Shown in pieces: positions 1 to 64,000 of a DNA stretch of 64,000 bases. The notes under the pieces were generated by a model. That model did no database searches and was not told where the DNA came from. It saw only the letters and a program-made list of their open reading frames with translations. The stretch spans positions 620,001 through 684,000 of the forward strand of contig NZ_CP020474.1 in assembly GCF_002080415.1 (NCBI RefSeq), read 5' to 3'. Source of the stretch: Roseovarius mucosus. GTDB taxonomy: Bacteria; Pseudomonadota; Alphaproteobacteria; Rhodobacterales; Rhodobacteraceae. Position 1 is the stretch's first letter, and each line of letters opens with the position of its first letter. The position numbers and the translations under genes are program-made.

Positions 1-67
1 CCTTGGGCAGGCTCGGTGATCACCCCACCTCTGGTCTATGGTGATCCCAGTCAGAAAGGAGCCTCTC

Positions 68-316
68 ATGCATATCCCCCAAGATGACATCCAACGCCAA
101 GCCAATCGCGATCTCAACCGCTATGGCCCTCCCGGCCATGATCCGGCGGCGGGCACGCGCGGCGGGCTGACAGGCCTGCTGGTTGTCGTGATCCTGATGG
201 GCGCGCTGATCGCCTTCAGCATGCTCAGCCCGTCGAATACCGGCGACACCACCGCCCCACCCAGCGTGATCGACGGCGCAACATCGCAACAAACCCCTGC
301 CGCCCCGGTCGACTAA
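68..316 (+). CDS. Small single-pass membrane protein, unknown function
   Basis: Encodes about 82 residues. The ATG at 68 follows a good ribosome binding site (AAAGGAG, about 8 bases upstream); an in-frame ATG at 38 lacks one. Residues about 1-35 are hydrophilic and rich in charged residues, residues about 37-55 form one hydrophobic membrane segment (GLTGLLVVVILMGALIAF), and the tail is Thr/Pro/Ala-rich. There is no cleavable signal peptide, so it is probably anchored with a short exported or cytoplasmic tail. I do not recognise the family. It converges on the XRE-cupin gene, with a hairpin between them. Confidence 0.7.
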   Translation: MHIPQDDIQRQANRDLNRYGPPGHDPAAGTRGGLTGLLVVVILMGALIAFSMLSPSNTGDTTAPPSVIDGATSQQTPAAPVD

Positions 317-340
317 CGGCCACACTCACGGCGCAGACGG

Positions 341-366
341 CCCGGCCATTCTCCACCATGGCCGGG
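341..366. terminator. Stem-loop between convergent genes
   Basis: CCCGGCCA and TGGCCGGG form a perfect 8-bp stem around a 10-base loop, lying between two converging genes. There is no T-run on either strand, so an intrinsic terminator role is plausible but not certain. Confidence 0.45.
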
Positions 367-386
367 TCGCGCGATGCCCGCCTGCC

Positions 387-1010
387 TCAATCAAGCGATG
401 TCACCCACAATACCGTGGCATCCTCGACACTGACCGAAATCACGTTATGCCCCATCGTGGCATCGTAATAGGCGCTGTCGCCCCGGCGCATCTCAATGGG
501 CTCGTAAAACTCGGTAAAGAGCCGCACCACCCCAGTCAGCACATACAGAAATTCCTCGCCGTCATGGCGCACCCAGCCGCCGAACTCCTCAACCGAGCGG
601 GCACGGATCCGCGCGCGGTAAGGCATCATACGTTTCTGGCTCAGCGCATCGGCCAGCAAATCATGCTCATAGGTGGCCGTCGCCTTGGCCGTGCCCTCGC
701 CCACGCGCGTCACCGCCATGCGTCCGTTGATCCGGTCGCGCGACGGCGGGGTAAAAAGCTGTGGGACAGAGATTTCCAACCCCTGCGCCAGCTTTTTCAA
801 AGCGTCATAGGTGGGCGACATCTGGCCATTCTCGATTTTCGACAGGGTCGAGCGTGCCAGCCCCGCCTGCTTCGCCGCCTGTTCCAGCGTCCAACCGCGC
901 GCCTTGCGCAGGCTGCGCACCCGCGCGCCCAGATCAAGCGGCTCAGGTGCGGCGGCACCGCCGGTCTCGCGCGTCACGCGCAGCAGAGGGGGTAAAGCTT
1001 GATCGGTCAT
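387..1010 (-). CDS. XRE-family transcriptional regulator with C-terminal cupin domain
   Basis: 207 residues. An N-terminal Cro/C1-type helix-turn-helix (about residues 28-85, with LEQAAKQAGLARSTLSKIE typical of the recognition region) is followed by a C-terminal cupin barrel (about 130-205, motif HDGEEFLYVLTGVV). Proteins with this layout usually sense a small metabolite through the cupin and repress a nearby catabolic or transport operon. It is divergent from the acyl-CoA synthetase gene with a 67-bp gap, so control of that gene pair and of itself is the simplest inference. PuuR of polyamine catabolism has the same architecture, so a role at the 7-12 kb operon cannot be excluded. Confidence 0.88.
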   Translation of the reverse strand: MTDQALPPLLRVTRETGGAAAPEPLDLGARVRSLRKARGWTLEQAAKQAGLARSTLSKIENGQMSPTYDALKKLAQGLEISVPQLFTPPSRDRINGRMAVTRVGEGTAKATATYEHDLLADALSQKRMMPYRARIRARSVEEFGGWVRHDGEEFLYVLTGVVRLFTEFYEPIEMRRGDSAYYDATMGHNVISVSVEDATVLWVTSLD

Positions 1011-1077
1011 AGCCCCATGCTATAGGCCAAGCGCAGACACCCTTGCAACCGCCGCCAGAGCCTCCTAAGCCAACGCA

Positions 1078-2604
1078 ATGACCGCGATATTCGATCAAGG
1101 GCCAAGCGCCCCCTGTCCCACCCCCTTCAACCTCGCCGCGCATGTTCTGGGCCGGGCCGAGGCGCAGCCGGACAAGATCGCGCTGGCGGTCCTCAGCCTC
1201 GCCAAGGCCGACCGCTGGAGCTATGGCCGCCTTTTGGCCGCTGTGCGCGGCACCGGCACCGGCCTTTTGCGCGCGGGTCTCACCCCCGGCGACCGGGTTT
1301 TGATGCGGCTGGGCAATACGATGGAATTTCCGATTGCCTATCTCGGGGCCATCGCCGTTGGTCTCATCCCCATTCCCACCTCCAGCCAACTGACCGCGCC
1401 CGAGGTGGCGGGTATGATCGAAACCACCCAACCGGCGCTGATCCTGCGCGCCGCAGGCGTGGCTTGTCCTGAAACCGATATCCCCACGCTCGATGAACCC
1501 ACCCTTGAGGCGATGCGCGATCTGCCCCCCGCCGATTGGCACATGGGCGATCCCGACCGCCCCGCCTATATCATCTATACCTCCGGCACCTCGGGCATTC
1601 CGCGTGCCGTGGTCCATGCCCATCGCGCCATCTGGGCGCGGCAGATGATGTCTGACGGCTGGTACGGGCTGCGCGCAGATGACCGGCTCTGCCATGCGGG
1701 TGCCTTCAACTGGACCTTTACCCTTGGCACCGGCCTGATGGACCCATGGACCATGGGCGCGACCGCCCTCATCCCCGCGCCCGGTATCACGCCCGAACAA
1801 TTGCCGCTCCTCCTCAAACGCCATGACGCCACGATCTTTGCCGCCGCCCCCGGCGTCTATCGCAAACTCTTTCAGCCGGGTGCTTCCCTCTCTCTGCCGC
1901 ATCTGCGGCACGGGCTGGCGGCAGGCGAAAAACTCTCGGACACCATCCGCCAGCATTGGCAAAACGCCACCGGCACGCCAATCTACGAGGCCTACGGCAT
2001 GTCCGAATGCTCAACCTTCATTTCCGGCAGCCCCGATCATCCCGCCGCCCCCGGCACGCTTGGCCGCCCCCAGACAGGCCGCCGGGTCGCGATCCTTGCC
2101 AACGGCACCCCCGTGCCCCTTGGCACCGAAGGCACCATTGCGATCCACCGCTCAGACCCCGGCCTGATGCTGGGCTATCTCGGCGCACCCGAGGCCACGG
2201 CCGAGAAATTCACCGGCGATTGGTTCCTCACGGGCGATCAGGGGATGATGGATGCTGCGGGTCACATCACCTATCTGGGCCGCGCCGACGATATGATGAA
2301 CGCCGGTGGCTACCGCGTCTCCCCGATGGAGGTCGAGTCCGCACTCAGCGCCCATCCCGGCATCACCGCCGTCGCCGTGACCGATATTGCGGTGAAAGAG
2401 GATGCGCGCGTCATCATGGCCTTCTATACTGGTCCCCAAACCCTCGACCCCGCCACGCTCGACGCCTTCGCGCGGACGCGGCTCGCGGGATACAAGGCCC
2501 CGCGCGCCTATCACCACGTCGCGGCCCTGCCCACCGGGGCCAATGGCAAAATCCTGCGCCGCGCCCTGCGGCCGATCTATGAGGGCCTCAATGGTCAAGC
2601 TTGA
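1078..2604 (+). CDS. AMP-dependent acyl-CoA synthetase (ANL superfamily)
   Basis: 508 residues, normal length for an acyl/aryl-CoA ligase. The P-loop-like A3 motif YTSGTSGIPR (about 164-173) and the A5 motif YGMSECS (about 305-311) are present, followed by TGD (about 386-388), LGRADDMMNAGG (A8 hinge) and the C-terminal catalytic Lys in GANGKILRR. It should activate a carboxylic acid to its adenylate and then the CoA thioester in the cytoplasm. The substrate (benzoate-like, medium-chain or other) cannot be told from the sequence. It is divergent from the XRE-cupin regulator and overlaps the next gene by 14 bases, implying co-translation. Confidence 0.9.
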   Translation: MTAIFDQGPSAPCPTPFNLAAHVLGRAEAQPDKIALAVLSLAKADRWSYGRLLAAVRGTGTGLLRAGLTPGDRVLMRLGNTMEFPIAYLGAIAVGLIPIPTSSQLTAPEVAGMIETTQPALILRAAGVACPETDIPTLDEPTLEAMRDLPPADWHMGDPDRPAYIIYTSGTSGIPRAVVHAHRAIWARQMMSDGWYGLRADDRLCHAGAFNWTFTLGTGLMDPWTMGATALIPAPGITPEQLPLLLKRHDATIFAAAPGVYRKLFQPGASLSLPHLRHGLAAGEKLSDTIRQHWQNATGTPIYEAYGMSECSTFISGSPDHPAAPGTLGRPQTGRRVAILANGTPVPLGTEGTIAIHRSDPGLMLGYLGAPEATAEKFTGDWFLTGDQGMMDAAGHITYLGRADDMMNAGGYRVSPMEVESALSAHPGITAVAVTDIAVKEDARVIMAFYTGPQTLDPATLDAFARTRLAGYKAPRAYHHVAALPTGANGKILRRALRPIYEGLNGQA

Positions 2605-3226
2605 TATCATCTCCGACCCGATCTGCCCTTGGTGCTATATCGGCAAGACCCTGCTCGATCAGGCCCTGGCCCAGCGCCCCGATCACCCGTTCGAGATTGA
2701 ATGGCATCCGTTTCAGCTCAACCCCGACATGCCTGCCGAAGGCATGGACCGCCGCGACTATCTAGAGACCAAGTTTGGCGGCAAAGACGGGGCCATCCGC
2801 GCCTATGCCCCCGTGGTGGAACGCGCCGAGGCAGCGGGGCTCACGATTGATTTCGCCGCCATCAAACGCACGCCCAACACGCTTGACGCCCATCGCCTGC
2901 TGCATTGGGCCGGCATCGAAGGCTGTCAGGACCGCATGGCCATGGCCCTCTTTCAGGCCTATTTCAACGAAGGCCGCGACATCGGCGACCCCGAGGTTCT
3001 GGCCGATCTCGCCGACAGCCTCAGCTTGGATGGCGCCATGATCCAGCGCCTTTTGGCCACCGAAGCCGACCGCGAAGACATCCGCACCCGCGATGCGCAA
3101 TTTCGCCAGATGGGCATCACCGGCGTGCCCACCTTCATCGTCGGCGGTCAACATGCCGTGCCCGGCTGCCAACCCACCGACCTCTGGGTCAAGGTGATCG
3201 ACGACCTGACCGCCGCCGCAAGCTGA
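2591..3226 (+). CDS. DsbA-family oxidoreductase (FrnE-like)
   Basis: 211 residues, starting at the ATG at 2591 inside the end of the synthetase gene. The thioredoxin-fold N-terminus has SDPICPWCYIGK, a CPWC redox motif; the central helical insertion and the cis-Pro loop GVPTFIVGG are as in the FrnE / 2-hydroxychromene-2-carboxylate isomerase-like branch. No signal peptide, so a cytoplasmic thiol oxidoreductase or glutathione-dependent isomerase. Its translational coupling to the acyl-CoA ligase suggests a shared pathway, perhaps aromatic or thiol-adduct metabolism, but that is inference. Confidence 0.87.
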   Translation: MVKLDIISDPICPWCYIGKTLLDQALAQRPDHPFEIEWHPFQLNPDMPAEGMDRRDYLETKFGGKDGAIRAYAPVVERAEAAGLTIDFAAIKRTPNTLDAHRLLHWAGIEGCQDRMAMALFQAYFNEGRDIGDPEVLADLADSLSLDGAMIQRLLATEADREDIRTRDAQFRQMGITGVPTFIVGGQHAVPGCQPTDLWVKVIDDLTAAAS

Positions 3227-3229
3227 ACC

Positions 3230-4105
3230 TCACGCCACAGCCATCCGCCGCGCCAATCGCCGCTCGCGCCAAAAGGTATAGATGCCCGAGGCGATGATGA
3301 TCCCCGCCCCCGCCAGCGTCCAGACATCGGGCCGCTCGTCAAAGAGCGTGACCCCGATGATCAGCGCAAACACCAGCCGCGAATAACGAAACGGCGTGAT
3401 CACCGCCACATCACCGAGCCGCATCGCCGCCACGATGGCATAATAGGCCGACACCCCGCACAAAAGCGCCAGCGCCAGATCGCGCCAGTTCACCGCCGTG
3501 GGCATCGCAGGCGTGCCGTGAAACGCCAGCAAAATTACCCCCGTCGGCACCAGCGTGGCAAAGGCATAGGTCGACAGCTGCATGGATGAGATCGACCTTG
3601 GCACGCGGCGCGTCGCCAGATCGCGCGCCGCCAACCCAAAGACCGCCAATACCGCAAAAAGCGACGCTGGCTCAAACCCCGCCATGCCGGGCCGGATCAC
3701 CATCAGCACGCCGCAAAACCCCACAAGGATCGCCGCCCACCGCCGCCAGCCCACCGCTTCCCCCAAAAAGAGCGCGGCCCCCAAAGTGACCGCAAGCGGC
3801 GTGGCCTGCAAAATCGCCGAGGCCGACGACAGCGGCGTCAGCGCAATCGCCATCACAAATCCCAGCGTGCCCACCAACTCGCCGCAATTGCGCAGGATCA
3901 CCGACCGAGACACCAGATCCCGCGACCAAAGCCGCCCCCCCTGCGCCCGCGTCATCGCGCCAAAGATCAGCGCCCCGCCCAGGCCCAACAGAATGATGAT
4001 CTGCCCCACCGGCAGAGTATCCGCCAGCCGCTTGATGAACATATCCTCCAGCGCGAAACCGCCCATCGAGAGGACCATCAGAATACTGCCGCGCAGGTTT
4101 TCCAT
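3230..4105 (-). CDS. DMT-superfamily (EamA) transporter
   Basis: 291 residues with ten predicted hydrophobic segments arranged as two EamA repeats (about 1-140 and 150-285). The N-terminus MENLRGSILMVLSMGGFALED and the ending in an Arg-rich cytoplasmic tail are typical of inner-membrane drug/metabolite exporters related to RhaT/PecM/YdcZ-like carriers. The substrate is unknown. It is convergent with the DsbA-like gene (stop codons 3 bases apart) and is the last gene of a minus-strand run of transporters. Confidence 0.85.
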   Translation of the reverse strand: MENLRGSILMVLSMGGFALEDMFIKRLADTLPVGQIIILLGLGGALIFGAMTRAQGGRLWSRDLVSRSVILRNCGELVGTLGFVMAIALTPLSSASAILQATPLAVTLGAALFLGEAVGWRRWAAILVGFCGVLMVIRPGMAGFEPASLFAVLAVFGLAARDLATRRVPRSISSMQLSTYAFATLVPTGVILLAFHGTPAMPTAVNWRDLALALLCGVSAYYAIVAAMRLGDVAVITPFRYSRLVFALIIGVTLFDERPDVWTLAGAGIIIASGIYTFWRERRLARRMAVA

Positions 4106-4184
4106 CTCAGACTTTCTTGACCGGGTTGCAAATCGGTGGAACGCCCGTGATAGCCCGGATCACCTGCCCAAAAAAGCGGCAGAG

Positions 4185-5102
4185 CTATGACAGCACAACA
4201 TGACCGCTATGCTTGGCCTTATGCTCGGGCTCGACATGGATCGTGACCCGCGCCCCCGGCAGTGCCGCCATCAGCGCCGCCTCGATGCGGTCGCAAAGAT
4301 CATGCGCCGCCTCAACCGTGGTTGCGCCCGGCATCACCAGATGGAATTCGATGAACGTGACCGGCCCGGCATGGCGGGTGCGCAGATCATGCGCCTGCAA
4401 CGCGGCATCGTCGCTGGCCGCCGTTTCGATCACCCGCCGGATGGTGGCCAGTTCCGCCTCGGATACCGCCTCATCCATCAACCCGCTCAGCGAGGCCTTG
4501 ATCACCATACTGCCCGACCACAGGATATTGACCGCCACCAAAACCGCCATCGCCGGATCAAGCCAGAGCCACCCCGTCGCCAGCGCCAGCCCCACCCCAA
4601 AGAGCACGCCCACAGAAGACACCACATCCGTCATCAGATGCTTGCCATCCGCCACCAACGCCGGCGAGCGATAGCGCCGCCCGTTGCGGATAAGCGCCAG
4701 CGCCCAGATTGCGTTGATCGTCCCCGCCGCCATATTGATCGCCATGCCCAGCAGGGGCGCATCCATCGCGCGCGGGGCTTGAAACCCGTCATAGGCCTCC
4801 CGCAGGATAAAGAGCGCCGCAATGACGATTAAAACCCCCTCGAGCACCGCCGAGAAAAACTCTGCCTTGTGATGCCCGAACGGGTGATTGTCATCCGCAG
4901 GCCGCCGCGCCACCCTCAGCGCGACAATCACCGCAAGGGCCGTGGCCAGATTGACAAGACTCTCCAGCGCATCCGACATCAGCGCCAGTGACCCGGTAAG
5001 CGCCCAAGCCAGCGCCTTGAGCGCCAGCACGATCAACCCCACGATGAGGCTGCCAATCGCCAGCCGCATCACCCGCGCGTTGACGGTGCCCGCGTCACTC
5101 AC
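4185..5102 (-). CDS. Cation diffusion facilitator (CDF) family metal exporter
   Basis: About 305 residues. Six membrane segments, the SDALES region in segment II, the HPFGHHKAEFFSA motif between segments II and III, and a cytoplasmic ferredoxin-like domain (about 205-295) are those of FieF/YiiP-type exporters that move Zn, Fe or Mn out of the cytoplasm by proton antiport. I chose the GTG at 5102, which overlaps the end of the upstream Fur-family gene by 8 bases; an in-frame ATG at 5123 is the alternative. The coupling to a Fur/Mur-like regulator suggests iron or manganese handling. Confidence 0.88.
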   Translation of the reverse strand: MSDAGTVNARVMRLAIGSLIVGLIVLALKALAWALTGSLALMSDALESLVNLATALAVIVALRVARRPADDNHPFGHHKAEFFSAVLEGVLIVIAALFILREAYDGFQAPRAMDAPLLGMAINMAAGTINAIWALALIRNGRRYRSPALVADGKHLMTDVVSSVGVLFGVGLALATGWLWLDPAMAVLVAVNILWSGSMVIKASLSGLMDEAVSEAELATIRRVIETAASDDAALQAHDLRTRHAGPVTFIEFHLVMPGATTVEAAHDLCDRIEAALMAALPGARVTIHVEPEHKAKHSGHVVLS

Positions 5103-5511
5103 CGGATTTGATCGGCACGCCATAGAGTTCGAGCCGATGCCCGATCAGGCGATACCCCAGCTTTTCAGCGATCTTGTCTTGCAACGCCTCAATCTCAGGA
5201 TCGACAAATTCGATCACCTCACCCGAATTCATATCAATCAGATGATCGTGATGGTCGCGCTCGGCATCCTCATAGCGCGCGCGCCCGTCGCCGAATTCCA
5301 ACTTGTCGAGAATGCCCGCCTCTTCAAACAGCTTGACGGTGCGATAGACCGTCGCAATCGAGATCCGAGGGTCACGCCCCGAGGCGCGGGCATAGAGCTC
5401 CTCGACATCCGGATGATCATCCGACCCTTCCAGCACGGACGCAATCGTGCGGCGCTGCTCCGTCATGCGCAGCCCTTTGGCTTCGCAACGCTCGGTGATG
5501 GTCTCAGTCAT
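5095..5511 (-). CDS. Fur-family metalloregulator (Fur/Mur type)
   Basis: 138 residues from the ATG at 5511. A winged helix (about 10-80, with SIATVYRTVKLFEEAG as recognition helix) is followed by the dimerisation domain with the metal-binding HHDHLID motif. The CxxC structural-zinc pairs found in E. coli Fur are absent (DMNSG in place of CLDCG), which is usual for the alphaproteobacterial Fur homologues that act as manganese-responsive Mur. It is expected to repress metal uptake genes. The gene overlaps the CDF exporter and follows an SMR transporter gene by 83 bases. Confidence 0.9.
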   Translation of the reverse strand: MTETITERCEAKGLRMTEQRRTIASVLEGSDDHPDVEELYARASGRDPRISIATVYRTVKLFEEAGILDKLEFGDGRARYEDAERDHHDHLIDMNSGEVIEFVDPEIEALQDKIAEKLGYRLIGHRLELYGVPIKSGE

Positions 5512-5594
5512 GGGCGGCCTCATCTTCTCTTGCGGCGGTGCCTTACCCGCAAGGGGCGGTACTGACCAGCCCCTTTGCCGCCCAGTCTGGACAC

Positions 5595-5933
5595 TCAATG
5601 TGTCGTTGTGCGCGAGAATAACTGAATGACCACGATCCCCGCAAGGATCATGCCGGTCCCGATGATCGCGGGCAGATCCAGCTTCTGACCAAAGACCACA
5701 TAGCCAATACAGGCAATAAACACGATCCCCAGCCCCGACCAGACCGCATAGACCACGCCCACGGGCATCACCTTAAGCGTTTGCGCAAGAAGGTAAAAGC
5801 TGATCGCATAGGCCACCACCACCAGAACCGACGGCCAGAACCGGGTGAATTGCTGGCTGGCTTGCAATGCCGTGGTGCCCGCTGTTTCAGCGAGAATGGC
5901 AAGGAAGAGGATCAGATAGACCTGTGGGATCAT
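5595..5933 (-). CDS. Small multidrug resistance (SMR) family transporter
   Basis: 112 residues, four membrane helices, normal SMR length. The essential membrane-embedded Glu is visible in LAILAETAGTT (helix 1), and helix 3 carries the conserved AVWSGLGIVF. SMR proteins are dual-topology dimers that exchange protons for quaternary ammonium compounds or guanidinium; which applies here cannot be decided. It lies upstream of the Fur-family gene in the same direction. The next 240 bases up to the M48 gene contain no gene that I can support. Confidence 0.88.
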   Translation of the reverse strand: MIPQVYLILFLAILAETAGTTALQASQQFTRFWPSVLVVVAYAISFYLLAQTLKVMPVGVVYAVWSGLGIVFIACIGYVVFGQKLDLPAIIGTGMILAGIVVIQLFSRTTTH

Positions 5934-6175
5934 GGCACGCGCTCCGGTCTTGGGCAGTCGCGCCCAGACTTATGCGAGGGCGCGCGCGGCGTCCACCGGG
6001 AAAGGGACGGGGTTTCGCTTGCGCCTTGCTCGGAAACCCCGCGCGGAACAAGGCGCGTCGCGCCGCCGCGCGGATCGCCGGGCCGCGCGGCTCATCTCTT
6101 GATGCAAATCTCAGCGAACCCCAATCCCCTTAAACCCTTCTTGCCAGCCCCCTCCCCCCACCCCATATTCCCCTC

Positions 6176-6868
6176 ATGTTGAAATTCACCCCGATCCTTC
6201 TCGCCATCCTTTACGCGCTCGCCATGTACCGCTTCTCGGTCTGGCGCACCTCGCGGGAATTGGATGCGCAATCGACCGAATTGGCCGACCCCAAGCTCAA
6301 GGCGATGACAGACCGCCTCGCCCGTGCGCTCGACCTGCCCCGCGTGCGGGTGCATATCTACGAGATTGACCCGGTAAATGGTCTGGCAGCCCCTGACGGG
6401 CGGATTTTCATCACCCGTGGTTTCTATCGCAAGTTTCAGACCGGCGAGGTTTCAGCCGAAGAAATGGCCTCGGTCATCGCGCATGAACTGGGCCATGTCG
6501 CCTTGGGGCATTCGCGCCGCCGGATGATCGACTTTTCCGGGCAGAACGCCCTGCGCACCGCCCTTGCCATGATCCTGTCGCGCTTCATACCCGGTCTGGG
6601 CGTCTGGATCGCCAATGGTCTGACCACGCTGCTCGCTGCCCGCCTCTCGCGCGGCGACGAGTATGAGGCCGATGCCTATGCCGCCGCCCTCTTGACCAAG
6701 GCGGGCATCGGCACCGCCCCGCAAAAATCGCTGTTTGAAAAACTCGAAGCGTTAACAAACGGTGCGGGCGGCGCCATGCCCGCATGGTTGCTCAGCCACC
6801 CCAAGACCGCCGAACGGATCGCCGCCATCGAAAAGCTCGAAAACCGCTGGCACCAAAGCCTGCCCTGA
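6176..6868 (+). CDS. M48-family zinc metalloprotease
   Basis: 230 residues. The catalytic zinc motif HELGHVALGH (about 102-111) and the downstream ligand region RGDEYEADAYA (about 159-169) identify an M48 peptidase resembling the catalytic domain of HtpX/BepA/LoiP. One N-terminal hydrophobic stretch (about 4-17) may be an anchor or uncleaved signal. Probable role is proteolysis of misfolded envelope proteins. It stands alone, followed by about 180 bases before the amine operon. Confidence 0.88.
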   Translation: MLKFTPILLAILYALAMYRFSVWRTSRELDAQSTELADPKLKAMTDRLARALDLPRVRVHIYEIDPVNGLAAPDGRIFITRGFYRKFQTGEVSAEEMASVIAHELGHVALGHSRRRMIDFSGQNALRTALAMILSRFIPGLGVWIANGLTTLLAARLSRGDEYEADAYAAALLTKAGIGTAPQKSLFEKLEALTNGAGGAMPAWLLSHPKTAERIAAIEKLENRWHQSLP

Positions 6869-6973
6869 TCCCCGTCATCCTCGGGCTTGACCCGAGGACC
6901 TCTCACCCCCAACCACCTTACAAAACCCCCGTACCAACCTTACAAACCTTACCATTCGTCACCCTTCAAATTT

Positions 6974-6983
6974 TTTGATCAAA
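6974..6983. promoter_or_regulatory. Palindrome TTTGATCAAA upstream of the amine-ligase operon (copy 1)
   Basis: A perfect 10-bp palindrome in AT-rich DNA, 67 bases before the first gene of the operon. The identical sequence recurs before the second gene at 8391-8400. Probable operator of a dimeric regulator; identity unknown. Confidence 0.45.
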
Positions 6984-7049
6984 TTATCTTGGCAAGCCCC
7001 CCATTGCCGGGCTAGGCTGTTACAAAATCATCATCAGGACTTTCTTCCA

Positions 7050-8366
7050 ATGGATCTTACACAGTTCCAGACCTTCCGCGTGGCTGCCTGTGACCTCAAT
7101 GGCCGGATGCGCGGCAAACGCCTTCCCGCCGCCCATGCCGACAAACTCAGCACAGGTAGCGTGCGTATGCCGCTCTCATCGCTAAATCTTGATATCTTTG
7201 GGGCAGACATTGAAAACTCGCCCCTCGTTTTTGATACGGGCGACATCGACGGCGTGCTCCTGCCCACCGACCGTGGCCCGGTGCCCCTGCCCTGGCTCGA
7301 AGTGCCACAGGGCCTTGTGCCCATGGTCATGCACCACGAAGACGGCACGCCCTTTGCCGGCGATCCCCGCCACGCACTGGTCGCCGTGCTGGATCGCTAC
7401 GCGGCCTACGGCTGGCATGTCGCCGCCGCGACCGAGCTAGAGTTCACCTTGGTGGACGGAAAAGGAAATACTCTCAAGAACATACGCGACCCCCGCAATG
7501 GCCGCCGCATGAAGTCTCCTGGCATTCTTTCGCTCGGCCAGATGGATGCGTTCGACGGATTTCTCAGCGCCTTGTACGACGCCGGTCTGGAAATGGGCCT
7601 TCCGGTCGAGACCGCCGTCAGCGAGGCGGGGATTGGCCAGTTCGAATTGACCCTGCATCACCAAAACGCCCTGCGCGCCGCTGATGACACATGGCTTTTC
7701 AAGACGCTTATCAAGGGCTTGGCCCGCCAACACGGCTATGTCGCCACCTTTATGGCCAAACCCTTCGAGGATGACACCGGCAACGGGATGCATATGCATT
7801 TCTCGGTGATGGACAAGGCCGGCAATAATGTTTTCAACGATGGCACAGCGGCTGGCACCGACGTCCTGCGCGCCGCCGTCGCCGGGTGTCTTGCAGCAAT
7901 GCCGCCATCCACGCTGATTTTTGCGCCACATGCCAACAGTTATGCAAGACTGGTTCCCGGCGCGCATGCGCCAACCGGTGCGGGCTGGGGCTATGAGAAC
8001 CGCACCACAGCGGTCCGCATTCCCGGCGGCCCGCCCGCTGCGCGCCGCATCGAGCACCGCGTTGCGGGCGGCGATATCAATCCATATCTCAGTTTTGCTG
8101 CTATTCTAGGCGCCGCGATCACCGGGATCGAAGAGGGGCTTACCCCGCCCCCGCCCATCAGCGGCAATGCCTACGAGGTCGAGATGCCGCAACTGGCCGC
8201 AGATTGGGCCACGGCAATTGACTGGTTTGAACAGGATGCCATGATGGCGCGCATCTTTCACCCCGATCTGATCCGCAACCTCGTGATGACCAAGCGTCAG
8301 GAATTGGCCTATATGTCGCCGATTCCCAAAGAAGACCACTGGAAGACCTATCTCGAAACGGTGTAG
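7050..8366 (+). CDS. Glutamine synthetase-family protein, probable gamma-glutamyl-amine ligase (copy 1)
   Basis: 438 residues from the ATG at 7050 (CAGGA 9 bases before). The glutamine-synthetase fold is clear: an N-terminal beta-grasp domain (about 5-100), then catalytic elements TELEFTL (Glu ligands), ETAVSEAGIGQFELTL, GNGMHMHFSV, and ENRTTAVRIPGG. It lacks the adenylylation loop NLYDLP found in the GlnA of this window. Such short GS-like enzymes (PuuA, IpuC, GlnA4) attach glutamate to putrescine or another amine using ATP. First gene of an operon with an amidotransferase, a second GS-like ligase and an FAD amine oxidase. Confidence 0.85.
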   Translation: MDLTQFQTFRVAACDLNGRMRGKRLPAAHADKLSTGSVRMPLSSLNLDIFGADIENSPLVFDTGDIDGVLLPTDRGPVPLPWLEVPQGLVPMVMHHEDGTPFAGDPRHALVAVLDRYAAYGWHVAAATELEFTLVDGKGNTLKNIRDPRNGRRMKSPGILSLGQMDAFDGFLSALYDAGLEMGLPVETAVSEAGIGQFELTLHHQNALRAADDTWLFKTLIKGLARQHGYVATFMAKPFEDDTGNGMHMHFSVMDKAGNNVFNDGTAAGTDVLRAAVAGCLAAMPPSTLIFAPHANSYARLVPGAHAPTGAGWGYENRTTAVRIPGGPPAARRIEHRVAGGDINPYLSFAAILGAAITGIEEGLTPPPPISGNAYEVEMPQLAADWATAIDWFEQDAMMARIFHPDLIRNLVMTKRQELAYMSPIPKEDHWKTYLETV

Positions 8367-8390
8367 CCTGAAGGGGCAACCCCGCCTTAA

Positions 8391-8400
8391 TTTGATCAAA
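8391..8400. promoter_or_regulatory. Palindrome TTTGATCAAA upstream of the amidotransferase gene (copy 2)
   Basis: Identical to the element at 6974-6983, placed in the 47-base gap between the first ligase gene and the amidotransferase, 14 bases before the latter's ATG. Suggests an internal promoter or an operator that controls read-through. Confidence 0.42.
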
Positions 8401-8413
8401 TCAAGAGACCGCC

Positions 8414-9109
8414 ATGAAAATCGGCATCCTGAAAACCGGCCACGCCCCCGACATCGTCCAAGACGAGTTGGGTGACTACGAGGTGATGTTCGCCCAGCTG
8501 CTTGATGGGCACGGGTTTGAGTTCGATCATTACAACGTGGTGGATGAAGAATTCCCTACCGGACCGGACGCCGCAGACGGCTGGCTCATCACCGGCTCCA
8601 AACATGGGGCTTATGAGGACCATCCTTGGATCGCGCCGCTGGAACAGCTGATCCGCGACATCCACGCGAGCGGGCGTCCCTTGGTGGGTGTCTGCTTTGG
8701 CCATCAGATCATCGCGCAGGCCATGGGCGGCAAGGTCGAGAAATTCGGCGGCGGCTGGCAGGTGGGCGTCACCGACTATGACATCGAAGGCCAGCGCCTG
8801 CCCCTCAACGCTTGGCATCAAGATCAAGTCACGGAACTGCCCAAAGGGGCCGAAGTGGTTGGCTCAAGCGCATTTTGCGAGAATGCGGCCCTGCTCTATG
8901 GTGATCGGATCTACACGATCCAGCCGCATCCCGAGTTTACCGCCACCATGATCGACCGCCTTATTCACCACCGCGCACCCGGCGTGGTGCCCCCAGACCT
9001 GATTGCAGCGGCCAAGTCAAAACTTGACCATCCCACCGCAAATGCAACGATAGCCGCCCGCATGGCGGAGTTTTTCAAACGAGGTGCCAGCCATGGCCGA
9101 TCTAAGTGA
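8414..9109 (+). CDS. Class I glutamine amidotransferase-like protein
   Basis: 231 residues. The nucleophile elbow VGVCFGHQ (Cys about 94) and the catalytic His/Glu pair in IQPHPEF (about 173-179) show an intact triad of a class I amidotransferase. In this context the likely job is hydrolysis of a gamma-glutamyl bond, for example releasing glutamate from a gamma-glutamylated intermediate as PuuD does, although PuuD itself is the nearest functional analogy rather than a proven orthologue. It overlaps the start of the second ligase gene by 17 bases. Confidence 0.86.
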   Translation: MKIGILKTGHAPDIVQDELGDYEVMFAQLLDGHGFEFDHYNVVDEEFPTGPDAADGWLITGSKHGAYEDHPWIAPLEQLIRDIHASGRPLVGVCFGHQIIAQAMGGKVEKFGGGWQVGVTDYDIEGQRLPLNAWHQDQVTELPKGAEVVGSSAFCENAALLYGDRIYTIQPHPEFTATMIDRLIHHRAPGVVPPDLIAAAKSKLDHPTANATIAARMAEFFKRGASHGRSK

Positions 9110-10460
9110 ACTTACAAATTCCCTGCCCAAAACAGCCCAGACCTATCTGGAGAACCGCCGCCTAGACGAGGTGGAATGCATCATCTCGGATCTGCCCGGC
9201 ATCGCACGCGGCAAGGCGGTGCCCGCCACAAAATTCGCCAGGCAGAAATACTTTCACCTGCCGGATTCCATCTTTTTCCAAACCATTACAGGCGATTGGG
9301 GCGAAGCAGCCGGCGAAGGCGGCTTTATCGAGCGCGACATGATCCTGCGCCCTGACATGTCCACCGCCACCGCCGCCCCCTGGACGGCCGACTGGACGCT
9401 GCAGGTGATCCACGACGCCTTTGACCGCGAAGGCGCGCCCATCCCCTTTTCCCCGCGCAACGTGCTGCGCCGGGTGGTCGATATGTATCACGCCCATGGC
9501 ATGAACCCCGTGGTCGCCCCGGAAATGGAATTCTTCCTCGTGGCCCGCAATCTCGACCCGGCGCATGAGATCAAGCCGATGATGGGCCGCTCCGGTCGCC
9601 CCGCCGCCGCCCGTCAGGCCTATTCCATGACAGCGGTCGATGAATTCGGCCCCGTGATCGACGACATCTATGATTTCGCCGAAGCGCAAGGGTTCGAGAT
9701 CGACGGCATCACCCAAGAAGGCGGGGCCGGGCAGCTGGAAATCAACCTGCGCCATGGCGATCCGATCAAACTGGCGGATGAAGTGTTTTATTTCAAACGG
9801 CTGATCCGCGAAGCCGCCCTGCGCCATGACTGTTTTGCCACCTTCATGGCCAAACCCATCGCCGACGAGCCTGGCAGTGCCATGCATATCCACCACTCGA
9901 TCCTCGACATGGAAACAGGCCGCAACATTTTTGCCGGGCCACAGGGCGGTGAAACCGACGCGTTTTTCCACTTTATCGGCGGCTTGCAGAAACACCTGCC
10001 CTCGGCCATCGCGGTGCTGGCCCCCTATGTCAATTCCTACCGTCGCTACGTCAAGGATCACGCCGCGCCGATCAACCTTGCATGGGGCCGCGACAACCGC
10101 ACCACGGGCATTCGCGTGCCGCTCTCGGGCCCCGAGGCGCGGCGGGTGGAAAACCGCATGGCGGGTATGGATTGCAACCCCTATCTGGGCATCGCGGCCA
10201 GCCTTGCCTGCGGTCTCTTGGGTATCCTCAACGAGGATTGGCCCGACAAACAGTTCAAAGGCGACGCCTATTCCGGTGAGCCGGATATCCCCAATGTCAT
10301 GGGCGACGCGCTTGATATGTTCGAAGAGGCCAAGGCGCTGCACGAGATCCTCGGGCCGGAATTTGCCCGTGTCTACGCCATCGTGAAACGCACCGAATAC
10401 GAGGAATTCCTCCAGGTCATCAGCCCATGGGAGCGTGAGCATCTCCTTCTCAACGTCTGA
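9093..10460 (+). CDS. Glutamine synthetase-family protein, probable gamma-glutamyl-amine ligase (copy 2)
   Basis: 455 residues from the ATG at 9093 (GAGGTG 7 bases before), within the end of the amidotransferase gene. GS catalytic motifs are present: PEMEFFL, GITQEGGAGQLEINL, GSAMHIHHS and DNRTTGIRVPLSG. It differs clearly from copy 1 and, like it, lacks an adenylylation loop. Two different GS-like ligases in one operon suggest either two amine substrates or a heteromeric enzyme. PuuA-type gamma-glutamylputrescine synthetase is the closest functional label I would give. Confidence 0.85.
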   Translation: MADLSELTNSLPKTAQTYLENRRLDEVECIISDLPGIARGKAVPATKFARQKYFHLPDSIFFQTITGDWGEAAGEGGFIERDMILRPDMSTATAAPWTADWTLQVIHDAFDREGAPIPFSPRNVLRRVVDMYHAHGMNPVVAPEMEFFLVARNLDPAHEIKPMMGRSGRPAAARQAYSMTAVDEFGPVIDDIYDFAEAQGFEIDGITQEGGAGQLEINLRHGDPIKLADEVFYFKRLIREAALRHDCFATFMAKPIADEPGSAMHIHHSILDMETGRNIFAGPQGGETDAFFHFIGGLQKHLPSAIAVLAPYVNSYRRYVKDHAAPINLAWGRDNRTTGIRVPLSGPEARRVENRMAGMDCNPYLGIAASLACGLLGILNEDWPDKQFKGDAYSGEPDIPNVMGDALDMFEEAKALHEILGPEFARVYAIVKRTEYEEFLQVISPWEREHLLLNV

Positions 10461-10508
10461 GCCGCGCGGCAGGGGCGTGCTAATGAGTATTTGCACCAAG
10501 AAGAAGCC

Positions 10509-11813
10509 ATGAACCTGCTCTATTCCAACGACCGGCGCGGCAGCTATCCGCCAAGCTGGTATGCGGCTACGGCCACACCCCTGCCAGAGTTCGCGCCGTT
10601 GCGCGGCACAGAGCGGGCCGATGTCTGCGTGGTGGGCGCGGGCTATACTGGCCTTTCGGCGGCGCTACACCTTGCAGAGGCGGGATTTGATGTCGTCCTG
10701 CTCGAGGCGCAGCGCGTGGGCTTTGGCGCATCGGGGCGCAATGGCGGGCAATTGGGCAGCGGTCAGCGGATGGAACAAACCGCGCTGGAACGTCTGGTGG
10801 GCGCAGAGGATGCCCGGCACCTCTGGCAGTTGGCCGAAGAGGCCAAGGATCTGGTAAAATCCCTCGTCGCGCGACATGGAATAGACTGTCATCTAAAACC
10901 CGGTGTGGCACATGCCTGTTTCTCGGCGCGCGAAATGGCGGCGGAACACGACTATGCCGATCATCTGGCCGCGCGATACGGATATGAGCAGATCGAAAAG
11001 CTGGATGCAGCAGGCTTTGCAGCACTCTGCCCCTCGCCGGCCTATCACGGCGGCACTCTGGATATGGGGGCCGCACATTTGCACCCGCTTGGCCTTGCGC
11101 TCGGCCTCGCGCGCGCCGCTCTTGCGGCAGGCGTGCGTATCCACGAAGGCTCTGCCGTGCATCAGATCACCCGCGGTGCCAAGCTGCGCGTTGCCACCGA
11201 TGCGGGATCAATCGAGGCGGATCACCTTATTTTGGCCTGCAACGGCTATCTTGGCGGGCTCGAGCGCAAGGTCGCCGCGCGGGTCATGCCGATCAACAAT
11301 TTCATCGTGGCAACAGAACCTTTGGGGGATGCAGCAGCCCGCGTGCTGGCGCGCGACGTGGCGGTCGCGGATACAAAGTTCGTGGTCAATTACTTTCGCC
11401 TCAGCCATGACAAGCGCCTGCTGTTCGGTGGCGGCGAGAGTTATGGCTATCGCTTTCCCAAGGATATCCGTGCCACCGTGCGCAAACCGATGCTCGAGAT
11501 TTTTCCGCATCTGCGCGACACAAAGCTCGACTATGCGTGGGGCGGCACGCTGGCCATCACGATGCGGCGGATGCCCTATCTGGCACGGCTTGCGCCTAAT
11601 ATTCTGACCGCTTCGGGCTATTCCGGGCATGGCGTGGGCACAGCCACCCATGCGGGCCGCCTGATGGCCGAGGCCGTACGCGGCGAGGCATCCGGGTTTG
11701 ACTGCATGGCGCGCGTCCCGGCCCCGGCGTTTCCGGGGGGCACCGCCCTGCGCAGCCCACTTTTGGTGCTGGCGATGACATGGTTTTCGCTGCGCGACCG
11801 CCTCGGTCTCTGA
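10509..11813 (+). CDS. FAD-dependent amine oxidase (gamma-glutamylputrescine oxidase-like)
   Basis: 434 residues from the ATG at 10509. The dinucleotide-binding motif VCVVGAGYTGLSAALHL (about 35-51) and the E at the end of the second strand (VVLLEAQ), then GASGRNGGQ, place it in the DAO/glycine-oxidase flavoprotein family, in the PuuB/OrdL branch. The C-terminal GYSGHGVGTATHAGR contacts FAD. It should oxidise the gamma-glutamyl-amine made by the two ligases to an aldehyde plus ammonia and H2O2. No aldehyde dehydrogenase (PuuC) is encoded next to it, so that step must be supplied elsewhere. Confidence 0.87.
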   Translation: MNLLYSNDRRGSYPPSWYAATATPLPEFAPLRGTERADVCVVGAGYTGLSAALHLAEAGFDVVLLEAQRVGFGASGRNGGQLGSGQRMEQTALERLVGAEDARHLWQLAEEAKDLVKSLVARHGIDCHLKPGVAHACFSAREMAAEHDYADHLAARYGYEQIEKLDAAGFAALCPSPAYHGGTLDMGAAHLHPLGLALGLARAALAAGVRIHEGSAVHQITRGAKLRVATDAGSIEADHLILACNGYLGGLERKVAARVMPINNFIVATEPLGDAAARVLARDVAVADTKFVVNYFRLSHDKRLLFGGGESYGYRFPKDIRATVRKPMLEIFPHLRDTKLDYAWGGTLAITMRRMPYLARLAPNILTASGYSGHGVGTATHAGRLMAEAVRGEASGFDCMARVPAPAFPGGTALRSPLLVLAMTWFSLRDRLGL

Positions 11814-11865
11814 TTCAATCATCAGCGTGATATTGCCCTTTGCCCCATCGCCAGTGGGGTTTTCT

Positions 11866-11896
11866 TTGACAAACTGTCACAATTAACGCCTATATG
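11866..11896 (+). promoter_or_regulatory. Possible sigma-70 promoter for the DegT-family gene
   Basis: TTGACA (11866-11871) and TATATG (11891-11896) are separated by 19 bases, slightly longer than ideal, in the only AT-rich part of this gap, 41 bases before the ATG. Confidence 0.3.
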
Positions 11897-11936
11897 TTCC
11901 GGAAACCCGAAACCTAGCTTCAGGAAATCCGAAAAC

Positions 11937-13145
11937 ATGGCCCTTGCCCCTAATGTCTATGACGCAGAACCCATCCCGGAAGCCGCCCGCGCGGAAATCG
12001 ACCGGATGCTGCAATCGGGCGATCTCTTCCGGTATACCGCTCCGGAAAATGCCCCCGTAACATTGCTGGAGCGGGAGTTTGCTGCACTTCTGGGCTCGAA
12101 ATACGCGCTGGCCGTGTCCTCTTGCTCGGCCGCGCTGTTTCTCTCACTCAAGGCGCTTGGCCTGCCGCGCGATGCGCGGGTCTTGATCCCCGGCTTTACC
12201 TTTGCCGCCGTCCCGTCTTCGGTGTTGCATGCCGATTGTGTGCCCGTGCTCTGTGAAGTGGGCGAGAATTATCGCATCGACATCGCCGATTTCACGGCAC
12301 GTCTAGACACGGTGCAGGCGGTGATCATCAGCCATATGCGCGGCCATACCTCGGATATGGATGCGATCATGGCGCTCTGCGCAGCGCGGAACATTCCAGT
12401 GATCGAGGACGCGGCACATTCGCTTGGCACCACATGGGGCGGGCACAACATCGGCACCATCGGGCAAATCGGCTGTTTCAGCTTTCAATCCTACAAGCTG
12501 GTCAATGCTGGCGAAGGCGGGATCATGGTCAGCGACGATGCCGATCTGATCGCCCGCGCCGTCATCATGTCGGGTGCCTATGAGCACAACTGGGCCAAGC
12601 ATCTGACAGCACCGGATGCAGCCCTTGAGGCGGCGTTTGCCCGTGCTCAGAACCAATTGCCGCTCTACAATCTGCGGCTCAACAACCTGTCTGCGGCAAT
12701 CATCCGCCCTCAACTGGCCGAAGTGGCGCGGCGGGTGCGCGATGGGCGGGCCAACCATGACTATGTCGCGGCGCGGATCAATACCTCGCCTTGGATGCAG
12801 GTGCCCGAAAAATTACCCCGTGAAGAGCGCGCGCCAGACTCCATCCAATTCAATCTGGAGGGGATGACCGAAGACGACACCCGCGCCTTTGCCCAAGCGG
12901 CGGCGGACCGCGGCATCAAGGTGCAGGTGTTTGGCCTGAGTACCGATAATGCCCGCGCCTTTTGGAACTGGCAGTTTCTGCCGGGTGCGGCCCCAGTGCT
13001 GCCAAAAACCCGCGCGATGTTGATGCGCGCCTGCGACACCCGCCTGCCCGCGCGCCTGACCCGCCCCGATCTTGATCTGATCGCCGATGCGCTGGTCCTG
13101 GCGGCAGAGGATGTGATGGGCCGCAGCCGCGCCTACGGCACCTGA
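11937..13145 (+). CDS. DegT/DnrJ/EryC1/StrS-family PLP aminotransferase
   Basis: 402 residues with CAGGAAA 8 bases before the ATG. The fold-type I features are present: SSCSAALFLSLKAL near the cofactor phosphate site, the Asp of VIEDAAHSLG that contacts the pyridine N, and the Schiff-base Lys in SFQSYKLVNAGEGG (about 190). Family members transfer an amino group to a keto-sugar or to scyllo-inosose-type substrates. It could serve the upstream amine operon or be independent, since it is 123 bases downstream and has its own possible promoter. The substrate is unknown. Confidence 0.87.
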   Translation: MALAPNVYDAEPIPEAARAEIDRMLQSGDLFRYTAPENAPVTLLEREFAALLGSKYALAVSSCSAALFLSLKALGLPRDARVLIPGFTFAAVPSSVLHADCVPVLCEVGENYRIDIADFTARLDTVQAVIISHMRGHTSDMDAIMALCAARNIPVIEDAAHSLGTTWGGHNIGTIGQIGCFSFQSYKLVNAGEGGIMVSDDADLIARAVIMSGAYEHNWAKHLTAPDAALEAAFARAQNQLPLYNLRLNNLSAAIIRPQLAEVARRVRDGRANHDYVAARINTSPWMQVPEKLPREERAPDSIQFNLEGMTEDDTRAFAQAAADRGIKVQVFGLSTDNARAFWNWQFLPGAAPVLPKTRAMLMRACDTRLPARLTRPDLDLIADALVLAAEDVMGRSRAYGT

Positions 13146-13159
13146 CCCGAAATAAAAAA

Positions 13160-13186
13160 GGGCCGCCCGCACTCCACGGACGGCCC
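13160..13186 (-). terminator. Intrinsic terminator for the YceI gene
   Basis: A 9-bp stem (GGGCCGCCC with GGACGGCCC, one G-T pair) is followed on the minus strand by TTTTTTATT. It lies between converging genes and could also slow transcripts from the plus strand. Confidence 0.8.
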
Positions 13187-13206
13187 GATGGGGCTCTGCT
13201 TGCGCC

Positions 13207-13782
13207 TTACTCGGCTTTGCCGGCTTCGACGGAAATCTGCACCGCAACCTCGTCGCTGACGAAGGGCGTGAATTTATCCACGCCGAAATCCGAACGCAGC
13301 AGCGTTGTGGTGGCGTCAAACCCGACCCAAGGCTTGCTGTTCATCGGATGTGCATCGGCCTTTTGATTGAGGCGCGCATCGAGCACGACCGACTTGGTCA
13401 CACCGTTCATGGTCAGATCGCCCGTGATGAGGGCAGTGGTGTCGCCCGTAACCTCGATCCCGGTCGAGGTGAAGGTGACCATATCGCCCTCAGTCGCGCC
13501 AAAGAAATCCTCGGACATGAAATGCTCGTCGCGCTTTTCCCAACCGGTGAACATCGACATGACCGGCATCGACACATTGACCGACGAGGCGGCCGGGTCT
13601 TCGGCGTCGAACATGATCTCACCCGCAAAGCCAGAGAACATGCCGTAGGTCGTGGAAAAGCCCAAGTGGTTGTAAGAGAACACAACCTGGCTGTGGCTCG
13701 GGTCTAGCTCATATTTTTCAGGGGCAGCAACCGCGCCAGTCGCGGTCAAAGCAAGCGCTGTGGCGAGCAGGATATTCTTCAT
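13207..13782 (-). CDS. YceI-family periplasmic protein
   Basis: 191 residues. A signal peptide (about 1-20, cleavage after AVAA) precedes the lipocalin-like YceI beta-barrel, which starts with KYELDPSHSQVVFSYNHLGFS and contains GDLTMNGVTKSVVLDA. YceI proteins bind isoprenoid or other amphiphilic molecules in the periplasm and are often induced by stress. It is a single-gene unit closed by the terminator at 13160-13186. A second YceI domain occurs in this window as a fusion to cytochrome b561 (about 38 kb). Confidence 0.93.
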   Translation of the reverse strand: MKNILLATALALTATGAVAAPEKYELDPSHSQVVFSYNHLGFSTTYGMFSGFAGEIMFDAEDPAASSVNVSMPVMSMFTGWEKRDEHFMSEDFFGATEGDMVTFTSTGIEVTGDTTALITGDLTMNGVTKSVVLDARLNQKADAHPMNSKPWVGFDATTTLLRSDFGVDKFTPFVSDEVAVQISVEAGKAE

Positions 13783-13914
13783 CGGAAACCTCCAGAGGGT
13801 GAAATGTGACTTACCTGTTCACATTTGGCGCTCTGGGACCAAATCACAATCCCGTAGTTTCAAACAACCTCTGTGGATTGGCGAACACCTGCCAACATCA
13901 GGTCCCCGCTTGGT

Positions 13915-14424
13915 TCAGGCTGGAAAGCCCAAAGCACGACGCAGGGCCTTGGCCGTTGCACGATCCTCGATCTTCATCGCGACGATCTGACGACCGGCGG
14001 CATCGCGCGCTGTCAGCACGCGGTCCCGCATCGACAGTTCCGAAAGGCTGTCAAGATCATGGACCGCAACCCGCGCGGCCCGACCGCCCGCAACCGGGGC
14101 GATCACATGTAGGCGGCGGTTCATCACATCAACCTGAATTTCCGGCCCTGCCTGCACCGCACGCGCGCGGCTCAGACACATCAGGCCCGCGAAGAGCAGA
14201 GTTACAAAGAAAAGAAGTTTGATCATCATCATGGCAGAGTCCTGCGCGCCCGCAGAAACCAGCCAGAGACCGAAGGCCGAAAAGATGAGCGCACTGCCGC
14301 ACAAGGTCTGCGTGGCGCGACCAAGATCGAGTGCCGGGGCCTCTGCCTGAGCATGGCCAGCGGTCTCGTGGTAATCGAATGGTGCGTGCGTGAACTCGCG
14401 CTCAAAATCCGGAAGGGCAACCAT
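13915..14424 (-). CDS. Membrane protein of unknown function
   Basis: About 169 residues, start taken as the ATG at 14424, which is 7 bases after AAGGAG; the ATG at 14430 is too close to that site. Two adjacent hydrophobic segments (about 47-65 and 72-88) separate an acidic N-terminus from a soluble C-terminal part (about 100-169) that reads like a small beta-rich domain. I do not recognise it. It is upstream of and divergent from rpsF. The 132 bases between it and the yceI gene show nothing I can name. Confidence 0.72.
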   Translation of the reverse strand: MVALPDFEREFTHAPFDYHETAGHAQAEAPALDLGRATQTLCGSALIFSAFGLWLVSAGAQDSAMMMIKLLFFVTLLFAGLMCLSRARAVQAGPEIQVDVMNRRLHVIAPVAGGRAARVAVHDLDSLSELSMRDRVLTARDAAGRQIVAMKIEDRATAKALRRALGFPA

Positions 14425-14659
14425 GGTCATACTCCTTTTCACCTCGAACAACACAACCGTGCCCACCAAATTCGTCCGTATTGCGGCAGGTCAGCGGCAT
14501 TCTGCGGGCCGGATCAATGCGCCTTGCGCCGCCCTGCGGGGCGATGTATACGCGCCCAATCTTTCGCAATCGTTATGAACCGCGCAGTCTCTCGTGGATG
14601 GGGCGCGAAAGAGCCAAAGCCCGTCCTATGAAATGCGCCTTGATAGAAATGGAGTGAAC

Positions 14660-15085
14660 ATGCCGCTTTATGAGCATGTGATGATCGCGCGTCAGGACCT
14701 GTCCAGCGCGCAAGCTGAAGGCCTGATCGAGCATTTTGGTGCCGTGCTGACCGAAAATGGTGGCACACTCGTCGAGCACGAGTATTGGGGCGTCAAAACG
14801 ATGGCCTACAAGATCAACAAGAACCGCAAAGGCCACTATGCCTTTCTCAAGAGCGATGCGCCCTCGAGCGCTGTGCAAGAGATGGAACGCCTGATGCGTC
14901 TGCATGACGACGTCATGCGCGTGCTGACCGTCAAGGTCGATGCGCATGAAGAGGGCCCCTCTGTTCAGATGCAGAAGCGTGACGAGCGGGGCGACCGTCC
15001 CGACCGCGGCGACCGCCCTGATCGTGGCGACCGCCCCGACCGTGGGGACCGTCCCGATCGTGGCGAACGCCGCGAACGTCGCTGA
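14660..15085 (+). CDS. rpsF: Ribosomal protein S6
   Basis: 141 residues. The ferredoxin-like S6 fold is recognisable (MPLYEHVMIARQDLS, then YWGVKTMAYKINKNRKGHY), with a start preceded by GGAG. S6 binds 16S rRNA and S18 in the platform of the 30S subunit. The body ends near residue 105, and the rest is a tandem GDRPDR tail (residues 111-134) followed by Arg/Glu residues. Alphaproteobacterial S6 proteins often have a charged tail, but regular repeats make it distinctive. First gene of rpsF-rpsR-rplI. Confidence 0.97.
   Translation: MPLYEHVMIARQDLSSAQAEGLIEHFGAVLTENGGTLVEHEYWGVKTMAYKINKNRKGHYAFLKSDAPSSAVQEMERLMRLHDDVMRVLTVKVDAHEEGPSVQMQKRDERGDRPDRGDRPDRGDRPDRGDRPDRGERRERR
14990..15061 (+). repeat. 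Tandem 18-bp repeat encoding four GDRPDR units in the S6 tail
   Basis: Four consecutive 18-base units with synonymous differences encode GDRPDR four times; a fifth, diverged unit reads GERRER. Copy number could vary between strains by slippage. Confidence 0.85.
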
Positions 15086-15114
15086 TCCATCCCCTGAGAC
15101 AAGGAGCATAAACC

Positions 15115-15342
15115 ATGGCTACAAAACCGTTTTTCCGTCGCCGCAAGGTCTGTCCGTTCTCGGGCGATAGCGCGCCCAAGATCGACTACAAAGACACGCG
15201 CCTGCTGCAACGCTACATTTCCGAGCGTGGCAAAATCGTGCCGTCGCGCATCACCGCCGTTTCGGCCAAGAAGCAGCGTGAACTCGCGCGCGCCATCAAG
15301 CGTGCCCGTTTCCTCGCCCTTCTGCCCTATGCCGTGAAATAA
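15115..15342 (+). CDS. rpsR: Ribosomal protein S18
   Basis: 75 residues, standard length. The core [11 protein letters not shown] followed by IDYKD and the C-terminal [19 protein letters not shown] are diagnostic of S18, which partners S6 on the 30S platform. AAGGAG lies 7 bases before the ATG. It sits 29 bases after rpsF and 11 before rplI. Confidence 0.98.
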
Positions 15343-15353
15343 GGAGACCTCAG

Positions 15354-15956
15354 ATGCAAGTGATCCTTCTTGAACGCGTTGCCAAGCTTGGCCAGATGGG
15401 CGATGTCGTCGACGTCAAGCCCGGCTTTGCCCGCAACTACCTGCTGCCGCAGGGCAAGGCGCTGTCGGCTTCGGAAAAGAACATTTCCGATTTCGCAAAC
15501 CGCAAGGCGCAACTTGAGGCTCAGAACCTCGAGACCCGCAAAGAAGCCGAGGCGATGGCCGACAAGCTGAACGGTCAGCAGTTCATTGTCATCCGTCAGG
15601 CCTCTGACAGCGGCGCACTCTACGGTTCGGTCAGCACCCGTGATGCGGCTGATGCCGCCACCGAGAATGGCTTTACCGTCGAGCGCAAGCAGGTTGCCCT
15701 GACCCGCCCGATCAAAGACCTTGGTCTGCATGACGTTCTCGTCACGCTGCACCCCGAGGTGGTTGCCACGATCCAGTTGAACGTTGCGCGTTCGGTCGAA
15801 GAAGCAGCCCTGCAAGCCTCTGGCAAGAGCATCCAAGATGCCGCCGCCGAGGCCGATCAGGCCGCAGACTTTGAGATTGCCGAACTGTTTGATGACATCG
15901 GTGGTGCCGCCGGCGAAGACGACGATTATTCAGATCGTCGCGACAATAACGCCTGA
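15354..15956 (+). CDS. rplI: Ribosomal protein L9
   Basis: 200 residues. The N-terminal domain [19 protein letters not shown] and [15 protein letters not shown] is the classic L9 signature; a long connecting helix follows, then the C-terminal rRNA-binding domain. An acidic tail of about 45 residues after position 150 is longer than in E. coli L9 (about 149) but is common in Rhodobacterales. Start preceded by AAGGAGA. Last gene of the operon, followed by a strong hairpin. Confidence 0.98.
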
Positions 15957-15979
15957 ATTCGGCAATTGTTCTGAATAAA

Positions 15980-16005
15980 GTGCCGCGCAGCCCCCTGCGC
16001 GGCAC
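15980..16005 (+). terminator. Hairpin downstream of rplI
   Basis: A perfect 11-bp stem (GTGCCGCGCAG with CTGCGCGGCAC) with a CCCC loop begins 24 bases after the rplI stop. There is no T-run after it, so it may end transcription weakly or protect the 3' end of the mRNA. Confidence 0.6.
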
Positions 16006-16377
16006 AGCTATGTGACGTGGTAGTCGACAAGATGAGCCATGTAATGCTACGCTTCACGATGAGTTCACTTTTGTTTGATCGTAGTGTTTGGTGTTTTTTT
16101 GGTTCTCGCGCTGTAACCCCATCGTCATGGTCTTTGCTGACGAATGTTTCGGGGCCAACCAGTTCCCCTGTCACCACAACTCTTGGGTCCGCCCGACATG
16201 GAACATCCACACAGACTGAATAGGGCGGTGCCCCCCCACAGGCAGCACCTGTGTGTTGAAAAAATGTCCCTTGGGAAAAGCCATGAGAGTACTTGCCCCA
16301 AGTGTAGAACGGGCATGTTGTTCATCTCCATTCCCCTACCGAACAGTCCGCCCAACCTGACGAAGAGGGCACCGTAA
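16006..16377. other. Long gene-free region upstream of luxR
   Basis: About 370 bases, more AT-rich than the neighbouring genes. I see no convincing coding frame. The only obvious dyad is ACTTG-CCC-CAAGT (16291-16303), 75 bases before the luxR start, a possible regulator site. No clear sigma-70 promoter stands out. Confidence 0.4.
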
Positions 16378-17052
16378 ATGATCCAGGTCGACCCCTTCAG
16401 GCAGTTTCTTGACGATCTGCGCAACAGGTTCGAGCTTGATCATGTGGCCTATGCCGGAATGAATCCGATCAGTGGGCAATCACATGGGCATATGACCTAT
16501 GGCGCGGATTGGACCTCTCACTATCTCCAGCACAAGTACTACGAGATTGACCCCACCCTGCTCAAGGCGCGCCACAGTATCGCGCCGGTTGACTGGAACA
16601 GGCTGGAACGGGGGGCCGAGTTTCAAACCATTTTTCAGGCGGCTCGTGATTTCGGGATATCGGATAGAGGGCTAACGATTCCCATTCATGGCCCCTATGG
16701 TGATGTCGGCGGCCTCAGCATCAATCGCGATTGTTCTGAACGCGAATGGCAACTGTTGATCTCGGGGATCATCGGTAACCTTCAGGCAGCGGCTGTGCAT
16801 ATGCATGACATGGTGATTCAGTCCGATCCCCTAACCCGGATGCTGAACACTCCCTCTCTCTCGACCCGCGAGATTGAAATCCTGCAATGGACAGCAGCGG
16901 GCAAATCCCAACAGGACATCGGCGATATCCTGTCGATCTCGCACCGCACAGTCGAAGTGCACCTGCGGTCTGCGCGCCAAAAGCTCAATGCGCTGACAAC
17001 TCCGCAGGCAATTGGGCGTGCGATCAACCTCGGTTTGATCTATCCGCGTTGA
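16378..17052 (+). CDS. LuxR-family acyl-homoserine-lactone-responsive regulator
   Basis: 224 residues. The N-terminal autoinducer-binding domain (about 15-155) keeps the residues expected to contact the lactone: W and Y in DWTSHYLQHKYYEIDP, the D-P pair there, and W in VDWNRL. The C-terminal helix-turn-helix (about 160-224) reads LSTREIEILQWTAAGKSQQDI and then HRTVEVHLRSARQKL. It should bind a long-chain AHL and control the synthase gene 188 bases downstream in the same direction. Gene order luxR-luxI with the same orientation is common in roseobacters. Confidence 0.92.
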   Translation: MIQVDPFRQFLDDLRNRFELDHVAYAGMNPISGQSHGHMTYGADWTSHYLQHKYYEIDPTLLKARHSIAPVDWNRLERGAEFQTIFQAARDFGISDRGLTIPIHGPYGDVGGLSINRDCSEREWQLLISGIIGNLQAAAVHMHDMVIQSDPLTRMLNTPSLSTREIEILQWTAAGKSQQDIGDILSISHRTVEVHLRSARQKLNALTTPQAIGRAINLGLIYPR

Positions 17053-17240
17053 ACGCGATCCCGCCTTTCATCAAAGGCGTAGCATTACCTTCATTTCCAA
17101 ACATTTTTTCACACTTTGGTGCGTGTTCGTGCGCACCGCTACGGGATTTCCCCAATGGTATACTTCGTGGAATTTACTAACCTCAAGATTGCCGAATACA
17201 CCACTCACACGGGACACGCCACTTTTGGGGAGACGCAACG

Positions 17241-18035
17241 ATGATTTTGGTAATTGATGCCATCAATAAGGACAGGTTCAGCCATGTGCTGGATGAGATG
17301 TTCAAACTGCGCGCACGAGTCTTTGGGGATCGACTCGGTTGGCAGGTTGAAGTGAAGGATGGTCGCGAGCGCGATCTGTTCGATGACCTGAACCCGGCCT
17401 ACGCCGTGGGTCTCGACGATGAAGGAAATGTCGTATCCTGCGTGCGCGCGCTGCAGACCACTGGTCCGCACATGCTGGCCGATGTCTTTGCCGATATCCT
17501 CGATGGCGAGCCGCCATTGCGCAGCGCAACCCTTTGGGAGTCCACTCGCTTCTGCGTCGACACACGTCGCCTCGGGCGCGGACGTGATCGCAACTCGGTC
17601 TCTTACGCGACCTGCGAACTGATGATCGCCTCACTCGAAGCGGCAAAACGTGCGGGTGTTTCGGACATTGTGACCGTGATTGATCCGGTGATGGACCGGG
17701 TCCTGAAACGCTCAGGCAACGCGCCCTATGACTATGTCGGCAAGACTGCCGATATGGGCAAGGTTCCCGCCCTCGCGGCATTGCTGGATTGCACGGACGA
17801 GCGAATCGACCGCATCCGCGCCTTTGGCGGAGTTGAGGGAGACGTTTTTATCAGCGATGACGCGGCGCTCGCACTGCCAGCGATTGCAGGCCACGTCACA
17901 CCGAAAACACCACTCGAGCAATATTGCGATGAGCAAATTGCCTCGGCAACCTCGGAAAAAGAGCGGATTGCCGCTCTGCGGCTCAAGGCCGCTCTTGAGG
18001 ACAAGATTCGTTCGCGCATGGATCAACGTGCCTGA
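17241..18035 (+). CDS. Acyl-homoserine-lactone synthase (LuxI family)
   Basis: 264 residues. The conserved set of the LuxI family is present: Arg and Phe in FKLRARVFGDRLGW (about 21-34), the acidic DLFDD, and ESTRFCVDTRRL with the catalytic-region Glu and Arg (about 100-111). It makes AHL signal from S-adenosylmethionine and acyl-ACP. The core should end near residue 205; about 55 further, largely helical, residues extend it beyond the usual 195-220. It is closed by an intrinsic terminator. A GGGGAGA site 7 bases before the ATG supports the start. Confidence 0.93.
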   Translation: MILVIDAINKDRFSHVLDEMFKLRARVFGDRLGWQVEVKDGRERDLFDDLNPAYAVGLDDEGNVVSCVRALQTTGPHMLADVFADILDGEPPLRSATLWESTRFCVDTRRLGRGRDRNSVSYATCELMIASLEAAKRAGVSDIVTVIDPVMDRVLKRSGNAPYDYVGKTADMGKVPALAALLDCTDERIDRIRAFGGVEGDVFISDDAALALPAIAGHVTPKTPLEQYCDEQIASATSEKERIAALRLKAALEDKIRSRMDQRA

Positions 18036-18104
18036 CCCCCAGGGGCGCGCGATCCTGACTGACGACCGGCACTGTCGTCTACGTCACTTGCGCTAGAACG
18101 AAGA

Positions 18105-18146
18105 GGGCCGCCCCACTTCTCCCCGGGGCGGCCCTTCATTTTTTTC
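18105..18146 (+). terminator. Intrinsic terminator after luxI
   Basis: A 10-bp GC stem (GGGCCGCCCC with GGGGCGGCCC) followed on the plus strand by TTCATTTTTTT. It separates luxI from the convergent trigger-factor gene. Confidence 0.85.
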
Positions 18147-18163
18147 CAGAACGTGTCTGGCGA

Positions 18164-19495
18164 TTACTCGTCGTTCATCGCTTCGATGGCTTTCTCAAGC
18201 TCTTCCTTGGACAGCTCTTTATCCGTCACCTCAGCCAGTTCGACCACATAGTCGATGACCTTGTCTTCGAAGATGGGCGCGCGCAGCTGCTGGCGCATTT
18301 GCGGGTTCTTCTGCACGAATTCAAAGAACTCCCGCTCGTGGCCCGGATATTGGCGCGCTTGGTTCATAACCGCTTGCGTCATTTCCGCATCCGAGACCTG
18401 CACTTCAGCCTTCTGCCCCAACTCTGCGAGCAAGAGACCAAGGCGGACACGCCGCTCTGCAAGCTTGGTATGCTCTTCGGTCACGTCGATCTCGGGGTGA
18501 TCATGGCCCTGCACGTCAGGGTTTTCCTCATGCCAAAGCTGATGCGCGATCTGCTTGGCCTCGGCGTCCACCATGCTTGGCGGCAAATCAAAGCTGACCT
18601 TCTCGTCCAACTGATCCAGAACATGACGCTTGAGGATCGCACGTGCTGCCCCAGCATATTCCATCTCAAGACGCTCGGAGATCTGAGTTTTGAGCGCAGC
18701 CAAGTCTTCGGCACCGTATTTTTGCGCCAACTCGTCGTTGATCTCAGCGGCTACAGGCTCTTTCACTGCTTTGACAGTGCAATCGAACACAGCCTCTTTA
18801 CCCGCCAAATGCGCGGCCTGATAGGCCTCGGGGAAGGTCACGGTCACAGCCTTGACCTCTTCAACCTTGACGCCCACCAGCTGCTCTTCAAAGCCGGGGA
18901 TAAAGCTGCCCGAGCCAATGACCAGCGGATAATCTTCGGCGCTGCCGCCGTCAAAAGCTTCGCCATCGACCTTGCCAACAAAGTCGATCACAACCTGATC
19001 GCCGTCTTTGGATTTGGAGCCTTTTTTGCGATCCTTGAAATCCTGCGCATTCTCGGCAAGGTTCTTGAGCGCCTCATCAACGGCGGCATCATCGGCTTTG
19101 GCGACCAGACGCTCCAGCTTCAGTGACTTGAGGTCGACATCGGGAATCGCGGGCAGAGCCTCGTAGCTCAGGACGATTTCAACATCGTCGCCCTCTTTCC
19201 AGTCTTGATTGGCCATTTTGACATCAGGTTCGAACGCCGGGCGCTCGCCCTTGGCTTCGAAATGCGCCTTCATCGCGTCATCGACGCTTTCTTGCATAGC
19301 TTCGCCCAGCACGCGCTGGCCAAACTGCTTTTTCAAGAGCGGCAGCGGCACCTTGCCCTTGCGGAACCCCTTGATCTCGATATCCGGCTGGGCCTCCTTG
19401 AGCTTGGCGTTTACCTTCTCGTCCAGATCCTTGGCTGACAAGATCATCTTGTAGCCGCGCTTCAGCCCTTCGTTCAGGGTCTCGGTGACCTGCAT
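18164..19495 (-). CDS. tig: Trigger factor (ribosome-associated chaperone, peptidyl-prolyl isomerase)
   Basis: 443 residues, the usual length. The N-terminal ribosome-binding domain carries the L23-docking signature [17 protein letters not shown] (about 43-59). A FKBP-like PPIase domain follows (about 160-245, with [20 protein letters not shown]), then the helical C-terminal substrate-cradle, ending in an acidic tail. It binds nascent chains at the ribosome exit. Start has GAGAGGA 5 bases upstream. It stands alone, convergent with luxI. Confidence 0.97.
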
Positions 19496-19613
19496 TTTCG
19501 TCCTCTCATATGCATCGGGCCGCGGAGGCGTCCGCGGCGGTCAAAATCACGCGTGTTCTATTGAGGCCCCCGCCAACGTGCAAGGGGAATCCGGCCTGAT
19601 TTCGCCGGTCTGT

Positions 19614-19698
19614 TGGTGCGGGTGGAGGGACTTGAACCCCCACGCCTTGCGGCGCCAGAACCTAAATCTGGTGCGTCTACCAATTTCGCCACACCCGC
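19614..19698 (-). tRNA. tRNA-Leu, anticodon TAG
   Basis: The minus strand reads a GCGGGTG/CACCCGC acceptor stem, GGT-type D loop, the anticodon stem CCAGA/TCTGG with loop TTTAGGT (anticodon TAG), a long variable arm (CGCCGCAAGGCG) typical of class II tRNAs, and the GGTTCAAGTCC T-arm. Discriminator A and an encoded CCA follow. Reads CUN leucine codons. Confidence 0.96.
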
Positions 19699-19872
19699 AT
19701 CCGTCGCGCGCCCTTTCAGGCCGCTGGCGCGGTGTCTAGCAAAGCGTCTCGCCGGATGCGAGAGGAAAATTAAGCTTGGCTTGACAGGATCATGACGAAA
19801 AAAAGCAGGACATAAACCCAATCTTGCCATATTCTGGATGTAATCTGAGGCAGAAAACAAGCGAGACACGCC

Positions 19873-20370
19873 ATGAAACCGAAAACGGTCGGGCGGTCAG
19901 ATGGCGGATTGGCCGTCTTTCCACCTGTGGACACATGCGGCCTGTTGGCCGACAGCATCATTCTCACCCTCGATGGCGAGCGGCGCGTTGCCGATTTGAA
20001 TGTCGGGGATCGTGTGATCACCCGCGATAGCGGCACGGCGGTCTTGCGTGGCATCGCTCGGCACAGGCTGCGCACGGCGGCGGTGCGGATCATGGCGGGC
20101 ACGCTCGGGCATACCCGGCCCGAACGGGATGTGACCCTGCCTGCTGGCCAGCTTTTGCTTGTGCGCGACTGGCGCGCTAAGGCGCTCTTTGGCGACACTC
20201 AGGCGCTCGTGCCCGCGACACGGCTGGTGGATGGCGAGTTTGTGACGCTTGAGGCGGCGCAGGAAATGACGCTCTTCAGCTTCGATTTCGCAGCCCCCCA
20301 CATCCTCTATGTCGACGGGTTGGAATTGGCCAGCAACGCCGACATGCGGCTTGACGCCCGCGCGGCCTGA
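19873..20370 (+). CDS. Small Hint-domain-like protein
   Basis: 165 residues. The stretch TCGLLADSIILTLDG followed by RRVADLNVGDRVITRDSG and the end PHILYVDGLELASNA have the layout of the Hint (hedgehog/intein) domains common in Rhodobacterales exported proteins. It looks reduced: the usual CFTPGT start of the splicing block is replaced by CGLLADS, and there is no attached partner domain. Whether it can still cleave itself is unclear. No signal peptide and only a weak ribosome site. The last 64 bases overlap the 3' end of nnr on the other strand. Confidence 0.68.
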   Translation: MKPKTVGRSDGGLAVFPPVDTCGLLADSIILTLDGERRVADLNVGDRVITRDSGTAVLRGIARHRLRTAAVRIMAGTLGHTRPERDVTLPAGQLLLVRDWRAKALFGDTQALVPATRLVDGEFVTLEAAQEMTLFSFDFAAPHILYVDGLELASNADMRLDARAA

Positions 20371-21887
20371 TCCGGCAACGCGCGCAGCACTTTGGGCAGG
20401 ACCTCGGGTAGGTCCTCGGCAATCAGGCCGGGGCCAAAGCAGCGCGCACATTCGCCATGTAGCCACGCCGCTGTTTCGGCGGCTTGCATCGGGGGAAACC
20501 CACGGGCCAGCAACCCGGCGACAAACCCCGCCAGCACATCGCCTGCGCCAGCCGTAGCCAGCCATGGCGCTGCACGCCCATAGGCCGCCGCATGAATGGC
20601 GCAGGCGCCATCTGGCGCAGCAATCACGGTATCGGCCCCTTTCAAAAGGACGACACAGCCCGCCCGCTTGGCGGCCTCTCGGGTGGCCTCAACCTTGGAA
20701 TAGGCAGGGCCTTGTGTGGCAGGCGCGGCCAAACGCGCGGCAATATCGGGAAAGAGCCGCGCGAATTCGCCACCATGCGGCGTCAAAACACAGCCCTCGT
20801 GCAGCAAGCCAAAGAGAGTCTCAGGGGCATCGGCAAAAGCGGTCAGCGCATCGGCATCAAGAACCACGCGCGGGGCGCTTTCATGGCGCAGCACCACCGG
20901 CACCAAGTCGCGCGCCCGCGCTGTGCCCATTCCTGGCCCCAAGCAGAGCGCAGTAATGCGCTTGTCTGTCAGCGCGGCGTACAAAGTTTTGCCATCTTCA
21001 ATCCGGCGCAACATCAGCGCGGTGATTTGGGCAGCCACTTCCATCTGTGCCGAGGGCGGCACGCCAAGGGTCACCACCCCTGCCCCAATGCGAAGCGCCG
21101 CGCGCGCAGCCAAACGCGCCGCGCCGGTCGTGCCCGCACCACCCGTCAGGATCAGCGCATGACCATGGCCAAACTTATGTGCTGTTTCTGCCTTGGTAAG
21201 GCTTTGCGCGTCCGGGGGCGCGACCAGCCTGACCGCGCCCCCAGCCTGCGCCGCAAGAGCAATGTCCGCCACCATGACCCGACCACAGACCGCGGGCCCA
21301 TCCGCCAGCACATGACCCAGCTTGGGCGCGTGAAACGTAACCGTAAGCGCCGCCCGGACCGCGTTTGAAACTGTGCCCAACACCCGCCCACTGTCGCTGC
21401 ACAGCCCAGAGGGCAGATCCACGGCCACAACACGTGCCGCCACTTGGTTCAAGCCTTGCTGCGCCACGCCCTCTAGCGGTCGTCGCAGACCGGTGCCGAA
21501 CAGCGCATCGACCATCAACGCGACCTTGAGCCCCTCGACAGAGGCCTGCGCAAGATCATGCACAGATCCCATGGCGCACCACCGATCATGGTTGATCCGT
21601 GCATCCGGTGGCAGCCGCTCCGGATCACCATAAAGGTAGACACCCACCTCCCAGCCCCACGCCTTTAAAAGCCGCGCGATGACAAAACCGTCGCCGCCAT
21701 TGTTACCCGGTCCGCACAGAACCGCCGCAGTTTGTGGCGTTTGCGCAAGTTCCGGCCATTCAGCGAACACCGCGTCGACCACGGCACGTCCCGCGCGCTC
21801 CATTAGATCAAGCCCAGTTACTCCGCCCGACTCGATGGCCACCTGTTCCCGCGCGCGCATTTCAGTGGCTGTCAGAATTTCTAGCAT
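20307..21887 (-). CDS. nnr: Bifunctional NAD(P)H-hydrate epimerase / ADP-dependent dehydratase
   Basis: 526 residues combining the two repair enzymes for hydrated NAD(P)H. The N-terminal YjeF epimerase domain (about 1-210) has GPGNNGGDG and DALFGTG; the C-terminal ribokinase-like dehydratase (about 225-505) has LGPGMG, LDADAL, TPHGGEFARLF and the catalytic GAGDVLAG. The last 20 or so residues (after VLRALPDQAAR) look like a non-conserved extension and coincide with the overlap with the Hint gene. Divergent from glnB across 172 bases. Confidence 0.93.
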   Translation of the reverse strand: MLEILTATEMRAREQVAIESGGVTGLDLMERAGRAVVDAVFAEWPELAQTPQTAAVLCGPGNNGGDGFVIARLLKAWGWEVGVYLYGDPERLPPDARINHDRWCAMGSVHDLAQASVEGLKVALMVDALFGTGLRRPLEGVAQQGLNQVAARVVAVDLPSGLCSDSGRVLGTVSNAVRAALTVTFHAPKLGHVLADGPAVCGRVMVADIALAAQAGGAVRLVAPPDAQSLTKAETAHKFGHGHALILTGGAGTTGAARLAARAALRIGAGVVTLGVPPSAQMEVAAQITALMLRRIEDGKTLYAALTDKRITALCLGPGMGTARARDLVPVVLRHESAPRVVLDADALTAFADAPETLFGLLHEGCVLTPHGGEFARLFPDIAARLAAPATQGPAYSKVEATREAAKRAGCVVLLKGADTVIAAPDGACAIHAAAYGRAAPWLATAGAGDVLAGFVAGLLARGFPPMQAAETAAWLHGECARCFGPGLIAEDLPEVLPKVLRALPDQAARASSRMSALLANSNPST

Positions 21888-21931
21888 ACCGGGCCCCTCT
21901 GCGTTTTATTTTCGATGCTTTTTTCGGCATT

Positions 21932-21950
21932 TTGCCTAAAAGTTAGGCAA
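21932..21950. promoter_or_regulatory. Perfect inverted repeat between nnr and glnB
   Basis: TTGCCTAA-AAG-TTAGGCAA: 8-bp arms with a 3-base spacer, in an AT-rich stretch 45 bases before the nnr start and 110 before glnB. Could be an operator for either divergent gene; it does not match an NtrC site that I know. Confidence 0.45.
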
Positions 21951-22041
21951 TTACTTCTTTGAACCCGTCCGGGGCGCTGCAAAATCCAGCTTAACCGATT
22001 GAGCCTCCTGCTGAGAAGTGGTCTGCACGTTCCGAACGTAA

Positions 22042-22398
<357 letters not shown>

Positions 22399-22428
22399 AA
22401 TCTACCCTAACAAGAAAAGGACAAGAGA

Positions 22429-23835
22429 ATGAGCAAAGACGCAGTTCTCAAGCTGATCAAGGATGAGGATGTTGACTACGTCGATATCCGGTTCACCGAC
22501 GTGCGCGGTAAACTTCAGCATGTGACCGTGGTCGCGGACCTGGTCGATGAGGATTTCCTCGAAGAAGGCTTTATGTTCGACGGATCGTCGATCTCTGGCT
22601 GGAAGTCGATCGAGGCTTCCGACATGAAGCTGATGCCCGACACCGAGAGTGCATATGTCGATCCGTTCTACGCGGAAAAGACACTTTGCATCCATTGCTC
22701 GGTTGTTGAACCCGACACCGGCGAATCCTACGATCGCGATCCGCGCGGCACGGCAGAAAAAGCCGAGGCATATCTCAAGTCGTCCGGTATCGGCGATGTG
22801 GCCTATTTTGGCCCCGAAGCTGAATTCTTCATCTTTGACGATGTGCGCTTCTCGAACACCATCAACAAAGTCTCGTATCAGGTAGACGCTGTTGATGCGT
22901 CTTGGAACAGTGACACCGAATACGAGATGGGCAACACCGGCCATCGTCCGGGCCTCAAGGGCGGGTATTTCCCGGTAAACCCGATCGACGACGCCCAAGA
23001 CCTGCGCGCCGAAATGCTCTCGACCATGAAGCGGATTGGCATGAAGGTGGATAAGCACCACCATGAAGTCGCAAGCTGCCAGCACGAACTGGGTCTGATT
23101 TTCGGCACGCTGACCAAGCAGGCCGACGAGATTCAGAAATACAAATACATCATTCACAACGTGGCGCATGCCTATGGCAAATCCGCCACCTTCATGCCCA
23201 AGCCGATCTATGGCGACAACGGGTCGGGCATGCACGTGAACATGTCGATCTGGAAAGATGGCAAGCCGCTTTTTGCCGGTGACAAATATGCCGACCTCAG
23301 CCAAGAGGCGCTGTATTTCATCGGTGGCATTCTCAAGCATGCCAAGACGCTGAACGCCTTCACCAACCCCGGCACCAACAGCTACAAGCGGTTGATCCCC
23401 GGTTTCGAGGCCCCCGTTCTGCGCGCCTATTCGGCCCGCAACCGTTCGGGTTGCGTCCGTATTCCGTGGACCGAAAGCCCCAAGGCCAAGCGCGTAGAGG
23501 CCCGTTTCCCCGATCCGAGCGCAAACCCCTATCTGGCGTTTTCCGCTCTGCTCATGGCTGGCCTCGACGGTATCAAATCCAAGATTGATCCCGGCGAAGC
23601 CATGGACAAGAACCTCTATGACCTGCCCGCCGAAGAGCTGAAAGACATCCCGACCGTCTGTGGTTCTCTGCGCGAAGCATTGGAATGTCTGGCCGCTGAT
23701 CACGATTTCCTGCTGGCAGGCGACGTGTTCACCAAAGACCAGATCGAGGCCTACATCGCGCTCAAGATGGACGAAGTCCACAAATACGAGCACACACCGC
23801 ACCCTGTCGAATTCGGCATGTATTACAGCTGCTGA
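22429..23835 (+). CDS. glnA: Type I glutamine synthetase
   Basis: 468 residues, normal for GSI-beta. The signature [12 protein letters not shown] (about 47-58), the ATP-binding [16 protein letters not shown] (about 255-270), the glutamate-binding NRSGCVRIP and the adenylylation loop NLYDLPAEE (Tyr about 397) are intact. It condenses glutamate and ammonia to glutamine in a dodecamer. The adenylylation loop sets it apart from the two GS-like ligases near 7-10 kb. AAAGGA 8-9 bases before the ATG; terminator follows. Confidence 0.98.
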
Positions 23836-23861
23836 TTGCACAGCTTGTGATTGTAAATTCT

Positions 23862-23890
23862 GGGCATCCCTTTCGGGGTGCCCTTTTTTT
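23862..23890 (+). terminator. Intrinsic terminator of glnBA
   Basis: GGGCATCCC and GGGGTGCCC pair around TTTC and are followed by seven T residues; starts 27 bases after the glnA stop. Confidence 0.92.
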
Positions 23891-24030
23891 ATGCCTTTCA
23901 CCGTTGCGTGTTTGGCATCAATCTCAGCATTTTTGACGAATTGCCCAAATTAATCCTCATTTGAAACAAATCGGCTCCACCTTCGGTTGTCATAGATAGA
24001 TCACTCACAACGCAGATAATGGAACCTCCC

Positions 24031-24903
24031 ATGGCCAATTCCACTCATAGGGTAACGGCAGGGCTAGTATTTCTCGGTACGAGAAACTTCGACATCGTCA
24101 GGATCGGCAACCGGATCAGCATGGTCCTTGACTGGCTAGATGAGCAGACAACAGGCTTGCGTATTCTTTCTGATTGCGAGGCAAACCTGAATTCTGATCA
24201 TTTTGTTCTGCGGATTGAAATCCAGCAAGACCACAAGCTTAGCGCTTTGTCTCAGCCCGCTGAGCACTTTCTCGCGCTGAGCCTTTTGCAAACCGATCCA
24301 GAGGCACCGCCCCAGACCCAATTGGCGCTGTCGGTCATGGCACATGTTCTGCGGGCGCTGCACAGCACGCTCGCCCCGGACTTTGTGCAATGGATTCACC
24401 CGCTGGCCCTGCTCAGTCATGCCGAGTTTCTCGAGGCTGTCACCTTTCAGGACGAGTATGAGCCAGCCGCACCACAAGCTGAAATCGTGCCGCACCCCAA
24501 AGCCGCCGCAGCGCGTTGTCGCTTGCCAGACATCGAACTTACGCATCAAGCGCTGCATGCACGCTATGTCTCAGAGAGCGACGCCGCTCCGGAGGATCAT
24601 GTAACTGGCGCGTTGCGTGCGGTTTTTCGCGATAGTCTTGAAACAACGCCCGCCGCCACAATACAAACTGACAGCATCCGCGAGAGCACAGCCCCCCTGC
24701 GCCTGAGCGTCTGGATATTGACGATCACGCTGGGGCTCTTTGCTCTTCCGGTTGCTGCCGCGCTCGCCATTGTCAACCTCATGCGCGGCGAGAACTTGCG
24801 TCTCGCCTCTCAGACGGCGGCGATGACCGGCTTGTTCCTCACCCTGCAGGTCAATGGCGCGACAGCCCAAGCTCTGCAGGCCATGCAGGACCTTTTGGGA
24901 TGA
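24031..24903 (+). CDS. Unknown protein with C-terminal membrane segments (family member A)
   Basis: 290 residues from the ATG at 24031 (an ATG 12 bases upstream is the alternative). Residues about 1-130 form a soluble domain starting GTRNFDIVRIGNRISMVLDWL; about 130-215 is a low-complexity linker rich in Ala/Pro; residues about 220-285 hold one or two hydrophobic segments (LRLSVWILTITLGLFALPVA). The same three-part layout is seen in the protein at 25897-26589. Both flank a lytic transglycosylase gene. I do not recognise the family; a role in the cell envelope is only an inference from context. Confidence 0.75.
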   Translation: MANSTHRVTAGLVFLGTRNFDIVRIGNRISMVLDWLDEQTTGLRILSDCEANLNSDHFVLRIEIQQDHKLSALSQPAEHFLALSLLQTDPEAPPQTQLALSVMAHVLRALHSTLAPDFVQWIHPLALLSHAEFLEAVTFQDEYEPAAPQAEIVPHPKAAAARCRLPDIELTHQALHARYVSESDAAPEDHVTGALRAVFRDSLETTPAATIQTDSIRESTAPLRLSVWILTITLGLFALPVAAALAIVNLMRGENLRLASQTAAMTGLFLTLQVNGATAQALQAMQDLLG

Positions 24904-24994
24904 CCTCGACCGGAAAATTCCCCGCAGAGGCGCACTTGTGGCGCGCGCGTGGCGCGTTACACTCCAATCGAAAGCTATTTCACGGGAGATTGTA

Positions 24995-25813
24995 ATGTTC
25001 ACGACCATGATGCGCCCCCTTCAGCCACTCACCATGGCTCTTGGTTTCGGCCTGCTGGCCACGAGCGCGCTCGCCGCGCCCTGTGGCAACAGTGCGGACG
25101 GCTTCTCAAATTGGAAGGCCGCCTTTGCCAAGGAGGCTGCCGCCGAGGGCGTTGGCCCAAGAGGGCTCGAGGCCTTGGCCGGGGCGCAATATGCCAGCAG
25201 CACCATTGCGGCGGACCGCAACCAAAAAAGCTTCAAGTACAGTCTTGAGAAATTCATGCAGGTTCGCGGGGCCCCCACCATTGTGGCCCAAGGTCGCAAG
25301 CGGCGCGCACAGGATGCCGCCTTTTACGACGCGTTAGAGCGTCAATATGGCGTCCCAGCCGGGGTGCTCCTTGCTATTCACGGCATGGAAACCGGCTTTG
25401 GTGGGTTCATGGGGGATAGTGCCGTTGTTTCGGCCATCGTCACACTGACCTATGATTGCCGCCGCTCTGATTTCTTTCGGCCCCATGCCGTTGGCGCGCT
25501 GAAGTTGGTGGATCGTGGCGCAATCACCGCCCAGACCAAGGGGGCAAAACACGGCGAGTTGGGGCATACCCAGTTCTTGCCGGGCAATGCCCTAAACTAC
25601 GGGGTTGATGCCAATGGCGACGGGCGGGTGGATTTCTACAATCTGACCGACGCGCTTGCGTCAACCGCGAACTTCCTGCGCCAAAAAGGCTGGCAACCCG
25701 GACAGGGCTATCAGGAAGGTCAACCGAATTTCGCCGTGATCCAGCAATGGAACGCCGCCGGGGTCTATCAAAAAGCGATTGCCCTGATGGCCGCGCAAAT
25801 CGACGGGGGCTGA
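24995..25813 (+). CDS. Lytic murein transglycosylase (MltB/SLT_2 type)
   Basis: 272 residues with a signal peptide (about 1-28, cleavage after ALAA) and no lipobox. The catalytic region has the Glu of IHGMETGFGGFMG (about 132), the GELGHTQFLPGNALNYGVDANGDG block and PVIQQWN-like ending FAVIQQWNAAGVYQKA, all of the MltB family. It cleaves the MurNAc-GlcNAc bond to 1,6-anhydroMurNAc ends in the periplasm. Start: ATG at 24995 with GGGAGA 5-10 bases upstream. The usual peptidoglycan-binding domain is not attached. Confidence 0.9.
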   Translation: MFTTMMRPLQPLTMALGFGLLATSALAAPCGNSADGFSNWKAAFAKEAAAEGVGPRGLEALAGAQYASSTIAADRNQKSFKYSLEKFMQVRGAPTIVAQGRKRRAQDAAFYDALERQYGVPAGVLLAIHGMETGFGGFMGDSAVVSAIVTLTYDCRRSDFFRPHAVGALKLVDRGAITAQTKGAKHGELGHTQFLPGNALNYGVDANGDGRVDFYNLTDALASTANFLRQKGWQPGQGYQEGQPNFAVIQQWNAAGVYQKAIALMAAQIDGG

Positions 25814-25896
25814 CGCACAATCGTCCGCCCTCTCCTACAGTAAACGTGCCAAGTATGTCCGGTTTCATCTGAACCCTCTCAAGAACGGGGCATGAA

Positions 25897-26589
25897 ATGA
25901 GCAGACAGAATTACGGTCAGATCGCCGCGCTGGAGTTTTTCGATCCTCCAGAAATGGACTTTCCCGACATTGTCGAGGAGTTTGACATCGCGTCTCAGCG
26001 TCTTGCGCCGCAGTTGCGCCGCCTGACATGGGATGGCGAGGATATCGCGCTGATTGATCGGGACGCAGTGCGCATAGCACTTGGCTGGCTTCCGGCCCAA
26101 GGCTTCGACCAGCCCAGTTATCTGGTGCTGGCCGTGGGGCCGCGCAACGCCAAGCGCAACATCACGCTTGATCCAGAAGCCTATGAGATGCTCACCCGGC
26201 GTCTTGTCGAACGGGTGCGCGGCTATCTGCCGTTTGACGCGGTCCTGCACGGTGCCGCGAACCGCCCCATCAGCAGCGCGCTGCTCGACATGACATTCGA
26301 GCTGCTGTCCGGTTGCGCCAATGAGGCCACGCAGCATCGCCGCCCAACCCCGGCCCCGCGACAATCCAAACCCCGCCGTCAAGAGCATAGAGGCCAGAGC
26401 AGCGCGCGGCCCAAACATCCCATCCCCGAGGATGCAGTGGACGCACGATTGGCGGTGCCAGAGGCCTCTTTGCCAATGCGGCTGACGATTGTCACCTTTG
26501 GCCTTACGCTCTTTTTGCATGTGCCGCCGCTTGGTGCAGCACTTTTGGCCTATACCACCCTACGGGAGGCACAGCCGCTCTTGAGCTGA
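25897..26589 (+). CDS. Unknown protein with C-terminal membrane segment (family member B)
   Basis: 230 residues. A soluble N-terminal domain (about 20-135; LTWDGEDIALIDRDAVRIALGWL) resembles in pattern the first domain of the protein at 24031-24903, including the step from a short beta-rich start to a final helix (SALLDMTFELLSG). A Pro/Arg/Gln-rich linker (about 140-190) and a hydrophobic end (MRLTIVTFGLTLFLHVPPLGAAL) complete it. I read the two as distant paralogues; sequence identity by eye is low. It is 83 bases downstream of the transglycosylase gene and converges on the DUF3445 gene. Confidence 0.72.
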   Translation: MSRQNYGQIAALEFFDPPEMDFPDIVEEFDIASQRLAPQLRRLTWDGEDIALIDRDAVRIALGWLPAQGFDQPSYLVLAVGPRNAKRNITLDPEAYEMLTRRLVERVRGYLPFDAVLHGAANRPISSALLDMTFELLSGCANEATQHRRPTPAPRQSKPRRQEHRGQSSARPKHPIPEDAVDARLAVPEASLPMRLTIVTFGLTLFLHVPPLGAALLAYTTLREAQPLLS

Positions 26590-26610
26590 TCTGGCATCCC
26601 AAAGACCGAC

Positions 26611-27345
26611 TCAGCAGCCGTCCTTGCGCGCCAAAACGTAGGTATGGATCGAAAACACGCAAGCTCGCGTTTGCGGCAGGCGCAAGACGCATTGGCGTTC
26701 ACTGCGCAAATAGGGATACGCAGCCTCTGCGCTCGGTTGCACCCTCGATCGGGGCTGATGCAAGGTTGGATCGGCATAGCGCAAGGCATTGAACCGCCAA
26801 AGCGGCCGCCCCTCCTGCACCCCATCAAAGAGCCGCTGCACCCGGCGCGCAAGAGCCTCATCATAAGTCTTGACCGGCACGTGAATGGTCGTCAGGGGCC
26901 GACCAATCTTGTCCGCAAGGTGCCAGCTTGCCGGAAAGCACAGAACTGCGGCGGTCAAAACATGCTCATCGCCCCGCCGTTCCATGAGGCAAAGATCCTC
27001 TTGCACCAGTTGCCCCAAAGTCCCCATGGGATCAGTGCGATCAATCGGCACAATGACACCATCGGGGCGCTGCACTTGCTTTGCGGAAACACCATAGGCT
27101 TGGCCGTATTCCTGCAACCAATCCAGCACAAATTGCAAAAGCTCGTCCGCCGCAGGACCCGCCCCGTCTGTGACCGCCAGAACCTCGGCGCGCTGTTCGG
27201 ACAAAAGACGGGCACGCTCGGCCATCTGACCGGCAAAGGCCTCATCGACCTGCAACCAGTCGGCCATCAAGAGCGGGGAAATACCCGGCAGGGCATGCGC
27301 GGCCTCGGGATCATAGGGCAATCGGGTCTGAAGAATCTCTGTCAT
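26611..27345 (-). CDS. DUF3445 / heme-dependent oxidative N-demethylase-like protein
   Basis: 244 residues. The block VLCFPASWHLADKIGRPLTTIHVPVKTY and the end SERQCVLRLPQTRACVFSIHTYV are characteristic of DUF3445, which includes the alpha subunit of a dimethylamine-oxidising heme enzyme of Pseudomonas. Only this subunit-like protein is present, so its substrate is not known. It follows the DUF6314 gene by 9 bases and is probably co-transcribed with it. Confidence 0.85.
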   Translation of the reverse strand: MTEILQTRLPYDPEAAHALPGISPLLMADWLQVDEAFAGQMAERARLLSEQRAEVLAVTDGAGPAADELLQFVLDWLQEYGQAYGVSAKQVQRPDGVIVPIDRTDPMGTLGQLVQEDLCLMERRGDEHVLTAAVLCFPASWHLADKIGRPLTTIHVPVKTYDEALARRVQRLFDGVQEGRPLWRFNALRYADPTLHQPRSRVQPSAEAAYPYLRSERQCVLRLPQTRACVFSIHTYVLARKDGC

Positions 27346-27354
27346 ACCGCAAAC

Positions 27355-27795
27355 TTAGCCAAGCGCCTGCGCCGCCGCATCCGCAAAATCGTCTGAACGA
27401 TGATAGCGCGTCTCCATCCGGTAATCCTTGCGCGGGCCGCGCACATGCCACGTGACCGTAAAGGCGGGCCAATCCGCAAAATCGTAATGCCCGTCATACT
27501 GATCCGGATCACACCAATGCGCGGTCGGCCCGCCCTGAGCCGGCACTGTGTGAAAAAACCGCCCATCCTCGAACCAGACGGACAGATCCACGGACCACAG
27601 ATAGCGCCGCTCAGCCAGAAACCGTGCGCCTGTCTCCAGCACCATCTCGCCGGTCTCATGATAGGCCAAACCTTTGGGCTGCGGTTTCCAGACGGCGCGC
27701 CCGCTGAACCGAGCCGAAGCGCCATCCTCATGTTGAATGACCCGCTCAAGCGTCCAGACGCCTGTAAAATCATCAAGGGTGATGGTGTGTGTCAT
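27355..27795 (-). CDS. DUF6314-family protein
   Basis: 146 residues with no signal peptide or membrane segment. The start FTGVWTLERVIQHEDG, the middle GEMVLETGARFLAERRYLW and the HWCDPDQYDGHYDF pattern match the small lipocalin-like DUF6314 family common in alphaproteobacteria. Function unknown. First gene of a two-gene unit with the DUF3445 protein. Confidence 0.83.
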   Translation of the reverse strand: MTHTITLDDFTGVWTLERVIQHEDGASARFSGRAVWKPQPKGLAYHETGEMVLETGARFLAERRYLWSVDLSVWFEDGRFFHTVPAQGGPTAHWCDPDQYDGHYDFADWPAFTVTWHVRGPRKDYRMETRYHRSDDFADAAAQALG

Positions 27796-27914
27796 GGTCT
27801 ATCCCCTGCGGCAGTCCGCGGCGATTCGCAAGCCAACTGGCCAAGCGGCCGCTCACGACAATGGACGCCACCGTTCGAGCGGCATAAGATCGCGAGGTAT
27901 CTGCAGGAGAGGCC

Positions 27915-28184
27915 ATGAACACGACGCGGCATACCGACCCCAACCCGCAGGCAACACCGGGCGAGCAAATCCTGTTGGCACAGTTGCATCAGGTGCAACG
28001 CGCGCTGGAGCATGCCTATGCCGAACGGCAACGGCAAGAGGCAGAAACCGCCGCCTGTGCGCAGAGGGTCCAAACACTTGAGGCCGAATTGAACCAAGCG
28101 CAGGCGCATCTAAACGCTGTTCTGGCCTCGCGCAGTTGGCGCATTACGGCCCCCTTACGGCGCCTGCTCACGCGCGGAAAATGA
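27915..28184 (+). CDS. Short coiled-coil protein with SRSWRITAPLR tail
   Basis: 89 residues. Residues about 15-70 are a heptad-rich coiled coil (QLHQVQRALEHAYAERQRQE and onward), then LASRSWRITAPLRRLL. That last motif is known from the ends of coiled-coil regions in glycosyltransferases and O-antigen-related proteins, where it follows the coil and precedes the catalytic part. Here it ends the protein, so this may be a stand-alone or a remnant piece. It converges on the GT10 gene with 7 bases between stops. Confidence 0.65.
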   Translation: MNTTRHTDPNPQATPGEQILLAQLHQVQRALEHAYAERQRQEAETAACAQRVQTLEAELNQAQAHLNAVLASRSWRITAPLRRLLTRGK

Positions 28185-28191
28185 TGCCGGA

Positions 28192-29265
28192 TCAGATCAG
28201 CGCAGCAAGGTTGCGCGTCAACGCCTGCGCCAAGCGCTCGTATTCCGCGCAAAGTAGGGATGGCGTGTTGAACAGCGCCGCCATCCGCGCCTGCGCCTCG
28301 CAATAGGCGGACAAGGTCTGTGGATCGGCTGTAAACCCGGCTATCCGCTCTGCCGCCGCCTCTGGCGTCAGACCGTTGAGGTTGACAAATGCCCCCTGCG
28401 GCAGCAGGTCATGAACCCGGTGATCCGCCCCCGCGACATAGAGCGGCACAGCGCCAATCGCGAGGCTGTCGAACAGCTTTTCCGTGATATAGGACCGGTG
28501 ATAGGTGTTCTCGACCGCCGAAAGCACAGCGCAGCGACCGCGCAGATCAAGGTATTTCTCAAGATGCCAATCCGGCAGGGTCTGCCTGCGCGGCAGCACA
28601 TTCCACCCGGCCCCCATCCGCAACAGCCGCTCGCCGGTGCAGGCCAATGCCAGCCGTGTCCGCCAACGCCCCAGGCCGTAAAACCCGGCCTCAGGAAAGG
28701 CCGCATCAAAGCGCGGCTCGTCCCGGTATTCGGCGACAAAGGCCATATCCCATTTTACTGCAGCGAACCGCGCCGTCCAATCCTCTTGTGACAGACGCGC
28801 GTTTTCCGCGAACCAACACCCATAGCGCGTGGGATAGGCGTAATCCGTCAAAAGGAAGTAGGGAATCCGCTCAAACTCATAGATGTCGGATGTCACATGG
28901 TTGAGGAAAACATAGGGCAAAGGCCCCGCTTCAGTCTCAACGACCTGCGCAGGGGTGAGCGGATCTTTGGCCCAGACACAATCCCAAAGTGGTTCTTCTG
29001 ACAAGAGCACAAGGCGCTGATGCGCCGCCAGTCGTGGCGCTAACGCCTCGGCATGGCGATCGAGGTCCTTGGTATGGGCAAGCAGAATGATATCCGCCGC
29101 ATCAAACGTATCCGTGACCGTAATCGCGGGCGCGCAGGCCCGGCGAATGGGATCATAGGCCAAGGGCTGACGGTGCGCATAATCGCCAAAGGGATGCACC
29201 TTGATTGTCAATACCCGCCCTTTGGTTCCGGTAAACTGGCGCCTAAGATACCCATCGAACCACAA
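28192..29265 (-). CDS. GT10 (fucosyltransferase-like) glycosyltransferase
   Basis: 357 residues. The hallmark of GT10 is present near residue 250-280: SAVENTYHRSYITEKLFD followed by a G-VPLY segment, the nucleotide-sugar-binding region shared by alpha-1,3-fucosyltransferases. No signal peptide or membrane segment, as in bacterial members such as H. pylori FutA. The donor could be GDP-fucose or a related sugar. Possible role in capsule or lipopolysaccharide decoration. It stands with a small coiled-coil gene, not in a polysaccharide locus. Confidence 0.82.
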   Translation of the reverse strand: MWFDGYLRRQFTGTKGRVLTIKVHPFGDYAHRQPLAYDPIRRACAPAITVTDTFDAADIILLAHTKDLDRHAEALAPRLAAHQRLVLLSEEPLWDCVWAKDPLTPAQVVETEAGPLPYVFLNHVTSDIYEFERIPYFLLTDYAYPTRYGCWFAENARLSQEDWTARFAAVKWDMAFVAEYRDEPRFDAAFPEAGFYGLGRWRTRLALACTGERLLRMGAGWNVLPRRQTLPDWHLEKYLDLRGRCAVLSAVENTYHRSYITEKLFDSLAIGAVPLYVAGADHRVHDLLPQGAFVNLNGLTPEAAAERIAGFTADPQTLSAYCEAQARMAALFNTPSLLCAEYERLAQALTRNLAALI

Positions 29266-29378
29266 AGGCGCAACGCCGATCCGGGCCTGTGCTGCATGTC
29301 AGGATCTGTGCGATCAACAAGCCCGAAACAAGGCTTGACCATCTGACCAACAGACCCTGACAGCCCGCAACAGCCGCC

Positions 29379-30266
29379 TCAGCGGATCATTTCGATGCGT
29401 GCGCCCGGAAATTGCGCCACGACCGCAAGGGTCTCTTCGCGCGGGATGAGCGCAAGCGCGGTCGACAGGCCATCCGCAACAGCAGCTCTGGGTGCTGAGA
29501 CTGTGATGATGGAGTGAAAAGGCGTATGCCCGTCGGGGCAAACAACGTGATCCCCCCCACCGGGGCGAAGCCCGCCAAACGGTCGCGTTGTAGACACAGC
29601 CCGGTTGCGCAGGACGATATGATCCTCATAGGCCCCGTCCGTGGCAAAGATCCGCGCCTGCCAAGGTCTGTGCAAGGGGCACTGGCCAATACCCTGCAAT
29701 TCCCCAATATCAAGCATCACATCCGTCAAGCCACGGGCACGCATGAGGTCGGCGATCTTGTCGTTGATATAGCCCTGAGCGATACCATTCAGCGTCAGCG
29801 CCATGCCTGTCTTGGCAAAACAGATTTCGCGCGGGTCAATGTAAACCTTGTCCCAGCCAATCAACCCAAAAACCTTGGCGCGCGCGTGTCCAAATGTGCC
29901 GACCTCAAGCAGAGGCAGAACCGTGGGATCAAACACTCCGCCCGATGCGTGGTGCAGTCGGTCCGCCAATAGCAGCACGTCGAGCAATTCGGGCGGGGGC
30001 GCGACCAAACGACCAGAGCGGTTGAGCCAGCTCAAGGAACTGTCGGGGCGAAAGAGGCTGAATATCTGTTCAAGACGCTCCAACTCGGCCTCAATGGCCG
30101 CAAAGACTGGGCGCGCCGCGTCAGGGGAAAGACCCGCAATGGCAAGGCGAGCCGGTGCGCCCATGGCGCGACCCTGCCAATGCGCAGTTTGCGCAGCCAT
30201 GGCGGCAGAGGGGGCCGCAAGAGCGGCAGCAGTAATACTGAGGAAACGGCGGCGGGTCGTGATCAT
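29379..30266 (-). CDS. apbE: FAD:protein FMN transferase (ApbE family)
   Basis: 295 residues from the ATG at 30266, giving a Tat-type signal (TTRRRFLSITAAALAAPSAA). The ApbE fold shows MGAPARLAIAG near the start, SSLSWLNRSG, FDPTVLPL, and GIAQGYINDKIADLM. The family joins FMN to a Thr of flavoproteins such as NqrC, RnfG or NosR in the periplasm. The metal/FAD segment reads DIGELQGIG instead of the usual D-GG-like form. An FNR-type box 140 bases upstream suggests induction at low oxygen. Confidence 0.9.
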   Translation of the reverse strand: MITTRRRFLSITAAALAAPSAAMAAQTAHWQGRAMGAPARLAIAGLSPDAARPVFAAIEAELERLEQIFSLFRPDSSLSWLNRSGRLVAPPPELLDVLLLADRLHHASGGVFDPTVLPLLEVGTFGHARAKVFGLIGWDKVYIDPREICFAKTGMALTLNGIAQGYINDKIADLMRARGLTDVMLDIGELQGIGQCPLHRPWQARIFATDGAYEDHIVLRNRAVSTTRPFGGLRPGGGDHVVCPDGHTPFHSIITVSAPRAAVADGLSTALALIPREETLAVVAQFPGARIEMIR

Positions 30267-30405
30267 GGCGTTCTCTTTATAAAAATCATTTTCAGGGCAA
30301 GACCCTCGTTCGCGATACCCACACCCGAACCACTCATGACACTTGCAAAACGAACACCACACATTGGGCCTGTGTCGACCCTAGGCGGCTTCCAAATGGT
30401 GAAAC

Positions 30406-30419
30406 TTGATCGAGGTCAA
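30406..30419. promoter_or_regulatory. FNR/FnrL-type box upstream of apbE
   Basis: TTGAT-CGAG-GTCAA matches the half-sites TTGAT-N4-GTCAA of FNR-family regulators in Rhodobacterales. It is centred 146 bases before the apbE start. Confidence 0.55.
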
Positions 30420-30485
30420 CTTTTGCAGAGCGCAGGAAAAAAAAGATGACTTAAAAGGGTTCTTTTTGCACGTACTGCAAGAGTA

Positions 30486-30842
30486 CTACTGCCGAAAGGC
30501 GGGTAAACGTCGACGCAGTATAAGCGCCAAGGCGATTCCCATCGCGGCACCCAGCCCGTCCGCCACGAAATCCGCCCATTCCGCTCCGCGTCCGAAATGC
30601 GGCTGAACAATCTCGATCAGGCCGCCATAAGACAAAGCCACAAGCCAAATCAGCGCCCAACTCCGCGGTTGCGCCATCGTGATCGGAATAACCAAAGCGG
30701 CAAACGCCACAAGATGCGCCAACTTATCCAGCCCAAGAAGCGGTGAGTGCCCCCCAGTGGAGGGCATCAGAGTTGTAACGCCGATTGCAAGCGTCATCAG
30801 GGCCGTCAGGATTTTTACCATTCTTGCGCATAGCCCCAACAT
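30486..30842 (-). CDS. VanZ-like membrane protein
   Basis: 118 residues, four hydrophobic segments. The pattern PSTGGHSPLLGLDKLAHLVAFAAL (His-Lys-Phe region after the first helix) and GRGAEWADFVADGLGAAMG near the end are those of the small VanZ family, with D at the characteristic position. The family is linked to teicoplanin resistance in Gram-positives, but the role in alphaproteobacteria is unknown. Start is uncertain: the ATG at 30842 or at 30821. It is followed by 219 bases without a gene before apbE. Confidence 0.8.
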   Translation of the reverse strand: MLGLCARMVKILTALMTLAIGVTTLMPSTGGHSPLLGLDKLAHLVAFAALVIPITMAQPRSWALIWLVALSYGGLIEIVQPHFGRGAEWADFVADGLGAAMGIALALILRRRLPAFRQ

Positions 30843-30864
30843 CTTGGCGCTTCAAGGGCGCGCG

Positions 30865-31107
30865 TCAGAAGTCGAAGAGATCCTCAAGAAAGCCGCCACG
30901 CTTTTTGCGGGGGCGTTGTCCGCGATCGTCTTGGTCGCGCGACTCGTACGCTGGGGCCGCAGTCGCAGGCACCGAGGCGGAGCGATCAATGATCTTGTCC
31001 AACTCGCCCCGGTCCAACCAGACACCCCGGCACTGTGGACAATAGTCGATCTCGACCCCGGCGCGTTCCGCCAGAACCAGTTGCGTGCCGTCGATTGGAC
31101 ATTGCAT
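30865..31107 (-). CDS. TFIIB-type zinc-ribbon protein
   Basis: 80 residues. The N-terminus has CPIDGTQL followed by CPQCRGVWLDRGELDKI, a Cys4 zinc ribbon of the zf-TFIIB class (CxxD..., CPxC-GxWLD). The C-terminal half is charged and ends GGFLEDLFDF. Small cytoplasmic zinc proteins of this kind are of unknown function. It precedes the VanZ-like gene by 22 bases on the minus strand. Confidence 0.87.
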   Translation of the reverse strand: MQCPIDGTQLVLAERAGVEIDYCPQCRGVWLDRGELDKIIDRSASVPATAAPAYESRDQDDRGQRPRKKRGGFLEDLFDF

Positions 31108-31189
31108 GGGCGCTCTCCTTTTGTTGCCTTGTGTGGCATGTGGGGTCGCACCGCTGACGGTGCAACCCAGAGCGCAAACATCCCGCCAC

Positions 31190-31597
31190 TCAGCGGATTA
31201 CATGCACCGCACAGGCCGCATGGCGCACCACCTTGGCGGCAGTAGAACCCAGCAAAAGATCCTGCATACCGGGCCGATGGCTGGCAATCACGATACAGTC
31301 GGGAGTGTGGGCCTCGGCCCAGTCGAGGATGGTACGCCCCGAATGCCCCTCTACCACATGGGCAGAGGCATTGGGCAAAGAGGCGGCGATTTCGGCCAGT
31401 TCAACCTCGATTGCCTTGCGCGCCTCGTTCACATAGCCTTGGGGCAGATAAGAAATTGCATAGCCCGGTACCTGCTCGATCACATGCAAGAGGCTGATGC
31501 GTCCCGTCTCTCCCGCCAAAAGCCGCGCGGCACGTAGCGCTGCATTCGAATCGCGGTCCTGATCAAAGGATACGGGAACCAGAATATGTGCATACAT
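31190..31597 (-). CDS. Universal stress protein (UspA family)
   Basis: 135 residues from the ATG at 31597 (AAAAGGA 6 bases upstream). The Rossmann-like fold begins MYAHILVPVSFDQD and the ATP-binding end reads GSTAAKVVRHAACAVHVI, with IASHRPGMQDLLLG before it. Usp proteins bind nucleotides and are induced by stress, starvation or oxygen limitation. A near-FNR site sits 63 bases upstream of the start, where it would be centred about -41 if the leader is short. Confidence 0.9.
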   Translation of the reverse strand: MYAHILVPVSFDQDRDSNAALRAARLLAGETGRISLLHVIEQVPGYAISYLPQGYVNEARKAIEVELAEIAASLPNASAHVVEGHSGRTILDWAEAHTPDCIVIASHRPGMQDLLLGSTAAKVVRHAACAVHVIR

Positions 31598-31653
31598 GGG
31601 CTGTCCTTTTCTATTGGATAGGCCCATCATCCCCTAGGGGACAGCGCTCTGCC

Positions 31654-31667
31654 ATGATCCAGATCAG
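31654..31667. promoter_or_regulatory. FNR-like site upstream of usp
   Basis: TGAT-CCAG-ATCA is symmetric and matches the inner part of TTGAT-N4-ATCAA; the outermost T and A are replaced by A and G. Spacing to the usp start fits a class II activator site. Confidence 0.45.
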
Positions 31668-31674
31668 GCCCGGT

Positions 31675-31962
31675 TCAGTTCTGCATGTCGCGCACCTGCG
31701 CCGCAATTTGTGCCGCCCAATCGCCAATGATCGGCAAAAACTCGATCTGGCTGAGGGCCCAGATCATCACCGACAAAAGCACCGTTGCCCCCAGCACCGT
31801 GCCAAGCCCGGCGGCAAGCCCCCGCACCAAGCTGAAGGCCAACATGCGCGGCACGGAATTGTGGACACGGATAAAGCGATGTGCATTCAGCGTCTGCAAT
31901 TCGCGGCGCAGGGCTGCCACCTCGCGTGTCAACTCGTCGGTCGGCCTGTTGTCTTGCGTCAT
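31675..31962 (-). CDS. DUF5665-family membrane protein
   Basis: 95 residues. A basic N-terminal half (about 1-45, with coil-like ELTREVAALRRELQTL) is followed by a glycine-rich membrane stretch RGLAAGLGTVLGATVLLSVMIWAL (about 48-72). The pattern is that of DUF5665. Function unknown. The gene overlaps the end of the monooxygenase-like gene by 4 bases, so they are translationally coupled. Confidence 0.83.
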   Translation of the reverse strand: MTQDNRPTDELTREVAALRRELQTLNAHRFIRVHNSVPRMLAFSLVRGLAAGLGTVLGATVLLSVMIWALSQIEFLPIIGDWAAQIAAQVRDMQN

Positions 31963-32279
31963 CCGAAGGTTGCCACCACGTCATACATGACCGGCTCGAA
32001 CCCTTTGCAGAGTGCACTGATTTCGCGATTGCGGGCGCGCATCTCATCACTGCGTAGCATCGCCTGAAAATCTGAGCGCGCGCGCCATTGCGAGTAATTG
32101 GCGATACGGGTTTGGGCATCGTTGACATGCAGACCCGCAGCAATGAATCCCGGTTGTTGCGAGATAAAGTCACGATAGGCGGCGGTCAGCAAATCCATCA
32201 GATCCTGGCAGGTGCCCGGCGTCACCTCAAAGGTGGTGAGCACGGTCTGATGGTCGGTGTCGGTGGTGATATGGGGCAT
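31959..32279 (-). CDS. Antibiotic biosynthesis monooxygenase (ABM)-domain protein
   Basis: 106 residues from the ATG at 32279, which has AAAGGAGG 6 bases upstream. The ferredoxin-like dimeric barrel has the core sequence TTFEVTPGTCQDLMDLL, QPGFIAAGLHVNDAQTRIANYSQW, where the W closes the barrel. Members include quinone-forming monooxygenases and heme-degrading proteins; without a known partner no substrate can be assigned. It is coupled to the DUF5665 gene. Confidence 0.85.
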   Translation of the reverse strand: MPHITTDTDHQTVLTTFEVTPGTCQDLMDLLTAAYRDFISQQPGFIAAGLHVNDAQTRIANYSQWRARSDFQAMLRSDEMRARNREISALCKGFEPVMYDVVATFG

Positions 32280-32391
32280 GGGAAACCTCCTTTTGGGGGC
32301 AAGCCTAGCACGCGCCCCCTGCCCGGTAAATTCCCGGCCCATCTTAACCTGCGCTTTACCCTTTTTAATGAAGGTTAATGCAGAGGTGACG

Positions 32392-33051
32392 ATGCAATTA
32401 CGCCCGCTCTTTGCAGTGCTGATACTGCCATGGCTCGTTGGCATGGCAGAGGCGGGCGCGTGGCCGCGCGCCAAAGGGCAAACCTTTCTTGCGGCAACGG
32501 GACAGCTCGATGCGCCCGACGAAACCGGCCTCGCACGGCAGAGCTTTACACTCTATGCCGAATATGGCGCGACAGAGCGGTTGACGCTGGGCATTGATCT
32601 GGGCGGCGACGCGCTGCAAATGACCAAGACCATCGTCTTTGCCCGCTGGCCCGTTGGACGCCCAGCGCGAGAGGTCAAGATCGCGGTCGAATTGGGCTTG
32701 GGCGAAGTAGCTGAGCAACGCGCACTGCGTCCCGGATTGTCGCTTGGGCGGGGGCTGACACTCTGGGGGCGGCACGGTTGGGCGGCGTTTGACGGGCGGG
32801 CCGTGATGTTTAGCGGGGGACAGATGACGCTCGAAAGCGATATCACGCTTGGTCTTGATATCACTGCGCGCGGCAAGGTGATCGCGCAGATCCAAACCGG
32901 ACAGCCCGCGAAGGGCCAGACCTATGTGCGTTTCGCACCCTCCTATGTGCATGCGACCAAGCCCGGTGCGCACCTGGAATTCGGGCTAATCCTGCCCTTG
33001 TCGGGTGGTGGCGAACGGGGGGTCAAGCTGGGCCTCTGGCGGTCATTCTAA
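32392..33051 (+). CDS. Secreted or outer-membrane protein of unknown function
   Basis: 219 residues with a signal peptide (about 1-20, MQLRPLFAVLILPWLVGMAEA, cleavage near AEAGA). The mature part alternates hydrophobic and polar residues (SFTLYAEYGATERLTLGIDLGG, FGLILPLSG) and ends in Phe, which is typical of an outer-membrane beta-barrel C-terminus. I do not recognise the family. GAGGTGAC 5-10 bases before the ATG. It converges on the beta-helix gene with a 27-base gap. Confidence 0.75.
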   Translation: MQLRPLFAVLILPWLVGMAEAGAWPRAKGQTFLAATGQLDAPDETGLARQSFTLYAEYGATERLTLGIDLGGDALQMTKTIVFARWPVGRPAREVKIAVELGLGEVAEQRALRPGLSLGRGLTLWGRHGWAAFDGRAVMFSGGQMTLESDITLGLDITARGKVIAQIQTGQPAKGQTYVRFAPSYVHATKPGAHLEFGLILPLSGGGERGVKLGLWRSF

Positions 33052-33078
33052 CAGCCCATCAGAGGCCCAAAGAACCTG

Positions 33079-35367
33079 TCAAAGCGGATCGTCGATCCGG
33101 ATACGCAGCACCACCGATCCCGAAACCGGGCTGGGCCAACGCAGGTTGATCCGATCCCGGTTCGGCCCTTGCTGCGCCTCGAAATAGGGGGCCGCGTACA
33201 CCACCGCATTCGCTGCATTACGCAGAGGACCGGCAGGAATGACCGCCTCAACCGTCTGCGCCCAAGCGCCGAACGGCAAGCGTGGCGCAGGCTCGACCTC
33301 CCAAGTGGCAGCGGCACTTTCCTCGGTGTGCTGCATCACCAGCGGACTGGCGACAGGGATATTGATGTTGTGAAAGCTGTTATTGGCAAAGGTGACATTG
33401 CGCACCCGATCATAGTTGAGATCGGCAAAACTCGTGTCGACCATCTCGACCCGGGTAATGGTGCCAATAGTGCGGAACGTGTTGCCAGTGACGGTCACCC
33501 CGTCAAGAAAATGCCCCGCGCCGTGCGGCTTGACCACGATATAGGTGAACCAAGGGGCCATATTGCCGGCCAGAAAAACATTGTCGGTGATGCTAAGCGC
33601 GCTGAACGAAAACTCGCTTGCGAATTCGGGCTCGGCATCATGCTCGTTCACCCATTCGATAAAGCAGTTGTCGATGTAATTGCCGCTGACACTGCCGCGA
33701 TTGTTGATCCGCGTCAGCACAAAACCCGCGACGCGCGCGCCGCCTTGCGAAGTATCCCCCTGAAACACGTGATTGCCAGAGATCAGGGAACTGCTGCCCG
33801 CAAGCACGGCGAAATGTCGAAACAGAACGCTGCGATTATCGCGGATCTTGAGGTCATTGGCATTGGCATTGAACGCGATGCTGCGCCGCTCGGTCGACAA
33901 CAGCGGCCCTTCGTCCGAAATGAACTGGCAGCGGTCGATCATCATCCCTTGATCGCCCTCGCCGTGGCTGGTGATGCCGCGATCCTTGGGACGGGTAAAG
34001 AAACAGTCACGGAAATGATTGGCAGAGCCCTGCGGCGGCAAGAGCACGCCACTGCAATCCCCCGTGCACTGGAAATCCACTTCTGAGAACACCATGCGCG
34101 AGACATCGTCAAAACCGCTGAAATCCAGCAGGTATTTGAACCGCCGGAAGGTAAAGACCTGCGTGCCCGCCGCGTCAAAAAGCGGCTGACTGATGTCGAG
34201 CCGCTGTGCCGCCACGTTCTTGGCGCTGACGTAAACCTCGCGGCCCACACCATTGCCCTCAATCAGCGCGCCCACGGGGATATTGGCCACGTCAATCACA
34301 TTGGTCAGGCGGAGGGGGTTCGCGATGTCATAGCTGGCCTGCGAGGTCACAACATCGGTCGCCCAAGCCGGGCCGCCCCGGATCGTGAACTGGCCATTCT
34401 GGATGACGTGGCGCTGGTTATAGGTAGAGCGGTTGTTCACTGCCGCAGCCATATCAACCGGCCCGCGCAGAACCACCTTGCGCCCAGCCAGATCAAGCGT
34501 GACGTGATCGGGATTGTTCAAAAGCGCCTGATAGGCCTTTTTGAAGGCCAGTTCGCTATCGCCAAACGCATCAATATAAGCGGGCAGATCGTAGTTCTTG
34601 GTCAATGCGAGAATGGCCGCATCCGGCATCACGAGCGTGCCCTCGAACCGGATGCGGTTCTGGATCGTGGTGCTTTGCCCAAGGAAATATTGGCCTGCGG
34701 GCACGATGATCTCGCGGCCCTGCGCCGCAGTGTCAGCGGCCTCGAAAGCGGCATGATCATCCGTCACCCCATCGCCAATCGCGCCGTAATCACGCACATC
34801 GACCGTGCTGAGGATATCGCGCAGGAAAAAGCGGCTGACATCCTCGATGGTGATGTCGTCAATGCGTACCACGCCACCGCTCGGCCCGCTCAGATCAAGA
34901 CCGAAATGGCCGAAAATCGCAGCGCGCCCCCAAGGCATATCCACGCCGGTGCGCGTGCCCGTGCCTACAATGGCCGTCACCTCGACAACCGCGCCATAGG
35001 TGGTCAACGCGATCTGCGGTCCGGTCACCGTCACCCCGGGCAGGGCGGCACCCCCTGCCCCACCGGCAAAGGCCGCGATGCGCACACTCGGCAGATTGCC
35101 GGCAATCGCCTTGATCCGCGCTCGGATTTGCAGGTAGCAACCGGGTAAGATCGGCGTTTCGCCCATCGAGCGCAAACGCTGCACAGCCTCGGTCTTTTGC
35201 AATTCCAGCGCCCCACCAAAATCCTGATCGGCGGGGACAAAGGCTGCGTCGACGGCGTTTGCATAGGTGTCAGACCCCGGTCGCCCATCCCCGCGCGACC
35301 ACTGGTCCAGACCGTTTGCAAAGGGGGGCGGCATGAAAACGATGCCGTCGGTGATTGCCTTGTTCAT
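33079..35367 (-). CDS. Large right-handed beta-helix protein (pectate-lyase / GH28-like superfamily)
   Basis: 762 residues from the ATG at 35367 (AGGAAAGGG 6-14 bases upstream). Residues about 1-190 are a beta-rich N-terminal part; then VDVRDYGAIGDGVTDDHAAFEAA marks the entrance of the Pec_lyase superfamily beta-helix (about 205-620), with repeated N-G-N/V-G-N-type turns (ISGNHVF, VSGNYIDN, ITDNVFLAGN, VTGNTFRT). The C-terminal ~100 residues are a separate beta domain. No signal peptide, so a type I secretion or intracellular location is open. It could be a polysaccharide-active enzyme or a structural fibre/tail-spike-like protein. Confidence 0.78.
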   Translation of the reverse strand: MNKAITDGIVFMPPPFANGLDQWSRGDGRPGSDTYANAVDAAFVPADQDFGGALELQKTEAVQRLRSMGETPILPGCYLQIRARIKAIAGNLPSVRIAAFAGGAGGAALPGVTVTGPQIALTTYGAVVEVTAIVGTGTRTGVDMPWGRAAIFGHFGLDLSGPSGGVVRIDDITIEDVSRFFLRDILSTVDVRDYGAIGDGVTDDHAAFEAADTAAQGREIIVPAGQYFLGQSTTIQNRIRFEGTLVMPDAAILALTKNYDLPAYIDAFGDSELAFKKAYQALLNNPDHVTLDLAGRKVVLRGPVDMAAAVNNRSTYNQRHVIQNGQFTIRGGPAWATDVVTSQASYDIANPLRLTNVIDVANIPVGALIEGNGVGREVYVSAKNVAAQRLDISQPLFDAAGTQVFTFRRFKYLLDFSGFDDVSRMVFSEVDFQCTGDCSGVLLPPQGSANHFRDCFFTRPKDRGITSHGEGDQGMMIDRCQFISDEGPLLSTERRSIAFNANANDLKIRDNRSVLFRHFAVLAGSSSLISGNHVFQGDTSQGGARVAGFVLTRINNRGSVSGNYIDNCFIEWVNEHDAEPEFASEFSFSALSITDNVFLAGNMAPWFTYIVVKPHGAGHFLDGVTVTGNTFRTIGTITRVEMVDTSFADLNYDRVRNVTFANNSFHNINIPVASPLVMQHTEESAAATWEVEPAPRLPFGAWAQTVEAVIPAGPLRNAANAVVYAAPYFEAQQGPNRDRINLRWPSPVSGSVVLRIRIDDPL

Positions 35368-35550
35368 GGATATCCCTTTCCTGTTGCGCGCCGCATGCGG
35401 ATGCTCGTGGCCAAAGCGATGGGCCAAAGCGGTCGGAAGGGGATGTATCAACGACGTGTTAATCAGGTCTCATGGCACCGTCACGGTGCCTGTAAGACAC
35501 CAGATTGCGCGTCAGGCACACGCAATTGTGATACGCCTCGCCTGAAACGC

Positions 35551-35580
35551 AAAAAGCCCTGCCGGATGGCAGGGCTTTCG
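35551..35580 (-). terminator. Intrinsic terminator downstream of acpP
   Basis: AGCCCTGCC and GGCAGGGCT form a 9-bp stem with an ATCC loop; on the minus strand it is followed by TTTTT. Starts 21 bases after the acpP stop. Confidence 0.85.
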
Positions 35581-35600
35581 CCTGTCGCGCGGGGGCGATA

Positions 35601-35834
35601 TCAGGACGCTTCGGTGATGAACTTGACCGCGTCGCCAAAGGTCTGGATTGTATCCGCCGCATCGTCGGGGATCTCAATGCCAAATTCTTCTTCGAATGCC
35701 ATGACCAGTTCGACGGTGTCGAGACTGTCCGCGCCGAGATCGTCGATGAAAGAGGCTTTGTCGACGACCTTGTCCTCTTCGACACCCAGGTGTTCCACAA
35801 CGATCTTCTTAACGCGGTCTGCGATATCGCTCAT
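35601..35834 (-). CDS. acpP: Acyl carrier protein
   Basis: 77 residues, standard length. The phosphopantetheine attachment Ser is in [20 protein letters not shown] (Ser about 37). An acidic four-helix protein that carries fatty acyl chains in synthesis and also supplies acyl groups for AHL signals made by the LuxI protein near 17 kb. It follows fabG (same strand) by 230 bases containing an inverted repeat, and ends in a terminator. Confidence 0.98.
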
Positions 35835-35947
35835 GTCTTGTTCCTCGTTTTGTCTTGGGCTGGTTTGCCCGTTGTCTGCCCCCGCCCAGCCCGGGAAGTG
35901 GCGATGATTTTGCCCCAGTGGGCGGTTCTCGACTGCCTTAATACCAA

Positions 35948-35992
35948 GGCCACCGGGAGAATCCGCATATCCCTCCGGCTAATCTCGGTGGC
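35948..35992. repeat. Inverted repeat between fabG and acpP
   Basis: GGCCACCG and CGGTGGCC are 8-bp arms separated by about 29 bases, in the fabG-acpP gap. A stem-loop here might terminate or attenuate fabG transcripts, or be an operator upstream of acpP. Confidence 0.4.
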
Positions 35993-36064
35993 CTATAGCA
36001 TATGCGCGGGCAATGGCAAATGCTTTCACTCAGCCCAAAACCGCCACAGCGATCAAGCCGCGGC

Positions 36065-36802
36065 TCAGTACATCGACATGCCCCCATTCACATGCAATGT
36101 AGCCCCCGTGACATAGCCGGCCTCGGGACTGGCAAGATAGAGAACGGCGGCGGCGATTTCCTCGGCTGTGCCCATGCGGGCCATCGGGATTTGGGCGTTT
36201 AGCCCCGCCTTCTGATCGTCGCTCAGCTTATCTGTCATCGGCGTGGCGATAAATCCAGGGGCCACGACATTTGCGGTAATACCCCGGCTGGCCACCTCTG
36301 CGGCGATGGATTTGGTCATTCCCACAAGCCCCGCTTTGGCGGCGGAATAATTGGCCTGACCGAGGTTCCCGCTCGCCCCTACGATCGAGCCGATGTTGAT
36401 GATCCGGCCCCAACGCGCCTTCATCATTGGCCGCACAGCCCCCCGGCAGAGGCGCATCGCGGACGTCAGATTTACATCCAGCACATCGTGCCAGTCCTGG
36501 TCAGACATCCGCATGAAGAGTTGATCACGGGTGATGCCAGCATTGTTCACAAGAATGTCGAGCCCGCCCAATGCACCAACGGCCTCTTTTGCAAGCGCCT
36601 CAACTGCCTCTGCATCCCCAAGGTTGCAAGGGAGGACATGCGCGCGGCTGCCCAGTTCCGCAGCCAGAGCCTCCAGCGGTTCTACCCGCGTGCCACTCAG
36701 CCCGACGGTCGCGCCCGCGCCATGCAGAGCACGGGCAATCGCCGCGCCAATGCCACCTGAAGCGCCCGTGACAAGCGCAGATTTCCCTGTCAGATCAAAC
36801 AT
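36065..36802 (-). CDS. fabG: 3-oxoacyl-ACP reductase
   Basis: 245 residues from the ATG at 36802 (AAGGAAGG 6-13 bases upstream). Short-chain dehydrogenase motifs are intact: TGASGGIGAAIA at the NADP site, the NNAG motif, and the Ser-Tyr-Lys triad (IGSIVGASG, YSAAKAG). Second step of each fatty acid elongation cycle. It lies 32 bases downstream of fabD in the same direction; acpP follows, so the fabD-fabG-acpP order of many bacteria is kept. Confidence 0.96.
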   Translation of the reverse strand: MFDLTGKSALVTGASGGIGAAIARALHGAGATVGLSGTRVEPLEALAAELGSRAHVLPCNLGDAEAVEALAKEAVGALGGLDILVNNAGITRDQLFMRMSDQDWHDVLDVNLTSAMRLCRGAVRPMMKARWGRIINIGSIVGASGNLGQANYSAAKAGLVGMTKSIAAEVASRGITANVVAPGFIATPMTDKLSDDQKAGLNAQIPMARMGTAEEIAAAVLYLASPEAGYVTGATLHVNGGMSMY

Positions 36803-36834
36803 GTTCTGTCCTTCCTTGGTAAACGATACGCGGC

Positions 36835-37782
36835 TCACTTCTCGGTCAGGCTGGCCGCTGCCGCTGTGACTTCATCCGGCGTTCCGATGGTGCGGCAGCT
36901 GAGGTCACGCGCGATGCGGCGCACCATACCCGAGAGCGCTTTGCCCGCGCCGATTTCCCAAATTTCGGTGACGCCCTGCACCTCCATGTATTGCACTGAC
37001 TCGCGCCAACGGACAGAGCCCGTAACTTGCTCGACCAAGAGCGCGCGGATCTCCGCCGGATCTGTCACCGCTTGCGCGCGCACGTTGGCCACGAGCGGCA
37101 CAGCCGGCGCATGAATTGTGACCGCGGAAAGGGCTTTTGCCATCACATCGGCAGCCGGTGCCATCAACGCGCAATGAAAGGGCGCACTTACCGGCAAGAG
37201 CATGGCCCGTTTGGCCCCGCGCGCCTTGGCCAGCTCCACCGCACGCTCTACCGCGCTCTTGTGGCCTGAGACCACCACCTGTGCCGGATCGTTGTCATTC
37301 GCGGCTTGGCAAACCTCGCCTTGCGCGGCCTCTTGCGCCACGGCGCGGGCAGTTTCAAAATCAAGCCCCAACAAGGCCGCCATTGCGCCGACGCCAACAG
37401 GCACCGCCTGTTGCATCGCCTGCCCTCTAATGCGCAGAAGGCGCGCTGTATCCGCCACGCTGATCGCCCCCGCCGCCGCTAGGGCGGAATATTCCCCCAA
37501 AGAATGCCCCGCCACATGGGATGCCGCCGTAGCAAGGTTCACACCTTCTGCCTCAAGCGCCCGCAGCGCGGCAATAGAGGTGGCCATCAGCGCCGGTTGC
37601 GCATTTTCGGTCAGGGTCAGCTCGTCTTGCGCGCCCTCCCAGATCAACGCCGAGAGCTTTTGCCCAAGCGCCTCATCCACCTCATCGAACACCGCGCGCG
37701 CCGCCGGATAGCTGGCGGCCAAATCCGCGCCCATGCCGATCACCTGCGCGCCCTGCCCCGGAAATACGAATGCTCGGCTCAT
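36835..37782 (-). CDS. fabD: Malonyl-CoA-ACP transacylase
   Basis: 315 residues from the ATG at 37782 (GGGAGGGG about 6-14 bases upstream). The nucleophile elbow AGHSLGEYSALAAAG (Ser about 91), the starting FPGQGAQVIGMG and the SAPFHCALM motif identify FabD. It loads malonate onto ACP. A palindrome about 80-95 bases upstream of its start may regulate the fab unit. Confidence 0.97.
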   Translation of the reverse strand: MSRAFVFPGQGAQVIGMGADLAASYPAARAVFDEVDEALGQKLSALIWEGAQDELTLTENAQPALMATSIAALRALEAEGVNLATAASHVAGHSLGEYSALAAAGAISVADTARLLRIRGQAMQQAVPVGVGAMAALLGLDFETARAVAQEAAQGEVCQAANDNDPAQVVVSGHKSAVERAVELAKARGAKRAMLLPVSAPFHCALMAPAADVMAKALSAVTIHAPAVPLVANVRAQAVTDPAEIRALLVEQVTGSVRWRESVQYMEVQGVTEIWEIGAGKALSGMVRRIARDLSCRTIGTPDEVTAAAASLTEK

Positions 37783-37856
37783 GGCCTGCCCCTCCCTTGA
37801 AAAGTGCCTCCCGATACATCGGCACGCAGGCCAAGGCAACGTATTTGCCCAATTTC

Positions 37857-37874
37857 ACCTGAGTTTGCTCAGGT
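37857..37874. promoter_or_regulatory. Palindrome upstream of fabD
   Basis: ACCTGAG-TTTG-CTCAGGT has 7-bp arms with a 4-base spacer, between the divergent fabD and cytochrome b561-YceI genes. A regulatory site for the fab genes is a reasonable guess. Followed on the plus strand by TTTT, so a terminator-like role is possible but no gene runs toward it from the left. Confidence 0.42.
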
Positions 37875-37986
37875 TTTAAACGGGGCTAGATAGACACGCA
37901 AAGACGCAGAGGCCCTGTGCGTGGGCGGCGATTGCGCCCGTGACATATGCCGCTAGAGTGACGCCACAACCATGAGGACATTCGCG

Positions 37987-39198
37987 ATGCAACGCACCAA
38001 TTCCGCCACCAGCTACGGCAGTATCGCCAAGGGCTTTCACTGGCTCACGGCGCTCTTGATCCTGTCAAACCTGCCGCTGGGCTGGTATGCGACCAAGGTC
38101 GCCGAGGCGGTGGCAGCGTCCCCAACCGAACCGCTGATCGCGCAGGCTACTTTCCTGTTTTCACTTCACAAAACACTCGGGGTCACAATTTTCTTTGTGG
38201 CGTTGGCCCGTATTCTTTGGGCCATGTCGCAGCCCAAACCCGGATTGCTCAACGGGGATCGCAGACTCGAGGCCTGGGCGGCCGAAACCGCGCATTGGTT
38301 GCTCTATGGCTCGCTGGTGCTGGTGCCGCTTTCAGGCTGGGTGCATCACGCTGCAACCTCTGGTTTCGCACCGATCTGGTGGCCATTGGGGCAAAACCTG
38401 CCACTCGTGCCCAAGTCTGAGGCCCTGTCCGACCTGGCCTCGACCTTGCATTATGTGTTTGTGCTGGTCTTGGTGGGTACGATTGCGGCGCATGTGGGCG
38501 GCGCTCTCAAACATCACCTGCTGGATGGTGATGCGACGCTGCGCCGGATGTTGCCGGGACGTATGGATGCGATTCCCACCGCGCGGCAACCCAACCCTGT
38601 GCTGCCCATGGTTGCCGCCGTGGCGGTTTGGCTTGGTACACTTGGGGGCGCGACAGCGCTTGGCTGGTTCGACACAACACAAACCGGCCCGACCACACTT
38701 GCGGCGGTCGAGAGTGACTGGCAGGTCGAAAGCGGCCAATTGCAAGTGACAGTGCAACAAATGGGCTCAGCCGTGACCGGCAGCTTTGAGGAATGGACGG
38801 CCGAAATCGCCTATTCCGAAACCCCGGACGCAGATGGCAAACACGGCGATGTTACGGTGACTGTCAGCATCGCCTCTCTCTCGCTTGGCTCGGTCACACA
38901 ACAGGCGATGGGAGCAGATTTCTTCAACACCGCAGAATTCCCGACTGCGATTTTTGCCGCTGATTTGATGTCTGGTGAAACAGGCCCTGTGGCGCGCGGC
39001 ACGCTGACCATCCGAGACCAATCTGTGCCCGTCGAGATGCCCTTTGACCTGACCATCACCGGCGATAGCGCCACGGCTATCGGCACGCTTGCCCTCGATC
39101 GCCGAAATTTCAACATCGGCAACGGGGTGACGGACGAAAAGTCCTTGGGTTTTGGGGTCGATATGCGCTTTGAGTTGACCGCCACGCGGGGAAATTAA
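37987..39198 (+). CDS. Cytochrome b561 fused to a YceI domain
   Basis: 403 residues from the ATG at 37987 (GAGGACA 7-13 bases upstream). Residues about 10-185 are a four-helix cytochrome b561 with heme-ligand histidines ([43 protein letters not shown]). A further membrane segment (about 205-225) leads to a periplasmic YceI barrel (about 240-400). Such fusions probably pass electrons from the quinone pool to a ligand held by the YceI part. It converges on the Trm112 gene with overlapping stops. Confidence 0.9.
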
Positions 39199-39389
39199 TC
39201 CAGCCTGCGTGCCTCGTCGATCAGCATAACCGGAATGCCGTTGCGGATCGGAAAGGCCAGACTAGCGCGGCGGCTGATCAATTCCTGCGCCGCCGCGTCA
39301 TACTCGAGCGTAACATGGGTCTGTGGGCAGATCAGCGCCTCAAGCATGCGCCGGTCAAAGGCCGGGGGGGGCGGTGTGTCTTCGGTCAC
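39195..39389 (-). CDS. Trm112-family small protein
   Basis: 64 residues. [22 protein letters not shown] and [18 protein letters not shown] are the UPF0434/Trm112 pattern; the usual zinc-ribbon Cys residues are reduced to one (ICP), which is common in bacterial members. Eukaryotic Trm112 activates methyltransferases, but the bacterial role is unsettled. It overlaps the LON-domain gene by 4 bases. Confidence 0.88.
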
Positions 39390-40033
39390 TGCATGATGTC
39401 CTCGTTATCGCCGCCGCGCAGCACATATTCGATAAGCGTGATCAGCGTCTCGCGCCGCGTGCTAAGAGATGGCGCCTCAAGCAAGGCTTGCTTGTCCTCC
39501 GGCTCAAAGCCCAACAGCATCGAGAGTGAATTGACTAACAATTCATCCTCGGCCTCTTTCAGCGAATCCCAGTCTGTTTGAAGCTCGCGGGCCTCGAAAT
39601 ACCGCGCCAAAAGCCTAAGGAATGCGCGGCGGTCAAAGCCGGGATCACTGTCGACCGGCCCCAAATCACGCTCAAAGCCGGTCCACGACACGCGCGCCCG
39701 ACGATAGGGTGTAAAGCCCTCTACCTCTTCGAGGACGCGAAACCGCGACAGCCCTGTCAGAGTGATCATATAGCGCCCATCCTCGGTTTCCGAGAATTGC
39801 GTCACACGTCCAACGCAGCCGATTGCATGCAGACCGGTGCCGCCCGCGCGACCTGGGACCCGGTTCGGCTGGATCATTCCGATCAGCCGACCCGGAGTTT
39901 TCAACGCATCCTCAAGCATCGCCAGATAGCGAGGCTCGAATAGATGCAACGGTAGACGCGAGCGCGGCAGCAAGAGCGCACCGGGCAGCGGAAAGACGGG
40001 GATGATCTCTGGAAGATCGAGCTTGTGTGTCAT
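39386..40033 (-). CDS. LON peptidase substrate-binding domain protein
   Basis: 215 residues. The start [26 protein letters not shown] and the [16 protein letters not shown] block are of the Lon N-terminal (substrate-binding) domain; no AAA or protease domain follows. It is the stand-alone LonN/PUA-like protein of alphaproteobacteria, function not known. It sits between Trm112 and CnoX on the minus strand, a conserved three-gene unit. Confidence 0.9.
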
Positions 40034-40059
40034 GCCGCTAACCTAGCCCGTGCATAGGT

Positions 40060-40977
40060 TCAGGCAAATATCATCGAACTCAATTTGCGCCGCCCACTCA
40101 GCAAGACCGGATCATTCGGTTTGAGCGCCTCGAAGATGGTGAAAAGCTGGGTCTTGGCCGCGCCATCACTCCACTCACGATCCCGCCGAAATAGATCAAG
40201 CAATTCATCCACCGCCTCTTGCGCCTGCCCGTTGGCATAAAGCGCCTGCGCGAGATCAAATCGTGCCTGAAGGTTCGCGGGGTCTGCCTCAACGGCGGCG
40301 CGCAGCTCGTTGACAGGTCCGGCATCTTGCGCCTGACGTGCCAGTGCCAGTTGCGCATGGGCGGCGTCAATTTCAGGGGCATGGCTGATTTCTGCCGGGG
40401 CACCGTTTAGGATCGCTTCGGCCTGATCCAACTCGCCTAGCGCCATATGGGCACGGGCAAGGCCCGCGTAGCCCCGCGCATTCAGCGGGTCCTCTTGCAG
40501 AATTGCGGCATAGGTCTGGGCCGCATCGGCCACAGCGCCGGTTTCAAGCATCTCGTCGGCGGCATCAAGCGCCTCGTCCAAACCATCCTCAGGCTCGCCC
40601 CCAGCGGCTGCAATAACACGCGCGACGAACGCCTCGATCTCTGATGGGGGCACGGCACCCTGAAAACCGTCAATCGGCTGGCCCTGCCAAAAGGCATAGA
40701 CGGTTGGAATCGATTGAACCCGCATCTGGCCCGCAATCATCTGGTTCTGATCGACATTGATCTTGGCCATTTTGACCGCACCGTTGGCGCGGGTCACCGC
40801 CGCCTCAAGCGCCGGACCAAGCGTTTTGCAGGGACCGCACCACGGGGCCCAGAAATCGACGATCACCGGCACGGTTTGCGATGCGTCCACGACATCCGCC
40901 ATGAAGCTGGCCTCGGACACATCCTTGATCAGGTCGCCCGCCGCGGGGGCACTTTTGGTTTTACCCAGTTCCAGCAT
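40060..40977 (-). CDS. Thioredoxin-TPR chaperedoxin (CnoX/YbbN)
   Basis: 305 residues. An N-terminal thioredoxin domain (about 20-125) keeps the redox motif WCGPC and the cis-Pro loop SIPTVYAF; a C-terminal TPR domain (about 150-300) follows. E. coli CnoX has SxxC in place of CxxC and protects proteins from over-oxidation for transfer to GroEL; this version retains both Cys. The gene is 26 bases upstream of the LON-domain gene. Confidence 0.92.
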   Translation of the reverse strand: MLELGKTKSAPAAGDLIKDVSEASFMADVVDASQTVPVIVDFWAPWCGPCKTLGPALEAAVTRANGAVKMAKINVDQNQMIAGQMRVQSIPTVYAFWQGQPIDGFQGAVPPSEIEAFVARVIAAAGGEPEDGLDEALDAADEMLETGAVADAAQTYAAILQEDPLNARGYAGLARAHMALGELDQAEAILNGAPAEISHAPEIDAAHAQLALARQAQDAGPVNELRAAVEADPANLQARFDLAQALYANGQAQEAVDELLDLFRRDREWSDGAAKTQLFTIFEALKPNDPVLLSGRRKLSSMIFA

Positions 40978-41029
40978 GTTCAGCCTCCTTAAGAGATTTG
41001 CCCCCTATATGAGGGCGTGGCGGGCGGAG

Positions 41030-41818
41030 TCAAAGATCAAATGTTGCGAACACCGGCGCGTGATCCGAAGGTTGCTCCCAGCCCCGCGCGCCACGCAGGA
41101 TGCGGCTGGAATGCGCCGAAGTGGCGATGTCGCCTGTGGCCCAGACATGATCAAGCCGGCGCCCTTTATCCGCAGCGTCCCAATCGGCTGCGCGATAGGA
41201 CCACCAGCTATAAAGCTGCCCCTCGGGAATGTCGGCGCGCGTAACATCCTGCCAACCGCCCGCCGCCATCACTGCGCTCAGATGATCCACTTCAACAGGG
41301 GTGTGGCTTACGATTTTGAGCAGTTGTTTATGATTCCAAACATCATCCTCGCGCGGGGCGATGTTGAGATCCCCCACAAGGATCGCCTTTTCGGGACGGC
41401 TGTCGCGGAACCAATCGCGCATGCCCGTCAGATAATCGAGCTTCTGGCCGAATTTGTCATTCACCGCCCGGTCAGGCACATCGCCCCCTGCAGGCACGTA
41501 GAAATTGTGGATCACAACACCATTTTCCAGTCGGCCCGCAATGTGCCTTGCATGGCCGAGATCCGCAAAGTCCATCGCCCCGACCTCTTCGATTGGCAAT
41601 TTGGACAGGATCGCCACTCCGTTGTAGCCCTTTTGCCCACGGGCAACGACATGGGCATAGCCAAGGGCGGCAAAGCCCTCGAGCGGCATCTTATCAACCG
41701 GGCTTTTGCATTCCTGAAGGCAGAGGATATCAGGCCCCTCTTCCTGCATCAGGCGCGCCACCAGTCCTTCACGCAGACGCACTGAATTGATGTTCCATGT
41801 GGCGAGGGTAAAGGACAT
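41030..41818 (-). CDS. xth: Exodeoxyribonuclease III / AP endonuclease
   Basis: 262 residues from the ATG at 41818 (AAGGACAT is on the plus strand; the minus leader has GGGAGATG 5-12 bases upstream). EEP-fold motifs are complete: ATWNINSVR, the metal Glu of CLQECK, YNGVAILS, the VGDLNIAP Asp and Asn, and SDHAPVFA. It repairs abasic sites by hydrolysing the 5' phosphodiester bond and has 3'-exonuclease activity. Separated by 230 bases from the response-regulator gene upstream. Confidence 0.95.
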   Translation of the reverse strand: MSFTLATWNINSVRLREGLVARLMQEEGPDILCLQECKSPVDKMPLEGFAALGYAHVVARGQKGYNGVAILSKLPIEEVGAMDFADLGHARHIAGRLENGVVIHNFYVPAGGDVPDRAVNDKFGQKLDYLTGMRDWFRDSRPEKAILVGDLNIAPREDDVWNHKQLLKIVSHTPVEVDHLSAVMAAGGWQDVTRADIPEGQLYSWWSYRAADWDAADKGRRLDHVWATGDIATSAHSSRILRGARGWEQPSDHAPVFATFDL

Positions 41819-41910
41819 CTGGCATCTCCCGTGCGGATTCGCCGGGACACTAAAGCGATGCGTCCAAGGATTCCAGCCGCGATTGCCCCAGACAGAGCCG
41901 AGCGCCAAAA

Positions 41911-41940
41911 CAAAAAGAAACCCCGGCACAGGGGCCGGGG
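41911..41940 (-). terminator. Intrinsic terminator for the response-regulator gene
   Basis: CCCCGGC and GCCGGGG form a 7-bp stem; on the minus strand it is followed by TTTCTTTTTG. Lies 108 bases beyond the response-regulator stop, so the transcript keeps a leader past the coding region. Confidence 0.82.
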
Positions 41941-42020
41941 CAGTCCAACAGGGAGGTTCATGTGTGTAACCGCACACATAACGGATAATAGCAGATTAAA
42001 GCTCAACCGCAGATACGACT

Positions 42021-42034
42021 TTGATCTTGGTCAA
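42021..42034. promoter_or_regulatory. FNR-type box between xth and the response-regulator gene
   Basis: TTGAT-CTTG-GTCAA matches the FNR/FnrL consensus. A terminator lies between it and xth, so its target is unclear; see findings. Confidence 0.4.
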
Positions 42035-42047
42035 AGAACCGTGCCTT

Positions 42048-42734
42048 TTAGACAACAAGCCGATAGCCGCCCGATTCCGTCACCAAAAGCCGCGCATTTC
42101 CGGGATCGGGTTCGATCTTTTGACGCAGCCGGTAGATATGCGTCTCAAGAGTATGGGTCGTAACCCCCGCGTTATAGCCCCAAACCTCGTGCAACAGGAT
42201 ATCGCGCGGAACCACGCCTTCCGTCGCACGATAAAGAAACTTAAGGATATTTGTTTCCTTTTCTGTCAACCTTACCTTGCGATCATCTTCGGTGATCAGC
42301 ATCTTCATCGCCGGTTTGAACGTATAGGGCCCAAGCTGGAACACAGCGTCTTCAGACTGCTCATGCTGACGCAATTGCGCACGGATACGGGCCAGCAACA
42401 CCGGGAACTTGAAAGGTTTGGTGATATAGTCATTGGCCCCGGCATCAAGTCCAAGGATCGTGTCCGCGTCGCCATCATGCCCGGTGAGCATCAGAATCGG
42501 TGCCTTGATTCCCTGCTTGCGCATCAGGCGACACAGTTCGCGCCCATCAGTATCCGGAAGCCCCACATCCAAGATCACAAGGTCATAGATCATGTCCTTG
42601 ACCTTGCTCAGCGCAGAGGTACCGCTTGACGCCTCGAAGACGTCGAAATCCTCGGTCATGACCAACTGTTCGCCAAGCGCCTCGCGCAGGTCGTCGTCAT
42701 CATCCACGAGAAGAATTTTTTTGACTTGTCCCAT
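42048..42734 (-). CDS. OmpR-family response regulator
   Basis: 228 residues from the ATG at 42734 (GGAAACCGAG 3-12 bases upstream). The receiver domain (about 6-118) has the acidic pocket DDDDDL, the phosphorylation Asp in LVILDVGLPD (about 55), and Lys in TKPFKF. The winged-helix DNA-binding domain (about 135-225) has the recognition region VTTHTLETHIYRLRQKIE. The histidine kinase is not nearby, so this is an orphan regulator in the window. It is not CtrA: the sequence differs throughout. Confidence 0.9.
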   Translation of the reverse strand: MGQVKKILLVDDDDDLREALGEQLVMTEDFDVFEASSGTSALSKVKDMIYDLVILDVGLPDTDGRELCRLMRKQGIKAPILMLTGHDGDADTILGLDAGANDYITKPFKFPVLLARIRAQLRQHEQSEDAVFQLGPYTFKPAMKMLITEDDRKVRLTEKETNILKFLYRATEGVVPRDILLHEVWGYNAGVTTHTLETHIYRLRQKIEPDPGNARLLVTESGGYRLVV

Positions 42735-42890
42735 CTCGGTTTCCTCTTGTTTCGTCGAACATGCGGTACAAGCAGCGTCGCGGCAAGATGTGCAACATTC
42801 CACTCACGCCCTAGTGTTGCGGCGCGAGCGTTTCTTTCCATTCATTACAAAAGACTATATCACGGTTGGACTGATAAACAGGAGCCCCGC

Positions 42891-43979
42891 ATGAGCCTTG
42901 CACCGGATCTCACTGAAATTGCTGCGCGCGCACGAAGCGATCTGCGCATGGGCGTGCCCGTGGTGCTAAGCGGCCGCGGAGGTGCGGCACTCATCATGGC
43001 GGCCGAAACGCTTGAGGCGCAGCGGCTTGCGGATCTGCGGGCATTGGGCGGCACTCCGGTTCTGGCGATTACTGCGCGCCGGGCCACCACGCTCAAGGCG
43101 CGGGCCTATGATGATGATCTCGCGCGCGTTATCCTTCCGCCTGATGTCTCTCTGGGATGGATTTTGTCGGTTGCGGACCCGGCGGATGATCTCAAAAGCC
43201 CGATGAAAGGCCCGCTGACCTCCGAGCGCGGGGGCGCGGTCGATCTACACCGGCTGGCGCTGAGCCTTGTGAAATCGTCGCGGCTTTTGCCCGCCGCCTT
43301 GGTGCTGCCACTAACGGAAGGCGTGGAATTCGCGCGCCGTCATGGGCTGACCTTGCTTGATACAGCCGCGGCACCGCAACTCGAACTGACAAGCCCGCTG
43401 CATCCGGTGGTCAGCGCGCGCCTGCCGCTTGCCGTGTCAGAGGCGGGGCGTCTGCATATCTTTCGCCCCGAGGATGGTGGCGAGGAACATTACGCCATCG
43501 AAATCGGTCAACCTGACCGCGCCGTGCCCGTGCTGGCACGGCTGCATTCCGCCTGTTTCACCGGCGACCTGATGGGAAGCCTGAAATGCGATTGCGGACC
43601 TCAGCTGCGCGGCGCTCTGGCGCAGATGGGGGCCGAAGGTGCCGGCGTGCTGCTGTATCTCAACCAAGAGGGGCGCGGCATTGGCCTCGCCAACAAGATG
43701 CGTGCCTACAGCTTGCAGGATCAGGGATTCGACACGGTCGAAGCCAATCATCGCCTTGGATTTGAAGATGACGAACGCGATTTCCGCATCGGTGCGCGCA
43801 TCCTGTCGCTGATGGGCTTTTCCTCGGTGCGGCTTCTTACCAACAATCCCGCCAAGATCGCGATGATGGAGCAGAACGGCATCAAGGTGATCGAGCGTGT
43901 GCCGCTGAAACTGGGCGAGAACACGCATAATCATCACTATCTCGCGACCAAGGCCGCAAAATCGGGGCATATGCTCTAG
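42891..43979 (+). CDS. ribA: GTP cyclohydrolase II
   Basis: 362 residues from the ATG at 42891 (CAGGAG 6-11 bases upstream). The C-terminal half (about 155-362) is the RibA enzyme: zinc-binding Cys in HSACFTGDLMGSLKCDCG, the QEGRGIGL loop and the N-NPAKI end. It opens GTP to the first pyrimidine intermediate of riboflavin synthesis. An N-terminal domain of about 150 residues resembles neither RibB exactly nor a signal; such extensions are known in alphaproteobacteria. Convergent with prfC. Confidence 0.93.
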   Translation: MSLAPDLTEIAARARSDLRMGVPVVLSGRGGAALIMAAETLEAQRLADLRALGGTPVLAITARRATTLKARAYDDDLARVILPPDVSLGWILSVADPADDLKSPMKGPLTSERGGAVDLHRLALSLVKSSRLLPAALVLPLTEGVEFARRHGLTLLDTAAAPQLELTSPLHPVVSARLPLAVSEAGRLHIFRPEDGGEEHYAIEIGQPDRAVPVLARLHSACFTGDLMGSLKCDCGPQLRGALAQMGAEGAGVLLYLNQEGRGIGLANKMRAYSLQDQGFDTVEANHRLGFEDDERDFRIGARILSLMGFSSVRLLTNNPAKIAMMEQNGIKVIERVPLKLGENTHNHHYLATKAAKSGHML

Positions 43980-43992
43980 GCCAAGGCGACCT

Positions 43993-45600
43993 TTAGACCA
44001 TCATCTCTTTGGTCGCGGTCAGCGTGACATCTGGATAGTCGCGCGCGACCCGATCAATGTCCCACTGCAGGCGCGTAAGATAGACGATGTCGCCATCATT
44101 ATCATGGGCGATATGCTGTTTGTTGGCGGCAGTGAATTTCTCGACCGCCAGCTTGTCGCCAGATACCCAACGGGCCGAGGTGAACTGAGAGCCCTCAAAC
44201 CGCACCGGGAGCCCATATTCCAGCTCGATCCGGCTGGCCAGCACCTCGAATTGCAGCGCCCCCACCACGCCCACAATAAAGCCAGAGCCAAACGCAGGCT
44301 TGAACACCTTGGCGGCACCTTCTTCGGCGAATTGCATCAGCGCCTTTCCCAGATGCTTGGCTTTCATCGGATCACCTGCCCGCGCCTGCTGCAAAAGCTC
44401 TGGCGCAAAGGATGGGATGCCGGTCACGCGCAGCGCTTCCCCTTCGGTGAGAGTATCCCCGATACGCAACTGGCCATGGTTGGGGATACCGATGATGTCC
44501 CCAGCCCAAGCCTCTTCGGCCAATTCACGGTCCGCTGCCAGAAAGAGCACCGGTGCCGAGACGGTGATAGGTTTCTTCGAGCGCACATGCGTCAGCTTCA
44601 TGCCGCGTTTGAAATGCCCCGACGCGAGGCGGACAAAGGCCACACGGTCGCGATGCTTGGGGTCCATATTGGCCTGCACCTTAAAGACGAAGCCGGTCAC
44701 GGCAGTTTCTTCGGGGGCAATCGCACGCGGAGTGGCCTTTTGCACCTGCGGCTCGGGGCCATAGGTGCCAATGCCATCCATCAATTCCTTGACGCCAAAC
44801 GAGTTGATCGCTGAGCCGAACCAAATGGGCGTCATATGGCCCTCTAACACCGACTGCGGATCGAGCGCGGGCAAAAGTTCGCGCGCCATTTCGATTTCCT
44901 CGCGCAGCTTGGCGATAAGGTTTGCGGGCACATGCTGCGCCAGTTTCGGATCATCAAGCCCGTCGATCTTGATCGACTCTGCCACTTTGTTACGGTCGGC
45001 GCGGTCCATCAATTCCAGACGGTTGTTCAGCATGTCATAACAGCCGACAAAATCGCGCCCCATACCTATGGGCCAACTTGCCGGGGTTACGTCAATGGCA
45101 AGGTTCTGCTGGATTTCATCAATGATCTCGAACGTATCGCGCGCTTCACGGTCCATCTTGTTACAAAAGGTCAGGATCGGCAAATCGCGCAACCGGCAGA
45201 CCTCGAACAGCTTCTGCGTTTGACTTTCAACGCCCTTGGCCCCGTCGATCACCATGACGGCCGCATCGACGGCGGTCAGGGTGCGATAGGTATCTTCGGA
45301 AAAGTCCGAGTGGCCGGGCGTGTCTACGAGGTTGAACCGGAACCGACCAAAATCAAACGACATGGCCGAGGCCGACACAGAAATGCCCCGGTCCTTCTCC
45401 ATCTGCATGAAGTCAGAGCGCGTGCGCCGCGCCTCTCCCTTGGCACGCACCTGCCCGGCCATCTGAATGGCGCCCCCGTACAAGAGGAACTTCTCGGTCA
45501 GCGTCGTCTTGCCCGCATCTGGATGCGAAATGATCGCAAACGTGCGGCGGCGGGCAATCTCAGCCGGAAGATCGGGGCGGTTTGAAAGAGTATCCAACAT
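43993..45600 (-). CDS. prfC: Peptide chain release factor 3
   Basis: 535 residues from the ATG at 45600. GTPase motifs G1 SHPDAGKTTLTE, G3 DTPGHSDFSEDTYRTL and G4 NKMD are present, followed by the RF3-specific domains 2 and 3. It recycles RF1 and RF2 from terminated ribosomes by GTP hydrolysis. Starts 13 bases beyond the convergent ribA stop. Single-gene unit. Confidence 0.97.
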   Translation of the reverse strand: MLDTLSNRPDLPAEIARRRTFAIISHPDAGKTTLTEKFLLYGGAIQMAGQVRAKGEARRTRSDFMQMEKDRGISVSASAMSFDFGRFRFNLVDTPGHSDFSEDTYRTLTAVDAAVMVIDGAKGVESQTQKLFEVCRLRDLPILTFCNKMDREARDTFEIIDEIQQNLAIDVTPASWPIGMGRDFVGCYDMLNNRLELMDRADRNKVAESIKIDGLDDPKLAQHVPANLIAKLREEIEMARELLPALDPQSVLEGHMTPIWFGSAINSFGVKELMDGIGTYGPEPQVQKATPRAIAPEETAVTGFVFKVQANMDPKHRDRVAFVRLASGHFKRGMKLTHVRSKKPITVSAPVLFLAADRELAEEAWAGDIIGIPNHGQLRIGDTLTEGEALRVTGIPSFAPELLQQARAGDPMKAKHLGKALMQFAEEGAAKVFKPAFGSGFIVGVVGALQFEVLASRIELEYGLPVRFEGSQFTSARWVSGDKLAVEKFTAANKQHIAHDNDGDIVYLTRLQWDIDRVARDYPDVTLTATKEMMV

Positions 45601-46065
45601 GGCGCCGGATATAGAGGCGTGGCTGGGGCGGCGCAATACGGGGTGTTGAGGGTATCGAACGCCGATAAACCCCAGATGATTCTCTGAATGCTGGCGTCGG
45701 GCACCAAGCGCGGCGGCAAAAATGTCTCACCCGTACATCTGGCGGCTCAATCAGCGTTCAATTTGGCACCCAACCGGTCGGCCACATTCATTGACCTGTT
45801 TTTGATACATTTTTTAGCGTGACGGTACCCGGCATGCCGTTCGGTCATCCGTGCCGAGGGGCAGGAAAATGCAACATTCGGACCAAGCTCGCAAATATGG
45901 TTAACACCCTATCCGGAAGCATCGCCTATCCGGCGGAGTAGTATCATAAATCCCTGTTTTCTTTAGAAATTCCGAGGACTGCGAGAGTTTTCGCCGCCTT
46001 GGTACGGACCATCCAAACCGAAGAACGGCACGCTCTGGCGGCAAATATCGATGCCGGGGGTTTGA
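45601..46065. other. Gene-free region upstream of the glycoside-hydrolase-like gene
   Basis: 465 bases between divergent prfC and the next gene. Only short direct repeats CCTATCCGG (45908 and 45925) stand out; no hairpin-terminator, tRNA or clear promoter was seen. The ribosome site before the next ATG is weak. Confidence 0.5.
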
Positions 46066-47865
46066 ATGCCATTTACGATTTCAGCGGGTTACTTGTCCGA
46101 TACGACCTTTACACAGGCGCATTTCGGCGGCAACGCGCTTGCCCTGAGGGACCGCGTTGGGGACGAGGGCACCTATGATGACGTTGCCCGCACACTTGGC
46201 GTGGAACATATCCGCTACCCCGGCGGCAGCCTTACCGAGTATTACTTCGACATCCGCAACCCGGATAACGATATCGTGGTCAACTCCGAGACTGGCGAAG
46301 CAACATCATTTCTGCCGATCAGCGATGCTCTGGGCTTTGCCGAGGAAGAGGGGATCGCAGTCACGATCGTTCTGCCCACGCGGCACTTTCTCAGCACCGA
46401 GGTAGACGCAGAGGGCAATCGCTTGCCCGATATCGACGAACCCGCCCTGCGCAGCTTCCTGCAGGATGTGTTCGACGGACGCTACGGAGCCGCAGATATT
46501 CAGGCCATCGAAATTGGCAATGAATATTGGGGCAGCGGTGGCATGAACACCTTTGAATATGGCCGCCTCGCCTCGGAAATGGCCGTCATCGTCAAGGACG
46601 AAATCCGCAGCCACCCCGACGCGGAGCATCTCTCGGAAACCGATATTCTGGTCCAGATGGGCACGAATTATGGCCGGTTCGCTCTTTCAAACCTGTTTTC
46701 AGGAACCGGAGAAGATCAACTTGCCGAGCTCAATGAAACATATGACCTGAACCTTTCGGAAAACGAATACATCTATTCCTCTGGCGATGTGGCTTGGGCC
46801 AAGGTCGCCAATGCCATCATCCTCAACGAGTTCGACACCGTCGCAGAGCAAAGCGCTATCGACGGCGTTGTTGCCCATATCTATTCCAAGGGGGCCGACA
46901 CCCCCAACAGCCGTTATTTCGAACTGTCGCAGATTGCCGACACCTGGCTCAAGGAAATGCCGGGGCTGGATATCTATGCAACTGAATGGAACCTGAAACG
47001 CTCGGTGTCCGAGGACCCACAAGAAGAGTTCGGCCTGAAACAAGCGCATGAGATGCTCAATGTGCTTGAGGCGTTTTCTTGGGGCGGTGTCGATGCGGCA
47101 CATGTATGGCCCCTGCAAATGAATAGCCGCACAGGTCTGGCTGATGGCGAAGGCGATGCAGATATCCGTGTACCCGGCGAAATGTTCCGCCTGTTGAACG
47201 AAACCTTGCCCGGCACCCGCCCTCTCGGCCTTGCAGGAAGCGAAGGACGCGAGACGGAGCTGTCGGGCGAAACAGCAGATGTGCATGCGTTCTATGCCCC
47301 GGATCGCCTGGTCACGTTCCTTGCCTCGACCAGCGACCAACCCAGCGAAGAGGTCGTGGACTTCATGAGCATCCTGCGCGATTTGGGCGACGTTACGATC
47401 ACGCGCCTAGGCGTGGCTGAGGGCGAAAACCCAAGCGAGTCCACTGCCGAACCCGTTGTGACCAACGAGAACCCTCAAGACCTGATCGAGGACGGCATCC
47501 TGATCGCAGACCTTGCGCCCTACGAGATCCTGATGATCGAGATGCTCAACCCCGTCTTTACCGCCGAACTGGCCCGTATGGTCGCCGACACCCCCGAGGA
47601 GACAGACGAAATCGACGTCGAGGAAAGCGACAATCAGGTCGTCGACAATGTCCTCAACTTCGCAGATTTCTTCCAATCCGGCAGCTCAGGGTCCGGCAGC
47701 AGCGAGAGCTTGATCCCGACAACGCCCCCCGCCGAAGAGCAAGAGGATGCCCCAGACTCCGCAGCCGCAGCCGGCGATGCCGATGACAGCGGTGGCGGTG
47801 GCGGCGATTTCGGTTTTGGGGCCTTGGCGCTCGCGTTTCTGCCGATCCTGCTGTTGGCGGCCTGA
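46066..47865 (+). CDS. Clan GH-A-like glycoside hydrolase with Gly-rich hydrophobic C-tail
   Basis: 599 residues. The TIM-barrel part (about 10-330) has a candidate acid/base in AIEIGNEYWGSG (NE pair) and a candidate nucleophile in DIYATEWNLKR, the GH-A pattern used by arabinofuranosidases and related enzymes. A beta-rich domain follows. The last 70 residues are Asp/Ser/Gly-rich linker and DSGGGGGDFGFGALALAFLPILLLAA: Gly run plus a hydrophobic helix, like a GlyGly-CTERM anchoring tail but without the basic end. No N-terminal signal peptide is visible. Confidence 0.78.
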   Translation: MPFTISAGYLSDTTFTQAHFGGNALALRDRVGDEGTYDDVARTLGVEHIRYPGGSLTEYYFDIRNPDNDIVVNSETGEATSFLPISDALGFAEEEGIAVTIVLPTRHFLSTEVDAEGNRLPDIDEPALRSFLQDVFDGRYGAADIQAIEIGNEYWGSGGMNTFEYGRLASEMAVIVKDEIRSHPDAEHLSETDILVQMGTNYGRFALSNLFSGTGEDQLAELNETYDLNLSENEYIYSSGDVAWAKVANAIILNEFDTVAEQSAIDGVVAHIYSKGADTPNSRYFELSQIADTWLKEMPGLDIYATEWNLKRSVSEDPQEEFGLKQAHEMLNVLEAFSWGGVDAAHVWPLQMNSRTGLADGEGDADIRVPGEMFRLLNETLPGTRPLGLAGSEGRETELSGETADVHAFYAPDRLVTFLASTSDQPSEEVVDFMSILRDLGDVTITRLGVAEGENPSESTAEPVVTNENPQDLIEDGILIADLAPYEILMIEMLNPVFTAELARMVADTPEETDEIDVEESDNQVVDNVLNFADFFQSGSSGSGSSESLIPTTPPAEEQEDAPDSAAAAGDADDSGGGGGDFGFGALALAFLPILLLAA

Positions 47866-47952
47866 TCCAAGGGGCCGCAGCGCGGCTTGCCGCGCCCCCC
47901 TCTTGCGACTACAAGCGCGGCAAATCCCCTTAGTCTGCTCAAGGATCGCCGC

Positions 47953-49260
47953 ATGATACCTCGTTATTCCCGTCCCGACATGGTCGCCATCTGGGAACCT
48001 GCCACCAAATTCCGCATCTGGTTCGAGATCGAGGCCCATGCCTGTGATGCCATGGCTGACCTGGGCGTCATCCCGCGTGAGAATGCCCAAGCGGTCTGGA
48101 AAGCCAAGGACGTGGAGTTCAACGTCGCCCGCATCGACGAGATCGAGGCCGAGACCAAGCATGACGTCATCGCCTTTCTTACCCATCTGGCAGAGCATGT
48201 AGGCAGCGATGAGGCGCGTTTTGTGCATCAGGGCATGACCTCCTCGGACGTGCTTGATACCTGTTTCAACATCCAGCTGACCCGCGCCGCCGACATCCTG
48301 ATTGCGGATATGGAAGGGCTTTTGGCCGCCCTCAAGCGTCGCGCATTCGAGCATAAGGATACCCTGCGCATCGGCCGCAGCCATGGGATCCACGCAGAGC
48401 CCACCACCATGGGGCTGACCTTTGCCCGCTTCTACGCCGAGATGCAGCGCAACCTGCGCCGCCTACACACCGCCCGCGAAGAGATCGCGACAGGGGCGAT
48501 TTCCGGTGCCGTCGGCACCTTTGCCAATGTTGATCCGCGCGTCGAAGAGCATGTCTGCGCCCAACTTGGCCTGACGCCAGAGCCAATCAGCACCCAAGTG
48601 ATCCCGCGCGATCGCCACGCGGCGTTTTTTGCCGCTCTTGGTGTCGTGGCCAGCAGCATCGAAAATGTCGCCATCGAAATCCGTCACATGCAGCGCACCG
48701 AAGTTCTGGAAGCAGCCGAGTTTTTCTCGATGGGGCAAAAGGGCTCTTCCGCCATGCCACACAAGAAGAACCCGGTGCTGACTGAAAACCTCACCGGCCT
48801 CGCCCGCCTCGTCCGCATGGCTGTGGTGCCCGCAATGGAAAACGTGGCCCTCTGGCATGAACGCGACATCTCGCACAGCTCGGTCGAGCGCATGATCGGC
48901 CCGGATGCCACCATCACCCTCGATTTCGCCCTCGCACGTCTGACCAATGTCATCGACAAGCTCTTGGTCTACCCTGACAACATGATGGCCAATATGAACA
49001 AGTTTCCCGGCCTTGTGATGTCGCAGCGGGTTCTATTGGCCCTGACCCAAGCGGGCGTCAGCCGCGAGGATGCCTATCGCCTTGTGCAGCGCAACGCGCT
49101 CAAGGTCTGGGAAACCGGCTGTGACTTCAAAACCGAGTTGCTGAATGATGCAGAGGTTACTGCCGCCCTCAGCCCGGCGGAAATTGCTGAAAAATTCGAC
49201 TTGGGCTATCATACAAAGCATGTGAACACGATTTTCGCGCGGGTTTTCGGGGAATCGTGA
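47953..49260 (+). CDS. purB: Adenylosuccinate lyase
   Basis: 435 residues from the ATG at 47953. The fumarase/aspartase signature GSSAMPHKKNP (about 267-277), the GMTSSDV motif and the HGIHAEPTT catalytic His are in place; residue count fits the short bacterial PurB. It releases fumarate in two steps of purine synthesis. Single start; the small secreted protein gene follows 31 bases later. Confidence 0.97.
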   Translation: MIPRYSRPDMVAIWEPATKFRIWFEIEAHACDAMADLGVIPRENAQAVWKAKDVEFNVARIDEIEAETKHDVIAFLTHLAEHVGSDEARFVHQGMTSSDVLDTCFNIQLTRAADILIADMEGLLAALKRRAFEHKDTLRIGRSHGIHAEPTTMGLTFARFYAEMQRNLRRLHTAREEIATGAISGAVGTFANVDPRVEEHVCAQLGLTPEPISTQVIPRDRHAAFFAALGVVASSIENVAIEIRHMQRTEVLEAAEFFSMGQKGSSAMPHKKNPVLTENLTGLARLVRMAVVPAMENVALWHERDISHSSVERMIGPDATITLDFALARLTNVIDKLLVYPDNMMANMNKFPGLVMSQRVLLALTQAGVSREDAYRLVQRNALKVWETGCDFKTELLNDAEVTAALSPAEIAEKFDLGYHTKHVNTIFARVFGES

Positions 49261-49291
49261 TAGCCTGAACCCCTGTCCAACAGGGAGACAT

Positions 49292-49462
49292 ATGATGAAG
49301 TTGAAATTCGGATTGGCCGCCCTCGCGCTTGTCGTGACACCCAGCCTTGCCTTGGCAACGGGGGGCTGTAACTACAGCAAACAGAAACAGGCGATTTCCT
49401 GCGTTACGGGCACCGCATGGGATGCGGCGACCAGTAGTTGCGTGCCACAAACCTCAAGCTGA
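49292..49462 (+). CDS. Small secreted Cys-containing protein
   Basis: 56 residues. MMKLKFGLAALALVVTPSLALA is a clear signal peptide; the mature 34 residues contain three Cys (GGCNYSK, ISCVTG, SSCVPQTSS). CAGGGAGA 5-11 bases before the ATG is a good ribosome site (start at 49292 or 49295). It is shorter than usual gene-caller limits. Small chitin-binding-like or adhesin-like secreted proteins next to purB occur in related bacteria as far as I recall, but the function is unknown. 72 bases separate it from g15. Confidence 0.75.
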   Translation: MMKLKFGLAALALVVTPSLALATGGCNYSKQKQAISCVTGTAWDAATSSCVPQTSS

Positions 49463-49534
49463 CTTATACGGGGCGGGATCACTCCCCGCCCCTGCTTTAC
49501 CGTTCTACAAATACTCATACACGCACTGGGCATC

Positions 49535-52500
49535 TCAGAGATCACGGGTTGCAAATGTACCGGCTCCGAAACTCGCTGAGAGCTGCGCCACTTCGATCCG
49601 TTTGCCCGCATCTGCCCCATCGGCCACGCGTGCCGCTTGCTGATAAACCCAATCCGAGCGTTCCAGAGTGACCTCGCGCAAGACCTGCGCCCCTCGCATC
49701 ACCCGCAAGAGATAGCGCTCGCTCTCCTCGCCAAGCGGCACCTCGGGCGTATCCCAACGATCCCCGCCAATCCGCGTGCGCCTGATCCACGTCACGGTCA
49801 AATCTCCTTGCGCCTCCATGAACCTCAGATGCACCGGCGCATAGGGTCGCAGGCCCACCCCATCAAAGGCCAAAATGGCATGGGCAAAGCTCGGGTCATC
49901 CACGGGTCGCCCCCCCGGCCCGATCCGGTAATGCAGCGCTTGCCCGCGCTGTGCCTCGGTCAACTCGATTTGCTGCGGCACGCCATTCAAGCGTACGACA
50001 AGCGATCCCGCAGGCCAGACACCACCGCCAGCCCTTTCAGTCCCCAACTGTCCCCGCAGCCGATGGCGCAGAATATACGTGTCCGGTGCCACCAACTCGG
50101 CATCGCGGAACTGAAACAGCTCCCACCCCCCCGGGGTGCCATCGCCAATGGCACAAAGATTGCCGCCATTCAAATGCGCCGTATCTCCCACGCTTTCCAG
50201 CGTCCCGAACCGCATCCGCACGAATAGCCCATCCCCCCGGTCGATCCGTCCCATCGGCGCAGGCAAAAGCGGCGTTTGCGTCACCCCTACCGTGCTGCGT
50301 GCCGCAATCAGGGTGTTAAGCCGGTAATCGGCATCCTCGGCGGACGAGTAAACCGCCGCCGTGCCGGGCCAGGGATTGGCCAGCACCGCGATATGCGGCG
50401 CATGCGGCACCTCATCGCCGGTCAAGAGCGGCAGATCAAGAAAGAGCGGCGTCACCGGTCCCGGTGCCACAAAGGGGCGCAGCCGCGCCGGGTTCTCTTC
50501 AATCAGGATCGGCCGATAGCTCTCGGGGTCGATCCGCACCGCATCGACACGCTGCGCATTGCCCATCTGCTCGATCCGGTCGATGCGGAACCGCGCGCCA
50601 TCCCCCCCTTGGGCAGGGCAATGACATCTCCTGCCCCAACGTCCAGCCGCGACGGCGGCAAGGTCAGGCGCAGCGTATCCACCGACACCCGCGCCTCCGA
50701 GAGCCACCGCTCCACCACTTGCCGCCCCTCAGAACGCGTCAACGCAAGTGGCATTTCCGAGGCTGCCACCGCATGGGTCGCCTCGTCGGGCAGAATGGCC
50801 TCTTCTGAAATCGCTTCATAGTCAGCATCCGCCTCCAGAAACCGCAGCCGCACCCGGCCCGCCAGCTCTAGATCGCTACTGCGCAATTCCTCGATGACGC
50901 CGCCCAATTCCGGATCGCGCACCACCAGATCAAGATCAACCACATGATCCGCCCGGCCATCGCGTGCACGAAATTGCAGCACGCCTTGCCGCTCGATCGC
51001 ATCCAGACCATAGGCCAGCATCAAGGGTTGCAAGGTCGCGCGCGCTGCACCCACCTGATCCACCAGAAACCCGCGCAAAAAGCCCTCAGTTCGGCTTGTG
51101 TCAAGATCACGCAGACCCGCCCGCGCCGCCACTTCTACCATGACATCCGCCAGCCGCCGCCCGCTGACCCGACCATTGATCCAATGCCCGCGCGCATAGT
51201 TCGCACCATCTGACCAAAGCTCGAGATTTCCCGGAAAATAGGGATAGGGCCGCGCATCCCAGGCCCAGACATAGGCGTGATCCATGTCGAGCATTCGCCC
51301 CGCGTATTCTTCGGACTGCGGATTGCGCGCCGGATCATTCCAATAGGCGGCCATGGCGCGCAGATATTGCATCTGAATCAGTTCATCCCGCTGCCCTGTT
51401 GAATGGCGGGGCAAACTTGATTCAGAAGATTTAGGGTCAAGAAACTTGTTGGGTTCATTGCTGCCCTTGTCCACCGCCGCACAGCCATATTCGGTGAACC
51501 GGATCGGTTTCGATTGCGGCACCCAGGCGGTCGGCTCTGACGCGCGCAGCCCCCCCACCCGCTCGAAATGCCGGTGTTCCCACCAGTTGCGCACGTCCTT
51601 GAACCGCCAGATCCAAGGCTCACCGAACGCGTCATCGGTGATCGGCACCCGGCGTTGCGCCGCGCGCGCCTCTGACGTGGGGTAAAACCAGTCATAGCCC
51701 TCGCCGCCCTCGATATTGGCTTGCAGATAGTCCAGGTCATAGATCGACGGCCAATCGCGCGCATCAAGATGCTCATCCCCCTCGCGCCAATCGCTGAGCG
51801 GCATGTAATTGTCGATCCCGACAAAATTGATATTGGCATCCGCCCACAGCGGATCGAGGTGAAAGAACCGATCGCCATTCCCCGGCTGATAGCCGAAATA
51901 TTCAGACCAATCCGCAGCATAGCTGATCTTGACCTCCGGTCCCAGCAGCGCGCGCACCTCAGCCGCCAAGGCAATCAACTGCACCACCGCCGGAAAGCTG
52001 TTATTCGCGCCCCGGATCTGCGTCAGGCTGCGCATTTCCGACCCGATACAGAAACTCTCGATCCCGCCCACAGCCGCACAAAGCGCCGCCTGATGCAGAA
52101 TGAAGCGACGATAAGACCATTCATCCGGCCCGTGATAGGCCACCGGGCTGCGCTTGAGCGCGCCACCAAAACTCAGAATGTCCAACGCGCCGGTTCCGGC
52201 GCTCTCCTCCACCTGCGCCGCAATCGGTGTCACCGTAAAATCCGCCGCGCGCGCGGTGCCAAAGAACGCCGCCACCTCTGCCTCTGCCGCCGCCGTCTGA
52301 TCCGGGCTGCCAACCTGCCCCGGCGCCTTGGATGTGGTGATCCGCCCGCGCCATGGCAGAATGGGCTGATCCTCGGCACCGCTCCACGGATCGGGCAGGC
52401 CGTTGCCCGGCATTTGCTCCATCAGGATGAACGGGTAGTAAAGCACGTCCTGCCCCGCTTGTTGCAGCGCCAGAATGGCCTCGATCACCGCCTGATCGGT

Positions 52501-53541
52501 CGGCGTGCCGCCATAAACCTCGCGGCCCTGCGCATCCTTGGGCACCTCACCTGCCCCTGAACGACCTAGGCTAGAGACCTGCCACGGCATGTTCGACGCC
52601 TCGAATTTCTTTTGCTCTACTCGTGGCCTGATCTGGCAAACTCCACAGCGCAGATCGTCGCCAAACCAGCTCACGATCAATGAGGTGGCCCGGCAGGCTG
52701 GCAATTCCTCAACCAGCGCCTCCAGCGCCGTCGCCATATCCGAGCGCCCTGAGGGGCTGTTGATATTGGCAATTCCGTTTGCGCCCAGACCGAAATTCAT
52801 TGTGACCGGCGTTGTAGCCAGCGCATATTCGCCCGTGCCCGGCAGCATCGCCACGCCCCGCACTGACCGCACCGGATCAAGCGCGGCACCCGGCGTCTCG
52901 GCCTGAGACGGGCGACACACCTCAAAACTGAACTGCGGCACACGATTGCCAAACTGCGAAATATCCAGATCCTCGATCACCACATAGGCCGTGCCACGAT
53001 AGGCGGGCACATTGCCCGCCCCCTCGACCGCCTCGATCCGAGGATCGGGCAATTGATCGCGCGCGCCCTTGTAGACCTGCATATTTAGGCTTGTAGGAGC
53101 GACCTCTGTTCCATCCGCCCAGATCCGCGCGACGCGGGTGATCTCCCCCTCGCAGAGCGCCAGCGCCAAGCTCACCGAATAGCTGATCGCGCGCGTGTCT
53201 GGCGTGGCGGGACGCGGATTGCCTTTGCCGCCCCCCCGGCTGCCCTGTGTTACGGTCACGTTCTCGCGAAACTCGGTGGCCCAGATCACCTGCCCGCCAA
53301 CGCGCATGCGCCCGTAAACCTGCGGGATGGCATCCCCCTCGCCCGCGCCAGTCAGGCGCAGACGGCTCACGCGCCCCGTCTCGACCACCTCCGATCCCTG
53401 GCCCAACAGACGTTGGTCAATCGAACGGCCAATAACTGCCCCGGCAAAGCGCCCAATCGCCACGGACGACAGGCCAAGCGCGGTGCCGCCCACCGCCCCG
53501 CCAATCGCGGCCCCTGCCGCAGATAACAGAATGGTTGCCAT
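49535..53541 (-). pseudogene. GTA tail-fibre/megatron protein g15, frameshifted
   Basis: Homologue of RcGTA gp15, the host-interacting megatron at the tail tip. As read, codons up to about residue 970 run in one frame and then stop at 50503, whereas the rest (ARFRIDRIEQMG through the end TFATRDL at 49535) continues in the -1 frame. The joint is at the run of seven G (50602-50608), where one base more or a -1 slip restores a protein of about 1335 residues. The start MATILLSAAGAAIGGAVGG with a glycine-rich segment is typical. Sequencing error, real mutation or programmed slippage cannot be told apart here. Confidence 0.82.
50602..50608 (-). other. Homopolymer run G7 at the g15 frame junction
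   Basis: The minus strand reads AAG GGG GGG ATG in the upstream frame and GGG GGG GAT in the downstream frame, so a -1 shift (or 1 extra base) joins them: LPKGG then DGARFRID. G GGG GGG is also a possible slippery heptamer. Prone to sequencing and replication slippage. Confidence 0.85.
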
Positions 53542-53544
53542 GTC

Positions 53545-53988
53545 TCAGCCCTCCTCGGGAAATGCAAATCGCGCCACAATGCGCCGCCGCCAAGGCGCGC
53601 TCAGCGCGGTCTCAACCACGCCATGCCCCGAATAGGCGTGAATGAAACTTGCGCGCGCGCCCAGTTCCGCGACCACGCCCAGATGTTTGGCAACCGCCCC
53701 CTCACGCATTCGAAAGAGGATCACGTCACCTGCCGCCTCTTCGGTCAAATCTTTTACCAGCAAATGCCGCGCCGCCGCCTGCCACAGCACCTCTTGCCGC
53801 GCCGGTTCTGACCAATCCATCGAATAGGCGGGGGGGCGTTCCGGCTCGGCACCGCACATCTCGCACCACAGGCCTCGCACCAGCCCCAGACAATCGCAGC
53901 CAGCCCCGCGACAGGCCGCCTGATGCCGATACGGCGTGCCGATCCAGCCCCGCGCCGTCGCCACAATCCGCGCCCCCTGCCCGCTCAC
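53545..53988 (-). CDS. GTA cell-wall peptidase g14 (NlpC/P60 family)
   Basis: 147 residues. The Cys-His catalytic pair of the NlpC/P60 fold is visible in GAGCDCLGLVRG (Cys about 32) and AKHLGVVAEL (His about 100). In RcGTA the equivalent tail peptidase opens the peptidoglycan during DNA delivery. It is 3 bases upstream of g15 and overlaps the end of g13 by 4 bases, so the tail-tip genes are co-translated. Confidence 0.92.
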   Translation of the reverse strand: MSGQGARIVATARGWIGTPYRHQAACRGAGCDCLGLVRGLWCEMCGAEPERPPAYSMDWSEPARQEVLWQAAARHLLVKDLTEEAAGDVILFRMREGAVAKHLGVVAELGARASFIHAYSGHGVVETALSAPWRRRIVARFAFPEEG

Positions 53989-54860
53989 CTGCGGCTCCCG
54001 CCATCCAGCCGCGGCGCCTTGCTGGGATCGGTAATCGTCCAGTCATCGCCAGGGATGTCCGGAAACCCTTGAAAGTTCATAAGATTGTCAAACTTGAACT
54101 GACAAGTCCCGCGACGCTTGTCGCACCCAGCCTCAATCCGCAGCGCATTACCGGGCATCACCTTAGCCCCTAGAGGATGCCAAAGCTCGATCACCCGCCC
54201 CGTGCCCTCGGTCCGGTCTCGCTTGATCAGCCCGATCAAGCCCGCCGCCGCGCCGCTCAAAACCCGGAGCACGCCGTGGCGAAACCAGTCTTCGGCAAAC
54301 CCGCCCATCTCAGCAAAGCGAAACACGCGGTTCTCCTCCACCTCCTCGGCGGGCCGCTCTGAAACATACCCCGGCGTATCCAGATCAAAGCGACAATCGC
54401 GATCCCCCAGAACGGCGCTGCACGCCTTTTGATAGACCCGCCCCAAGGGAACGTTGAGCGCGTCGGTCAGCCCGCGCAGCTCGGCCTCAAACGCCCCGCC
54501 CGCACGCCGCAACTCGCCAATGCTGCCGCGAAAGAGCAGGCGCCGCGCCGCCACATCCTGCCAGTTCACAAGCCACGCGCGCAGTTCCGCGCCGTCATAG
54601 CGCCCCGCCTCGATATCCGCCTCACGGATGGCGGCATCGTTCAGCGCGCCCAAGGCTTCGGTGTTGTCCACCGACAACCCCGTCGTCTGCTGCAAGGCCA
54701 AGGCGCTCAACCCGGTGTCGGGGCGAAACGCGATTCCCTCAAAGGCCAACAGCCGGTCGTGATCGGTGAACCCCATCACCACCCCGTCACGCCGCGTCAG
54801 CGCCCAAGCGCGGCAGGTGGTGGTCACACCTGTGCCAAGATGCTCCAACAGACCGGTCAT
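53985..54860 (-). CDS. GTA baseplate hub g13 (phage BR0599 / DUF2163 family)
   Basis: 291 residues. The N-terminal DUF2163 domain (LEHLGTGVTTTCRAWALTRRDG) and the C-terminal stretch with Cys residues in ACSAVLGDRDCRFD and CDKRRGTCQFKF are hallmarks of the RcGTA hub, where the paired Cys hold an iron-sulphur-like site. The gene overlaps g12 and g14 by 4 bases each (ATGA). Confidence 0.94.
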   Translation of the reverse strand: MTGLLEHLGTGVTTTCRAWALTRRDGVVMGFTDHDRLLAFEGIAFRPDTGLSALALQQTTGLSVDNTEALGALNDAAIREADIEAGRYDGAELRAWLVNWQDVAARRLLFRGSIGELRRAGGAFEAELRGLTDALNVPLGRVYQKACSAVLGDRDCRFDLDTPGYVSERPAEEVEENRVFRFAEMGGFAEDWFRHGVLRVLSGAAAGLIGLIKRDRTEGTGRVIELWHPLGAKVMPGNALRIEAGCDKRRGTCQFKFDNLMNFQGFPDIPGDDWTITDPSKAPRLDGGSRR

Positions 54861-55489
54861 ACTCGGATCTCCACCACCGGCACATTGGGCACCTCGCCCG
54901 CCTGAAAACTGGCAAGGCTGGTTTGAATGCGGTCCGTATCAAACCGCACAGGCACATCGAATTCATATCCCGCCGTGATCGGCACGCCGCGATTGGGCGG
55001 CTCGGAAAAGGTGACAATCCCGGTGGCGGTATCAACTGTGTAATGCACGCCGTCCTGCATCTCGACATTATCAAGACCTAGGCGCACCGTGCCCGTGACT
55101 GGCTTCACAATTGGCCGCAGTACGACCTGATCCCCTGACCGATAGGACTTGACCAGCGGAAAGGCGACAGTCGCATCATCGCCAACGCCAATTTCCTGAT
55201 CCCGGTAATCCGGCGCAGCCTTGGCCCGGCCCGATTTGAAATCAGTCCAATCCTTCCAGCGAAAGCCAAAAAGCTGCCCGCGCCGCGCCTCGAAAAACGC
55301 GATCAACGCCTCGATATCGTCCAGAGACCGAAGCGCCACACCCGCATCATAGCGTCTGCGCGCCTGCGCCCAAGGCGTGTTGCGCTCCTCGAACCCGTTG
55401 GCGAGCGTGACGATATCCGTCAACCGCTCCGGCCCGCCAAGCGAGCCGAAACTCAGGCTTGCCGGAAATCTGACCTCGTGAAATCCCAT
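54857..55489 (-). CDS. GTA distal tail protein g12 (DUF2460)
   Basis: 210 residues. MGFHEVRFPASLSFGS, GGPERLTDIVTLANGFEERN and the repeated beta pattern are those of DUF2460, the distal tail protein (Dit-like) of RcGTA, which connects the tail tube to the baseplate. Start 13 bases after g11 stop, end overlaps g13. Confidence 0.94.
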   Translation of the reverse strand: MGFHEVRFPASLSFGSLGGPERLTDIVTLANGFEERNTPWAQARRRYDAGVALRSLDDIEALIAFFEARRGQLFGFRWKDWTDFKSGRAKAAPDYRDQEIGVGDDATVAFPLVKSYRSGDQVVLRPIVKPVTGTVRLGLDNVEMQDGVHYTVDTATGIVTFSEPPNRGVPITAGYEFDVPVRFDTDRIQTSLASFQAGEVPNVPVVEIRV

Positions 55490-55502
55490 GTCCCACTCCC
55501 TT

Positions 55503-56144
55503 TCAGCGATTGCGCCCGCCGCGCCCGATCACGCGGCCCAGTTGCGCCGCGATCTGCCCTTGCGAGCGGCGAAACCCCTCGGCATCGGGGGTCTGGATAT
55601 TCATCACCACGCTTACCGCCCCGCCGCCCTGTGCGCGCACGCCCAAACGCCCATCCGGACCACGACTGAGCGGCATGATCGCCTCTGGTCCAGCCTCGCC
55701 CATCAATCCGGTGCCACCCCGCATCGGAAACATGACCGGACCATTCACGACGCCACCATTGGCAAAGGGCTGCACCCGCCCCTGCGAAAAAGACGCCCCC
55801 TTGGCAAAGGGGAAAAGCCCCCCCACCAAGCTGCCGATCCCCTGCGAAATCAGGCCACCAATTTGATCCGTCACCGGACGTGCAGCGTCGTTGAATGCGG
55901 TATTGACCATGATCGTGGCCAACCGCCGCAAACTGTCCGACAGGCCGTCGCCATCAACCACAGCCCCCCGGATGGCCCCACGCAGGCCCCGGCTCAGCCC
56001 CCGCTCCAGCGATTGCACATCCTGTTCGGCGCCGGCAAAGCCGCCCCGCACCCGCGCCAGTTCTGCACCAAAGGCCGCCGCCATACTGGTCGTCTGCCCC
56101 ATTGCATCATCAAGGGCGGCAATCTGCGCCTCCAATTCATCCAT
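55503..56144 (-). CDS. GTA tail tape-measure protein g11
   Basis: 213 residues, short as expected for the short RcGTA tail. A helical N-terminus (MDELEAQIAALDDAMGQT) is followed by a glycine-rich hydrophobic part (GGLISQGIGSLVGG) and the tape-measure ending GGTGLMGEAGPEAIMPL. The length of this protein sets the tail length. It overlaps g10.1 by 8 bases. Confidence 0.93.
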   Translation of the reverse strand: MDELEAQIAALDDAMGQTTSMAAAFGAELARVRGGFAGAEQDVQSLERGLSRGLRGAIRGAVVDGDGLSDSLRRLATIMVNTAFNDAARPVTDQIGGLISQGIGSLVGGLFPFAKGASFSQGRVQPFANGGVVNGPVMFPMRGGTGLMGEAGPEAIMPLSRGPDGRLGVRAQGGGAVSVVMNIQTPDAEGFRRSQGQIAAQLGRVIGRGGRNR

Positions 56145-56343
56145 CGCTCATCTCTCCTTTTCCATCGGGAAAGGCGCGCAAGAGCGCCTCCAATCCAGCG
56201 CGCGCCATCGGGGCCACGCCCTGCCGCTCCCCCAGCATCAGGCGCAATTCGACAGGCGTCAGCGCCCAGAACTCGGCTGGTTTAAGGCCCAATCCCTGAA
56301 GCCCCGCGCGCATCAACGCAGGCCAGTCAAACCGCCCGCTCAT
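56137..56343 (-). CDS. GTA tail assembly chaperone-like g10.1 (rcc01693 family)
   Basis: 68 residues from the ATG at 56343. FDWPALMRAGLQGLGL and KPAEFWALTPVELRLMLG match the rcc01693/TAC_6 tail-assembly chaperone family. It overlaps the end of g10 by 17 bases and g11 by 8. In many phages the equivalent pair uses a programmed shift; here the start codon is independent and no slippery sequence was seen. Confidence 0.92.
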   Translation of the reverse strand: MSGRFDWPALMRAGLQGLGLKPAEFWALTPVELRLMLGERQGVAPMARAGLEALLRAFPDGKGEMSDG

Positions 56344-56662
56344 GCGGCCCCTCTGGCAAGGCAAAGGCCCGCGCCAAAAGCTCTGCCGCCGCCCGCGCCG
56401 CCGCCAACGGCCCGCCTTCGATGTCGGCACTCTGCAAATCCGCCGCCGATCCGCGCCAGCCACCGCCACGCAGCCCCGCCACGATCAAAGCCAGCACATC
56501 GCGGGTGGAAAACGCGCCCCCTTCGAACCGCGCCACCAGATCGACAAGCGAACCGCTCGCCAACCCCGCCTCCAACTCGGCCAGCGCGCCCAGCGTAAGG
56601 CGCATCACCTGCCGCTCTCCGCCGATCACCAACGCCACCTCGCCTGCCCAGGGGTTGGCCAT
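56327..56662 (-). CDS. GTA tail protein g10 (GTA-gp10 family)
   Basis: 111 residues. MANPWAGEVALVIGGERQVM followed by LTLGALAELEAGLASGSLVDL is the GTA-gp10 pattern, linked with tail-tube assembly. It is 4 bases downstream of g9 and overlaps g10.1. Confidence 0.92.
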   Translation of the reverse strand: MANPWAGEVALVIGGERQVMRLTLGALAELEAGLASGSLVDLVARFEGGAFSTRDVLALIVAGLRGGGWRGSAADLQSADIEGGPLAAARAAAELLARAFALPEGPHERAV

Positions 56663-56666
56663 CGGA

Positions 56667-57080
56667 TCACAGCACCGTAAAGGTCAGTTGCCCCGCCGAG
56701 GCGAGCGCCAACTCATACGTCGCCTCACCATCATGGGTGCCGCCATATTCGATCGCCGTCACTTGGAAGGGCCCCTCGATGGTGCCAAAATCCGGGATCA
56801 CCACCTGAAAATCCGGCATTTCCCCATCAAAGAAGATCTGCCGCGCCCGCGCATCGCTTGTCGCATCGCGGAAAATACCCGATCCGCTGATGCTTGCAGA
56901 TTTCACACCCGCCCCCGCCAGCAATTCGCGCCACCCGCCCGCCGACTCAAGGCTGGTCACATCCACGCTCTCGGCGTTGAAACTCACGCGCGTGGCCCGT
57001 AGCCCCGCCACCGTCTGAAAATTGCCGCTGCCATTGAGGTCAATCTTGACCAGCAGATCCTTGCCATTCTGTACAGCCAT
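56667..57080 (-). CDS. GTA major tail tube protein g9 (TP901-1 family)
   Basis: 137 residues from the ATG at 57080, which has GGAG 8 bases upstream (a GTG at 57089 is the alternative). MAVQNGKDLLVKIDLNGSGNFQTVAG and the ISGSGIFRD segment are typical TP901-1/RcGTA tube proteins that stack as hexameric rings. About 24 bases separate it from g8. Confidence 0.94.
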   Translation of the reverse strand: MAVQNGKDLLVKIDLNGSGNFQTVAGLRATRVSFNAESVDVTSLESAGGWRELLAGAGVKSASISGSGIFRDATSDARARQIFFDGEMPDFQVVIPDFGTIEGPFQVTAIEYGGTHDGEATYELALASAGQLTFTVL

Positions 57081-57104
57081 TGTCGTCACTCCAGAGTTTA
57101 AAGG

Positions 57105-57518
57105 TTAAGCGCCATCATCCACGCGCGCCTGAAAGGTCAGCTCGATCCGCCGCGCCTGCCCAGCCGTTTCGCGCCGGGCGCGGGCACGCAGGAAATTAAG
57201 GCCGCTCACCCGCCCGCGAGTCAGCGTTAAGTCAGCATCCAGCAGCGCATCGCTGACAGCACCCGCCACGGCCTTGGCCTCTTGAAACCCGCCACTCTCG
57301 CTGACAACGGTGACGGTGAAGCGGTGCCAAGCCCCGCCAGCGCTGCCATCGCCACGTGCGCGAACCTCCTCAGGGCCAAGCATCACATAGAGCGGCGGCA
57401 CCCGGCCCGACGGCAGCGAATCATGAATCGCAGCGCCCACCAGCGCGCTTAATGCCACATCCTGCACCAGCCGTTGATACACTGCCGCCTGTAATCCTGC
57501 CGCCATCGCATAGCTCAT
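57105..57518 (-). CDS. GTA tail terminator g8 (DUF3168)
   Basis: 137 residues. MSYAMAAGLQAAVYQRL, LPSGRVPPLYVMLG and WHRFTVTVVSESGGFQEAKAV match DUF3168, the tail terminator ring. Overlaps g7 by 4 bases. Confidence 0.94.
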   Translation of the reverse strand: MSYAMAAGLQAAVYQRLVQDVALSALVGAAIHDSLPSGRVPPLYVMLGPEEVRARGDGSAGGAWHRFTVTVVSESGGFQEAKAVAGAVSDALLDADLTLTRGRVSGLNFLRARARRETAGQARRIELTFQARVDDGA

Positions 57519-57853
57519 GGCACCACCTCCTCTTGCGCCCAGAGAGACAGGTATCGCCCGCCCATATCCGCCTCTGTGACCGACAGGATTGCGAATTCGC
57601 GCGCACCATCGCGCAATCGGTTTCCGGCCTCTGGTCGCGACGCTGCCCCCTGCGGTGCAGCGCGCACCGTGATCCGATAGGCGGCCCGCGCCACAGCCGC
57701 GCCGCCCACCTCCGCCTCTCGGGCCGTGCGCGCGGCAACCTCAGCCCAAAGCGTGCCGCGCACCTCCCAGACTTCCGTGACACCCCCCGCCCCGTCGGAC
57801 AGACGCACCGCCGCCTCCAGCACGAGGGGCCGGTTCAGCCTCGGGCGCGCCAT
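57515..57853 (-). CDS. GTA head-tail stopper g7 (head closure protein)
   Basis: 112 residues from the ATG at 57853, whose A and T G overlap the g6 stop (ATGA). LSDGAGGVTEVWEVRGTLWAEV and YRITVRAAP are of the phage head-closure / Gp10-like family in RcGTA. Seals the DNA exit with g6. Confidence 0.92.
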   Translation of the reverse strand: MARPRLNRPLVLEAAVRLSDGAGGVTEVWEVRGTLWAEVAARTAREAEVGGAAVARAAYRITVRAAPQGAASRPEAGNRLRDGAREFAILSVTEADMGGRYLSLWAQEEVVP

Positions 57854-58452
57854 CACCGGGCACCCCCGCCCAACAGCCGCACCGTGCGATAGCGCTCGAT
57901 CAGGCTGGCCACACCAAAGGGCATGCAGCCGCTGCTCAGGCTCAGGTCATGTCGGTACTCGTAATAATGCGCCGCCAGCATCAACACGGCTTGCGCCAGA
58001 TCTGCGGGCAAATCCCCCCAACCCACGCCAAAGCCCGCGCGAAACCGAACCTCTGCAACGCCCCCGCGCACAATCACGGGCAGGAACGTGCCCACAGGCC
58101 GCAGCACAGGCCGATGCACATCCTGCTCCAGCCGGTAATGCGCGGGGTCAATCACCTCGACCTCATCCGCCCGGTTGCGCAACCCAAGGCTCAGCAGCGC
58201 CCGCACGGGTGCCACCGGCAAGGCCTGGCCTGTCGCATCCCTCCAGTGATGCACCGCCCAAGAAAATTCGCGCTCCAGCAAGACCTTACCGGTGCGCCCC
58301 TCAATCGCCGCCAGCGACGCACGCAGAAAACTTTCCAGAACCGGGTCCTGGATATCGTCATCGGCAAAGCCCGTGCCCAACCGCAGATGCGCCTTGAACT
58401 CCGCCAGCGGCAGCGCGGCCAGGGGCACCGCAGTTTCTTCGATTAACATCAT
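57853..58452 (-). CDS. GTA head-tail adaptor g6
   Basis: 199 residues. The start IEETAVPLAALPLAEFKAHLRLG and LAQAVLMLAAHYYEYR are found in head-tail connector (gp6-like) proteins of the GTA. It binds the portal and holds the stopper. Divided from the capsid gene by 149 bases with a strong hairpin. Confidence 0.93.
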   Translation of the reverse strand: MMLIEETAVPLAALPLAEFKAHLRLGTGFADDDIQDPVLESFLRASLAAIEGRTGKVLLEREFSWAVHHWRDATGQALPVAPVRALLSLGLRNRADEVEVIDPAHYRLEQDVHRPVLRPVGTFLPVIVRGGVAEVRFRAGFGVGWGDLPADLAQAVLMLAAHYYEYRHDLSLSSGCMPFGVASLIERYRTVRLLGGGAR

Positions 58453-58563
58453 GGACCTTCTCCATTTATCCCGGACCCCTCCGGTGGTTCAGGCGCGCGC
58501 CATTCCGCGTTGCACGGACGGAGGGGACAGTTGGACAACGCCTCGCCCGAACGGCACGCGCCC

Positions 58564-58590
58564 CGGGGCGAGGGGATCACCCCCGCCCCG
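58564..58590 (-). terminator. GC hairpin between the capsid gene and g6
   Basis: CGGGGCG-A-GGGG and CCCC-CGCCCCG form an 11-bp stem with a 4-base loop just after the capsid gene. No T-run, so probably a partial terminator or an mRNA-stability element that keeps capsid message more abundant than tail message. Confidence 0.5.
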
Positions 58591-58601
58591 TCGCCGCGTC
58601 C

Positions 58602-59783
58602 TCAGGAAACGGCAAACTTCAAAAGCTTGATCGCCTTGAAATCGGACACATCGCCGCCCACTCGCTTGGTCGCGTAGAACAGGACATGCGGCTTGGCGCT
58701 GTAGGGATCACGCAACACCCGCAAATCCGGGCGCTCGGCCACCGTGTAACCGGCATTGAAATCGCCAAAGGCGATGGCATTGGCCCCGGTCGCGATGTCG
58801 GGCATATCCTCGGCGATCAGCACCGGATAGCCCATCAGCCGCGCAGGTTCTCCGGCGGCCAGACCATCCGACCACAGGAACCGCCCATCGGCATCCTTCA
58901 TCTTGCGAATGGTGCCTGCGGTTTTGGAATTCATCACGAAGGTGCCGTTCGCCCGGTACTGCGCGCCCAAGGCATAGACCAGATCAACAATCGGATCAGG
59001 CCCCGAAATCGCGCCCGCAACACCGGTGGGCACATAGCCAAGATTACCCCAGACCCAGACATCATTGTCCACATTCGGATGCGTCAGGAACCCGCGCGGC
59101 TTGTCCACCCCATCGCCCGCAACGAACGCCGCCGCCTCGGCGCGCGCGAACTTGTCGGCGATGCGCCCCGCAAGCCAGCCCTCGACGTCAAAGGCGCTGT
59201 CATCCAGCAACCGCTGGCTGGCCTTGGGCAACGCGCTCAACTCATGTAGCGGGATACTGATGCGGTCGATCACCGGCGTATCGCTCTCGGATACTGTGCC
59301 GCTTTCCGTGGCCCAGCCATGGCCCACATCGGTGTGATCCACCAGCACATCAAAGCTGGTGGCCTCGACCGCCACCACATTGGCAACCGCCCGGATCGAC
59401 GCGGTGGACTTCAGCACCGAGCGGATCGTCTCGGCGGTTTGCGGATCGACCAGATAGCCGCCCTCCCCCGCGATGGCGGTATTGAGCGCCTTGCCCTCCA
59501 ATTCGAGGCCGCGCAGCCCGTCATCGTCGCCACCGCGCAAATAGGCGTCAAACGCCTTGCGATGCGGCGCAGAGCCGTCAGAACTGGCCGCCAGATGCGG
59601 ACGCGCAAGCGCGATGGATTTGCGTTCAAACATGTTCATTTTCTCTTCTTGCTGTTGCAGTCGGTTGTGAATTTCGGCCCGAAAGCCGCTGAATTCGCTC
59701 AGAAACCCCGCCACTGCGGATTTCACCTCGGCCACCGGAGACAGATCTTCCCCGGCCCGAGCCTTTGCTTGGGTCATCATCAT
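58602..59783 (-). CDS. GTA major capsid protein g5 (HK97 fold)
   Basis: 393 residues. A coiled-coil delta/scaffold region (about 1-100, EIHNRLQQQEEKMNMF) is cleaved by the protease after assembly; the HK97 core begins near LNTAIAGEGGYLVDPQTAETIRSVL. GHGWATESGTVSESDTPVIDRISIPLHELSALPKASQRLL and the GLEFVMNSKT-like NGTFVMNSKTAGTIRKMKD are classical. The start is one of three Met codons in a row. Confidence 0.95.
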   Translation of the reverse strand: MMMTQAKARAGEDLSPVAEVKSAVAGFLSEFSGFRAEIHNRLQQQEEKMNMFERKSIALARPHLAASSDGSAPHRKAFDAYLRGGDDDGLRGLELEGKALNTAIAGEGGYLVDPQTAETIRSVLKSTASIRAVANVVAVEATSFDVLVDHTDVGHGWATESGTVSESDTPVIDRISIPLHELSALPKASQRLLDDSAFDVEGWLAGRIADKFARAEAAAFVAGDGVDKPRGFLTHPNVDNDVWVWGNLGYVPTGVAGAISGPDPIVDLVYALGAQYRANGTFVMNSKTAGTIRKMKDADGRFLWSDGLAAGEPARLMGYPVLIAEDMPDIATGANAIAFGDFNAGYTVAERPDLRVLRDPYSAKPHVLFYATKRVGGDVSDFKAIKLLKFAVS

Positions 59784-59816
59784 TCCATCCTTCAGGTTTG
59801 GGTCCTCGCTCGGGCG

Positions 59817-60374
59817 CTACACCTGCGCCATCTCCCGGCGGGCCGCGTCGAACGCCGCCGCCATCTCGCGCAGGGCTTGGGCCTCGGGGGCATCGCCCTT
59901 GGCCGTCACCCGCGCACTGGGCAGCATCGGGAAGGTCACCAGCGACACTTCCCACAGCTCCAGTTCCGTCAAGAGCCGCTGGCCCTTGTCATTCTTCACC
60001 GCGCGCAGCGTCCGGTATCCAATGCTGAGGCCATCAATCGCCCCCGCCGCGATCAGCGCTGCCGCCTCACGCGCACGCGCGACACTCCCCAAAAGCCGCC
60101 CCTTGACCCACAGACCCCGCGCATCCTCGCGCACCTCATCCCAGATGCCGATCGGTTGCGCCGGATCATGCTGCCACAGCATCTTGACGCGCCGCCCCTC
60201 CTTGGCCAGCCGCCCGAGAGAGGCCGCATAGGCCCCCCGCTCGACAATATCACCACCCTGATCGGGCGCGCCAAACAGGCTGGCGTAGCCCTCGATCTGC
60301 CCCGCCTCGCTCACGCTCAGCACCGCCCCATCCAGACGCGCGAATTTACGCTCCAGCCCTGTATCCATGTCCAT
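59817..60374 (-). CDS. GTA prohead protease g4 (HK97 family)
   Basis: About 185 residues; start at the ATG at 60374 (60383 and 60368 are alternatives). The S78 protease core has IEGYASLFGAPDQGGDIVERGA, MLWQHDPAQPIG (catalytic His) and the Ser in IDGLSIGYRT. It trims the capsid scaffold domain. It lies 33 bases upstream of the capsid gene and 24 downstream of g3.5. Confidence 0.93.
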   Translation of the reverse strand: MDMDTGLERKFARLDGAVLSVSEAGQIEGYASLFGAPDQGGDIVERGAYAASLGRLAKEGRRVKMLWQHDPAQPIGIWDEVREDARGLWVKGRLLGSVARAREAAALIAAGAIDGLSIGYRTLRAVKNDKGQRLLTELELWEVSLVTFPMLPSARVTAKGDAPEAQALREMAAAFDAARREMAQV

Positions 60375-60397
60375 CTGTCTCATCCTTTCGCTCTGCC

Positions 60398-60643
60398 TCA
60401 CCCCGGCAACACCGCCAAAAGCGGCTGAAACGCCTGCGCGAGGATCGCTGCCACCACACCGTAAACCGCCAGCCACAATCGCCGCTCCAGCCGCTCCAAG
60501 GCCGCCTCGGTGCGCTCCAACCGCTCGGTCATCGCGCGGGTCTGAAACTCTGAAACCCGCTCATGCGCCTCCATTCGCAGCCCCGGCGCACAGTCGAACG
60601 CCTCGAACCCATAGCGCGGCGGCGGCACTCCCCGCTCAGCCAT
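60398..60643 (-). CDS. GTA head formation protein g3.5 (rcc01685 family)
   Basis: 81 residues from the ATG at 60643. MAERGVPPPRYGFEAFD, a helical middle (ERLERTEAALERLERRL) and a C-terminal hydrophobic segment are of the small RCAP_rcc01685 family that is always found next to the portal. It overlaps the end of g3 by 8 bases. Confidence 0.9.
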   Translation of the reverse strand: MAERGVPPPRYGFEAFDCAPGLRMEAHERVSEFQTRAMTERLERTEAALERLERRLWLAVYGVVAAILAQAFQPLLAVLPG

Positions 60644-61826
60644 TGACCTCCTCCGCCGCCAGTGCAGGCAGTCCCAAAAGGCTGCGCTTTTCTCCATCGC
60701 TCAGAAAGTCTGCCCCACTCACCCGTGCCCATTGCGCATCACGCTCCGCTGCCAGCGCCGGCACCTGATCCAGATCGGGAACAAGGTCCAACGCCTCGCC
60801 GCTCATCCGCCCCAGCCAGGCCGATACCGTCGCAGCCACCCGCATGGCCAAAGGCAACACCGTCAGCCGATAAAACGCACGGTTGGCCTCCTGATAATTC
60901 GCGAATGTCGCATCGCCGGGAATACCGAGCAGCATCGGCGGCACGCCAAAGGCCAGCGCAATCTCGCGCGCCGCGCTTTCCTTGGTCTTCTGGAATTCCA
61001 TGTCCGATGGGCTGAACCCCATCGGCTTCCAATCCAGCCCGCCCTCTAACAGCATCGGCCGCCCGGCATTGCGCGCGCCCTGATGATGCGCCTCCATCTC
61101 GCTGACCAGCCGGTCATATTGATCGCCAGACATCGCCCCCTGTCCCTCCGGCCCCTTATAGACAATCGCACCCGAGGGGCGCGCCGCATTGTCCAAAAGC
61201 GCCTTCGACCAACGACTTGCCGAATTATGCACATCCACCGCCTGCGCCGCCGCCTGCAATGGCGACAGCCCATAATGGTCGTCCTGAGGGTGAAAGGTCT
61301 TGATATGACAGACGCAAGGAACGCCCTCGCGCACATCGAACCGATGCTTGCGCCCCGCCACGGCATATTCATAGGCCACGGGCCAGCCATCCGCCCCCGG
61401 CACCACGCTCATCCGGTCAGAGCGCAGCACATGCAGCTCCAACGGCATGCCCCCCGCGCCCACCGCCTCGATATAGGCATTGCCCGTCAACAAGAGCTGG
61501 CCATAAAGCGCCTCAAAAAGCTCCGCCCGCCCCTGCGCCGGATTGGGGCATTTGATCAGGCTCAGCACCGGATGGACGGCAAAGCGCTGCTCAGAATTCT
61601 GCAACACCAGCGGCAGCGCCGCCGCCGCCTCAGCAATCATCTTCACACAACGAAACCCCACCGGATTCCCCGAAAACCCGGTGCGCGTCAGGCTGACGGT
61701 ATCGCGCGGGCTCCAGGCCACACGCCCCGCGCCATGCCACGCCATCACACGGCCAGCCGCGCTTGCCTTTTGTTCGGGTGCCGCGTCGGGTGCACCGCCC
61801 CCTTGCCGGAAAAAATCCAGTATCAT
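60636..61826 (-). CDS. GTA portal protein g3
   Basis: 396 residues, HK97-type portal length. GFSGNPVGFRCVKMIAEAAAALPL, HPVLSLIKCPNPAQGRAELFEALYGQLLLTGNAY and FQKTKESAAREIALAFGVPPMLLG are portal hallmarks. It forms the dodecameric DNA gate and normally docks the large terminase. It is the first structural gene here; the usual upstream g1-g2 terminase genes are missing. AAGGAGAG 7-14 bases before the ATG. Confidence 0.95.
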   Translation of the reverse strand: MILDFFRQGGGAPDAAPEQKASAAGRVMAWHGAGRVAWSPRDTVSLTRTGFSGNPVGFRCVKMIAEAAAALPLVLQNSEQRFAVHPVLSLIKCPNPAQGRAELFEALYGQLLLTGNAYIEAVGAGGMPLELHVLRSDRMSVVPGADGWPVAYEYAVAGRKHRFDVREGVPCVCHIKTFHPQDDHYGLSPLQAAAQAVDVHNSASRWSKALLDNAARPSGAIVYKGPEGQGAMSGDQYDRLVSEMEAHHQGARNAGRPMLLEGGLDWKPMGFSPSDMEFQKTKESAAREIALAFGVPPMLLGIPGDATFANYQEANRAFYRLTVLPLAMRVAATVSAWLGRMSGEALDLVPDLDQVPALAAERDAQWARVSGADFLSDGEKRSLLGLPALAAEEVNG

Positions 61827-61894
61827 CGCGTTACTCTCCTTGATCCCGCTGACGCCGGGCCTCTTGCCCGCTTGAGAGGCATCAGACCGTCAAA

Positions 61895-61913
61895 GGTTTA
61901 AGGAAAGTAAACC
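61895..61913. promoter_or_regulatory. Inverted repeat upstream of the portal gene
   Basis: GGTTTA-N7-TAAACC: perfect 6-bp arms 7 bases apart, 69 bases before the portal start. The inner part TTTA-N7-TAAA recalls the spacing of CtrA half-sites (TTAA-N7-TTAA) but is not the same. Likely operator for the GTA structural genes. Confidence 0.5.
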
Positions 61914-61932
61914 AGACCGAGCGGGCCAGCGC

Positions 61933-63033
61933 TCAGACCCCCAAAGCCTCGCGCAACTCCGCCAGACGCGAGCGGCTGACAGGCGTGGTAACATCTTGCC
62001 CGCCAAGGCGAAAATAGCACAGCCCATTGTCCTTACGCCGCTCGAAATGCGAGACATGCGCCGGATTGACCAGATAGCTACGATGCACCTTAAGGAACGG
62101 ACCGGGGCTCAACCGCCGCTCGGCCTCGGTGATTGACCACGTGCAAAAATGCTTGTTGGCCCCGGTATAGAGCAGCGTGTAATGCCCCTCGGCCCGCAAA
62201 AACGCCACATCACGCGCGTCGATGAAATGGGTCTGCCCGTGGTGCTCATAGGGAATGCGCTGCAAGACTTGGACGGGTTTGACCTCTGCCTCAACAGGCA
62301 AAGCTCCCTCCGCTTTGGCCCCCTGCGCCAGAAACGTGACCCCCGTCAGCAAGAACGCCCCGCACAGAACAAACGAACTGACCAGCACCCCCAGCGCCAA
62401 AACCTCATTGCCCATCAACGGGCCGATCTCCTGCGCCGTTGGCACTGCCACAAACCGTGTGCCGAACACCGCCGCGAAATGCACAAGGAACACGGCAAAG
62501 CCAAACGCCAATGTGCCCAGCAGAATATTGCGCGGCCGCCGCTGACCATAGGCCACCCAAATCGCCGCCACGCTCAGCCCACAGGCGGCCAGCACCGCAA
62601 ACACCACCCCCGGCAGCGTATAAACCGCCCGGCAAAGCTGTAGCCCAGACATGCCCAGATAATGCATCGCCACAATGCCAAGACCGATGACACAGCCCGC
62701 CGCCGTCAGGCTTGCGCGCGTGCGCGGGTAGAAATGCAAGAGCAGCAGCGCCGCCCCTACCATCAGGATTGCAATCAGCGCCGATCCCAGCGTGATCATC
62801 GCATCGTAGTAAATCGGGATCGGCAGTTGCAGCCCCAGCATCGCCACGAAATGCATCGACCAGATGCCACCACCCAACGCAATCGCCGCCAAGGTCACGG
62901 AAAGTTTACGCATCGCTACGGGTTGCGCCGCAATGCCACGGGTCAGCGAAAACCCGGTAAAGGCTGCCACAAGCGACACGCTCAGTGACGCAACGACCAA
63001 CCAGAGATTATGCGAATACTCCAGAAATTCCAT
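61933..63033 (-). CDS. MHYT-domain membrane sensor with LytTR DNA-binding domain
   Basis: 366 residues. Seven or so membrane segments (about 1-245) hold the MHYT repeats (SMHFVAM about 59, AMHYLGM about 123, VHFAAV about 184), thought to bind copper and sense O2, CO or NO. The C-terminal LytTR domain (about 265-366; HFIDARDVAFLRAEGHYT, KVHRSYLVNP) binds DNA. The architecture equals that of CoxC/CoxH near CO-dehydrogenase genes. It stands 107 bases upstream of the portal gene on the same strand. Confidence 0.93.
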   Translation of the reverse strand: MEFLEYSHNLWLVVASLSVSLVAAFTGFSLTRGIAAQPVAMRKLSVTLAAIALGGGIWSMHFVAMLGLQLPIPIYYDAMITLGSALIAILMVGAALLLLHFYPRTRASLTAAGCVIGLGIVAMHYLGMSGLQLCRAVYTLPGVVFAVLAACGLSVAAIWVAYGQRRPRNILLGTLAFGFAVFLVHFAAVFGTRFVAVPTAQEIGPLMGNEVLALGVLVSSFVLCGAFLLTGVTFLAQGAKAEGALPVEAEVKPVQVLQRIPYEHHGQTHFIDARDVAFLRAEGHYTLLYTGANKHFCTWSITEAERRLSPGPFLKVHRSYLVNPAHVSHFERRKDNGLCYFRLGGQDVTTPVSRSRLAELREALGV

Positions 63034-63146
63034 GTCGACCCAACGGCTTGAGCATACCGCAAGAGCACCGGCAACCGCCGCCGCGCTCTTCCTCCCTTTT
63101 GCTCGGATCGTATGTCGCGGCCGCTCTCCTTACAAGGCTCTTGACC

Positions 63147-64000
63147 TCACAGGCTAAGAGCCAGTTTGCGCCCATCGTGAAACGCCTGCGCCGCCAGTCG
63201 TGGGGCATGGGCATCGCCAATCAGCGCCGCCGAAATGCCCAGATCAGCCAATCCGTGACGCAGGCTCACATCCGCCCGATTGGTTGTCGCCAACACCAGA
63301 CTATCCGCCGCCACATGAGACCGCGCGCCGGTCAAAAGGTCCACCACCTCGGCCCCGCCGTTCTGCCAGCCAGTGATGGCGCTCTCGGTCACAAACCGCA
63401 CGCCCAGCGCCGCCAGACGCCGCCTGAGCGGCACATCGGCGGCAGACCGCTCCAATTCGCGCCCGACAATAGCCTGTGGCGTCACGATCACCACCTGATG
63501 CCCCGCCTCGGCCAGATGCCAGGCGGTGCCACCCCCCCGCCAATTGCCGCCCTCATCCAGCACGATCACCCGGGGCCCCAGCCGCGCCGCGCGCCCCATC
63601 ACATCCTCGACCGGCCAGACATTGCCATCCAGCCCCGGCAGCGCCGACAGATGCGGTATCGCCTTTTGAAACCCGGTGCCCGCAGGCAAAGACCCGGTGG
63701 CGAGGATCACCTGATCCGCCCCCATCGCAGCAATCTCGCCTGCGTCCAGATAGCTGTTAAAGTGCATCTCGACGCCCAAGCGCTCCAACTGCCGCGCATA
63801 CCAGCCCAGCAGGTCCAAGATCTGCGCCCGCCTTGGCTGCAGCCCCGCCAACCGGAACTGCCCGCCCAACTCCGGCCCGGCCTCATGCAGACACACCCGG
63901 TGCCCACGCTCTGCCGCCACCCGCGCGGCCTCCAGCCCCGCAGGCCCAGCGCCCACAACCAGCACAGTACGGACCTGCTCCGCCGGGCGGAACCGATCAC
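63147..64000 (-). CDS. FAD/NAD(P)-binding part of an Old-Yellow-Enzyme-type reductase (partial, cut by window edge)
   Basis: The coding frame stays open to the window end, so only about 285 C-terminal residues are seen. The start of the visible part is RTVLVVGAGPAGLEAARVAA, the dinucleotide-binding motif of the 2,4-dienoyl-CoA reductase / trimethylamine-dehydrogenase class, where an N-terminal TIM-barrel (beyond the edge) carries FMN and a 4Fe-4S cluster. A second GxGxxG-like site near GGNWRGGGTAWHLAEAGH binds NAD(P)H. Substrate unknown. Ends 113 bases upstream of the MHYT gene. Confidence 0.85.
   Translation of the reverse strand, partial: DRFRPAEQVRTVLVVGAGPAGLEAARVAAERGHRVCLHEAGPELGGQFRLAGLQPRRAQILDLLGWYARQLERLGVEMHFNSYLDAGEIAAMGADQVILATGSLPAGTGFQKAIPHLSALPGLDGNVWPVEDVMGRAARLGPRVIVLDEGGNWRGGGTAWHLAEAGHQVVIVTPQAIVGRELERSAADVPLRRRLAALGVRFVTESAITGWQNGGAEVVDLLTGARSHVAADSLVLATTNRADVSLRHGLADLGISAALIGDAHAPRLAAQAFHDGRKLALSL

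Follow-up and report, generated by a model that had tools for sequence, protein, structure and literature searches.

The GTA gene cluster of the window

The DNA analysed here (the window) is a stretch of 64,000 nucleotides of the Roseovarius mucosus genome, C1:620001-684000, in an assembly of 4.38 Mb and three contigs. At 49.5-61.8 kb, on the minus strand, it contains the genes g3 to g15 of a GTA of the type of RcGTA (from Rhodobacter capsulatus, a type I alphaproteobacterial GTA); g1 and g2 are missing there. The features are the following.

61933..63033, minus strand, MHYT-LytTR regulator gene (PF03707, PF04397), a neighbour and not a part of the GTA
61877..61930, minus strand, P3, conserved promoter-like element before g3, between regulator and portal (matrix score 74.5)
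60636..61826, minus strand, g3, portal protein (PF04860 Phage_portal, 9.2e-88; PDB 6tba, the RcGTA portal Rcc01684, 1.4e-181)
60398..60697, minus strand, GTA head formation protein, RCAP_rcc01685 family (NF048001, 2.1e-30)
59817..60476, minus strand, g4, prohead protease (TIGR01543, PF04586)
58602..59783, minus strand, g5, major capsid protein (PF05065, 7.4e-88)
57853..58452, minus strand, head-tail connector (TIGR02215)
57515..57856, minus strand, head completion protein (PF05521)
57105..57518, minus strand, tail completion protein (PF11367)
56667..57089, minus strand, g9, tail tube protein (PF06199)
56327..56662, minus strand, gp10-type protein (PF11836, GTA-gp10)
55503..56144, minus strand, g11, tape-measure-like protein (PHROG tail length tape measure profiles; no match in a Pfam search)
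54857..55489, minus strand, g12, distal tail protein, Rcc01695 family (TIGR02217)
53985..54860, minus strand, g13, baseplate hub (TIGR02218)
53545..53988, minus strand, g14, NlpC/P60 peptidase (TIGR02219)
49535..53541, minus strand, g15, two overlapping frames, 50503-53541 and 49535-50707 (GTA_TIM, Phage-tail_3; Rcc01698_C in the second frame)

The profile matches run in sequence from the portal through g15, in agreement with the canonical order of g3 to g15 given in the first-pass annotation. In RcGTA, g1 and g2 head the structural cluster, and this trait of the RcGTA-type layout (g1-g2 directly before g3, which is usual rather than defining) is absent here. A 107-base gap and an MHYT-LytTR gene had been described before the portal: the regulator gene is present, and the gap is of 106 bases and holds P3. 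Past the end of the window, the regulator is followed by two FMN/FAD oxidoreductases and MTTB.

A homologue of the MHYT-LytTR gene is found in 13 of the 20 genomes searched. It adjoins the portal in 6 of them and is elsewhere in the other 7, on which ground we rejected the idea that the regulator is an insertion into an otherwise intact cluster. A terL gene close outside the window, cut off by the insertion of the regulator and flavoprotein genes, was also rejected: no terL was found just beyond 64 kb, where the ORFs tested in the next 12 kb encode oxidoreductases, MTTB and other proteins, and neither the genome search described below nor the placement of the regulator supports it.

The terminase genes after trpA

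Whole-genome searches with Terminase_6N and Terminase_6C each give one place only, the same gene in one frame at C1:4.10 Mb, so that the window contains no terminase. The absence of g1 and g2, first proposed from the window alone, is thus confirmed by the genome-wide profile search that the first-pass annotation had suggested, and the single TerL lies outside the window. The g1-like gene and an intact TerL gene, with both domains, occupy C1:4,100,834-4,102,454, at 218 bases after trpA. The g1-like gene is an ORF of 116 aa which overlaps the TerL start; it has no match in a search of family profiles and is the counterpart of g1, judged from its position and from this overlap. A search of the PDB with the TerL sequence gave no match. 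The flanks consist of trpA on one side and of a comF-like gene and dnaB on the other, with no phage genes, and ctrA is about 4 kb from g1-g2. The window cluster is 3.4 Mb away along the contig; on a circular contig the shorter way would be about 0.75 Mb.

Of the outcomes envisaged at first pass (relocation, loss or a changed function), relocation is the one supported, as a GTA-type terL is found with a g1-like gene on the same contig and under purifying selection. Loss of TerL is rejected since the whole-genome searches recover it intact. An insertion of g1-g2 between neighbouring trpA and comF genes was considered and rejected as well: trpA and comF are adjacent in none of the 19 relatives searched, where they are on one contig and more than 100 kb apart (5 genomes) or on different contigs (14 genomes), so that the comF side seems to have been rearranged later.

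According to the accessible text of PMC7947584, a Cys at position 292 of RcGTA, and usually a Pro at position 282, mark the TerL proteins of GTAs. In an alignment of 84 TerL rows, Cys315 is present in all 84 and Pro305 in 73, including 19 of the 19 split rows (those in which TerL and portal are apart); these residues were equated to RcGTA 292 and 282 from their 10-residue spacing and context rather than by aligning the RcGTA protein. The Walker A motif, the DE pair and the acidic residues of the nuclease, which we take to be catalytic, are kept almost without exception in the same alignment.

Among the species that have the trpA site in common, dN/dS is 0.086-0.109 for TerL and 0.081-0.142 for g1, to be compared with 0.057-0.061 for the portal and 0.064-0.074 for trpA in the same species; in the group of the window strain, constraint is seen on all four of TerL, g1, portal and capsid, with dN/dS of 0.04-0.14. 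At the other split sites, pN/pS is 0.10-0.34; the high values involve L015, and TerL of the third site reaches 0.34.

The closest named relatives of TerL, among the best 80 of 581, are from a Roseovarius MAG (94% identity) and Roseovarius sp. 217 (90%). TerLs of the genus reach 94-95% identity to that of the window strain, and the 256 phage records matched are all below 60%. The strain's own group of five is recovered in TerL-only and portal-only trees alike, as are a group of three (support 78 and 98) and the third split group together with the joined locus L025. A clade of 38 rows forms one group in the TerL tree (support 93) and does not in the portal tree. From sequence, these data indicate an intact TerL of the GTA type, on which purifying selection acts at the new site; the terminase has been relocated and kept, and it is very likely in use.

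Split and joined loci in Roseovarius

Among 84 genomes of the genus, a TerL match is found in 78 and a portal match in 71. By our reading, 67 genomes have both, some of them damaged: TerL and portal are neighbours on one contig in 50 and apart in 17. The distance is about 10 kb in G077 and G081, 48 kb in G040, 88-89 kb in G034, G023 and G058, 319 kb in G008 and 3.4 Mb in the window strain; in the 9 remaining genomes, all drafts, the two genes are on different contigs, with a flank on at least one side that lacks the partner (G049 was judged from its neighbours trpA and MHYT). Regarding the 80 named TerL loci (the best 80 of 581), the portal is close behind in 66, about 10 kb away in 2 and outside the examined flank in 12. 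Outside the genus set, Thalassococcus profundi and Carideicomes have an intact portal elsewhere; the portal of Roseovarius aestuarii is broken.

On a TerL-portal tree of 84 rows, of which 19 are split, the split label changes at least 6 times, and 4 of these changes are forced by well supported branches; this count does not separate gain from loss of the split. The single-gene trees give 5 and 7 changes. These trees indicate that the packaging and virion units have separated more than once. The joined locus L025 sits within the third split group, which calls for either a rejoining or a split of separate origin there.

The part which moved is not always the same. In the strain's own group of five, the packaging unit lies after trpA. 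In G035, G076 and G083 it lies at the place that it has in the joined R. marisflavi and R. lutimaris, so that g3-g15 must have left, and in another split group it is in a third neighbourhood. In G042, g3-g15 adjoin the neighbours of the second packaging site, that of G035, G076 and G083. Across these groups the mobile part therefore differs, with packaging genes having moved in some splits and virion genes in others. The two units of G034, G023 and G058 are in facing orientation, which would be the outcome of an inversion. The g1 gene adjoins g2 in 16 of the 16 split loci of the Roseovarius clade that were tested; its match is weak in L046 (37%) and there is none in L086.

We also note that three drafts (G044, G063 and G064) have a portal match and no TerL match at 1e-20; G064 retains P3 and a run of genes that starts at g3 and extends at least as far as the one for tail completion.

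A promoter-like element before each unit

The element P1, before g1, has the consensus ACTTGACTTTGCGCACGGTTTCGCGTATAGGTTGTGACATGCTGGA. With the 99th percentile of 500 random windows as the threshold, it is matched upstream of 65 of 87 TerL genes, from several genera; the 22 others include eight joined Roseovarius loci and the split Roseovarius loci L030 and L045. P1 carries a GCGCRCGGT box between -35 and -10, and TATAGG at the -10 offset. Its pattern occurs once in the genome of the window strain at up to 3 mismatches.

P3 is 54 bases long and ends 28-74 bases before g3 in the clade. In the window its pattern is found with 0 mismatches at 61880-61919, and nowhere else in the genome when up to 3 mismatches are allowed; the reversed control gives 0. 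The P3 matrix, built from 15 loci among which is that of the window, passes in 38 of 38 loci of the Roseovarius clade, joined or split, including 23 of 23 untrained ones. Outside the clade it passes in 10 of 39, five of them above the highest of 1000 null windows. Two loci outside the clade are split and have no clear P3 (G084, score -6.5, little above the threshold of -8.4, and G086, -24.9), which means that P3 is not a condition of splitting everywhere, or that the promoter of these loci is different.

Compared by eye, P3 has the same GCGCRCGGT box as P1 and a -10-like hexamer at the offset of TATAGG, and it has no -35. The P3 matrix has no strong match before g1 at any locus, the best score being 2.2 (L063). 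This likeness of sequence suggests that both elements may be promoters on which GafA acts.

In joined loci, P3 begins within the end of g2 in 8 of 21 cases and is 32-1270 bases away in the other 13, staying near g3. Together with the split loci, these layouts range by degrees from overlap to complete separation, and the break is between g2 and P3 wherever it can be read in the clade. In the clade, then, g1 and g2 stay together, each unit has a conserved promoter-like element of its own, and P3 is in place before g3 even where the loci are joined.

The leader of g1 and the gafA-like gene

A hairpin of -15 kcal/mol or below that ends at a T run, hence a predicted terminator, is present in 59 of the 65 P1 leaders, versus 12 of 1300 control windows. 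In an alignment of 59 leaders (L026, L028, L031, L043, L046 and L167 are left out of the 65), 88.8% of the cells pair and 17 of the 21 pairs vary on both sides. The observed level is not attained by any shuffle out of 500, and slid structures yield 43-56%. In two of the 21 pairs failures are frequent (29 and 21 of the 59 rows). RNAalifold alone gives 5 pairs; the 21-pair structure was first read from single-sequence folds and then counted, so that the count leans towards that structure. Its outer stem closes over the T run. A search of Rfam gave one sub-threshold match, to ctRNA. The covarying predicted terminator behind the boxed promoter ranges from Rhodovulum to Roseovarius.

The window strain has a gafA-like gene (395 aa; DUF6456, E 3.2e-59) about 30 kb further on from g1-g2 and ctrA; DUF6456 is presumably the C-terminal domain of GafA. 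In the late control of phage lambda, the site of the antiterminator Q is between the -35 and the -10 of the promoter, and a terminator lies early in the leader. P1, with its box between -35 and -10 and its predicted early leader terminator, resembles this arrangement at the level of layout only.

A LysR gene separates the gafA-like gene from lipA, near which gafA is located according to the accessible part of PMC6363796, and a CtrA-like TTAAC-N6-GTAAT, a type of site taken from the same text, is seen by eye before the gafA-like gene. As far as the accessible text of PMC9638019 goes, GafA of R. capsulatus binds a fragment with the -10, the -35 and the start site and contacts the omega subunit of RNA polymerase. 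The accessible text of PMC11150451 describes GafZ of Caulobacter as an antiterminator whose element, GCGCCCG-CTGGCGC in CcGTA, is between -10 and -35, and it names the lambda-type late control by Q; its authors, Tran and Le, mention that GafA of R. capsulatus might have an unrecognised antitermination activity. The box GCGCRCGGT of P1 and P3, which in P1 is between -35 and -10, resembles the GafZ element by eye. Both systems have a terminator further downstream, that of Roseovarius being predicted from sequence, but the terminator tested in CcGTA (same source) comes after the first gene, whereas here the hairpin is in the leader, before g1; CcGTA also uses two proteins, GafY and GafZ, whereas the GafA-like protein is encoded by one gene. 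The layout of P1 fits GafA as an antiterminator, which makes this a candidate role.

A GTA probably carried in two chromosomal units

We consider it likely that this RcGTA-type GTA is carried in two chromosomal units, a packaging unit after trpA (P1, the g1-like TerS gene and g2, encoding TerL) and a virion unit in the window (P3 and g3 to g15), and that the split is tolerated, the particles being assembled in trans. P3 would allow g3-g15 to be transcribed without P1, so that rearrangements which break between g2 and P3 would be tolerated; a promoter-like element of its own on each half probably made the separation harmless. Assembly in trans would depend on a common regulator, probably GafA. 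More weakly, the leader terminator might hold P1 off and GafA might override it.

Three other explanations can be confronted with this one. The terminase at 4.10 Mb could be that of a prophage, or captured from a phage, after the GTA lost its own and came to make empty or repurposed heads. It is indeed 3.4 Mb from the portal along the contig, but its neighbours are trpA, the comF-like gene and dnaB rather than phage genes, it has the GTA-type residues, phage TerLs are all below 60% identity, far from the values within the genus, and for the own group the trees of TerL and portal agree. The traits of a prophage terminase (adjacent phage genes, close phage relatives) are therefore lacking, capture from a phage is rejected on these grounds, the sequence analysis gave no support to empty or repurposed particles, and we regard this explanation as extremely unlikely. 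The split could also mark the beginning of decay, if Roseovarius is losing the GTA and the separated or broken genes are what is left of it. In the present assembly g15 changes frame near 50602-50611, inside a G run, so that the GTA of this strain may be damaged, or the assembly wrong; fusions of TerL with g15 without a portal (8 of 84 genomes of the genus), the deletion of g3-g14 in G020 and the broken portal of G001 also point in this direction. On the contrary, TerL, g1, portal and capsid are constrained in the own group, and g15 is in a single frame in the close relatives G034, G023 and G058, which all have the same split. Decay is, in our opinion, an unlikely explanation of the split.

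Last, the relocation could be adaptive, if packaging genes near ctrA and gafA gained a different timing or gene dose. The proximity of g1-g2 to ctrA in the clade, with the gafA-like gene of the window strain about 30 kb further, is in favour of it, but the packaging genes are at other sites in other splits, and one group has its g3-g15, rather than the packaging genes, displaced. From this variety, the position near trpA and ctrA looks incidental, and we find an adaptive relocation very unlikely. Regarding the two-unit reading itself, a broader version can be proposed, that the GTAs of Rhodobacterales are switched by GafA-dependent antitermination at the terminator of the g1 leader, and that P3 frees the head-tail genes in Roseovarius, leaving two separately controlled modules which drifted apart several times. 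This version is possible, and we put it forward tentatively, as a doubtful one.

Relation to known systems

This GTA is ordinary in its parts and unusual in its layout, and the separation recurs in Roseovarius. Like RcGTA, it has a homologous portal, the same order of head-tail genes and a g1-g2 pair; unlike in RcGTA, g1-g2 form a separate locus with a promoter-like element of its own, and P3 precedes g3. The genes of RcGTA are scattered over five loci (accessible text of PMC9662315), so that there is a precedent for a GTA with several loci. Our literature search, whose reach left out many subscription papers, gave no description of a detached GTA terminase in Roseovarius, nor of a leader terminator before g1. 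In its accessible part, PMC7947584 classes terL genes by the number of nearby GTA genes, so that split genomes may be present in its data.

Surveys which require linked GTA genes could score split genomes as terminase-less or partial, even if all parts are present. The repeated split means that the GTA separates in the way of any host genes, which would be expected once an element is domesticated and has ceased to move as a block. The wider interest lies in the control region: a covarying leader terminator behind a boxed promoter is what GafA antitermination would predict, which makes the question of GafA testable.

Fusions, deletions and other layouts in the genus

In 8 of the 84 genomes of the genus (G014, G066, G018, G045, G046 and G012, loci L173-L178, plus G017 and G026), the TerL match ends at about residue 184 within an open frame of 840-893 aa, and there is no portal match. 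At loci L173-L178, that is, in 6 of the 8 genomes, the ATPase part of TerL runs directly into the last third of g15; a single large deletion has fused the two genes in frame. Four close relatives compared with one another give a pN/pS of 0.10-0.19 for the entire fusion and 0.07-0.13 for its TerL part, so that the chimera looks to be under selection; when L173 and L175 are included, pN/pS is 0.37-0.42, with pS near saturation. In G020 (L166), g15 lies about 1.1 kb after TerL and the portal was not found in the genome. In G001 (L181), residues 1-123 of the portal run into g15 from its residue 835, with a stop. Other layouts also place trpA near GTA genes: it is head to head with the portal in Carideicomes (L183), and in G008 and G042 about 16 kb separate the two.
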